Assembly (NCBI GenBank): GCA_017474925.1
Contig: JAFVGN010000014.1
Coordinates: 1-34,368 of the forward strand
Reading direction: 5' to 3'
DNA: 34,368 nucleotides
Origin: Prevotella sp.
GTDB lineage: Bacteria; Bacteroidota; Bacteroidia; Bacteroidales; Bacteroidaceae
Shown: in pieces, positions 1 through 34,368 of the stretch
Layout of the letters: each line of letters opens with the position of its first letter
Position numbering within the stretch: the stretch's first letter is position 1
Made by a program: the position numbers and the translations under genes
The notes under the pieces: generated by a model
Databases searched by the model: none
Told to the model about the DNA's origin: nothing
The model's input: only the letters and a program-made list of their open reading frames with translations

Positions 1-1
1 T

Positions 2-85
2 GTTAGCCATCTCATCGACGAGATTCAGCCCTTGGTGCCTGGAATACACTTGGAAATAGTGATTGACCATAATTATAGCGAGTAA
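2..85 (+). CDS. C-terminal tail of an unidentified protein (5' end outside window)
   Basis: The reading frame is open from the window edge to a TAA and encodes about 27 residues ending in IVIDHNYSE. It is the 3' end of a gene that begins upstream. There is no recognisable domain in so short a piece. It lies about 27 bases upstream of the SDR remnant on the same strand, so the two probably belonged to one operon. The function is unknown. Confidence 0.5.
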   Translation, partial: VSHLIDEIQPLVPGIHLEIVIDHNYSE

Positions 86-112
86 ATTCCAATTTAACGA
101 ACTGACACAAAT

Positions 113-235
113 ATGGATTTCAAAAATAAAATAGTAATCGTCACAGGTGGTGCGCAAGGTATCGATGGCGGCATGACCAGACAGATGATATATCATGGTG
201 ATAATGGTTGGACACTTAAACTAAACAGACAATGA
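113..235 (+). pseudogene. Deletion scar of a short-chain dehydrogenase (N- and C-termini joined)
   Basis: A 40-codon frame begins MDFKNKIVIVTGGAQGI, the Rossmann beta1 strand and glycine-rich NAD(P) motif of an SDR. It then runs directly into DGGMTRQMIYHGDNGW, the C-terminal tail of the same kind of enzyme. The intact SDR at the right end of this window has both pieces (VAVVTGGAQGIG near the start, DGGMTHQMIYHGDNGWKLEL at the end) about 200 residues apart. The middle, with the catalytic Ser-Tyr-Lys, is missing here and the frame is kept. The join at GGTATCGATGG suggests microhomology at ATCG. The stop codon overlaps the start of the next gene, so the scar may still serve translational coupling. 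It cannot be an active enzyme. Confidence 0.85.
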
Positions 236-648
236 CACAAGAACAATTCAAAGCGCTCGACCCAAAGGTCGCTTCGCATCGCGAAGAACTTATTCGTAGT
301 CAGCAGGGCGAACTGAATGCCGTGCTGATGTATCAGAGACTTGCAAAAGTTGTAAAGACAGACAAGGAGCGTGAGACATTCCTCCAACTTGCAAAGGAAG
401 AAGGGCGACATGCCAGTGTCTTCCATGCCTACACTAAAGAGGCATTAAAGCCCAAGAAGACGATGGCAATCATCATGCCGTTCCTATATAGGTTGTTGGG
501 AAAGAAGCGTCTATATAAGCTGATAGCAAAAGGTGAATACGATGCTGCTGTTGGCTATGAGCATCTGATTGCTGATTTCCCAGAGGTGGAAAGTGTAAAG
601 AATGACGAAAAGCGACATGGAGATATGGTTTCGTCTTTACTTGAATAA
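232..648 (+). CDS. Ferritin-like / rubrerythrin-type diiron protein
   Basis: This 138-residue, all-helical protein carries the ligand set of a four-helix diiron domain: Glu27 in QGELNA, an ExxH at Glu57-His60 (EEGRH), Glu102 in GEYDA and a second ExxH at Glu126-His129 (EKRH). Rubrerythrin and VIT1-associated ferritin-like domains use this pattern to bind two irons and reduce peroxide or handle iron. The segment around residues 74-95 is hydrophobic to amphipathic and may contact a membrane. No rubredoxin domain is attached. The start overlaps the TGA of the SDR scar (ATGA). An iron or peroxide role fits the family and the peroxidases nearby, but the substrate is inferred. Confidence 0.8.
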   Translation: MTQEQFKALDPKVASHREELIRSQQGELNAVLMYQRLAKVVKTDKERETFLQLAKEEGRHASVFHAYTKEALKPKKTMAIIMPFLYRLLGKKRLYKLIAKGEYDAAVGYEHLIADFPEVESVKNDEKRHGDMVSSLLE

Positions 649-694
649 GACTTGTTGGAGTGACATTATTGTTTTGAAGTAAGGGAAAGATGAA

Positions 695-1444
695 ATGAAA
701 CTGACCTACATCTTCCATAGCGGTTTTGTGCTCGAAACGGAGCAGTCCATCCTGCTATTCGACTACTGGCTTGATCCCAGTGGTGTGATGGACAGCGTGA
801 TACAGAGCGAGAAGCCCATGTATGTCTTCTCCAGCCACTTCCATGAAGACCACTTTACGAAGGATATCTTTGAGTGGAAGAAGCAGCGTGAGGGTGTCAC
901 CTACATTCTCTCCAAGGACATCTACAAACATCGGAGAGCCAGCAAGGAGGATGCTGACGTATGGTTGGCAAAAGGTGGTATATGGTCTGACGATACCATA
1001 TCCGTATGGGCATTAGGCAGCACAGACAGCGGCGTGTCGTGGATTGTTGAGACCGAAGGTAAACGTATCTTTCATGCGGGCGACCTGAACAACTGGTATG
1101 CAAAGTTCCTGTCAGACGACAATCCTGATCAGCAGCGATACAGCTTTGAGATGGAAGAGACGTTCAACCCGATAGCTCACGAGAAGCAATTCCTTGGCGA
1201 ATTGAAGGACATCCGCAAGGTCGCCGATAGTTTCGATGTGGTGATGTTTCCCATAGATGGACGTGTCGGCAACGGCTATACCCTTGGTGGCCGGCAATTC
1301 ATCGAGCGGTTCAAAGTCGGACTGTTCGTCCCTATGCACTTCACTACAGGCTTTGAATCCTCTTGGCGTATGAAGGAATTTACGGATGAAAAGAACATTA
1401 CTTTCTGGGAAATCAACAGGGAAGGAGAAACTATTGAAATCTGA
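695..1444 (+). CDS. Metallo-beta-lactamase-fold hydrolase
   Basis: The 249-residue protein has the MBL-fold zinc motif HFHEDH at residues 48-53, a later HAGD (His127, Asp130) and a C-terminal MHF that supplies a further histidine. The N-terminal FHSGFVLE / LLFDYWLDP strands match the UlaG/RomA-like branch of MBL proteins rather than true beta-lactamases. There is no signal peptide, so it is probably a cytoplasmic phosphodiesterase- or lactonase-type hydrolase; the substrate is unknown. An AAGGGAAAGATGA stretch before the ATG provides a purine-rich ribosome site. It follows the ferritin-like gene on the same strand after a 46-base gap. Confidence 0.8.
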   Translation: MKLTYIFHSGFVLETEQSILLFDYWLDPSGVMDSVIQSEKPMYVFSSHFHEDHFTKDIFEWKKQREGVTYILSKDIYKHRRASKEDADVWLAKGGIWSDDTISVWALGSTDSGVSWIVETEGKRIFHAGDLNNWYAKFLSDDNPDQQRYSFEMEETFNPIAHEKQFLGELKDIRKVADSFDVVMFPIDGRVGNGYTLGGRQFIERFKVGLFVPMHFTTGFESSWRMKEFTDEKNITFWEINREGETIEI

Positions 1445-1504
1445 GTGCAACTTTTTGCCTCACTCAAACGTCTAACAGATAGAAACTTTTAAAAGATAAC
1501 AATT

Positions 1505-1822
1505 ATGATACTCTCAACAACCCCACAGATTGAAGGTCACACCATCCGCGAATACAAGGGTATTGTGACAGGTGAAACCATTATCGGTGCCAACATGTTC
1601 AAAGATCTCTTTGCAGGCATCCGCGACATCGTAGGAGGCCGTGCTGGCGCTTACGAGAAGGTGCTTTCCGAAGCCAAGGACACCTCCATGCAGGAGATGA
1701 TACAACGTGCTCAGGCTCTTGGAGCCAATGCCATCGTAGGCATCGACATCGACTATGAGACTGTCGGAGCCAATGGCTCAATGCTCATGGTAGCCACCAG
1801 TGGAACAGCTGTAGTCATCTAA
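1505..1822 (+). CDS. YbjQ-family protein (DUF74)
   Basis: The 105-residue protein has the hallmarks of the YbjQ/DUF74 family: an N-terminal [20 protein letters not shown] segment, a central helix (residues about 35-70) and a C-terminal [15 protein letters not shown] strand pair. Members form small beta-rich oligomers (pentamers in known structures) and are often labelled heavy-metal-binding, but biochemical support is weak. Its length is normal for the family. A YccF-type membrane protein follows 9 bases downstream and is probably co-transcribed. Confidence 0.85.
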
Positions 1823-1831
1823 ATCATATTA

Positions 1832-2200
1832 ATGAAGACGTTAGGAAACATCATCTGGGTCATATTCGGAGGCTTGCACATAGCCTTGGAGTATTTCATC
1901 GCAGGACTGATACTGATGATAACCATCATCGGCATCCCCTTTGGCTTGCAGAGCCTGAAACTGGGTATGCTGGCCATCTGGCCGTTCGGCACGAAAGTGA
2001 AATGGAAACCATCACAACCAGGCTGTCTGAGCATCTTCATGAATGTGCTGTGGTTCTTCGTTGGCGGCATCTGGATATGGCTCACCCACATCTTCTACGG
2101 TCTCATATTCTGCATCACCATCATCGGCATCCCATTCGGAAAGATGCACTTCCGACTGGCAAAGCTGGCTCTTTCACCTTTCGGTATGGAGGTCGTATAA
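1832..2200 (+). CDS. YccF-family inner membrane protein (DUF307)
   Basis: The 122-residue protein is an internal duplication: each half has a hydrophobic segment followed by ITIIGIPFG (residues about 28-36 and 93-101), with LGMLAIWPFG and LAKLALSPFG after the respective repeats. This is the signature of the YccF/DUF307 domain, whose function is not established. Two to four membrane segments are likely. It is translated just after the YbjQ-like gene, so the two may act together at the envelope. Confidence 0.85.
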   Translation: MKTLGNIIWVIFGGLHIALEYFIAGLILMITIIGIPFGLQSLKLGMLAIWPFGTKVKWKPSQPGCLSIFMNVLWFFVGGIWIWLTHIFYGLIFCITIIGIPFGKMHFRLAKLALSPFGMEVV

Positions 2201-2228
2201 GTAAATTTTGCTATTCAATGCTAATATT

Positions 2229-2286
2229 ATATCGCAGGCGATATTTTGTTAAACTCTCTTAAAGTTTTCGATAAATCGCTTGCGAT
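2229..2286. promoter_or_regulatory. Twin palindromes ATCGCnnGCGAT, candidate operator
   Basis: Two dyads share the core ATCGC-2-GCGAT. The first is 7-2-7 (ATATCGC AG GCGATAT, 2229-2244). The second is 5-2-5 (ATCGC TT GCGAT, 2275-2286). Their centres are 44 bp apart, about four helical turns, and the second overlaps the TTG of the -33 box of the following promoter. This geometry suits a dimeric repressor. The MarR/OhrR-type protein encoded downstream is the obvious candidate ligand, but that link is inferred. Confidence 0.5.
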
Positions 2287-2309
2287 ATAAAATATTCTCC
2301 TTACCTTTG
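2280..2309 (+). promoter_or_regulatory. Bacteroidetes-type promoter of the glutathione peroxidase operon
   Basis: TTG at 2280-2282 and TACCTTTG at 2302-2309 match the -33 and -7 boxes of the Bacteroidetes housekeeping sigma factor with usual spacing. Transcription should begin a few bases after 2309 and give a leader of about 100 nt before the glutathione peroxidase start. Confidence 0.7.
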
Positions 2310-2322
2310 CAACTGTGTTGCG

Positions 2323-2384
2323 AAGATGGGCTGCACTCGGCATAGCTCAAGGAAGCTTGGCTCTGCTCTCGTTTGCACCATCTT
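2323..2384 (+). ncRNA. Structured 5' leader element, copy 1 (nested hairpins)
   Basis: The outer stem pairs AAGATGG (2323-2329) with CCATCTT (2378-2384) and continues, after an unpaired GC, as TGCA (2332-2335) with TGCA (2374-2377). Inside is a bulged hairpin: GCATAG-c-TCAAG, loop GAAG, CTTGG-CTCTGC. A second copy with the same plan but different paired bases precedes the heme operon. A short dyad, GCAAC-TGT-GTTGC, sits directly on the end of the promoter. The element lies wholly in the leader of the glutathione peroxidase mRNA. Its function is unknown; it may be regulatory, or a palindromic repeat that inserted after promoters. Confidence 0.55.
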
Positions 2385-2416
2385 TATCATCGCGAACGAA
2401 ATAAACAAATAAAGAT

Positions 2417-2962
2417 ATGGCAAAGATTTATGATTTCAAGGCTTTTTCAAGCAAAGGTAAGGAGATTGATTTCTCACAGTTTCAGGGTAAGGTATTGCTG
2501 ATTGTCAACACAGCCAGCAAGTGTGGATTCACTCCTCAATTTGCAGGACTGGAGGAACTGAACCAGAAGTACAAGGATAAGGGACTCGTCATCATCGGCT
2601 TCCCCTGCAACCAGTTCAAGGAACAAGACCCAGAAGGCGATGCACAGATTGAGGAGTTCTGCCAGCTGAACTACGGTGTTACATTTCAGATTATGAGAAA
2701 GGGTGACGTCAACGGCCCCGATGCCCAGCCCATCTTCGAGTATCTGAAAACACAGGCACCCACCGAGGAGTATAATGGTTTGAAGGCCAAGGCTACACGT
2801 ACTTTGCTCAAACAACTTAGCAAGAGTGTGGAGAAGGATAGCGATATTCTTTGGAACTTCACAAAGTTCCTGATTTCGAAAGATGGCGAGACCGTCAAAC
2901 GCTATGCTCCTACCACTGATCCAAAGGACTTTGAGAAGGACATAGAGACCATGCTCGCCTAA
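2417..2962 (+). CDS. Glutathione peroxidase-family thiol peroxidase
   Basis: The 181-residue cytoplasmic protein has the GPx signatures NTASKCGFTPQ (peroxidatic Cys36), FPCNQF (residues 62-67) and WNFTKF near the C-terminal third. The peroxidatic position is cysteine, not selenocysteine. Cys64 and Cys82 are present, and Cys82 lies where thioredoxin-dependent GPx enzymes place the resolving cysteine, so thioredoxin is a more likely reductant than glutathione. It is the first gene of a unit with an OhrR-like regulator, a nitroreductase and a radical SAM protein. Its promoter carries paired palindromes and the structured leader. An exported GPx domain is encoded near 14.7 kb. Confidence 0.92.
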   Translation: MAKIYDFKAFSSKGKEIDFSQFQGKVLLIVNTASKCGFTPQFAGLEELNQKYKDKGLVIIGFPCNQFKEQDPEGDAQIEEFCQLNYGVTFQIMRKGDVNGPDAQPIFEYLKTQAPTEEYNGLKAKATRTLLKQLSKSVEKDSDILWNFTKFLISKDGETVKRYAPTTDPKDFEKDIETMLA

Positions 2963-2978
2963 TGCATAATTCATAATT

Positions 2979-3422
2979 ATGGCTCACGCAGAATTACAAC
3001 TTGACAATCAGATTTGCTTCCGTCTCTATACGGCAGCGCGACTGATTACGCAGGCCTACACACCAATACTAACGGAACTGGGTATCACCTATCCGCAGTA
3101 TCTGGTGCTGATGGTGCTTTGGGAGAAGGATAATCAACCTGTAAACGACATCGCCCATCGGTTGTTGTTAGAAACGAATACCGTTACCCCATTGCTTCAG
3201 CGAATGGAGAAACTGGGAATCGTCAGCCGCAAGAAGGGTGAACAGGACAAGCGCCAGCAGATTGTCAGCCTGACAAAGAAAGGCAAGGAGATGGAAGAAC
3301 TGGCTTATGCAAAGATCCCAGCCGGTATGGGTGAACAACTCTCAGCCTGTCCGCTGAAACTCACGGACTATCAGAACCTGGCTCTGCAACTCGATTCGAT
3401 TATTAACACATTAAAGAAATAA
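2979..3422 (+). CDS. MarR-family regulator, OhrR-like peroxide sensor
   Basis: The 147-residue protein aligns by eye with OhrR: ICFRLYTAAR, with Cys13 at the position of the peroxide-reactive cysteine, then LTELGITYPQYLVLMVLWE. The winged helix follows (NDIAHRLLLETNTVTPLLQRMEKLGIV, wing with DKRQQIVSLT). OhrR proteins repress organic-hydroperoxide genes until Cys13 is oxidised. Its place between glutathione peroxidase and nitroreductase genes supports that role. The palindromes upstream of the operon are a plausible autoregulatory operator. The ATG follows an ATAATTCATAATT spacer typical of this genome. Confidence 0.85.
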   Translation: MAHAELQLDNQICFRLYTAARLITQAYTPILTELGITYPQYLVLMVLWEKDNQPVNDIAHRLLLETNTVTPLLQRMEKLGIVSRKKGEQDKRQQIVSLTKKGKEMEELAYAKIPAGMGEQLSACPLKLTDYQNLALQLDSIINTLKK

Positions 3423-3424
3423 CT

Positions 3425-4111
3425 ATGACAATACAAGAAGCTATCGTAGCCCGTCACAGTGTGAGGGCTTATAAAGACCAGCCGTTGACAGATGAAGTCA
3501 TCAAAGTGCTGAATGAGAAGATTGCAGAACTCAACAAAGTGGGTCGTCTGCACATACAACTGATACTGAACGAGCCGAAGGCATTCCAAGGAAAACTGGC
3601 CAAATATGGAAAGTTCAGCGGAGTGCGCAATTACCTAGTGATGGCAGGTAAGAAGGATGACGACCTGAACGAGCGTATAGGTTACTACGGCGAGCAACTG
3701 GTGCTGCTGGCCCAGACATTGGGACTGAACACCTGTTGGGTAGGACTCAGCTACTCAAAAGTGCCAGGAACTTATGTGCTCGAAGATGGAGAAAAGATTG
3801 CCTGCTATATCGCGCTCGGCTATGGTGAGACGCAGGGTGTAGGCCATAAAGTCAAGACCGTTGAACAAGTGAGCAACGCCAGCGACGTGACTCCATCGTG
3901 GTTCAAGAAGGGCATAGAAGCAGCCCTGCTCGCGCCAACAGCTGTGAACCAGCAGAAATTCTCCTTTGAGTTAGCTGGAAGAAAGAACGGTCGCCCCCAG
4001 GTGATTGCCAAGAAAGGATTTTCCTTGCTGGGCTATACACAGTTGGATCTGGGTATCACCAAGTATCACTTCGAAGTGGGCGCAGGTAAAGAGAACTTCG
4101 AGTGGGCATAG
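3425..4111 (+). CDS. Nitroreductase-family FMN oxidoreductase
   Basis: The 228-residue protein starts IQEAIVARHSVRAYKDQPLT, the FMN-phosphate-binding RxSxRxY motif of nitroreductases. GLNTCWVGLSY near residue 105 and LLAPTAVNQQ near residue 165 supply flavin and substrate contacts. The domain order resembles the TM1586-like compact, fused-dimer nitroreductases, although I cannot confirm this without alignment. The start is 2 bases after the regulator stop, so the genes are coupled. The recurrence of a nitroreductase beside a glutathione peroxidase elsewhere in this window suggests a functional tie. Confidence 0.8.
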   Translation: MTIQEAIVARHSVRAYKDQPLTDEVIKVLNEKIAELNKVGRLHIQLILNEPKAFQGKLAKYGKFSGVRNYLVMAGKKDDDLNERIGYYGEQLVLLAQTLGLNTCWVGLSYSKVPGTYVLEDGEKIACYIALGYGETQGVGHKVKTVEQVSNASDVTPSWFKKGIEAALLAPTAVNQQKFSFELAGRKNGRPQVIAKKGFSLLGYTQLDLGITKYHFEVGAGKENFEWA

Positions 4112-4124
4112 ATTAACGATTAGA

Positions 4125-5237
4125 ATGGAACAAACTAAAATAGACTTAGCGACCTACATGAACGGCAGCATCAGCCGCATCATGGCAAAGGCCTATAAGA
4201 ACGTATTGTCGAATCCGCGTGAGGCAAAGTTTGCATTCCGCATGCAACAGTTGTTTGCCAAATCGGAGAAACGACGCAAGAAGGTACAGGAAAAGGAGGG
4301 CATAGACGTCCCCCCTTTCCTTATTAGCAGTATCTCAACAACCTGCAATCTACATTGCAAAGGCTGTTATGCCCGCAGTAATGGCATTGCCAACGACCAG
4401 GAGAAAGAACGCAAAGCAACAATGACGCCCCAGCTGTGGCAGCATATTTTTACTGAAGCTGCCGATATGGGCATCAACTTCTCGCTCCTGGCAGGCGGTG
4501 AGCCCATGATGCGTAAGGACATTCTGGAGGCTGTGGCCGAGGTGAAGGACATGATCTTCCCCATTTTCACCAACGGCACGCTCATAGGTCCCTCCTATAT
4601 TGAATTCCTTCGCAAACACCTGAACATGGTGCCCGTCATCAGCATCGAGGGAACAGCCATGGGGACTGACGAACGACGCGGACAGGGCGTGTTTAAACGG
4701 GCCATGCAGTCGATGGAACTGCTGAAACAGGAAGACCTGTTCTTCGGCACCAGCATCACGGTAACCACCGAAAACTATCAGATGGTAACCTCGTCCGAGT
4801 TTATCGACCAGCTACGTTCTTACGGTTGCAAGATTGTGTTCTACATTGAATACGTGCCAACCGAAGCAGGCACCGAGCATCTGGCATTCAGCGATGAACA
4901 CGTGGCTGAGATGGAACAGGTGCTCGAAACACGCCGCGAGGAGTACGAAGACATCATCTTCCTATCGTTTCCAGGCGACGAGAAAGCGCTTGGAGGCTGT
5001 CTGGCCTCAGGCCGCGGCTTCTTCCATATCGGGCCGGATGGTAGCGCAGAGCCATGTCCGTTCTCTCCCTTCAGCGACAGTAATGTGGCCGAGATGGGCA
5101 TACGGCAAGCCCTGCAATCGCCACTCTTCCGTAAGATTCGTGCGGCGCGTGCCCTCGGCTGGGAGCACACTGGCGGCTGCACCCTCTTCGAGCATCGCAA
5201 TGAAATAGAGGAAATGATCTCACCTCCTCGCCAATAA
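4125..5237 (+). CDS. Radical SAM protein with C-terminal cysteine cluster
   Basis: The 370-residue protein has the radical SAM motif CNLHCKGC (Cys74, Cys78, Cys81). It is followed by GGEPMMRKD (the GGE SAM-binding motif) and NGTLIG. Further cysteines in GGCLASGRGFF, AEPCPFSP and GGCTLFEHR lie where SPASM or Twitch domains bind auxiliary Fe-S clusters. I chose the ATG 14 bases after the nitroreductase stop. The frame is open further upstream but overlaps the nitroreductase, and the family begins near KIDLATYM. It is probably the last gene of the peroxide operon. The substrate is unknown. The gene converges on the heme operon with a 14-base gap. Confidence 0.85.
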   Translation: MEQTKIDLATYMNGSISRIMAKAYKNVLSNPREAKFAFRMQQLFAKSEKRRKKVQEKEGIDVPPFLISSISTTCNLHCKGCYARSNGIANDQEKERKATMTPQLWQHIFTEAADMGINFSLLAGGEPMMRKDILEAVAEVKDMIFPIFTNGTLIGPSYIEFLRKHLNMVPVISIEGTAMGTDERRGQGVFKRAMQSMELLKQEDLFFGTSITVTTENYQMVTSSEFIDQLRSYGCKIVFYIEYVPTEAGTEHLAFSDEHVAEMEQVLETRREEYEDIIFLSFPGDEKALGGCLASGRGFFHIGPDGSAEPCPFSPFSDSNVAEMGIRQALQSPLFRKIRAARALGWEHTGGCTLFEHRNEIEEMISPPRQ

Positions 5238-5251
5238 TAGCGTCATCCTGT

Positions 5252-5536
5252 CTATTTCCGCTTCGGGTTCTTCGGGAACCAGCCGCGTTCTACGCGCTTC
5301 TCCTGTTCGAAAAGTTCACCGATGCCCCAAAGGGCCGAGGCTCCGAACACACCGACGATGGCAGACAGGATGGCATTCTCAATGAACAGGGCGGCAATGA
5401 TGGATGACAGACCAATCACCAAGTAAACGACCCAGGGGCGCGTGCCCCAGTAATATTCCGTCTTGATGACGATAGGATGCCAGATGCCTATGGTCAGAAA
5501 GGTGCAAACGGCTATAATGATACCTGTGAAATACAT
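5252..5536 (-). CDS. DUF4491-family small membrane protein
   Basis: The 94-residue protein has three hydrophobic segments (residues about 2-22, 36-50 and 56-75) with the motif GIWHPIVIKTEYYWGT between the first two and a charged tail KRVERGWFPKNPKRK. This matches the Bacteroidales family DUF4491, of unknown function. It is the last gene of the heme operon, 6 bases after hemL, which suggests a membrane role linked to tetrapyrrole synthesis, but that is only context. Confidence 0.75.
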   Translation of the reverse strand: MYFTGIIIAVCTFLTIGIWHPIVIKTEYYWGTRPWVVYLVIGLSSIIAALFIENAILSAIVGVFGASALWGIGELFEQEKRVERGWFPKNPKRK

Positions 5537-5542
5537 GGTCGG

Positions 5543-6820
<1,278 letters not shown>

Positions 6821-6857
6821 TTTTACCTTTTTACCTTTTTACTTTTTTACCTTTTTA
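6821..6857 (-). repeat. Tandem AAAAAGGT-type microrepeat before hemL
   Basis: About four imperfect 8-9 bp units (AAAAAGGT on the coding strand, one as AAAAAAGT) fill the whole hemB-hemL gap and end at the hemL ATG. The last unit places AAGG at ribosome-binding distance. Slippage could change the copy number and so the hemB-hemL spacing. Such spacers are common in this genome. Confidence 0.6.
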
Positions 6858-6858
6858 A

Positions 6859-7830
6859 TCATGCCCATCGCTGCATGTACTCTTTAGCGTAATAACTGAT
6901 GATATACTGTGCACCGGCACGCTTGATGGCTATCAGACTCTCGAACACCACGCGCTGCTCGTCGAGATAGCCGAGCTTGGCAGCAGCCTTGAGCATGGAG
7001 TACTCGCCACTCACCTGATAGGCCACCATCGGGATGTTAGGGAACCGCTCCACACCACGGGCAATCATGTCGAGATAAGGCATGGCAGGTTTCACCATGG
7101 TCCAGTCGGCACCCTCCTCAATATCGGCAGCAATCTCCTCCAGTCCCTGGTCGTGGGTGCGGTAGTCCATCTGGTAGGTCTTGCGATCGCCGAAGGCGGG
7201 AGCAGAGTCGGCAGCATCGCGGAACGGTCCGTAGAAGGCTGAGGCATATTTGGCGGAATAGGCCAGAATCTTGCATTTGTCGCGCAGTCCGGCCTCGCGC
7301 AGCCGCTTGTCGAGTGCCTCAATCTGTCCATCCATCATCGCCGAAGGCGCCACGAAGTCGGCACCGGCCTTGGCATGGACGTAGGCCATCTCGGCCAGCA
7401 GCGGCAGGGTGGAGTCGTTGTCCACGTCGTGGTGGCAGAGCAGGCCGCAGTGTCCGTGACTGGTATATTCGCAGAGACAGACGTCGGTGATGACGCACAC
7501 CTCGGGCTGGGCAGCCTTGATAGCCTTCACGGCACGGCAGACGAGTGCATCCTCGGCGTAGGCCAGCGAACCGCGCTCGTCCTTCTGGCTGTCGTCGATG
7601 ACGCCGAAGAGCAGCACCTTGTCGATGCCCAGTGCATACACCTCCTTGACATCCTCTACGAGCGTGTCGATGGAGAAGCGGCAGATGCCCGGCATCGTGG
7701 CAATCTCTTCCTTGACGCCAGCTCCTTCTACGACGAAATAGGGATAGATAAAGTCTTTCACACTGATGGATACGTCGGCATACTTGTCGCGTATCTCCTG
7801 CGTTGAACGGTAGGTTCTAAATCTTTTCAT
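6859..7830 (-). CDS. hemB: Delta-aminolevulinate dehydratase (porphobilinogen synthase)
   Basis: The 323-residue enzyme condenses two 5-aminolevulinates to porphobilinogen. The zinc-cysteine cluster DVCLCEYTSHGHC shows it is the Zn-dependent, cysteine-rich type. The two active-site lysines are in LAYSAKYASAFYGPFR and MVKPAMPYLD. Length is normal. Its start overlaps the hemD stop by four bases, so translation is coupled. Confidence 0.97.
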   Translation of the reverse strand: MKRFRTYRSTQEIRDKYADVSISVKDFIYPYFVVEGAGVKEEIATMPGICRFSIDTLVEDVKEVYALGIDKVLLFGVIDDSQKDERGSLAYAEDALVCRAVKAIKAAQPEVCVITDVCLCEYTSHGHCGLLCHHDVDNDSTLPLLAEMAYVHAKAGADFVAPSAMMDGQIEALDKRLREAGLRDKCKILAYSAKYASAFYGPFRDAADSAPAFGDRKTYQMDYRTHDQGLEEIAADIEEGADWTMVKPAMPYLDMIARGVERFPNIPMVAYQVSGEYSMLKAAAKLGYLDEQRVVFESLIAIKRAGAQYIISYYAKEYMQRWA

Positions 7831-8429
7831 AAGTTCTGTTGTTTTATCATTGTTTGTAAATATTGTTCGGTTACCGGGCCTCGGGTGGCAAGCTTCTTTC
7901 CTTCGGGCAGTGCGCCATAGAGGCGGATGAAGTGGTCGATGGTTGAGGGTGAAGTGAAGACGATGCGGTCCACCTCGTCAAGACAAATCTTCCGTGCATG
8001 CGCTGGCATCCGGTTGAGATAGGCTGTGATGCAGTCAACCTCAAACCCCAGTTCCTGGAGTCCTTCGGGGATGATGGGCAGTGCCAAGTTGGAGCGTGGG
8101 ATGAGTACACGGCCGCAAGGCTGTCTCCTGAACCAAGCTATCACGCCATACGAGTTGTCGTCATCTACTTGCTGAACCTCCTTTACCCCTATTTTATATA
8201 AGGCAGCAGTCGTGGTACTTCCGATAGACACGATGCGACGGGCATGAGCAAACATAGCCCCCACGTATCTGGCGGCATGACGCGAGGTGAAGAGCACGTA
8301 GTCATAGCGATCAATCTCGTGTGCCGCATGTTGCAGCGCACTGTCGTCCTCCACCGCCGTGATTTCTATCAGTGGCGTATGGATGCACTCAGCATCCGGT
8401 GGTGTCAATCCTGTAAACAAGGTTCTCAA
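7827..8429 (-). CDS. hemD: Uroporphyrinogen-III synthase
   Basis: HemD closes and inverts hydroxymethylbilane to uroporphyrinogen III. The sequence is divergent, as usual: TPLIEITAV, YDYVLFTSRHAARY, a central ISIGSTTTAALYKIGV-like segment and VFTSPSTIDHFIRLYG. At about 200 residues it is shorter than the common 240-260. No ATG is near the start. A TTG at 8429, with GGAG 7 bases upstream, gives the best reading (MRTLFTGLTPPD); TTG at 8444 and 8420 are alternatives. The start region lies inside a repeat that itself contains AAGGAG. Function is supported mainly by operon position and the strand pattern. Confidence 0.85.
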   Translation of the reverse strand: MRTLFTGLTPPDAECIHTPLIEITAVEDDSALQHAAHEIDRYDYVLFTSRHAARYVGAMFAHARRIVSIGSTTTAALYKIGVKEVQQVDDDNSYGVIAWFRRQPCGRVLIPRSNLALPIIPEGLQELGFEVDCITAYLNRMPAHARKICLDEVDRIVFTSPSTIDHFIRLYGALPEGKKLATRGPVTEQYLQTMIKQQNL

Positions 8430-8453
8430 CTCCTTACTCCTCAACTCCTTACC
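8425..8453 (-). repeat. TAAGGAGTTGAGGAG microrepeat at the hemC-hemD junction
   Basis: Two near-identical 15 bp units separate the hemA-hemC fusion from hemD. The same 18 bases (GAGGAGTAAGGAGTTGAG on the coding strand) recur between hemN and hemG. The units contain AAGGAG and so can act as ribosome sites. Confidence 0.6.
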
Positions 8454-9980
8454 CTATAGTATGCTACTTTTCGCGAATATCGCCTTCAGGTCGTTGCGTC
8501 CCTTTCTGGCTGTCACCGCCAGCCGGCCTTGCATGGGGTGGGTGGCAAAGGGCAGGATTTCGGCTATCTCACCCTCCATGCCGAGACGTTTCAAGGCACA
8601 CGTGGCCACGATGGCGGCATCAATCTGTCCCGACCTTACTTGCTGAACCCTGTCTTCGATGCATCCGCGAATACCCACGACTTCCAGGTCAGGGCGCAGC
8701 GCCAGCAGTTCCTGTCTGCGCAGGGGCGAACTGGTGCCGACGCGACTGCCTGCAGGCAGTGCTGCCAGCGTCTGGTTGCCGCGACTCACCAGCGCATCGG
8801 TCTTGTCGAATGCCTCATAGAGGGCTATGACCTCCAGTCCGCCATTCAGCTGTTCAGGCAGGTCCTTGGCCGAATGGATGGCCACGTCAGCCTCACCCTT
8901 CAGCAGTGCTTGGTCGAGTTCCCGGGTGAAGAAGTCGTCGGGTGCCTCGCCGTTGAGCAGTGAGACGTGTTGATGCTTATCGCCTAACGATGCCTGCACC
9001 TTCAACTTGTACGGCACCTCCGGCAGCCGTTGCATCACCTCCTCCACCTGCAGCTGCGACAGTCGGCTGCCACGGGCCACAATGCGGAGCGTATGGTGCT
9101 GGCTGCGGCGTGCCATGATTTCGCGCAGCAGTCCTATCTCTTCCTCAATCATCAGTTCTGCCTTCTGCACCTCCTCCTCCCTCACGGCGATGTTGGCCTG
9201 TACTTTCCGCTCCACGTCCTGCAGGTTGTAGAGCGTCACCTGCTCCATGTCAGCCACACGGGGGTCGATGTCGCGTGGGAAGGCCAGGTCGATAGCCAGC
9301 AGAGGGCGGTTGGGGTTCAGGTCTTCCTTAAAGATGATGGCATGGTCGGCAGAGGTGGCGCTAATCAGGATGTCCGTATGCTGTAGGAAATCGTCTTTCT
9401 CGTCTAGCTGCCTGACGTCGATACCGTATGGAGCGGCCATCCGCCGCGCTTTCTCCTCGGTACGGTTCGCTAGCATCATCACCTTGGCCCCTTTGTTCTT
9501 CAAGAACTTGATGATGTCTTCCGTCAGTTTGTTCACCCCGATGATGGTGATATGGGCATTGGAAAGGTTGATGTGCTGCTGCTCAATGATTTCGATGGCA
9601 GCCAGACTGTGGCTGACGGCCCCGTGGGATATCTCCGTCTCGTTGCGCACCCGCTTACCTATCTGCAGAGCACACTCGAAGAGCTTGTGCAGACCTGCCG
9701 AGAGCTTGACGCCACGCTGACGGGCTGCCTGGTAGGCATCCTTCACCTGCCCCTGTACGGCCCGCTCGCCAGTGATGGCCGATTCCAGACCGCATACCAC
9801 GCGGAATAGGTGGCGCGCCACCGCATCGGGCACCTCCCCGTCACCGTAGTAGAGTTCCACGCGGTTACATGTCTGTAGCAGCACCGACGGCCCTACGTCG
9901 TCACGGTTCAGGTGGCTGAAGTAGTCCTCACGTTCTTTCAAAGAGGTGGTGAGGTGATTTATCGATTTATATTGTATCAT
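8454..9980 (-). CDS. hemA: Glutamyl-tRNA reductase-hydroxymethylbilane synthase fusion (HemC part lacks domain 3)
   Basis: This 508-residue protein joins two pathway enzymes. Residues 1 to about 292 are glutamyl-tRNA reductase: catalytic Cys38 in LQTCNRVE, a Rossmann region near residue 145 with ANRTEEKA, and IDLAFPRDIDP. The part ends in the long spinal helix without the usual dimerisation domain. Residues about 297-508 are hydroxymethylbilane synthase: RGSRLSQLQ, HSAKDLP (catalytic Asp373), GTSSPLRR (Arg421-422) and RG(C)IEDR. The protein stops at MQGRLAVTARKGRNDL, where normal HemC still has about 90 residues including the cysteine that holds the dipyrromethane cofactor. I found no frameshifted remainder. 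The ATG at 9980 overlaps the hemE stop by 4 bases; an in-frame TTG lies two codons upstream. Confidence 0.93.
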   Translation of the reverse strand: MIQYKSINHLTTSLKEREDYFSHLNRDDVGPSVLLQTCNRVELYYGDGEVPDAVARHLFRVVCGLESAITGERAVQGQVKDAYQAARQRGVKLSAGLHKLFECALQIGKRVRNETEISHGAVSHSLAAIEIIEQQHINLSNAHITIIGVNKLTEDIIKFLKNKGAKVMMLANRTEEKARRMAAPYGIDVRQLDEKDDFLQHTDILISATSADHAIIFKEDLNPNRPLLAIDLAFPRDIDPRVADMEQVTLYNLQDVERKVQANIAVREEEVQKAELMIEEEIGLLREIMARRSQHHTLRIVARGSRLSQLQVEEVMQRLPEVPYKLKVQASLGDKHQHVSLLNGEAPDDFFTRELDQALLKGEADVAIHSAKDLPEQLNGGLEVIALYEAFDKTDALVSRGNQTLAALPAGSRVGTSSPLRRQELLALRPDLEVVGIRGCIEDRVQQVRSGQIDAAIVATCALKRLGMEGEIAEILPFATHPMQGRLAVTARKGRNDLKAIFAKSSIL

Positions 9981-10996
9981 CTCCAATCGGTTTCTTTAAT
10001 CCAGTCTATCAGGAACTTGACGTTCTCAACGGGTGTGTCGGCCAGCACCCCATGCCCCAGGTTCACCACCCATCTGTGATGCTCGCGGAAGAACGGCTTG
10101 TAGCCCTCCATGACCCGCCGTATCTCCTCATGCGAGGCAAAGAGCAGGTGGGGGTCCACATTTCCCTGCAACCCCACTTCGGGGTGTACCATCTGTCGGG
10201 CTTCAGTCAGCGACATCTGCCAGTCGATGCTGACGAAGTCGCACACATCCGGCATAATCTGCTTCAGTCCACAGCCCAGTCCTTTGGGGAAGAATATCAA
10301 GGGGGTGCCCATGGAGCGCACGGCATCCGTAATCCTGCAGACAGCCGGCAGGAACAGTGCGGCATAGATGTCGGCAGGCAGGAGTCCGGCATGGCTCTCG
10401 AACAGCTGGAAGGCATCGATGCCATGCTCCACCTGCTGGATGGCATACGCTATCGACAAGTCGGTCACGGCATCAATCAGTCGCCGTGTCTCTTCCTTGT
10501 TTTCGTAAAAGAATCGCTTGGCCTCGGGGAAGGTCTGCTTGGTGCTCATGCCTTGCAGCATATAGCAGAGCGTGGTCAGCGGTGCCCCGCAGAATCCTAT
10601 CAGGGGCACCTTGCTCTCATCCACGACAAGGTCGATGGCGCGATAGACATTGTCGAGGCGTTCCGGCTGAACCTTCAGACATTTAGAAGGGCGCTTTTCG
10701 GCAACCAGCGGATTCAGGAACCTGGGCCCCTGCTCCGTCCATTCTATCTCCATGCCCATAGCCATTGGCACCATCAGGATGTCGCTGAACAGGATGGCGG
10801 CATCCACCCCTAAATCCTCTACAGGCAGCAGCGTCACCTGTGCAGCCAACTCTGGCGTATTGATGAGTTCTGAAAAGGTGTATTGCTCACGCAACTTCTG
10901 GTAGCGTGGCAGTACGCGCCCTGCCTGTCGCATCAGCCATACAGGCGGCCGTCGGCACTCCCTTCCGAGCAATGTGTTCAAGAAAATACTCTCCAT
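9977..10996 (-). CDS. hemE: Uroporphyrinogen decarboxylase
   Basis: The 339-residue enzyme converts uroporphyrinogen III to coproporphyrinogen III. It has the two family signatures, PPVWLMRQAGR near the N terminus (the arginines hold substrate carboxylates) and GFCGAPLTTLCYM in the middle, plus GLQGNVDPHLL and NLGHGVLADTPVENV near the C terminus. Length is typical. The spacer upstream toward hemG consists of TTAAGAATTTAGAG-like microrepeats with a small dyad, TTGCCGCAGGCAA. Confidence 0.97.
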   Translation of the reverse strand: MESIFLNTLLGRECRRPPVWLMRQAGRVLPRYQKLREQYTFSELINTPELAAQVTLLPVEDLGVDAAILFSDILMVPMAMGMEIEWTEQGPRFLNPLVAEKRPSKCLKVQPERLDNVYRAIDLVVDESKVPLIGFCGAPLTTLCYMLQGMSTKQTFPEAKRFFYENKEETRRLIDAVTDLSIAYAIQQVEHGIDAFQLFESHAGLLPADIYAALFLPAVCRITDAVRSMGTPLIFFPKGLGCGLKQIMPDVCDFVSIDWQMSLTEARQMVHPEVGLQGNVDPHLLFASHEEIRRVMEGYKPFFREHHRWVVNLGHGVLADTPVENVKFLIDWIKETDWR

Positions 10997-10998
10997 AT

Positions 10999-11058
10999 CT
11001 CTAAACTTTAAACGCTAAGCTCTAAATTCTTAATTCTTACTTGCCGCAGGCAATAACT
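10999..11058 (-). repeat. AT-rich TAAGAATTTAGAG microrepeat spacer (hemG-hemE)
   Basis: The 63-base gap between hemG and hemE is built from variants of TTAAGAATT and TTTAGAGTT around a 5-3-5 dyad, TTGCC GCA GGCAA (11041-11053). The dyad lacks a following T-run on the transcribed strand, so it does not look like a terminator. Similar AATTCATAATT spacers precede the OhrR-like and MBL-rubredoxin genes. Confidence 0.45.
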
Positions 11059-11059
11059 C

Positions 11060-12457
11060 TTAATTCTTAACTCTAAATTCTAAACACTTATTCGCCGTTT
11101 CTACCGCCTGCTTGATACGATGAGCCATGCCTATGCCGTCGCGCAGATTGCCCGCAATGGTCAGACCGCTATAGCAGCGTTGCAACCGCTCGATGGCATC
11201 GAAACGCTCACCCGAGGTAATCTCATACTGAGGTATGGCCCGCTGATGGCGGAAGATGCGGATGAGGTCAGGCTTTGCCTGCTTGGGGAATTTCAGCATC
11301 CCGTGGAAACACTGCTCCACCACGGCTGTCAGTTCGTCATCGCTTTTCTCCAACAGTTCGGCATGTCTGACACCGCCCAAGAAATAGGAGAACAAGGCAC
11401 CACCTTCCGGCGCACGCCCCGTAAAGCAGGCTGAAGGGAAGAGGATGCCCAGCACGGGCTGCTGCTCGCACGACGGCACCAGTCCGCCAAAGGCGCGATA
11501 GTCGCCCCCGAAGGTGTCACGCACGCCCACGCTAATCTCTACCACGGGGGCATAGCGCAGGTTGCTCAGCTGGCGCATGCTGCTGTCATCAACAAAGGGC
11601 AGCAGTTCGGGCAGACAATAGGCGCCGCACGTCGTAACCACCTGACGGCATCCGATGGTCTGCTGCTCACCCACCTTATCTATATATGTCACTGTCCAGC
11701 CGTCTTCCGTCGGCATCACCCTTACCTTGCGAACCCCCGTCAGCAGGGCTTCACCCAGATAGTCGGCCATGGCACGGGTGATCTGCCCCAGTCCGCCTAC
11801 CGCCGAGAACACCTTCTTTGTTGCCAGACGGTCTCTGTCGTTCTTCGGCTCTTTCATCTTCGCAAACGAACCGCGGATGAAACTGCCGTAATCATGTTCG
11901 AGGCGATAGAGCTTCGGCAGGGCATAGCGCGTAATGAGCGTGTCGGGGTTGCCGGCATAGACACCGGAGAGGAATGGATCGACGGCATAATCGACAAACG
12001 ACCTGCCAAGTCTCCGGCGTGCCAATGCTCCCACTGACTCGTCAGGATTCGTACCCTTTTTGCGCCACGGCTCTCCAAGGATTCTGAACTTGTCTGCCAG
12101 TGTGAACAGTGGGGTCGTCACGGCACTCACAGGACCAGAAGGAAGGTCATGGAAGCGGTTGCCTTTCCATATCAGGCGGCGCTTCGAGGCATCGGGTGCT
12201 ACTTCCATCCGGCACTTGCCACCTGATGTCTGCTCCAGGTCAGCCATTAGTTCGGCTACTTCGGGGCAGGATACCGTACCCGTATTCGGTCCGCTCTCGA
12301 AGACGAATCCTTGCTCCGTGTGCGTCTGTATCTGTCCGCCAGCCCTGTCCATTTGTTCCAGCACCATCACCTGGCATCCTTTGCGCACCAGCGTGTAGGC
12401 TGTTGTCAGGCCGGTCAGCCCGGCTCCTATAATCAATATATCTGTTTTCATCTTCAT
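11060..12457 (-). CDS. hemG: Protoporphyrinogen / coproporphyrinogen oxidase (HemG/HemY type)
   Basis: The 465-residue flavoprotein begins with the FAD dinucleotide motif IIGAGLTGLTTAYTL and the VLEQMDRAGGQIQT segment. It ends with TIAGNLRDGIGMAHRI, the second FAD-contact region of HemY-type oxidases. It should oxidise protoporphyrinogen IX; the coproporphyrin branch is less likely because an anaerobic coproporphyrinogen oxidase of the classic route lies next to it. HemY enzymes use oxygen in many bacteria, so the acceptor in an anaerobe is an open point. It follows hemN after a spacer made of AAGGAG-containing repeats. Confidence 0.93.
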   Translation of the reverse strand: MKMKTDILIIGAGLTGLTTAYTLVRKGCQVMVLEQMDRAGGQIQTHTEQGFVFESGPNTGTVSCPEVAELMADLEQTSGGKCRMEVAPDASKRRLIWKGNRFHDLPSGPVSAVTTPLFTLADKFRILGEPWRKKGTNPDESVGALARRRLGRSFVDYAVDPFLSGVYAGNPDTLITRYALPKLYRLEHDYGSFIRGSFAKMKEPKNDRDRLATKKVFSAVGGLGQITRAMADYLGEALLTGVRKVRVMPTEDGWTVTYIDKVGEQQTIGCRQVVTTCGAYCLPELLPFVDDSSMRQLSNLRYAPVVEISVGVRDTFGGDYRAFGGLVPSCEQQPVLGILFPSACFTGRAPEGGALFSYFLGGVRHAELLEKSDDELTAVVEQCFHGMLKFPKQAKPDLIRIFRHQRAIPQYEITSGERFDAIERLQRCYSGLTIAGNLRDGIGMAHRIKQAVETANKCLEFRVKN

Positions 12458-12459
12458 TT

Positions 12460-12497
12460 CTCCTTACTACTTACTCCTCAACTCCTTACTCCTCATC
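12460..12497 (-). repeat. GAGGAGTAAGGAGTT microrepeat spacer (hemN-hemG)
   Basis: The coding strand reads as variants of GAGGAGTAAGGAGTT. It shares an exact 18-base word with the repeat at the hemC-hemD junction. It places AAGGAG close to the hemG ATG, so it doubles as a ribosome site. Confidence 0.55.
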
Positions 12498-12500
12498 TAC

Positions 12501-13838
12501 TCAAACCGGTTTTGAGAATGATTTCGTCGTATGTTGCATCAGCGGGTCGAGGAGTGCTGCCACATTCCTCACAAACGGACTGCTCTCATGTACCATCCTT
12601 ATCGTGTTACCATCGATGGTGATGATGCCGTCGGCCTGCATCTCCGCCAGTCGTTGTTCGTCATAGTTCAACACCGCCCGTTGCTCGTCGGTCAGCGTCA
12701 CGGCATAGTTGCACATCAGCGTGTCGATGACCTGCCTGGCCAGCTGTTCTTCCCTGCTCAGCAGATAGCCTTTCCTGACAGGCAGATGTCCGCTGCCCAC
12801 CGTCTGGATATATTCGTCGATGTCCCTCGTGTTCTGGGCGTAGGCCGCATCCAGCTGCGTGATGCCCGTCACGCCCAGCGCATAGACCTGTGCTGTGGTC
12901 CTGCGGGTGCAGTAGCCTTGGAAGTTCCTGTGCAGCAGACCGTCCTGCAATGCGGTGTAGAGCTCGTCGTTCGGTCGCACGAAATGGTCCATGCCCACCC
13001 TCACGTAGCCTGCTGCCGAAAGCAGTTTAGCCGCCTCGTCAAACATCCGGCCCTTCTCCTCAGCGGTGGGCAGCCCAGCCTTCTCCAGGATGAGTTGTTG
13101 TTTCTTCAACCAGGGCACGTGGGCATAGCTGAACATCACCAGCCGGTCGGGCTGCAGACGAATGGCCTGCGCTATTGTGCGACAAAAGCTCTCTGCTGTC
13201 TGGTAAGGCAGCCCGTAGAGAAAGTCCAGGTTGATGTGTGCTCCTCCGTCACGCAGCACGGCAAAGATGTCTTCCATGCGTTCCCGAGACGCTCGGCGGT
13301 TGACGGTCTTCAGTACCTTTTCGTCAAAATCCTGCACGCCAATACTGAATCGGGAAAAACCTGCTTCTACAAGTCCTTTCCAATCTAAAAGCGACAGATA
13401 GCCAGGGTGACACTCGATAGCCACCTCTGGACTGTCTATCTTTGGAAAAATATTTAAAATGTGTTGGTTGAGGGACTTGATGAGATCGGGCTGAAGACTT
13501 GTGGGACTTCCGCCCCCATAGTGTATCTGTGCAACCTGTCTGTCACGCTGTAACAAGGGGATTATCAGGTCGATTTCCTCATGCAATGCCTTCACGTAGT
13601 CAGCCACAGTTGCCTCACTGCGTATGGCGTATGAGTTACAGGCACAATAATGGCACAGGCTGCGGCAGAAGGGTATGTGCAGATAGAACGACAGGTTTCT
13701 GTCTTCCGCATCGTTTGAACAGCGAACGGCACCAGCGTATTCCTCCTCAGACAAATCTCTGAAATAGTTTGCCGGCGGATAGCTGGTGTACCGAGGAACA
13801 GGTACATTATATTTTTCTATAATAGCTGGTGTCAACAT
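12501..13838 (-). CDS. hemN: Oxygen-independent coproporphyrinogen III dehydrogenase
   Basis: The 445-residue radical SAM enzyme decarboxylates coproporphyrinogen III to protoporphyrinogen IX without oxygen. PRYTSYPPANYF at the N terminus is diagnostic of true HemN rather than HemW. The Fe-S motif is CRSLCHYCAC, followed by IHYGGGSPTSL, GVQDFDEKVLKTVNR and a C-terminal helical domain. I start at ATG 13838 (MLTPAIIEKY); a TTG seven codons upstream is possible but unneeded. It is the first gene of the heme operon and has a leader of about 110 nt with the structured element. Confidence 0.95.
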   Translation of the reverse strand: MLTPAIIEKYNVPVPRYTSYPPANYFRDLSEEEYAGAVRCSNDAEDRNLSFYLHIPFCRSLCHYCACNSYAIRSEATVADYVKALHEEIDLIIPLLQRDRQVAQIHYGGGSPTSLQPDLIKSLNQHILNIFPKIDSPEVAIECHPGYLSLLDWKGLVEAGFSRFSIGVQDFDEKVLKTVNRRASRERMEDIFAVLRDGGAHINLDFLYGLPYQTAESFCRTIAQAIRLQPDRLVMFSYAHVPWLKKQQLILEKAGLPTAEEKGRMFDEAAKLLSAAGYVRVGMDHFVRPNDELYTALQDGLLHRNFQGYCTRRTTAQVYALGVTGITQLDAAYAQNTRDIDEYIQTVGSGHLPVRKGYLLSREEQLARQVIDTLMCNYAVTLTDEQRAVLNYDEQRLAEMQADGIITIDGNTIRMVHESSPFVRNVAALLDPLMQHTTKSFSKPV

Positions 13839-13874
13839 GAAATCTAGCTTAGTTCGCAATTTTCAACTGCAAGG

Positions 13875-13928
13875 CTCGTGCAAACCGAATGCAATCAAGC
13901 TCGCTTGAATTGCTGAGGTGCAGCCGAG
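13875..13928 (-). ncRNA. Structured 5' leader element, copy 2 (before hemN)
   Basis: On the minus-strand transcript CUCG-GC-UGCA (13928-13919) pairs with UGCA-CGAG (13882-13875). An inner hairpin pairs GCAAT-TCAAG with CTTGA-TTGC around the loop CGAG, with one bulged base at the same place as in copy 1. The outer stem, inner stem and loop differ in sequence from copy 1 but keep pairing, while the unpaired GC and both TGCA tetranucleotides are constant. The short dyad GCAAT-CGAA-ATTGC at the promoter end also matches copy 1 in plan. This supports a conserved structure of unknown role. Confidence 0.55.
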
Positions 13929-13945
13929 TTTCGCAATTTCGATTG

Positions 13946-13976
13946 CAAAGGTACTACGGTTTCTCTTCATCCACAA
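13946..13976 (-). promoter_or_regulatory. Promoter of the heme operon
   Basis: On the minus strand TACCTTTG (13953-13946) is preceded 20 bases upstream by TTG (13976-13974), the Bacteroidetes -7 and -33 boxes. Transcription would run leftward through the structured element into hemN. Confidence 0.65.
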
Positions 13977-14007
13977 TCCTAAAATATGATGAATTGCCCG
14001 TTTTATA

Positions 14008-14023
14008 TCCTCATTTATGAGGA
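14008..14023. promoter_or_regulatory. 6-4-6 palindrome between divergent hem and LuxR promoters
   Basis: TCCTCA TTTA TGAGGA is a perfect dyad midway between the leftward heme promoter and the rightward regulator promoter. Its position suits a shared operator, perhaps for the adjacent LuxR-type protein. No T-run follows, so it is not an evident terminator. The binding protein is not known. Confidence 0.35.
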
Positions 14024-14062
14024 AACGACACGTAAAAAGACATCAATTCTAAAAAAAATCAC

Positions 14063-14070
14063 TACCTTTG
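14063..14070 (+). promoter_or_regulatory. -7 box of the LuxR regulator gene, nearly leaderless
   Basis: TACCTTTG ends only 11-17 bases before the candidate ATGs at 14082 and 14088. Given the usual start-site distance, the mRNA leader would be under about 12 nt, with no room for a normal ribosome site before 14082. Confidence 0.6.
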
Positions 14071-14087
14071 TGCCATATTGAATGATT

Positions 14088-14672
14088 ATGGAAAGTCTGC
14101 GACCAGTTTTTTCTATCGCTATCGTTGATTCTAATATACTGTCGGCACTTGGTCTTCAGCAGATTCTGACGGACATGGCGCCCATGGTGGATATAAAGAT
14201 TTTTGTCACTTTCAGTGAGATGGAAGTGGCAAAAGACCGGTTCGTACACTACTTCGTGGCTTCGCGCATCTATTTCGAGCATGCCGCCTTCTTCCGTACC
14301 CGACTTCAGCAAATCATTGTGCTCGTCAATGGCGACATGCAGATACAGGGCGTTGCAACACTCAACGTCTGCCAAAGCGAAAAGATGGTGGTCAAATCTA
14401 TCATCACCTTGCAAAGGCAAGGGCACCATGATGCCAGTCATCGCATGTCTGCAGACAGCGGTACAGTCCAGCTGTCACCGCGTGAACTCGAGGTTACCAT
14501 CCTGCTGACCAAAGGACTCATCAACAAGGAGATTGCCGACCGTATGAATATCGGTATCACAACGGTCATCACTCACCGCAAGAACATCATGGAAAAACTG
14601 CATGCCCGTTCATTGGCAGACATCATCATCTATGCCGTCATGAACGGGTATGTGAACCTTGGCGAACTTTAA
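14088..14672 (+). CDS. LuxR-type response regulator with degenerate receiver
   Basis: The protein (194 residues from this ATG; an ATG two codons upstream is possible) has a receiver-like N terminus starting FSIAIVDSN. Its C-terminal LuxR/NarL helix-turn-helix is LSPRELEVTILLTKG...NKEIADRMNIGITTVITHRKNIMEKL. The receiver lacks the acidic pair (VDS instead of DD). Its beta3 end reads VASRIYF with no aspartate to phosphorylate, so it is probably controlled by something other than a histidine kinase. It is divergent from the heme operon and 21 bases upstream of an exported peroxidase fusion. Control of either or both is plausible; neither is shown. Confidence 0.85.
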   Translation: MESLRPVFSIAIVDSNILSALGLQQILTDMAPMVDIKIFVTFSEMEVAKDRFVHYFVASRIYFEHAAFFRTRLQQIIVLVNGDMQIQGVATLNVCQSEKMVVKSIITLQRQGHHDASHRMSADSGTVQLSPRELEVTILLTKGLINKEIADRMNIGITTVITHRKNIMEKLHARSLADIIIYAVMNGYVNLGEL

Positions 14673-14693
14673 GATAACAAAATAACAACCGAC

Positions 14694-15695
14694 ATGAAGA
14701 AACTAATGACTATCTGCCTCATGGCAATTGCAAGTGTGCTGAGCGTATCGGCACAAAGTATTTATGACATCAAAGTCAAGAACGATGTTGAGCAGGAAGT
14801 TTCCCTCTCTGACTATAAAGGGAAAGTGCTGTTGATTGTCAACACCGCTACCCGTTGCGGGTTTACGCCTCAATACAAGGAGCTGGAGGCGCTCTATGAG
14901 AAGTACCGTGGTGAAGGTTTTGAAATCCTCGACTTCCCCTGCAACCAGTTTGGCGAACAGGCTCCTGGCACGATTCGGGAGATTCACCAGTTCTGTAAGG
15001 TCAACTTCGACATCCAGTTCCCACAGTTCGACAAGATCGAGGTGAATGGAGCCAACGAGCACCCACTCTATACATGGCTGAAGGGAGGCAACGACATCAA
15101 GTGGAACTTCACCAAGTTCCTTGTCTCTCGTGACGGTCGTGTAGTGAAGCGTTATGAGCCGAAGGATAAAATTAGCGACATCGAAGCAGATATTTGTATG
15201 GAGACGAATCCTGTACTGAGCACAATTATGGCTCGTCGTAGTGTCCGTAAATATCTCGACAAGCCAGTAGAACATGAGAAATTGGAAATAATTGTCCGTG
15301 CAGGTATCAATGCACCCAGCGGTATGAACCGCCAGCCGTGGGTTGTCCGCGTGGTGGAAGACCAGAAACTGATTGCCGACGTAAACAAAGTGTGCAGGGG
15401 ACTCTACAATGCCCCCAACCTTATTTGTGTATGCACGCCGGTAAATGGTGGAGATCTTGATGCGGGCTTACTCGGTGAGAACATGATGCTGGCAGCACAG
15501 TCTCTGGGACTCGGCACTTGCTGTCTCGGTGGACCTGTCCGTTTTCTGAATACGAATGCCGATGCTAAATTCTTCCTCGATCGTCTCGACATACCCGAAG
15601 GTTTCAAACTGAACTACATCCTTGCAATCGGCTATCCTGACGAGCAGCCCAAAGCCAAGCCTCGCGATGCATCTAAAGTGAAGTTTATTTATTAA
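14694..15695 (+). CDS. Exported glutathione peroxidase-nitroreductase fusion
   Basis: This 333-residue protein carries a signal peptide (MKKLMTICLMAIASVLSVSA, cleavage near residue 20). A full glutathione peroxidase domain follows at residues about 22-167: peroxidatic Cys55 in NTATRCGFTPQ, FPCNQFGEQ, KWNFTKFLVSRDGR. A nitroreductase domain fills residues about 174-333: IMARRSVRKYLDKPVE, APSGMNRQPW, GLGTCCLGGP. Both domains look complete and there is no frameshift. A periplasmic peroxidase wired to an FMN oxidoreductase could pass electrons within one chain. The cytoplasmic cluster at 2.4-4.1 kb encodes the same two activities separately. A flavin-reductase-like lipoprotein follows 8 bases downstream. 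Confidence 0.92.
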   Translation: MKKLMTICLMAIASVLSVSAQSIYDIKVKNDVEQEVSLSDYKGKVLLIVNTATRCGFTPQYKELEALYEKYRGEGFEILDFPCNQFGEQAPGTIREIHQFCKVNFDIQFPQFDKIEVNGANEHPLYTWLKGGNDIKWNFTKFLVSRDGRVVKRYEPKDKISDIEADICMETNPVLSTIMARRSVRKYLDKPVEHEKLEIIVRAGINAPSGMNRQPWVVRVVEDQKLIADVNKVCRGLYNAPNLICVCTPVNGGDLDAGLLGENMMLAAQSLGLGTCCLGGPVRFLNTNADAKFFLDRLDIPEGFKLNYILAIGYPDEQPKAKPRDASKVKFIY

Positions 15696-15703
15696 AGAAA
15701 ACA

Positions 15704-16426
15704 ATGAAGAGATTATTCAAGACATCAGCCCTTGTGCTGACAGGCGCACTGCTTATGGCCGCATGCGGAAATAAGGAGCAGAAGACAGAAGCAAACGTGA
15801 ACGAGAACCAAGTTAAGGAGAAGGTGGAGATCAAGGAGGTGGAAGGTCGCAAGAATTTCAGCGACAAGACTGTAATTACTCCCTTGCCTGCCATTATGAT
15901 TGCCACATGGGATGAAAAGGAGAATCCCGATGTGATGATGGCAGCCTGGGGCGGTCAGTGCGGACCCAAGCACATCACTTTCCAACTCTCAAAGCACAAG
16001 ACCACGGACAACATCCGTCTGAAGAAGGCTTTTACAATTAGTTTCGCCACAAAGGATGACATCGTGCAGAGCGACTACTTTGGCATTGTTTCTGGCAATG
16101 ACGTTCCCGACAAGGTGGCCAAGGCCGGATTCACCATCACCAAGAGTCCCAATGTGGATGCACCTATTATCAACGAGTATAAGCTGACGCTGGAATGCAA
16201 CGTTGTGGCCTTCGATGAAGACGAGAATGGTGGTGCCCGGGTTGTTGGTGAGATTGTTAACATGAGTGCTGACGAGAGCATCCTCGACGAGGAAGGCAAC
16301 ATCGACCTCAGCAAGTTGCAGCCCGTCATCTTCGACTCTGCTAAGAACGAATACCGTGTTGTCGGAGAGAAAGTTGGCACAGCCTGGGGGTCTGGCAAGG
16401 CAATTCAGGAACGTGAAGTGAAGTGA
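15704..16426 (+). CDS. Flavin reductase-like (FMN split-barrel) lipoprotein
   Basis: The 240-residue precursor has a lipobox LLMAAC with lipid-attached Cys21 and then a charged linker. A flavin reductase-like domain follows: PLPAIMIATWDEKENPDVMMAAWGGQCGPKHITFQL, KAFTISFATKDDI, DYFGIVSGNDVPDKVAKAGF. Such split-barrel proteins bind FMN and are normally cytoplasmic. Here it would be anchored in the envelope, next to the exported peroxidase-nitroreductase fusion, so it may supply reduced flavin or electrons to it. The partner role is inferred. A strong terminator follows. Confidence 0.85.
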   Translation: MKRLFKTSALVLTGALLMAACGNKEQKTEANVNENQVKEKVEIKEVEGRKNFSDKTVITPLPAIMIATWDEKENPDVMMAAWGGQCGPKHITFQLSKHKTTDNIRLKKAFTISFATKDDIVQSDYFGIVSGNDVPDKVAKAGFTITKSPNVDAPIINEYKLTLECNVVAFDEDENGGARVVGEIVNMSADESILDEEGNIDLSKLQPVIFDSAKNEYRVVGEKVGTAWGSGKAIQEREVK

Positions 16427-16449
16427 TCAATTCTTGAACAACCTTCGAT

Positions 16450-16478
16450 ACTGCCGTCTGTAATAGATGGCAGTTTTT
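16450..16478 (+). terminator. Rho-independent terminator
   Basis: ACTGCC-g-TCT with a GTAAT loop pairs to AGA-t-GGCAGT and runs into TTTTT. It closes the operon of the LuxR regulator, the fusion protein and the lipoprotein. Confidence 0.8.
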
Positions 16479-16500
16479 GTGCTGTCAAAATCGAGACAAT

Positions 16501-16547
16501 GTTTAATAGAGTTTAAGTATTTGTCAGCATAGTTTAAGCGAGTTTAA
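16501..16547 (+). promoter_or_regulatory. Four helically phased GTTTAA repeats upstream of hsp20
   Basis: GTTTAA begins at 16501, 16511, 16532 and 16542. The spacings are 10, 21 and 10 bp, close to whole helical turns, so all copies face the same side of the helix. They lie roughly 85-130 bp upstream of the start predicted from the GG/GC promoter, the usual place for enhancer-binding sites of sigma-54 activators. Confidence 0.4.
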
Positions 16548-16575
16548 ATTCCGTACCATAATGACCTTCTCCGAT

Positions 16576-16588
16576 TGACATTTTGTCA
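16576..16588. promoter_or_regulatory. Palindrome TGACATTTTGTCA upstream of hsp20
   Basis: A perfect 5-3-5 dyad, TGACA TTT TGTCA, ends 15 bases before the GG of the candidate -24 element. It could be a repressor or activator site. The ligand is unknown. Confidence 0.4.
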
Positions 16589-16602
16589 CTTGAGCCACCT
16601 GT

Positions 16603-16618
16603 CGGCATGTACTTTGCT
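16603..16618 (+). promoter_or_regulatory. Candidate sigma-54 (RpoN) promoter of hsp20
   Basis: CGGCATGTACTTTGCT fits TGGCAC-N5-TTGC closely. The invariant GG and GC are separated by exactly 10 bases, and GGCA, G and TTGC are matched. No good TTG/TAnnTTTG pair is present in this gap. Transcription would start near 16629, leaving a leader of about 75 nt. Confidence 0.45.
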
Positions 16619-16703
16619 TATCTGTTAGTGAAAGCTGAAGCGAAAGCAGAGGCGATCAAGAACAAACAAGTTAAACTAAAAGTATAATTAGGAGGTATTG
16701 ATT

Positions 16704-17129
16704 ATGTTGAACGGATTAATGAAAAGCAACGGTTGGTTCCCAACAATGTTTGATGATTTCTTTAACACTGATTTTATGCCTCGTGCCAACAGTACAGCAC
16801 CCGCAGTCAATGTCAAGGAGAGTGAGAAGGCCTACACGATGGAACTTGCAGCTCCAGGCATCAAGAAAGAATATTGCCGCGTAGCCATCAACGACGAGGG
16901 CAACCTCACCATCGCCATTGAGAACAAACAGGAACACAAGCATGAGGACAAGCACCATCACTATCTGCGCCGTGAGTTCAGCTACTCTAACTACGAGCAG
17001 AACTACGTGCTGCCAGACGATGTGGTGAAAGACCAGATTTCTGCCAAGGTCGAGGACGGCATCCTGACCATCACCATGCCGAAGACTGAACCGAAGGAGA
17101 AAGTCACCAAGGCCATTGATGTCTCGTAA
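16704..17129 (+). CDS. Small heat-shock protein, Hsp20 / alpha-crystallin family
   Basis: The 141-residue chaperone has an N-terminal aromatic arm (NGWFPTMFDDFF), an alpha-crystallin domain (AVNVKESEKAYTMELAAPGI ... YCRVAINDEGNLTIAIENKQ) and the closing strand VEDGILTITMPK. The usual VxVKVEDGVLTI-like end and a short tail are present. A perfect AGGAGG (16690-16695) precedes the ATG by 8 bases, so the start is clear. It holds unfolding proteins in soluble oligomers. Regulation may involve the GG/GC promoter and phased repeats upstream. Confidence 0.95.
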   Translation: MLNGLMKSNGWFPTMFDDFFNTDFMPRANSTAPAVNVKESEKAYTMELAAPGIKKEYCRVAINDEGNLTIAIENKQEHKHEDKHHHYLRREFSYSNYEQNYVLPDDVVKDQISAKVEDGILTITMPKTEPKEKVTKAIDVS

Positions 17130-17157
17130 TGTAGGGCTATCTTGAATAAAACAGCAG

Positions 17158-17191
17158 GGAGCAGCATCCACAGCGGATGTTGCTCCTTTTC
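17158..17191 (+). terminator. Rho-independent terminator after hsp20
   Basis: GGAGCAGCATCC pairs with GGATGTTGCTCC around an ACAGC loop (one G-U) and is followed by TTTT. The AT-rich stretch between this and the next promoter holds nothing else I can identify. Confidence 0.85.
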
Positions 17192-17370
17192 TTAATATGC
17201 TTTATAAATAAGACTATCATCCGTTTATTGATCTTTCACATTGAAAGCAAACATAAATATTTTCTATCATTATGTAATTATATAAATCGATTTTGTTTCA
17301 CTTTGCTATTAATTATTGTTAATTACAAGACATTTTGATAATATGTTTCTTGATTTTATCCAAAATGAGT

Positions 17371-17378
17371 TACCTTTG
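17371..17378 (+). promoter_or_regulatory. Promoter -7 box of the ATP-grasp cluster
   Basis: TACCTTTG is preceded about 20 bases upstream by CTTGATTTT, a fair -33 box. It would drive the six-gene unit that starts 45 bases further on. Confidence 0.65.
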
Positions 17379-17422
17379 CACCGTGGTAATAGATTAGTAG
17401 TAAACACAAACACATTGTTATT

Positions 17423-18751
17423 ATGAACATCAGGATTAACGAATTGATTGACAGCCGTGAAACTGTTAACAAATGGATGGAAAGATTTGGGGTAAGATTC
17501 GGGGTATACAAAAATGGTATATTTAATGAGCAGTTGTTCCCTTTTGACTCAATACCTCGAATCATTTCCAATAGTGACTGGTCATACCTGGAAAAGGGAC
17601 TCAGACAACGCGTCACAGCGTTGAATAAGTTTCTATGGGATGTGTATCACGATAAGCGCATCATTAAAGACGGCATTGTTCCAGAGGAATTTGTGTACTC
17701 CTCAAAAGGATATCTGCCAGAGTGCGAAGGCATCAACCCTACAGGTGAAGTCTATGCTCACATTGCAGGTATCGACCTCGTGGAAGGCAAAGACGGCCAA
17801 TGGTATGTGCTGGAGGATAACCTACGAATACCCTCTGGTGCCAGTTATCCGATGATAGCCCGAGAGATTACCCGTAAGGTTTCGCCTCAGACTTTCACTC
17901 AGAATGCTGTGGCAGAAAACCGCAATTATTCAAAAATACTCGCTACGATGATGGAGGAGATGAACAACGGCAGGGGTATCTCTGTGATCCTAACACCAGG
18001 CCGCTACAACTCTGCCTACTTTGAACACAGCTATTTTGCTGAGAAAACAGGTGCTACGCTGGCATATCCAGGCGACCTCTTCGTAGAGGACAACAAGGTC
18101 TATTATGCAGGCATCTACAAAGAAAAGACCCGTGTAGGCAGCATCTACCGCCGTGTGAGTGACGAATACATGGATCCGCTACTATTCGAAGCCTCCTCAT
18201 TATTGGGCATTCCGAATGTGATGCAGGCATACAAGGCTGGAAATGTAGCGCTTATCAATGCCATAGGCAATGGTGTGGCCGATGACAAGGGCATCTACTA
18301 CTTCGTACCGAAGATGGTGGAATATTATTTAGGCGAGAAGCCTATTCTGCAAAATGCCCCCACTTATCTGCCATACTTCAAGAAAGATTACGACTATGTA
18401 TTGGCGAATATACAGAGTCTGGTTATCAAGGATGTCAGCGAGGCTGGCGGGTATGGCGTAGTTTTTGGCAAGGATTTGTCAAAAGAGAAGCTGGAAGAGT
18501 TGAAAGCCCTCATTATCAACCAGCCGAGACGCTGGATTGCACAAGAGGTCATTGATTTTAAGGACCTTGAGATTCTGGAGGATGACAAGATGGTGGAACG
18601 CAAGGCCGATCTCAGAGCCTTCGTGGTTAGCGGTAAAGAGACAAAAGTATGGTCGAGTGGACTGACACGCTTCTCGCGAAATCCAGATTCCTTTGTGGTG
18701 AATTCTTCTCAAGGCGGAGGATTCAAGGATACATGGGTCATGGAAGAGTAA
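17423..18751 (+). CDS. Circularly permuted ATP-grasp protein (DUF404/DUF407)
   Basis: The 442-residue protein matches the type-2 circularly permuted ATP-grasp family: N-terminal DSIPRIISNSDWSYLEKGLRQR, GIDLVEGKDGQWYVLEDNLRIPSG, YFVPKMVEYYLGEKPIL and the C-terminal QEVIDFKDLEI...ERKADLRAFVVSGKE...GLTRFSR. Family members are proposed amide- or peptide-ligating enzymes and usually sit beside alpha-E and transglutaminase genes, as here (Iyer and Aravind's amidoligase analyses). The product is unknown. It is the first gene of the cluster, with its own promoter. Confidence 0.9.
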   Translation: MNIRINELIDSRETVNKWMERFGVRFGVYKNGIFNEQLFPFDSIPRIISNSDWSYLEKGLRQRVTALNKFLWDVYHDKRIIKDGIVPEEFVYSSKGYLPECEGINPTGEVYAHIAGIDLVEGKDGQWYVLEDNLRIPSGASYPMIAREITRKVSPQTFTQNAVAENRNYSKILATMMEEMNNGRGISVILTPGRYNSAYFEHSYFAEKTGATLAYPGDLFVEDNKVYYAGIYKEKTRVGSIYRRVSDEYMDPLLFEASSLLGIPNVMQAYKAGNVALINAIGNGVADDKGIYYFVPKMVEYYLGEKPILQNAPTYLPYFKKDYDYVLANIQSLVIKDVSEAGGYGVVFGKDLSKEKLEELKALIINQPRRWIAQEVIDFKDLEILEDDKMVERKADLRAFVVSGKETKVWSSGLTRFSRNPDSFVVNSSQGGGFKDTWVMEE

Positions 18752-18827
18752 AATAGTAATAGGTTTAGTTTCTTATGGTAAAAAGATCAGGATAATAAAA
18801 AGTTTTAGGTTAAAAAGAATTTGAACT

Positions 18828-19526
18828 ATGGTAAAGAACACGATTATTTCGGCTGTAAAGGCCAACAGCCTTTTTTGGCTGGGAAGATACGAGGAGCGGG
18901 TGTATATCACCCTACACCTCTTGCGAAAGTGTCATGACAAGATGATTGACGGAGAGTTGGAAGATTACTGGCCCATCTGGCAGAAGCTGGATACGACAGG
19001 AGCCTATCAAACCATAGAGGAGTTTACATTTGGTATCATGTATGACGACACCAATCCCTCTACTGTGATGGCTGCTCAGACGAAGGCTATGGACAATGCC
19101 ATTCTCCTTCGTGAGGATATTCTGTCGGAGACACTCAGTTATCTGGAAATGAGTCTGGCACTCTTGAAAGAATGTCGTAAGAAGCAGGAAAAAAATGTCA
19201 TCTGTCTGCAGCCTGTCATCGACTGGTCGCTGGCATTTTGGGGCTCGGCACAACAGCGGTTGCAGAACCACAAGGCACTCTACATTATGTCTATAGGACG
19301 AAATGTCGAGAATATGGACATGCTACTTCGATTTGACTATAGTTATGAGCGTGTGGCATTGGCCTACGACTCGCTGAAACGCTATTGCAAGCAGATGCCG
19401 AATATCATTGACGAAGACATTGAGGGAGAACTCAACAGCCTCATTATTGAGGAGCGTTTCAATCTCAATGATGTGGAGTACAAGAATAAGTTACTAGAGT
19501 TAATCAACCAATTAGTAAAGGTGTGA
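18828..19526 (+). CDS. Alpha-E domain protein (DUF403), short form
   Basis: The 232-residue, alpha-helical protein begins ISAVKANSLFWLGRYEERVYITLHLLRKCHDKMID, the hallmark of the alpha-E domain. Most family members are near 300 residues, so this is a short version. The C-terminal helices end FNLNDVEYKNKLLELINQLVK. Its biochemical role is not established. It is always met with the ATP-grasp and transglutaminase partners found here. The TGA overlaps the GTG of the next gene, so translation is coupled. Confidence 0.85.
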   Translation: MVKNTIISAVKANSLFWLGRYEERVYITLHLLRKCHDKMIDGELEDYWPIWQKLDTTGAYQTIEEFTFGIMYDDTNPSTVMAAQTKAMDNAILLREDILSETLSYLEMSLALLKECRKKQEKNVICLQPVIDWSLAFWGSAQQRLQNHKALYIMSIGRNVENMDMLLRFDYSYERVALAYDSLKRYCKQMPNIIDEDIEGELNSLIIEERFNLNDVEYKNKLLELINQLVKV

Positions 19527-20278
19527 AAAGATATTTGTACAATTACCAGACCGTCGTCGAGTTCTCGGAGTCGGTGCCAAGCCATGCGGTCTTGTTGAGA
19601 TGCCAGCCTGCCAGCAATGCCTGTCAGACGTTGGAACAGGAGCACATGGTGGTATCGCCTGACTACTGGCTACAGGCAGGAATCGATGCATTCTATAATC
19701 GCATTCTTTACGGTGGAGCCACTGAGCCACACAAGACTTTCGCATACGTCAGCACGGGTATTGTAACGACAGATACCTATATATTAAAGTATCGTGGCGA
19801 GAACTTGTTCCTGTTTAAGCAACCCACGACACTAACCACAGTCAAGGAGCCGTTGATGGAGGCAACCGAAAATGTCATAGATGCTGCCTACGCAATCTGC
19901 AATTGGATAAACAAAAATATAGTGTATGAGCCTCTGTGCACCACTGTCGAGACCACAGCAGCCGAGGTGTTGGAGCGGAAAAAGGGTGTTTGTCAGGACT
20001 TTGCCCATCTTATGATAGCCTTTTGCCGTCATCAGGGCATTCCCGCCCGCTACGTCAACGGCTTCCTCGTGGGCGAAGGCGAAACCCATGCCTGGGTGGA
20101 AATCTTCGATGGCTACAACTGGCTGGGCTTCGATCCCACCCACAACTGTCGAATCAGCGATGGCTACGTCAAACTGGCACATGGCCGCGATGCCCACGAC
20201 TGCTCCGTCAACCGAGGACTCTACACTGGCCTTGCAAACCAGCAAACCACAATTCACGTTACATTACAAGAAATATGA
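19523..20278 (+). CDS. Transglutaminase-like cysteine protease-fold protein
   Basis: The 251-residue protein has an N-terminal beta domain and a transglutaminase core with a full catalytic triad: Cys157 in GVCQDFAHL, His189 in ETHAWVEIF and Asp204 in LGFDPTHN. Bacterial members of this type are usually peptidases or amide hydrolases or transferases. The start is GTG, overlapping the previous stop. Together with the ATP-grasp and alpha-E proteins it forms a known conserved trio that probably makes or trims a peptide-like product in the cytoplasm, as no signal peptide is seen. Confidence 0.9.
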   Translation: MKRYLYNYQTVVEFSESVPSHAVLLRCQPASNACQTLEQEHMVVSPDYWLQAGIDAFYNRILYGGATEPHKTFAYVSTGIVTTDTYILKYRGENLFLFKQPTTLTTVKEPLMEATENVIDAAYAICNWINKNIVYEPLCTTVETTAAEVLERKKGVCQDFAHLMIAFCRHQGIPARYVNGFLVGEGETHAWVEIFDGYNWLGFDPTHNCRISDGYVKLAHGRDAHDCSVNRGLYTGLANQQTTIHVTLQEI

Positions 20279-21210
20279 TAAAGACAATTGTTTCAACAGA
20301 ACTTCCCATCGACGAGCAGTTCCGCATCCGCAAGAATGTTATTCAGCACGGCAGGAAGGACGGCCTGCGCTTTTGTGTGGTAACAGGCACCCATGGCGAC
20401 GAACTGGAAGGGCAGATGGTATGTTATGAATTGGCCCGTATTGCTACGGAACATATCGATGCCCTCGATGGTACATTGGAAATCTATCCCGCTCTCAATC
20501 CGCTGGGTATCGACACCATTCAACGGGGTATCCCCAACTTCGACCTCGACATGAACCGCATCTTCCCTGGTGATCCGCAAGGTACTATGGCCGAACAGAC
20601 GGCTCATGCCATCATTGAGGACATCAAGGGGGCCGACATGGTGATAGACATTCACTCCAGCAACCTTTTTTTGCGTGAAACACCTCAGGTTCGCATCAAT
20701 GTGAAGGATGCCGAGTGGCTGGTTCCCATTGCCGAACGGCTGGGAACGGATTTTGTGTGGGTTCACGATGCTGCTACTGTGCTTGAAGCTACACTCGCCC
20801 ATTCACTCAACACCACTGGCACACCTTGCCTCGTGGTCGAGATGGGTGTCGGCCAGCGAATCAACCATAAGATGTGCCGACGCCTAGTGACAGGAATTTT
20901 CCACCTGATGCAGACGATGGGCATGTGGCATAAGGCTGCAATGGCAGAATTACCACAGCCCATCATCTGCAAGGGCGATTGTGTGACTTTCCTCAATGCC
21001 GAAACTTCTGGTGTTTTCCTGACAGAACTAAAATGCGGCATCAACGTCAGCCAAGGACAGACCATCGGTCAGATTGTCGATCCTCTTCGTGGTCAGGTAC
21101 TCAGTACTGTCAGTTCGCCTGTAGATGGCTATTTATTCACTATACGCGCCTATCCGATCGTCTATGAAGGGTCGCTGATGGCACGAATCTTCAACACCGA
21201 TAGATCATGA
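20275..21210 (+). CDS. AstE/AspA-family (M14-like) zinc carboxypeptidase/deacylase
   Basis: The 311-residue protein keeps the zinc site of succinylglutamate desuccinylase and aspartoacylase: His40 and Glu43 in GTHGDELEGQ, His127 in VIDIHSSN, and a catalytic Glu189 in VVEMGVGQ. LDMNRIFPGD supplies the substrate arginine segment. It should hydrolyse an N-acyl or amide bond of an amino-acid-like substrate. The start ATGA overlaps the transglutaminase stop; the upstream in-frame extension is only overlap with that gene. A catalytically altered paralogue follows. Confidence 0.88.
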   Translation: MIKTIVSTELPIDEQFRIRKNVIQHGRKDGLRFCVVTGTHGDELEGQMVCYELARIATEHIDALDGTLEIYPALNPLGIDTIQRGIPNFDLDMNRIFPGDPQGTMAEQTAHAIIEDIKGADMVIDIHSSNLFLRETPQVRINVKDAEWLVPIAERLGTDFVWVHDAATVLEATLAHSLNTTGTPCLVVEMGVGQRINHKMCRRLVTGIFHLMQTMGMWHKAAMAELPQPIICKGDCVTFLNAETSGVFLTELKCGINVSQGQTIGQIVDPLRGQVLSTVSSPVDGYLFTIRAYPIVYEGSLMARIFNTDRS

Positions 21211-22136
21211 GAACAGAAACAATATTTGAGATGACATCGCCCTGTCGCGACAACTTCCGAATCAAAGGCTTCAGATTTGGAGAGGGCGAAAAGACACTGG
21301 CAATAGTCGGTGCCATGCGAGGTGACGAGGTGCAACAGCAGTACATCTGCTCGCAGCTGGTGAGCCGCCTGACAACCATGGAGCAACGTGGTGGAATTGT
21401 CAAGGGGAGAAGTATCCTGGTCATCCCCTCGTGCAACCCGTTTTCGATGAATGTCAGTCACCGCTTTTGGTCGATGGATAACACAGATGTCAACCGTATG
21501 TTCCCTGGCTATGACAAGGGAGAAACTACCCAGCGCATCGCTGCAGCCATCTTCTCAACGCTCAACGGCTTTGAGTACGGCATACAACTGGCTTCGTACT
21601 ATGTGCCAGGCGACTTCGTGCCCCACGTGCGGATGCTGAAAACGGGCTATGAGGACGTGGAGACAGCCCGTCTCTTCGGCATGAGATACGTCACCACTTA
21701 CCAGCCACGCCCATTCGACACCACATTGCTCAACTACAATTGGCAACTGTGGAATACAAAGGCATTCTCTTTATATGCGGGAAAGACAAACCAGATAGAC
21801 GTGAATACCTGTGGTGAGACTATTGATGCCATTTTCCGTATGATGAAGCGAACAGGTATCATCAGTTTCGGAACTCATGGCGCAGCCTATGAGTCGATCG
21901 TCATCGACGAGGCAAGTCTCCAGCACATCAAAGCTCGTCATGCTGGCATCTACTGTCGACTGGTAGAGACAGGCAGCCGTGTTACTCCTGGTGAATCACT
22001 CGCACATGTTATCGACCCCTACAACGGTCAGATACTCAACGATGTCAAGGCGACTGCCGAAGGAACGGTATTTTTCGCCCATCATCGTCCTGTAGTATTC
22101 CAAAACGCCCTGTTGTTCAAGATTCACACGCAATGA
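21207..22136 (+). CDS. AstE/AspA-like paralogue with lost zinc ligands (likely pseudoenzyme)
   Basis: The 309-residue protein has the same fold and order as the upstream gene (DVNRMFPGYDKGETTQRIAAA matches its MNRIFPGDPQGTMAEQTAHA). The metal site has changed: HGDE is RGDE (Arg38), DIHSS is GIQLAS (Gln127), and the catalytic VVEMG reads ISFGTHG. Only Glu41 of the metal ligands remains. A normal zinc hydrolase mechanism is therefore unlikely. It overlaps both neighbours by 4 bases, so it is expressed with them, perhaps as a subunit or substrate-binding partner of the active paralogue. The open frame and intact ends argue against decay. Confidence 0.82.
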   Translation: MRTETIFEMTSPCRDNFRIKGFRFGEGEKTLAIVGAMRGDEVQQQYICSQLVSRLTTMEQRGGIVKGRSILVIPSCNPFSMNVSHRFWSMDNTDVNRMFPGYDKGETTQRIAAAIFSTLNGFEYGIQLASYYVPGDFVPHVRMLKTGYEDVETARLFGMRYVTTYQPRPFDTTLLNYNWQLWNTKAFSLYAGKTNQIDVNTCGETIDAIFRMMKRTGIISFGTHGAAYESIVIDEASLQHIKARHAGIYCRLVETGSRVTPGESLAHVIDPYNGQILNDVKATAEGTVFFAHHRPVVFQNALLFKIHTQ

Positions 22137-22852
22137 TGAAAAGGTCTAAGATTAACATCTTGTTGTGTGACACATTCCCTGGACTTTTACCGCCAGAGAT
22201 TCCCTCTTATGCGTCAATGTTTAGGGAAATGTTCCGTGCTGTTGACGGTTCCTTAGAGTTCGAGGTGTTTCCCGTAATGGCGGGTGTCTTACCCAAGGAA
22301 CTGGAGAAAGACGAGTTGTATCTGATTACAGGAAGTAACAGTTCCGCTTACGATGATGACCCTTGGATTCTGGAACTCATTCAGTGGATTAGAGATGTAG
22401 CTTCACTCCATATCAAACTGATTGGGATTTGCTTTGGGCATCAGGTCATTGCACAAGCGTTAGGGGGCGAGGTCAAGCGGTATGCCGGAGGTTGGGGTAT
22501 TGGTATTCGTGAATCTGTCATCACAGACGAAATCATGCATCAATATTTCCCAAATGGTCGACTGCGCCTCTTGTATAATCATCATGACCAAGTAACTGTT
22601 CTTCCTCCTGGTGCCATTGTTATTGCCCACAACGTTTTTTGCCGACATGAGGGATTCCGCATAGGTCACCATATCCTGACCTTTCAAGGACACCCGGAAT
22701 TTACGTCAGAATACGAACTTCATTTAATCAGGAACCACGCGCAAGATGAGGATGAACACGTCAAGAATGAGGCCATAAAATCCATTCAGCGCTGGAACCA
22801 CCAAGGTCGTATGGTTGCGCAGTATATTCTTAACTTCTTTAACTTGACATAA
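22133..22852 (+). CDS. Class I glutamine amidotransferase-like protein
   Basis: The 239-residue protein has the nucleophile elbow IGICFGHQVIAQALGGEV and the His-x-Glu pair in FQGHPEFTSEYE, so the Cys-His-Glu triad of class I amidotransferases is complete. Stand-alone members deliver ammonia to a partner or hydrolyse gamma-glutamyl bonds. In this cluster the ATP-grasp protein is a natural acceptor of the ammonia. The DNA looks poorer in G+C than the four genes before it, which may mark a later addition. It overlaps the preceding stop (ATGATGA) and ends the cluster. Confidence 0.88.
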   Translation: MMKRSKINILLCDTFPGLLPPEIPSYASMFREMFRAVDGSLEFEVFPVMAGVLPKELEKDELYLITGSNSSAYDDDPWILELIQWIRDVASLHIKLIGICFGHQVIAQALGGEVKRYAGGWGIGIRESVITDEIMHQYFPNGRLRLLYNHHDQVTVLPPGAIVIAHNVFCRHEGFRIGHHILTFQGHPEFTSEYELHLIRNHAQDEDEHVKNEAIKSIQRWNHQGRMVAQYILNFFNLT

Positions 22853-22895
22853 GCCAAGAAAAGCGTGTTTCAAGCCTGGAATCAATGAAATTCAC

Positions 22896-22926
22896 TTGAC
22901 ATTCGCCGCTAAAAGCACTACCTTTG
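22896..22926 (+). promoter_or_regulatory. Promoter of methylglyoxal synthase gene
   Basis: TTGAC (22896-22900) and TACCTTTG (22919-22926) form a well-matched Bacteroidetes promoter. An A-rich leader of about 65 nt with AAGGA before the ATG follows. Confidence 0.75.
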
Positions 22927-22998
22927 CAGTGGATAACATACCGAAAAGGTATTAGATTTAGGTAAAAAGATTGTTTAATTAAAAAAAAAGGATTGACT

Positions 22999-23472
22999 AT
23001 GAAAGCGATATTAAACATTGCACTTGTTGCACACGATTCAAGAAAGAATGAGCTTTTGGATTGGGTCAGATTCAATGCCGACCTGCTTTCAAAACACCAT
23101 CTTTACGCTACTGGTACCACAGGCAGACTCATTAGTGAGCTTGCTTTCGGAACAGAGGAAGAACCGGAATATCCGTTCAAGGACAAGGTGACACGCCTGT
23201 TGAGTGGCCCGTTGGGAGGCGACCAGCAGATTGGTGCCATGCTGGCCGAAGGTAAGATAGACATGCTGATTTTCTTCTGCGACAACCTTGCCGTACAGGG
23301 TCATCAGAACGATGTTTCAGCCCTGAGCAGACTGGCTTCGCTCTACAACATTGCCTTTGCCACGAACCGTACCACAGCTGATATGCTGCTTACCTCCACA
23401 TTGCTAGGAGATGAGTCATACACCCGCATAGACCCTGAATGCATACAGCATTATGCCAACAGGAAATTGTAG
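22999..23472 (+). CDS. mgsA: Methylglyoxal synthase
   Basis: The 157-residue enzyme converts dihydroxyacetone phosphate to methylglyoxal and phosphate, a bypass of lower glycolysis when phosphate is short. Key features are ALVAHDSRKNEL (His12, Lys16), ATGTTGRLI (phosphate-binding threonines), LSGPLGGDQQIGA with catalytic Asp75, and FFCDNL then GHQNDVSAL. The ATG follows AAGGATTGACT. It has its own promoter and is convergent with the next gene. Confidence 0.96.
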   Translation: MKAILNIALVAHDSRKNELLDWVRFNADLLSKHHLYATGTTGRLISELAFGTEEEPEYPFKDKVTRLLSGPLGGDQQIGAMLAEGKIDMLIFFCDNLAVQGHQNDVSALSRLASLYNIAFATNRTTADMLLTSTLLGDESYTRIDPECIQHYANRKL

Positions 23473-23499
23473 AATGACTCTGAACACTTATAATAATCA

Positions 23500-23531
23500 A
23501 AGCCCCGACCTGCAGATGCAAGCCGAGGCCT
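23500..23531 (-). terminator. Terminator of the exported HMA-like gene
   Basis: On the minus strand AGGCCTCGGCTTGCA pairs with TGCAGGTCGGGGCT around a 2-base loop; the mismatches become G-U pairs only in this orientation. TTTGATTATT follows. The plus strand has C-A mismatches at the same places, so the hairpin favours the leftward transcript. Confidence 0.6.
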
Positions 23532-23555
23532 TCTGGATTATATATGAAATGGCAA

Positions 23556-23984
23556 CTATGCCACGAAGTGCTTGATATTATGGGCTGAAGTCTTATTAGC
23601 ATCGTAGCGGACTGTCAACTCACGAGTGTGGGGATTCCAGTTCGTGTCCATCACTCCCTTCATGTTCTCAATCTTTGCCACAACTTTCTTGTGAGAGTCG
23701 TTACGGCTTACCTTGATGGAGCAGGTCTTCACGTCAGGACGATAAGCATGGGTCTTGTGAGTATCGAAGTGGCTTGAACGACTAGTGCTCACCGTCGTGT
23801 TCTTATCAACCTTGTCGAAGTGCGAACCTTTCTTGTCGTTATTCACTACCACAACAACCTTGTCGTTCTTACCGTGGTTGTTGGACTTGTTACCTGCCAT
23901 TGCCGGCATTGCGAATGTGATTGCCATCATCATGGCTGCGATTACTTTATTCAGCCAATTAGTGCTCACTATTGTCTTCTTCAT
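23556..23984 (-). CDS. Exported protein with HMA-like C-terminal domain, no CxxC
   Basis: The 142-residue precursor has a signal peptide (residues about 1-30, ending AMPAMA), a Ser/His/Lys-rich linker and a compact C-terminal domain: CSIKVSRNDSHKKVVAKIENMKGV..., DTNWNPHTRELTVRYDANKTSAHNIKHF. The beta-alpha-beta pattern and KGV...ELTVRYD strand resemble heavy-metal-associated domains. The metal-binding CxxC is absent and only one cysteine is left. The many histidines could still bind metal. I know no named family for it; the fold is an inference. Confidence 0.65.
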   Translation of the reverse strand: MKKTIVSTNWLNKVIAAMMMAITFAMPAMAGNKSNNHGKNDKVVVVVNNDKKGSHFDKVDKNTTVSTSRSSHFDTHKTHAYRPDVKTCSIKVSRNDSHKKVVAKIENMKGVMDTNWNPHTRELTVRYDANKTSAHNIKHFVA

Positions 23985-24049
23985 AATCTTCTATTTTAAT
24001 TGTTCAACTTTCGTTCTATGTTCAAACTCCTATGTTCTGGATCACGGTA

Positions 24050-24057
24050 CAAAGTTA
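24050..24057 (-). promoter_or_regulatory. -7 box of the exported HMA-like gene
   Basis: TAACTTTG on the minus strand, about 65 bases before the ATG, fits TAnnTTTG. Confidence 0.5.
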
Positions 24058-24141
24058 CGGCGATTCTGTGGGATTTGAAAAAGAAAAGTCCTATTCTGCG
24101 ATTCCAAAATCCCTAAACTTTCGTGGGGATTTTCCCTAAAC

Positions 24142-24178
24142 GAAAAAGAGCAACATCACTATAATAGCGGTGTTGCTC
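24142..24178 (-). terminator. Terminator after thioesterase gene
   Basis: On the minus strand GAGCAACA...TGTTGCTC forms a long hairpin followed by TTTTTCG, about 20 bases after the thioesterase stop. Confidence 0.7.
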
Positions 24179-24198
24179 CCTTTGTTTATCTGCGTCCT

Positions 24199-24624
24199 TC
24201 ATAGCCCGTCGTAGTCGATGATGGTCTTGCGCCACTCGTCGGAAAATGGTATGGACTGCTTTTGCTCCAGATCATACAGTACCAATATCGACAGGCAGCG
24301 GCTCTTCACCTCCTGCGTATCGGTGTCGAAGATTTCCTGTTCCAGATGGAAGCTCTTGTTGCCGAGCTTGACGGTACGAGTGCGGACGGCAATATGGTCA
24401 GCGCCTTTTATCTGGGCAAAGAACTCCACTTCTATCTTCACCACGAAAATGGCATACCGGTCCCAGTCAAAGCCTTTGCATACGGTGGAGACATAGTCTG
24501 TCTTACCTGAGTCGTAGAACTGGAAATATATGGTATTGTTCACGTGCCCGAACTTGTCAACGTCGTTGAAACGTATCTGCAGCGGCACCACGTTGTGATA
24601 TGCGTTACTTCTTTCTTCTGCCAT
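24199..24624 (-). CDS. Hotdog-fold acyl-CoA thioesterase
   Basis: The 141-residue protein has the 4-hydroxybenzoyl-CoA thioesterase (YbgC-like) signature VPLQIRFNDVDKFGHVNNTIYF with the catalytic aspartate in RFNDVDKFGHVNN. SRCLSILVLYDLEQKQ closes the hotdog sheet. Members hydrolyse acyl-CoA thioesters and act as tetramers. It is monocistronic, with a TACCTTTG box upstream (minus strand, 24655-24662) and a terminator downstream. Confidence 0.9.
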   Translation of the reverse strand: MAEERSNAYHNVVPLQIRFNDVDKFGHVNNTIYFQFYDSGKTDYVSTVCKGFDWDRYAIFVVKIEVEFFAQIKGADHIAVRTRTVKLGNKSFHLEQEIFDTDTQEVKSRCLSILVLYDLEQKQSIPFSDEWRKTIIDYDGL

Positions 24625-24654
24625 CTTAATTTCCTAATCTTTTGTTTTCGCGTG

Positions 24655-24662
24655 CAAAGGTA
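24655..24662 (-). promoter_or_regulatory. -7 box of the thioesterase gene
   Basis: TACCTTTG on the minus strand lies 31 bases before the ATG and gives a short leader. Confidence 0.6.
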
Positions 24663-24715
24663 CTACTTTCTCAGTAGAATCCGCACGATGACGCTAGGAA
24701 AACAATAAAATTTGT

Positions 24716-25215
24716 TTATTTTCCTTCCCTGTATTCCGTCGGTGTTACACCCGTGTGCTTCTTGAAATAGCGGGCGAAGGAGGCCTGCTCGCTGAAGCCG
24801 AAACGGTCGGCAATAGCCTGTATGCTCGTTTCAGGCTCGTAGGTGAGCGCCTGCTTCACGACGCTGCTGAAATGCTTGGGCGAGAGGCAGAAGAGGTCGG
24901 CATAGAACTGCACATCGCGGTGCTGGCGGCAGTGCTCGATGATGGCATTGTAGAAGCGGTTGCTCAGCCACATGGTGTCGGCGGCGGTGGGGCCTACGGC
25001 GGTGTCGTGGTAGTGGTCGATGATTTGCGACATGGTGTAGATGCAGCTCACCAGCGTGTCCTCGCGGTTCTTGAGGTCGAGCCTTAAGATGCAGCGCATG
25101 GTGTCGATATAGGTCAGGATGTCGTCGTACTGGCTGTCGGTGAGGTGGAAATGAGGAACCTGCTCGTAGGCGAACCGCTTGTTGCTGAAGTTGAGGCGGT
25201 TCATCTCGGGAGTTA
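24716..25215 (-). pseudogene. AraC-family regulator, 5'-truncated with internal deletion
   Basis: The 3' part of a Bacteroidales AraC regulator is readable: linker RLNFSNKRFAYEQVPHFHLTDSQYDDI, then RDVQFYADLFCLSPKHFSSVVKQ and TSIQAIADRFGFSEQASFARYFKKHTGVTPTEYR. Two defects are visible. The N-terminal sensing domain is missing, and upstream of about 25215 the frame runs antisense through a different gene. Between SSVVKQ and TYEPETSIQ about 20-25 residues that normally join the two helix-turn-helix motifs are absent, in frame. An internal start (ATG 25204) would give 162 residues, but DNA binding is doubtful. Confidence 0.75.
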
Positions 25216-25381
25216 TCCTGCAAGGCGAAGAAGGCACATACAACATTCCCGTTGTCAGTGTCGCCAATACCATAGACAACAATGACCTGTTGGGCGCAAC
25301 AGCCGAGGTTGACACTTCGTCCGGAAGTTACTATGCGCTGACCAAGCTGTCAGGAAGTGCCGTTGGCTTCAAACTTGTACG
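25216..25381 (+). pseudogene. Fragment of a surface/secreted protein (near-C-terminal segment)
   Basis: In one plus-strand frame the segment reads GEEGTYNIPVVSV then ANTIDNNDLLGATAEVDTSS and ALTKLSGSAVGFKLV. This pattern (NNxLxG...VLT...VGFyxv) is common near the C termini of Bacteroidales secreted Ig-like or leucine-rich proteins. It has no start, follows directly on the broken AraC piece in opposite orientation and ends where another fragment begins in a different frame. The parent family is inferred from style only. Confidence 0.45.
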
Positions 25382-25813
25382 CTGAACGTCGTTGGCAACG
25401 TGAAGCACGGCATCAAAACGGGCGAGTACTTCACCATCAAGAACGCTACCATCAACGTGACTTCGGCTGTGGGCGACGGTATCAACTGCGAGGAGTACTT
25501 CCTGATGGAAAGCGGTACGATTAATTTCAGCGGCACGCAGGACGATGGTATCCAGTGCGACATCGATGGCGATGCCTCGACGGGCGAGACTGACGACCAT
25601 GAGGACGAGGACAGCGGAAACGTCTATATCGAGGGCGGTACCATCATCGTCATCGGTGGACTGGAGAGTGGCGCACAACTCACACAGTCGTGCTATCAGA
25701 CTTCGTCGTGGAGCAAGAACACTTGGTATGCGATGACCATAGGCAGCGACACGTTCGTCTTTAAGACCCCATCCAGTGGTGGTAGCACGATGGTTGGAGC
25801 CTGTAACAGATGA
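25382..25813 (+). pseudogene. Fragment of a carbohydrate-binding (DUF4353-type) surface protein
   Basis: The frame opens without a start as LNVVGNVKHGIKTGEYFTIKN and continues with repeated beta-helix turns: NATINVTSAVGDGINCEEYF, ESGTINFSGTQDDGIQCDID, then a DDHEDED acidic stretch and YIEGGTIIVIGG. These GDGI...GGTI repeats are typical of the Bacteroidales carbohydrate-binding-domain proteins annotated DUF4353. The signal peptide and N-terminal half are missing. The end, SGGSTMVGACNR, is cut short compared with the long tails usual for the family. Confidence 0.6.
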
Positions 25814-25855
25814 GATATATAATAAGCTACAATGACAATTCCCAATAAATCATAA

Positions 25856-25870
25856 ATCCTAAGGTAGGAT
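25856..25870. other. Small perfect dyad ATCCTA-AGG-TAGGAT
   Basis: A 6-3-6 palindrome sits just upstream of the promoter of the GH78 remnant. No T-run follows. It could be an operator or a chance dyad. Confidence 0.25.
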
Positions 25871-25894
25871 CAACCTGCTTTGTATTTTTTTGAG

Positions 25895-25902
25895 TAAATT
25901 TG
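25895..25902 (+). promoter_or_regulatory. -7 box of the GH78 remnant / glycosidase unit
   Basis: TAAATTTG, with TTTG about 16 bases upstream, resembles a Bacteroidetes promoter. It would transcribe the damaged GH78 gene and the intact glycosidase-like gene after it. Confidence 0.4.
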
Positions 25903-25929
25903 TCGTCGCGTAATAAATCAAAAACAAGA

Positions 25930-26492
25930 ATGAACAAACTACTTACTACACTATTGCTGCTGACGATTGGGCAGGGAATCCAAGCACAGACATGGATATG
26001 GTATCCTGGCGATATGGATATCTGGACTGGCAACCGTATCAATAACCTGAGGACGGAGAACGGCTCCTTCTACCCAACCTTCTGGCGTGCCGACAGCCAT
26101 TGCCAGACTGTGGAGTTCCAAAAGGTCGTTGACCTAGCGATGCCGGAAGAGGTCGAAATCGCTGCCGAAGGTCAATATGGTATCAGGATAGATAACCACA
26201 AATATGTCTTTGGTATGCCAAAGACCTTTACCGTGCCACAGGGCAAGCACACCCTGCATATTGCCGTCAACAATCTGTCCTCCCCTCCAGCCATCTATGT
26301 GAAGGGCAAGACCGTCCAGAGCGACACGACATGGACGGTGACGGACTATACCGATGCCACCCGTACAGACACATCGAGATGAACCGCAAGCAGGTCAGCA
26401 TCGAGGCTACCGGCTGCGGCACGGGAACTCTCATCATCGGCAAGAAACAGATAACGATTGAACCTGGTATCAAGAAAACTATCAAATACTAA
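25930..26492 (+). pseudogene. GH78-type alpha-L-rhamnosidase with large internal deletion
   Basis: The N terminus is a signal peptide followed by WIWYPGDMDIWTGNRINNLR, AEGQYGIRIDNHKYVFGMP and SSPPAIYVKGKTVQSDTTW. This is the lead domain of Bacteroides-type GH78 rhamnosidases, which normally exceed 700 residues. Around 26365 it jumps to the extreme C terminus, readable in another frame (MNRKQVSIEATGCGTGTLII then IEPGIKKTIKY, TAA at 26490). The (alpha/alpha)6 catalytic barrel is gone and the frames do not match, so translation ends at TGA 26380-26382. The start is ATG 25930. It sits 2 bases before the next gene and may still provide its transcript and coupling. Confidence 0.8.
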
Positions 26493-26494
26493 CG

Positions 26495-28375
26495 ATGAAG
26501 AAATTTGTATTCTTTCTTTTCTGCCTCTTGTGCTGCCAGATAATAGCAGCACAGCGCGTATGCTATTCTGATGGCAGCATCACCATAGAGGGCGACCCGA
26601 TGACGTGGACACTTGCTACCGACGGAACGCAGTATCCGTGGGTCACCAGTCAGTACCAGTGGGGCAAGACCTACTATGAAGCCGACGGAGAAATTGCCGT
26701 CAATACAGAACGTCGGCAGGACGGCAGCGACATCGTCGAGACATATACCTTCACAAACACGTCGAAGCGCAAGATGTCGCTGAAGAACGTCGGCATCTAC
26801 ACGCCGTTTAACGACAACTATCCCGATGCCAAGACCTGCATGACGCAACGCTGCAACGCACATATCAATGCCAACGGACGCGGTGCATGGGTAAACGCTT
26901 TGCGGATGAACGGTGTGGGCCCGCACCTTGGACTGATGGTCACCGAGGGCGAAATTACCGACTATGACGTATGGGAGCGCGGACAAAAGAAGGGTATGTC
27001 AAACTTCCGTGGCGTCCTTGCCCTTTTTCCGCCTGACATGATGCTGAAGCCCGGCCAGAGCTACCGCCTGACGTGGCGCATCTTTACCCATCAGGGCGGC
27101 GACTTCGACCAGCAACTGCTCAGACGAAGCGGCACGGTGGTCAGGAGCGAGAAATATGTCTATGCCGTAGGCGAGACAGCCAAGGTCGATTTCGCCACCA
27201 GTAGAGGTACGAAGACGGTCAGACGGAAGATAACGGCAACGGGCGACATAGATATTGAATACAAAGGTACTCACGCCCTTCTGTTAGGCATCAGTGACGA
27301 ACAAAAGTTGATTGAGAAGCGCATTCGCTTCATCCTCGAACGACAGCAGATGCAGGACAAATCCGACTCTCGCTACGGAGCCTTTATGATTTTCGACAAT
27401 GAGGGTGACTCGATACTGACCAACGACCAGGGACGCAGCGACCTCAGTGAAGGTCGTGAACGCTTGGGAATAGGTATAGCGCTTGCGGCATACGGCCTAA
27501 TTGAAAAAGAAGAAAGTAGAAATGAGAAATTGCTATCTGCCTTGGAACGCTATGCTAAGTTCGTACGCGAGCGGCTGCAATATCCCGACTATCGGACAAA
27601 ATCAAACGTCAATGGCGGCAAGAACCGAGGCTACAACTATGCCTGGGTAGCTGACTTCTATTTCCGCATGGCTATGCTGACTGGCGAGGCGCAGTATGCA
27701 CGTGACGGCTATGCTACCTTGCAGTCGCTCTATCGTCAGTTCGGATATGGCTTCTATTGCATCGACTATCCCGTAACGACAGGTCTGCAGGCATTGCAAC
27801 AGACGGGACTGACTTTCGAACGCGACATGCTTCTTCAGGACTTCAAAGCCACAGCGGATATTTTCGTAAAGAACGGTCTGAACTTCCCAAGCTTCGAGGT
27901 AAACTACGAGCAAAGTATCATCGCTCCTGCTGTGCAGTTCCTATGCGAAGTATATTTAGCGACAAAAGAACAGAAATATCTCAAGGCAGCACAAGGTATG
28001 ATGCCTGCACTTGGAGCACTCAGCGCACGGCAGCCCAACTACCATCAGCACGAGATAGCCATCCGTCACTGGGACGGATATTGGTTCGGCAAGCGTCAGA
28101 CCTACGGCGATGTCTATCCCCATTATTGGAGCTGTATCACCGCTGCCGCCTATCACTACTATGCCAAGGCTACGAGCATTCAGGACTATCAACAGCGTGC
28201 CGAGAATATTGTGCGTGGTAACCTCTCGCTCTTCCGTGAGGACGGTAGTGCCACCTGTGCTTTCGTCTTCCCTCGCCGTGTCAACGATGGGCCAGCCCAT
28301 TATGCCGATGCATACGCCAACGACCAGGACTGGGCACTGCTTTTTTACATGTTGGTAAATGAGAAAAATATATAA
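26495..28375 (+). CDS. Secreted six-hairpin glycosidase-like protein
   Basis: The 626-residue precursor has a signal peptide (MKKFVFFLFCLLCCQIIAA) and an N-terminal beta-sandwich region to about residue 250 (ITIEGDPMTWTLATDGTQYPW). A C-terminal helical (alpha/alpha)6 region follows: NRGYNYAWVADFYFRMAMLTGE, YGFYCIDYPVTTGLQALQQTG, IAPAVQFLCEVYLATKEQKYL, HWDGYWFGKRQTYGDVYPHYWS. This layout is that of bacterial hairpin glycosidases and some uronyl hydrolases. I do not assign a CAZy family. Its position after a rhamnosidase remnant suggests a role on rhamnose-containing plant polysaccharide. It looks complete. Confidence 0.7.
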   Translation: MKKFVFFLFCLLCCQIIAAQRVCYSDGSITIEGDPMTWTLATDGTQYPWVTSQYQWGKTYYEADGEIAVNTERRQDGSDIVETYTFTNTSKRKMSLKNVGIYTPFNDNYPDAKTCMTQRCNAHINANGRGAWVNALRMNGVGPHLGLMVTEGEITDYDVWERGQKKGMSNFRGVLALFPPDMMLKPGQSYRLTWRIFTHQGGDFDQQLLRRSGTVVRSEKYVYAVGETAKVDFATSRGTKTVRRKITATGDIDIEYKGTHALLLGISDEQKLIEKRIRFILERQQMQDKSDSRYGAFMIFDNEGDSILTNDQGRSDLSEGRERLGIGIALAAYGLIEKEESRNEKLLSALERYAKFVRERLQYPDYRTKSNVNGGKNRGYNYAWVADFYFRMAMLTGEAQYARDGYATLQSLYRQFGYGFYCIDYPVTTGLQALQQTGLTFERDMLLQDFKATADIFVKNGLNFPSFEVNYEQSIIAPAVQFLCEVYLATKEQKYLKAAQGMMPALGALSARQPNYHQHEIAIRHWDGYWFGKRQTYGDVYPHYWSCITAAAYHYYAKATSIQDYQQRAENIVRGNLSLFREDGSATCAFVFPRRVNDGPAHYADAYANDQDWALLFYMLVNEKNI

Positions 28376-28400
28376 AGGAATTAACTAAAACAAAACAATT

Positions 28401-28916
28401 ATGAAAGTTCTTATTTTACAAGGCTCTCCAAGAGCCAATGGTAACACCGCTTGGATGGCAGAAGAGTACAAGAAGGCTGCCGAGGCAGCAGGTCATGAGG
28501 TGACGCTGGTGAATGTCGCCAGAAAGAAGATTGCAGGCTGTTTGGCCTGTGAGTATTGTCACGGTAAAGGTAATGGTGCTTGCATCCAGAAGGACGACAT
28601 GCAGGAATTATATCCGCTGATGAACGAGGCAGAGGTACTGGTGCTGGCTGCGCCCATCTATTACTTCACTCTCTGCGCCCAGATTCAGGCTCCCATACAG
28701 CGCATGTACTGCGTCAACAAACCCGCCAACGTGAAGAAGATGGCGCTACTGATGTCGTCCTATTCGCCTAACGTATATGACGGAGCAACAGCTGAGTTCC
28801 GCGACATCTGCAACTACTGGAAGGTGGTGAACATGGGTTTTGTCTCTGCCAAGATCGACGAGCAGAAGACTGAAGAGACCAAACAGAAGGTGATAGAACT
28901 TGTAGAAAAATTATAA
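28401..28916 (+). CDS. Flavodoxin-family NAD(P)H-dependent oxidoreductase
   Basis: The 171-residue protein begins MKVLILQGSPRANGNTAWMA, the FMN phosphate loop of the NADPH-dependent FMN reductase/flavodoxin-like superfamily. It has CLACEYCHGKGNGACIQKDDM, the cysteine-rich loop found in many anaerobe members, and LAAPIYYFTLCAQIQAPIQRMY. It probably transfers electrons from NAD(P)H to quinone-, nitro- or iron-type acceptors. It starts 25 bases after the glycosidase stop with an AAAACAATT leader. A second start, for a broken gene, follows at once. Confidence 0.85.
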   Translation: MKVLILQGSPRANGNTAWMAEEYKKAAEAAGHEVTLVNVARKKIAGCLACEYCHGKGNGACIQKDDMQELYPLMNEAEVLVLAAPIYYFTLCAQIQAPIQRMYCVNKPANVKKMALLMSSYSPNVYDGATAEFRDICNYWKVVNMGFVSAKIDEQKTEETKQKVIELVEKL

Positions 28917-28927
28917 AAAGTAATTAT

Positions 28928-29128
28928 ATGAAGAAGATTATTTTATGCCTTATAGCAATGATGGGCGTAATAACTGTTTCAGCCCAACAGAAAGTAGAAT
29001 GCGATGCTCAGGCCGCCATCAACAACATCAGGAAATTTATGAAATACCCATGTGAGAACTGCAAGCTACGTGCTACGCGGATACTGTGCTGCTGTATGAC
29101 GGAAAGTTCGGTGAGAAAGAGGTTATAG
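28928..29128 (+). pseudogene. N-terminal fragment of a secreted protein
   Basis: A signal peptide (MKKIILCLIAMMGVITVSAQ) and about 28 mature residues (VECDAQAAINNIRKFMKYPC...) are followed, near 29075, by sequence that makes sense only on the other strand, as part of an AraC regulator. The frame then ends at a chance TAG. The original gene has lost nearly all of its coding region. Confidence 0.65.
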
Positions 29129-29286
29129 AGCATCCGCAGGCTGTCGTTGGCCAGTGGAAGTCCCATCTGCTGATAGTGAATCATCATCTGCATCAGTTCG
29201 CGCAGGCAGTGAAAATCGTCGGTTTTCAGCGGGAGCACGGGCGAGGTTAATTCCACCACCGTGAAGTAGGGTATACATAGTTGCAC
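29076..29286 (-). pseudogene. AraC-family regulator linker fragment
   Basis: Reading leftward from a GTG at 29286, the sequence PYFTVVELTSPVLPLKTDDF, then CLRELMQMMIHYQQMGLPL and LRMLYNLFLTELSVIQQHS matches the linker region of Bacteroidales AraC regulators just before the DNA-binding domain. The helix-turn-helix part is absent: the frame runs into antisense of a secreted-protein gene. The N-terminal sensor is also missing, although a promoter box (TATCTTTG, minus strand 29305-29298) lies directly upstream. It differs in sequence from the AraC remnant near 25 kb, so the two are separate genes. Confidence 0.6.
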
Positions 29287-29297
29287 ATATTTTGCCG

Positions 29298-29305
29298 CAA
29301 AGATA
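29298..29305 (-). promoter_or_regulatory. -7 box reading into the AraC fragment
   Basis: TATCTTTG on the minus strand fits TAnnTTTG and points into the broken AraC fragment. It is divergent from the ferritin promoter. Confidence 0.4.
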
Positions 29306-29357
29306 CGAATTATTTTTGAGTTTGTTTCGTTTTAGTCGGTTTTTGTTTCGTTTGGGC

Positions 29358-29390
29358 TTGCAATTCTATAAAATATTATGTGTACTTTTG
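29358..29390 (+). promoter_or_regulatory. Promoter of the ferritin-rubredoxin operon
   Basis: TTG at 29358 and TACTTTTG at 29383-29390 form a Bacteroidetes promoter (spacing slightly long). The upstream stretch has two TTTGTTTCGTTT words. The leader to the ATG is about 45 nt. Confidence 0.55.
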
Positions 29391-29439
29391 CAACCAGATA
29401 GCTAATAACATTATTATTCACTTTAAAATAATTCAAACT

Positions 29440-29895
29440 ATGGACAAGCAGAAATCAATCGAAGCATTACAGTTTTTCGTAACAGGCCTCTCAGAGGGCG
29501 CATTCGTACACAAGGTACAGGGACAGATTTTCAAGGCTCAGGGCTTCACGAAGCTGGGCGAGAAGTACATCGGCCACTACACGGAGGAGATGGAATGGGT
29601 GGAGAAGTTCATCGACCGCATCCTCGACCTGGGCGGCGAGGTGAAGGTAGAGAAGCATGAAGCTCGCGCACTCTGCTACGACCCCGTGGAGTACATCAAG
29701 GAGGACCTGAAGATTCAGGAGCCAGGTGTGGAGTTGCTGCGCAAGTGCATGGGTTCGGTATGCGAGGACTATCTCACCTTCGACATCTTGAAAGACTATC
29801 TAGCCGACGAGGAAGAGGATCTCTACTGGAGCCAAGGCGCACTCGAAATGATTGAGAAGATTGGCGCACAGAACTGGCTGATCATGCAGATGTAA
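29440..29895 (+). CDS. Ferritin-like / bacterioferritin-like diiron protein
   Basis: The 151-residue helical protein has carboxylate-rich helices placed as in bacterioferritin- and Dps-like four-helix bundles: ALQFFVTGLSEGAFVHKVQG, KYIGHYTEEMEWVEKFIDRIL, SVCEDYLTFDILKDYLADEEEDL. Ligands appear to be in SEGAF, YTEEMEW and EDYLTFD...ADEEED. The ATG at 29440 fits a normal leader; the open frame further upstream overlaps the promoter. It heads an operon with a winged-helix protein, rubredoxin and an MBL-rubredoxin fusion, so a role in iron storage or peroxide and oxygen defence is likely. Confidence 0.8.
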   Translation: MDKQKSIEALQFFVTGLSEGAFVHKVQGQIFKAQGFTKLGEKYIGHYTEEMEWVEKFIDRILDLGGEVKVEKHEARALCYDPVEYIKEDLKIQEPGVELLRKCMGSVCEDYLTFDILKDYLADEEEDLYWSQGALEMIEKIGAQNWLIMQM

Positions 29896-29915
29896 AACAT
29901 TAAACATTGACTATT

Positions 29916-30086
29916 ATGAAAGAGAAGGTATTACAGGCCATGCGTGAGTTCGGCGCTCCCGTGAACGCTGGCAAAATTGCGGAAATCACAGGTATCGACC
30001 GCAAAGAGGTTGACAAGGCTTTTGCCGAGTTGAAGAAGGAGGGTGCGATTGTTTCGCCCGTACGTTGCAAGTGGCAACCCGCTTGA
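29916..30086 (+). CDS. Small winged-helix protein (56 aa)
   Basis: MKEKVLQAMREFGAPVNAGK opens a 56-residue protein that continues IAEITGIDRKEVDKAFAELK and ends in a short hairpin with VRCKWQPA. The pattern is a minimal helix-turn-helix with a wing: helix 1 VLQAM, helix 2 KIAEITGI, recognition helix EVDKAFAELKKEG. It is likely a DNA-binding or redox-sensing transcription factor, and the single cysteine in VRCKW could be functional. It lies 20 bases after the ferritin-like gene and upstream of rubredoxin. The function is inferred from fold alone. Confidence 0.7.
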   Translation: MKEKVLQAMREFGAPVNAGKIAEITGIDRKEVDKAFAELKKEGAIVSPVRCKWQPA

Positions 30087-30120
30087 TTATCTCTCATGGC
30101 CCCTTAGGCTTACGCCGTTT

Positions 30121-30135
30121 CCCCGATTAACGGGG
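30121..30135 (+). other. Hairpin CCCCG-ATTAA-CGGGG
   Basis: A perfect 5 bp stem with a 5-base loop sits between the winged-helix and rubredoxin genes, 17 bases before a larger structured element. No T-run follows, so it is not an ordinary terminator. Confidence 0.4.
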
Positions 30136-30152
30136 ACACTCAAATCTTCAAC

Positions 30153-30209
30153 GGGCGGCAAGCAAGGTGACTGAGTCTTTAGGCTGGAAGACACCGATAC
30201 TTGCTGCCC
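30153..30209 (+). ncRNA. Structured RNA-like element upstream of rubredoxin
   Basis: GGGCGGCAAG (30153-30162) pairs with CTTGCTGCCC (30200-30209). GGTG (30166-30169) pairs with CACC (30192-30195). AGTC-TTTA-GGCT forms a terminal hairpin. Between the last two stems is an internal loop, ACTG opposite GGAAG(A). An ACUG/GGAAG loop followed by GAUAC-y-UGC recalls the 3' half of cobalamin-class riboswitches. The 5' receptor half of that class is not present, so this may be a deleted relative or an unrelated RNA. It ends 28 bases before the rubredoxin ATG. Confidence 0.35.
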
Positions 30210-30237
30210 CTTTCTAATCCTAAAACGAAAGAATGAT

Positions 30238-30399
30238 ATGACAAAGTTCAAATGCCCCTGCAAATACACCTACGACCCCGAAAAGGGCGACCCCAAGCAG
30301 AACATCCCTCCCGGCACTCCCTTTGAGGAGCTGCCCGACACATGGCGCTGTCCCCGCTGCAAGCGTAAGAAAGAGAAATTCACCCCAGTAGAAGAATAA
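30238..30399 (+). CDS. Rubredoxin with a CPC first metal knuckle
   Basis: The 53-residue protein has [10 protein letters not shown], the [18 protein letters not shown] core and the second CxxC knuckle (CPRCK) of rubredoxin. The first knuckle reads KCPCKY where CxxCGY is usual: the cysteines are separated by one residue (CPC), so the iron site would be altered or the backbone shifted. The MBL-rubredoxin fusion next door has the normal [10 protein letters not shown]. Rubredoxins carry electrons to peroxide- or oxygen-reducing partners; here the ferritin-like protein and the MBL fusion are candidates. A second ATG lies 5 bases upstream, out of frame. Confidence 0.88.
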
Positions 30400-30409
30400 A
30401 TTAAGAATT

Positions 30410-31351
30410 ATGGAAATCAAAGCAGTTATATTCCGCAGAGACGGATTCTACACCCAACCCTTTGTGTTCGGAGGCGAGGAAGGACAGGATAAGTTTGACA
30501 AGAACATCCGCTATCGCGGCAGTCTGCAGAACTATCTGATTGATACGGGCAGCGAAGTGATTCTGGTGGATACCGGCCTGCCTGCAGGCTTTCCAGAAGA
30601 AGTGCCCAATGAGGATTCGCCCATCTTCACCGGCAAGGACATCAGTAGCTATATGGATGCCTTTAAAACCCTCGGCTACCAGCCAGAGCAGGTGACGAAG
30701 ATACTGGTTACCCACAAGCATGCTGACCACACCGGCGAACTGAAAAGTTTTCCCAGCGCGAAGATCTATGTGAATCAGGAGGAGATGGATGCCGCCGAGC
30801 TTCAGGGACTCACGAACCTCGTTCCTGTCAGCTATACTGATGGAGCCTACTACAACTTCCCTGAAAGCCAAAAGATAGCAGACGGCATCTACTACATCAA
30901 GGCCAAGGGTCACACCAAGGGCAACAGCATCATCATTGTCGAGATGGACGGTCTGTTCTACATGATTCACGGGGACATCACCTATGTGGACGAAGCACTC
31001 TACGAGGACAAGCTGTCTATCGTTTTTGACGACCTGCCAGCTGCCCGTGAGACCCTCAACCGCGTGCGTGAGTTCATCCGTAACCACCCCACCGTCTATT
31101 GTGGCACCCACACACCACAGGGCTATGAGAACCTAGAGGCCAAGCGCGTGATGGACCTAAATAATCCTGTGCCAACCCTTTTGGCCGAAGTCGATTTCTC
31201 CAAGCAGGAAGCCTCCGGTAAGTACGTCTGCTCCATCTGCGGCTACGTCTATGACCCCGCAGAGCACGACGGTGTTGCTTTCGAAGACCTGTCAGACGAC
31301 TGGCGTTGTCCCCGTTGCAAGCAGCCGAAGGAGAAATTCAATAAAGCGTAA
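30410..31351 (+). CDS. MBL-fold hydrolase with C-terminal rubredoxin domain
   Basis: The 313-residue fusion starts with a metallo-beta-lactamase domain: [35 protein letters not shown] and [11 protein letters not shown]. It ends in a full rubredoxin domain (residues about 268-313) with [10 protein letters not shown] and [13 protein letters not shown]. No flavodoxin domain is present, so it is not a classical flavodiiron protein. A redox-linked MBL enzyme fed by its own rubredoxin is the simplest reading. The ATG is 10 bases after the rubredoxin stop, in an AATTAAGAATT spacer. A terminator follows. Confidence 0.88.
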
Positions 31352-31352
31352 T

Positions 31353-31377
31353 AAAGGAGGGCTTCGGCTCTCCTTTT
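31353..31377 (+). terminator. Terminator after MBL-rubredoxin gene
   Basis: AAAGGAGGGC-TTCG-GCTCTCCTTTT is a strong stem with a stable TTCG tetraloop and a T-run, directly after the stop codon. Confidence 0.9.
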
Positions 31378-31421
31378 GCATATAATATGATTTAGGTATT
31401 GTACAATTCCAAAAATTATTG

Positions 31422-31429
31422 TACTTTTG
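31422..31429 (+). promoter_or_regulatory. -7 box directly before the ZIP gene (leaderless transcript)
   Basis: TACTTTTG ends 6 bases before the ATG at 31436. The transcript would start at or next to the start codon. TTG in GTATTGTACAAT upstream serves as the -33 box. Confidence 0.55.
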
Positions 31430-31435
31430 CACACG

Positions 31436-32218
31436 ATGACGACAACATTAATCATAGGACTGCTAATTCCGCTGCTGGGCACGATGCTTGGCTCAGCCTT
31501 CGTATTCTTCATGCGGGACGAAATGTCGGCTCGATTGCAGAAGTCGCTACTTGGTTTCGCATCGGGCGTGATGGTTGCCGCATCGGTGTGGTCGCTGCTG
31601 ATTCCGGCAATGGAGATGGAAGCTAACAACGGTAAGTGGGCTGTATTTCCAGCTGCTGTTGGTTTTCTGCTTGGTATGGGATTCCTGCTGTTGATTGACG
31701 AACTGACACCTCACCTGCATATTGGTACAGACAAACCCGAGGGTATGCGCTCCCATCTGTCTAAGACTGCGATGCTGGCTCTTGCAGTTACCATCCATAA
31801 TCTGCCTGAAGGTATGGCCGTCGGTGTGGTGTTTGCAGGAGCCGATAGCGGAGCAACGAACATTTCTCTTGCCAGTGCCGTCGCTGTATCATTGGGTATC
31901 GCCATTCAGAATGTCCCAGAAGGAGCTATCATCTCCATGCCGATGCGGGCGGCAGGAAATAGTCGTTGGCGTTCGTTTATCATTGGCTCACTGAGCGGTG
32001 CTGTGGAACCCGTAGGAGCAATTGCAGTCCTACTGCTCGCCTCACTGCTCATGCCTGTCCTCCCTTACATGCTCGCCTTTGCCGCTGGTGCCATGTTCTA
32101 CGTTGTGGTCGAGGAATTGATTCCAGAAGCCTCCAGCGGTCAGCACTCCAATCTCAGCACCATCGGCTTTGCCATTGGCTTCGTACTGATGATGGTGCTT
32201 GATGTGGTAATGGGTTAG
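31436..32218 (+). CDS. ZIP-family divalent metal transporter
   Basis: The 260-residue membrane protein has about eight hydrophobic segments and the paired ZIP metal-site motifs HNLPEGMAVGV (helix 4) and NVPEGAIISMPMR (helix 5), plus VVEELIPEA in a late helix. It resembles the ZupT/GufA branch that imports zinc and other divalent metals across the inner membrane. I begin at ATG 31436 (MTTTLIIG); the TTG three codons earlier is part of the promoter box. The gene is monocistronic. No metalloregulator site is evident. Confidence 0.92.
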   Translation: MTTTLIIGLLIPLLGTMLGSAFVFFMRDEMSARLQKSLLGFASGVMVAASVWSLLIPAMEMEANNGKWAVFPAAVGFLLGMGFLLLIDELTPHLHIGTDKPEGMRSHLSKTAMLALAVTIHNLPEGMAVGVVFAGADSGATNISLASAVAVSLGIAIQNVPEGAIISMPMRAAGNSRWRSFIIGSLSGAVEPVGAIAVLLLASLLMPVLPYMLAFAAGAMFYVVVEELIPEASSGQHSNLSTIGFAIGFVLMMVLDVVMG

Positions 32219-32264
32219 ATTAAAGTTGCACCTATAGAAATGAAAGAAAAGTCTTATTAATAAT

Positions 32265-32338
32265 CTTACACTTTTGAACATATTTCTCATATTATCAAAA
32301 GGTTAATATAAGTGTAAGACAGTTGTAATCTTACACTA
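32265..32338. repeat. Cluster of CTTACACT / AGTGTAAG inverted repeats
   Basis: CTTACACTT (32265), AAGTGTAAG (32310-32318) and CTTACACTA (32330-32338) alternate in orientation. A fourth copy lies at 32528-32535. The first two can form a 9 bp stem and the second and third an 8 bp stem with an 11-base loop. This could be an operator array or the remains of a mobile-element end. Confidence 0.5.
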
Positions 32339-32538
32339 TTTAATATAAAAATGCAAGATTTTCTGTAAAGAACTTGCATTTCGCTTGAAAATTTAGTACC
32401 TTTGCAATTGAAAATCACACCACAAAGAATATGAAAATCACTATCATCAACAACGACATCTTCATCGCTATGTCGAGCTATGCCCTCATCAACATCGATG
32501 AGTTCGATGCCATGTCGAAATCGCAATAGTGTAAGATT
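32327..32538. other. Promoter cassette flanked by 14-bp perfect inverted repeats
   Basis: AATCTTACACTATT (32327-32340) and its exact reverse complement AATAGTGTAAGATT (32525-32538) enclose 212 bp. Inside are TTG (32374) and TACCTTTG (32397-32404), a good Bacteroidetes promoter, and one tiny ORF. A second dyad, ATGCAAG...CTTGCAT, flanks the -33 region. The layout is that of an invertible promoter or a miniature transposon; no recombinase lies in this window. Confidence 0.4.
32431..32529 (+). CDS. Tiny ORF (32 aa) behind a strong promoter, possibly truncated
   Basis: MKITIINNDIFIAMSSYALI begins a 32-residue frame that ends LINIDEFDAMSKSQ. It has a good promoter (TACCTTTG) and a leader of about 25 nt, but its stop lies within the right arm of the 14-bp inverted repeat, so the 3' end looks cut. 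I recognise no family. It could be a real small peptide, a leader, or the start of a gene lost by deletion. A further start (ATGGCAGTACATATC) about 30 bases on also runs only 10 codons. Confidence 0.35.
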   Translation: MKITIINNDIFIAMSSYALINIDEFDAMSKSQ

Positions 32539-32596
32539 TTGAAAAATTAATAAAAAGAAAATGGCAGTACATATCAAATTGATTATTTTGTAGGCT

Positions 32597-33508
32597 TCAG
32601 GGGGTTACCCCATGCACAAGCATTTTCAGAGTATAAACGGATTTTGATGCGGTAATAAATAGGATGTTACGCTCTTTTCCACCAAAACAAACGTTGGCCG
32701 TCCAGTCCTCAGGAATGGGGAAATGGTCTATCTTGTGGCCGTTCTTATCGAATACAGTCACGCCGTCGCCAGTAAGGTAGATGTTCCCCTGGTCGTCTAT
32801 CGTCATCCCGTCCGACCCAATATCGGCAAACACCTGACGGTTCGTCAGGGAACCGTCTGGCTGAATATCATATTTCAGGATTCTGTTGGCCTTTGCTTCT
32901 GCGACATACAGATGTTTGCCGTCGGGCGTTCCTACAAGACCATTGGGTTGGTTAAGCGTTGAGTCAAGCATGACTAGTTGTTTACTGTCTGGAGCAAGAT
33001 AATACAAGCCTTCCACAGGCTGCTGGCGCTCTGGGTCGCGTGTCCAGTAGTCTCTCTTGAAATATGGGTCGGTCAGATAATAGCTGCCATCCTTCGCGAT
33101 CCATACATCGTTGGGGCCGTTCAGCAACTTTCCGCGATAGTCGGTTATCAGTATTTCGGCTTGACCATTTATGTCGAAACGCCAGAGCTGGTTGTCCATA
33201 TCTGCGCAAGCTATCAGATTGCCTTGGGCATCAAAGTACATCCCGTTAGAGCGACCGCTCTGATCGGTAAACAGTGTGATATCACCTGATTCGCAGTCCC
33301 AACGGTAAATCCTATTGTTAGGCTGGTCTGTGAAGTAGACGTGACCCCTTGCATCGGCCGCAGGCCCTTCTGTAAAGCTATACGAATCAGCGAGTCTTAC
33401 AGGTACTTCACCTTCTGCAACGATCTCATTTGAGCGAGCTGGAGCACATGCTGTCATAAGAATGGTGCATGTCAAAATTATTAGTGAGTTTGATAAACTT
33501 TCTTTCAT
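32597..33508 (-). CDS. SMP-30/gluconolactonase-like lipoprotein
   Basis: The 303-residue precursor has a lipobox (ILMTAC) and a six-bladed beta-propeller of the SMP-30/gluconolactonase/LRE family: YSFTEGPAADARGHVYFTDQ with the metal-binding Glu, LLNGPNDVWIAKDGSYYLTD with the Asn-Asp pair, LNQPNGLVGTPDGKHLYVAE and SDGMTIDDQGNIYLTGDG. These residues bind a divalent metal and open sugar lactones. I start at MKESLSNSL, 10 bases after the SDR stop; the longer frame only overlaps the SDR. Paired with the SDR, a dehydrogenase-then-lactonase sugar oxidation is a sensible reading, with the lactonase in the envelope. Confidence 0.88.
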   Translation of the reverse strand: MKESLSNSLIILTCTILMTACAPARSNEIVAEGEVPVRLADSYSFTEGPAADARGHVYFTDQPNNRIYRWDCESGDITLFTDQSGRSNGMYFDAQGNLIACADMDNQLWRFDINGQAEILITDYRGKLLNGPNDVWIAKDGSYYLTDPYFKRDYWTRDPERQQPVEGLYYLAPDSKQLVMLDSTLNQPNGLVGTPDGKHLYVAEAKANRILKYDIQPDGSLTNRQVFADIGSDGMTIDDQGNIYLTGDGVTVFDKNGHKIDHFPIPEDWTANVCFGGKERNILFITASKSVYTLKMLVHGVTP

Positions 33509-33519
33509 ATTCGTCCAAT

Positions 33520-34230
33520 TTATAATTCCAATTTCCAACCGTTGTCTCCGTGATAAATCATCTGGTGGGTCATGCCACCGTCGATGCAAATGTTTTCTCC
33601 CGTGATGAAGCCAGCCTTGTCGGAACAAAGATAGAGCACCATGTTGGCGATGTCCAAAGGATTCCCGACACGTCCGACAGGCTGCTGAACGGCATCGGGG
33701 CCATTATAGACGGTGTAGGTTGTATCTATCCAGCCAGGCGAGATAGAGTTGACACGGACACGTCCGGCAAGGCTGACGGCCAGGGCATGAGTCAGAGCAG
33801 CAATACCACCTTTTGCAGCTGTATAGCTCTCCGTCTGGGGTTGGCTCATACGATCGCGAGAAGAAGAAATGTTCACGATGGCGGCTCCCTCGGCGAAATG
33901 CGGGGCAAAGAGCTTGACGAGGTAGAACGGAGCGGTAACTCCCACGCTCATGGTGTATTGGAACTCCTCGTAGCTGCACGCGTCGATGCCTTTCATCAGC
34001 GGCAGGGCATTGTTGATGAGATAGTCCACGTGGCCGTGTTTCGCAATGACCTCCTGGGTAAACTGTTCCAAAGTCTGCTTGTCGGCAATGTCGCCCACAA
34101 AGTGGTCGCCCTCCTGCTTGTCAATCACACAGACCTGCGCTCCAGCCTTCTGAAACTCTTCGGCAATGCAGCGACCTATACCCTGTGCGCCACCCGTCAC
34201 GACGGCTACCTTGTCTCTGAAATATTCCAT
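33520..34230 (-). CDS. Short-chain dehydrogenase/reductase (classical SDR)
   Basis: The 236-residue enzyme has the cofactor motif TGGAQGIGR, NNA in YLINNALPL, a catalytic serine in NISSSRDRM and YTAAK (Tyr-x-x-x-Lys), and the PGW segment SISPGWIDTTY. The ICIDGGMTHQMIYHG tail is intact. It fits family length. The acidic residue after beta2 (VIDKQ) suggests NAD rather than NADP. The ATG at 34230 is preferred over the preceding GTG. A relative reduced to its two ends lies at the left edge of the window. Confidence 0.93.
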   Translation of the reverse strand: MEYFRDKVAVVTGGAQGIGRCIAEEFQKAGAQVCVIDKQEGDHFVGDIADKQTLEQFTQEVIAKHGHVDYLINNALPLMKGIDACSYEEFQYTMSVGVTAPFYLVKLFAPHFAEGAAIVNISSSRDRMSQPQTESYTAAKGGIAALTHALAVSLAGRVRVNSISPGWIDTTYTVYNGPDAVQQPVGRVGNPLDIANMVLYLCSDKAGFITGENICIDGGMTHQMIYHGDNGWKLEL

Positions 34231-34252
34231 CACTAGTGTCTCTTAATATATG

Positions 34253-34368
34253 TTAATCAAATTTGAAGTCAAAATAGAGTTGTCCGTCATTAGGATTCTC
34301 AGCGTCCTGCTTGAGAGGTCGGAGCAGGTCTTGGATGCTGTCCGTGGTGAGTGCCGACTTGCCAAGGA
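34253..34368 (-). CDS. C-terminal tail of an unidentified protein (5' end outside window)
   Basis: The minus-strand frame is open from the window edge and ends ...NDGQLYFDFKFD before TAA. At least 38 residues are visible (LGKSALTTDSIQDLLRPLKQ and onward). It is the 3' end of a gene just upstream of the SDR and probably in its operon (22-base gap). No domain can be named from this piece. Confidence 0.6.
   Translation of the reverse strand, partial: LGKSALTTDSIQDLLRPLKQDAENPNDGQLYFDFKFD

Follow-up and report, generated by a model that had tools for sequence, protein, structure and literature searches.

In hydroxymethylbilane synthase (HemC), dipyrromethane is described as being attached to an invariant cysteine (PMC3949521), and this cofactor cysteine is carried by a domain-3 loop (PMC7907807). 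How could a HemC that ends before domain 3 hold its growing chain? This question is raised by a gene in a stretch of 34,368 nucleotides from Prevotella sp. (GenBank assembly GCA_017474925.1, contig JAFVGN010000014.1; hereafter, the window), for which the original prediction was a single frame joining glutamyl-tRNA reductase (HemA) to a HemC without the cofactor-binding domain. A natural, conserved two-domain HemC would allow a long-standing question to be tested, namely whether a built-in primer and a pulling loop are needed for counting four pyrroles or are only one way to solve the task.

The fusion gene and its operon

The HemA-HemC fusion gene (8454..9980, minus strand) is, as predicted, one open frame that runs from an ATG at 9980 to a TAG at 8454 and encodes 508 amino acids. 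Its minimal glutamyl-tRNA reductase part (residues 1–296; 9093..9980, minus strand) contains the catalytic Cys38 (motif TCNR) and the NADPH domain (Shikimate_DH, PF01488). The match to GlutR_N (PF05201) is limited to profile positions 90–151 of 151, and no GlutR_dimer (PF00745) match was found by Pfam in the 508-aa fusion, in agreement with the claim that the reductase lacks its dimerisation domain. Compared to the glutamyl-tRNA reductase family (TIGR01035, 229 bits against a cut-off of 209.55; M. kandleri 1GPJ), the fusion thus shares the catalytic cysteine and the NADPH domain but has a shortened N-terminal domain and no dimerisation domain. Another model of a short glutamyl-tRNA reductase is NF001909 (338 positions), and further minimal reductases are encoded at L046 8241–9134 and L154 4804–5697.

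The two-domain HemC part (residues 297–508, 212 aa; 8457..9092, minus strand) matched Porphobil_deam (PF01379) with 172.5 bits over profile positions 1–206 of 207, and Porphobil_deamC (PF03900) was not matched by Pfam in the fusion. The reading that HemC keeps domains 1 and 2 and ends before domain 3 is therefore borne out. The fusion passed the TIGR00212 equivalog cut-off (173.0 bits; cut-off 164), and residues 6–217 of the 313 residues of E. coli HemC align with a profile built from six short HemCs.

The hem and hem-like genes around the fusion on the same strand each gave a clear Pfam match. On the downstream side, these are hemD (7827..8444, minus strand; PF02602), which encodes uroporphyrinogen-III synthase, the next step of the pathway, hemB (6859..7830, minus strand; PF00490), and a hemL-like aminotransferase gene (5543..6820, minus strand; PF00202). 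Upstream are hemE (9977..10996, minus strand; PF01208), a candidate for a hemG-type protoporphyrinogen oxidase (11060..12457, minus strand; PF01593), and a hemN-like radical SAM protein gene (12501..13859, minus strand; PF04055); the hemL, hemG, and hemN names were given from context. In another part of the window (14694–15695), one frame encodes a glutathione peroxidase domain joined to a nitroreductase domain.

Distribution and fusion states of the short HemC

The assembly to which the window belongs (G000; 66 contigs) contains two PF01379 matches, one in the window and one on contig C50. The latter belongs to a 664-aa HemC-SUMT-HemD fusion that likewise has no domain 3 and that scores 160.4 bits against TIGR00212, just below the cut-off of 164. 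PF03900 was not matched anywhere in this assembly (63.65% complete) at E <= 0.001, so the search for a separate domain 3 returned nothing here, and the complete hemC elsewhere in the genome that had been considered originally was not found, the second HemC being short as well. Upstream of the HemC-SUMT-HemD gene on C50 are a CysG-type dehydrogenase gene and a gene for a 298-aa HemA without dimerisation domain, hemB and hemL follow downstream, and sulfite-reductase/TusA, PAPS-reductase, and EF-Tu-like GTPase genes are found beside the operon. Sulfite reductase requires siroheme, and the genome looks as if it had one operon for heme and another for siroheme, with a separate short HemC in either of them. 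There was no sign that C50 is a foreign contig, though this is not proof: it is the closest tetranucleotide match to the window (0.92) among 13 loci, with a GC content of 47.7% (window: 50.2%). Locus L046 5457–18159 of the same genome comprises this second tetrapyrrole operon (CysG-like, HemA, HemC-SUMT-HemD, HemB, HemL) and, next to it, a single frame in which a sulfite reductase domain is joined to a TusA domain, along with genes of the PAPS-reductase type.

The same HemA-HemC fusion is carried by Xylanibacter brevis ATCC 19188, and short HemCs recur in 24 genomes (the window's own, X. brevis ATCC 19188, and 22 others). This recurrence is beyond chance and rules out an assembly error or a local truncation, which the original prediction had named as a possible explanation. 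Among 198 genomes of the order, PF01379 was matched in 38 and PF03900 in 33, and five had PF01379 without domain 3 (G000, G030, G037, G091, and G162); in G162, the end of a contig interrupts HemC and leaves a frame of 104 aa, and this genome was neither counted as a short form nor used in the residue counts. Using profile A2, we found HemC in 13 of 301 genomes of the family, all 13 of the short type (275–380 bits), and none in the other 288. The same profile matched 69 of 393 genomes of the order, 11 of them with the short form, including one (G931) with a 190-aa frame ending before residue 461 that was left out of the residue counts and kept in the Pfam genome tests. In a phylum-wide sample of 395 genomes, 318 gave a match and, the window's own genome aside, none exceeded 151.5 bits, a score at which three-domain HemCs lie; the short type was therefore seen only inside the order in these samples. 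No relatives were found when viral contigs were searched.

A tree was built from 24 short and 70 three-domain HemCs after removal of the 13 columns that contain the traits, and the program warned of long branches. In this tree, the short proteins all lie beyond one branch with support of 100/99. They form a single clade and therefore share one origin, so that the 24 counts are not independent cases. The 70 three-domain rows are not a random sample: they are distinct sequences from the loci of the best-scoring matches, plus two more; nine of the 19 loci L126–L144 were added, the remainder of which were duplicates or not parsed. PF03900 was over the Pfam cut-off in 0/24 short-form genomes (0/17 and 0/7), including the nine listed as 99–100% complete, and in 5/5 control genomes with three-domain HemC. 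The dimerisation domain of glutamyl-tRNA reductase (PF00745) was also found in 0/24 (0/17 and 0/7), with HemA fused or not, and in 12/12 genomes with three-domain HemC (7/7 and 5/5). The losses of the reductase dimerisation domain and of HemC domain 3 go together, and the HemC without domain 3 is a trait of a Bacteroidales clade and not of the HemA-HemC fusion.

The 24 short proteins comprise seven HemA-HemC fusions, 15 HemC-SUMT-HemD fusions, one HemA-HemC-SUMT-HemD fusion, and one stand-alone protein (G1013; 217 aa) that is encoded near a 298-aa HemA gene, hemG, hemE, hemD, hemB, and hemL. HemD adjoins HemC or shares its frame in all 24 cases and directly follows it in the window, X. brevis, and G1013, and SUMT begins at the expected position of domain 3 in the SUMT-type fusions. 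A fusion partner standing in for domain 3 was ruled out, because the stand-alone form exists and no partner is thus needed to replace this domain. The seven HemA-HemC proteins and the stand-alone form of G1013 are a clade with support of 100/98; since G1013 falls within the HemA-HemC clade, its short HemC was likely acquired by transfer. Three-domain HemCs were present in the same genera as the short-form genomes G1013 (G1073 and G943) and G949, G1017, and G1077 (G064 and G169), as if short and three-domain HemCs had replaced each other across the genomes of one genus.

Active-site residues kept, lost, and gained

Compared to three-domain HemC (TIGR00212; E. coli 1PDA and human HMBS), the short form shares domains 1 and 2, ten active-site residues, and its position in the pathway, whereas domain 3 with the cofactor cysteine is absent, Arg131, Lys55, and Lys59 are lost, and Cys461 and His481 are gained. 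Residues were counted in the 24 short and the 70 three-domain rows, with E. coli numbers assigned by alignment. Arg11, Ser13, Gln19, Lys83, Asp84, Ser129, Arg132, Arg149, Arg155, and Arg176 are kept in 24/24 and 70/70, and Thr127 in 23/24 short HemCs. The catalytic Asp84 is Asp373 of the fusion (codon 8862..8864, minus strand), which had been placed correctly. One detail of the Arg421-422 pair that was named along with it needs correction: Arg421 corresponds to E. coli Arg132 and Arg422 to Gln133, and the place of Arg131 is taken by Leu420 (codon 8721..8723, minus strand). Arg131 is found in 0/24 short HemCs and in 70/70 of the three-domain HemCs read. Two lysines of the lid loop, Lys55 (0/24 short vs. 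62/70 three-domain) and Lys59 (0/24 vs. 45/70), are missing as well, although gaps in this part of the alignment make the pairing less sure. The aromatic residue at the place of Trp18 (Tyr in 30 and Trp in 28 three-domain rows) is lost, with Leu in 11 short HemCs, Ile in eight, and others in the rest. Further switches in the short clade are Ser331 for Thr, Asp349 for Gly, Asp356 for Glu, and Ala371 for Leu.

Two residues, both in segments of the active site, were gained throughout the short clade. Cys461 (motif ATC; codon 8598..8600, minus strand), at the place of E. coli Ala172, is present in 24/24 short and 0/70 three-domain HemCs (Ala in 65, Thr in three, Ser in two), and it was the sole invariant cysteine in a column-wise scan of 18 short rows. 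His481 (motif THPxQG; codon 8538..8540, minus strand) occurs in 24/24 short and 0/70 three-domain HemCs (Ala in 69, Ser in one). The original prediction had pointed to two cysteines at unusual places. The positions of both were right and Cys461 stands out as it proposed, but Cys440 (motif RGC; codon 8661..8663, minus strand) is not conserved (12/24 short HemCs) and was rejected as an anchor, because a residue found in half of the clade is not a shared one.

What is known of three-domain enzymes bears on these exchanges. In PMC3945110, the E. coli changes R131L and R132L are described as giving no dipyrromethane binding and an inactive enzyme, K55Q and K59Q as affecting activity, and Arg131 as the equivalent of human Arg149. 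In human HMBS, this Arg149 forms a salt bridge with ring C1 of the cofactor (PMC7907807, Table 2). In the simulation of PMC3945110, Ala172, the place of Cys461, is one of the residues in contact with the chain when it has four, five, or six rings (Table 1), and Ala170 contacts the cofactor at the cofactor stage. The loss of the domain-3 cysteine is thus accompanied by a change in the site that binds the ring next to it, in a short HemC in which the substrate side is mostly kept, the lid loop is changed, and a new thiol lies on the path of the chain. It is this combination of an altered ring-C1 site, a lost domain-3 cysteine, and a new thiol on the predicted path of the chain that makes the case for an anchor at Cys461. 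Any role of His481 can only be guessed at, on the basis of its position within the QG loop.

The short HemC is under purifying selection. For the HemC part, five pairs gave dN/dS values of 0.119, 0.037, 0.076, 0.082, and 0.127, with dS close to saturation in two of these pairs (1.85 and 1.88); the other three of the eight pairs were saturated at synonymous sites and not computable. The short HemC frames contain no internal stops, and the short form is kept by two genomes (1.0 and 1.2 Mb) with an estimated completeness of 99%. The low dN/dS together with retention in genomes of this size argues for function, and we consider it very probable from these sequence comparisons that the two-domain HemC works. 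The original view that simple decay is unlikely gains from these values and from the ten residues kept in every short HemC.

How the chain may be held without domain 3

Our preferred reading is that a HemC made of domains 1 and 2, here fused to a minimal glutamyl-tRNA reductase, would supply HemD with hydroxymethylbilane although it has no domain-3 cysteine, and that the cleft of domains 1 and 2 would hold the growing chain, with Cys461 as the most likely point of attachment. Cys461 is a strong candidate for the replacement anchor, and we give the complete proposal (a working enzyme in a hem operon that holds its chain in the cleft, with this residue as the most likely anchor) a chance somewhat short of even. 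Tentatively, the short form may dispense with the dipyrromethane cofactor: porphobilinogen units would be assembled directly on Cys461, together with His481, and set free by hydrolysis, or else the chain would be held non-covalently, with ~212 residues being sufficient. If true, this cofactor-free reading would mean that a reaction considered to require three domains can be carried out by two. The 217-aa stand-alone form would offer a small scaffold for studying the chemistry.

Several points count against the preferred reading: the common origin of all 24 short HemCs, the loss of the lid-loop lysines, the detection of ferrochelatase in only one of 12 short-HemC genomes searched, and the residue preferences of another model without room for domain 3. 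NCBIfam NF002202 (PRK01066.1), a hydroxymethylbilane synthase model that we take to be chlamydial, has 241 positions, which is too short for domain 3, and was matched by the window HemC at positions 21–228. Four short proteins scored 172–188 bits against it and four three-domain proteins 122–141 bits, and its cut-off of 251 bits was not reached by any of a set of four HemC-bearing proteins (157.6–190.2 bits), among them the fusion (171.8 bits) and the C50 protein (157.6 bits). Its preferences were read by rescoring letter changes in the window HemC (baseline 170.6 bits). Like the short clade, the model seems to prefer Ala371 (-3.9 bits when changed), Asp356 (-2.9), Ala462 (-3.2), and His481 (H481A: -3.4), and, unlike this clade, it seems to prefer Ala at 461 (C461A: +2.7 bits) and Arg at the place of Arg131 (L420R: +3.7 bits). 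Interleaved Cys/Ala replacement over model positions 21–228, followed by a split of two suspicious sets (largest Cys-over-Ala gain 1.6 bits), showed no strongly preferred cysteine in the resolved groups; one set, g7 (+0.4 bits; control TIGR00212: -1.8), was kept whole.

If the enzymes behind NF002202 work, a HemC without domain 3 need not have Cys461, and the preference of this model for Ala at 461 is why an untethered mechanism is kept as the main rival. Here, the basic cleft would hold a free oligopyrrole primer or chain non-covalently, and Cys461 would be used otherwise (packing, redox, or general acid-base). The four preferences that NF002202 has in common with the short clade and its lack of a strongly preferred cysteine in the resolved groups both fit this mechanism. 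We nevertheless regard it as doubtful, given that Cys461 is invariant over deep divergence in the short clade and absent from all 70 three-domain relatives, that the clade with Cys461 is the one that lost the arginine binding cofactor ring C1, and that the NF002202 reading is indirect and incomplete in its coverage.

The gain of Cys461 and His481 and the loss of Arg131 and the lid-loop lysines would suit an enzyme that makes a different product from porphobilinogen (e.g., a shorter oligopyrrole) or that feeds HemD by a changed route, but the constant presence of HemD beside HemC or in its frame makes this improbable.

A decaying or non-functional gene, with porphyrins or heme taken up from outside, is quite improbable in view of the stop-free frames, the low dN/dS values, the ten active-site residues kept in 24/24, the retention in 1.0–1.2 Mb genomes, and the four fusion states. 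It draws on the absence of HemC from most genomes of the family, on the loss of Arg131, Lys55, and Lys59, which matter in E. coli, and on the end of the pathway. Ferrochelatase (PF00762) was not found in 11 of 12 short-HemC genomes searched, including that of the window, despite hemE and the hemG-like gene in the window operon; the exception was G1013, and three of the 12 genomes are <90% complete or of unstated completeness. Short-HemC genomes without ferrochelatase may use another chelatase, or their pathway may end earlier. The strain now named X. brevis has reportedly been described as not heme-requiring. Prevotella bryantii B14 is described as heme-requiring, and its proteome study mentions enzymes for the steps from glutamate to protoporphyrinogen IX and the absence of the final enzyme (PMC7709123).

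Least probable of all is that another protein, diverged in sequence, provides domain 3 in trans, as the original prediction had allowed: five PF03900 matches below the cut-off (search run to E <= 1; E 0.06–0.36) in 4/17 genomes speak for it, but they cover 23–40 of 74 positions, only one of them has not been placed on a contig other than that of HemC, no genome of the 24 has PF03900 over the cut-off, and the place after domain 2 is taken by HemD or SUMT in the arrangements described above.

Short HemC sequences are not unknown, as they are already in databases. Among the results of full-text searches of open-access literature (subscription papers fall mostly outside it), we recognized no description of a HemC without domain 3, a HemA-HemC fusion, the Bacteroidales short-HemC clade, the HemA-HemC-SUMT-HemD order, or the Cys461/Arg131 exchange. 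Multi-enzyme fusions for uroporphyrinogen and siroheme include the CysG and HemC-HemD types. These types also fuse tetrapyrrole steps, and the HemA-HemC and HemA-HemC-SUMT-HemD orders differ from them. In G1017, a single frame of 980 aa (L156 8498–11437) contains HemA, HemC, SUMT, and HemD.
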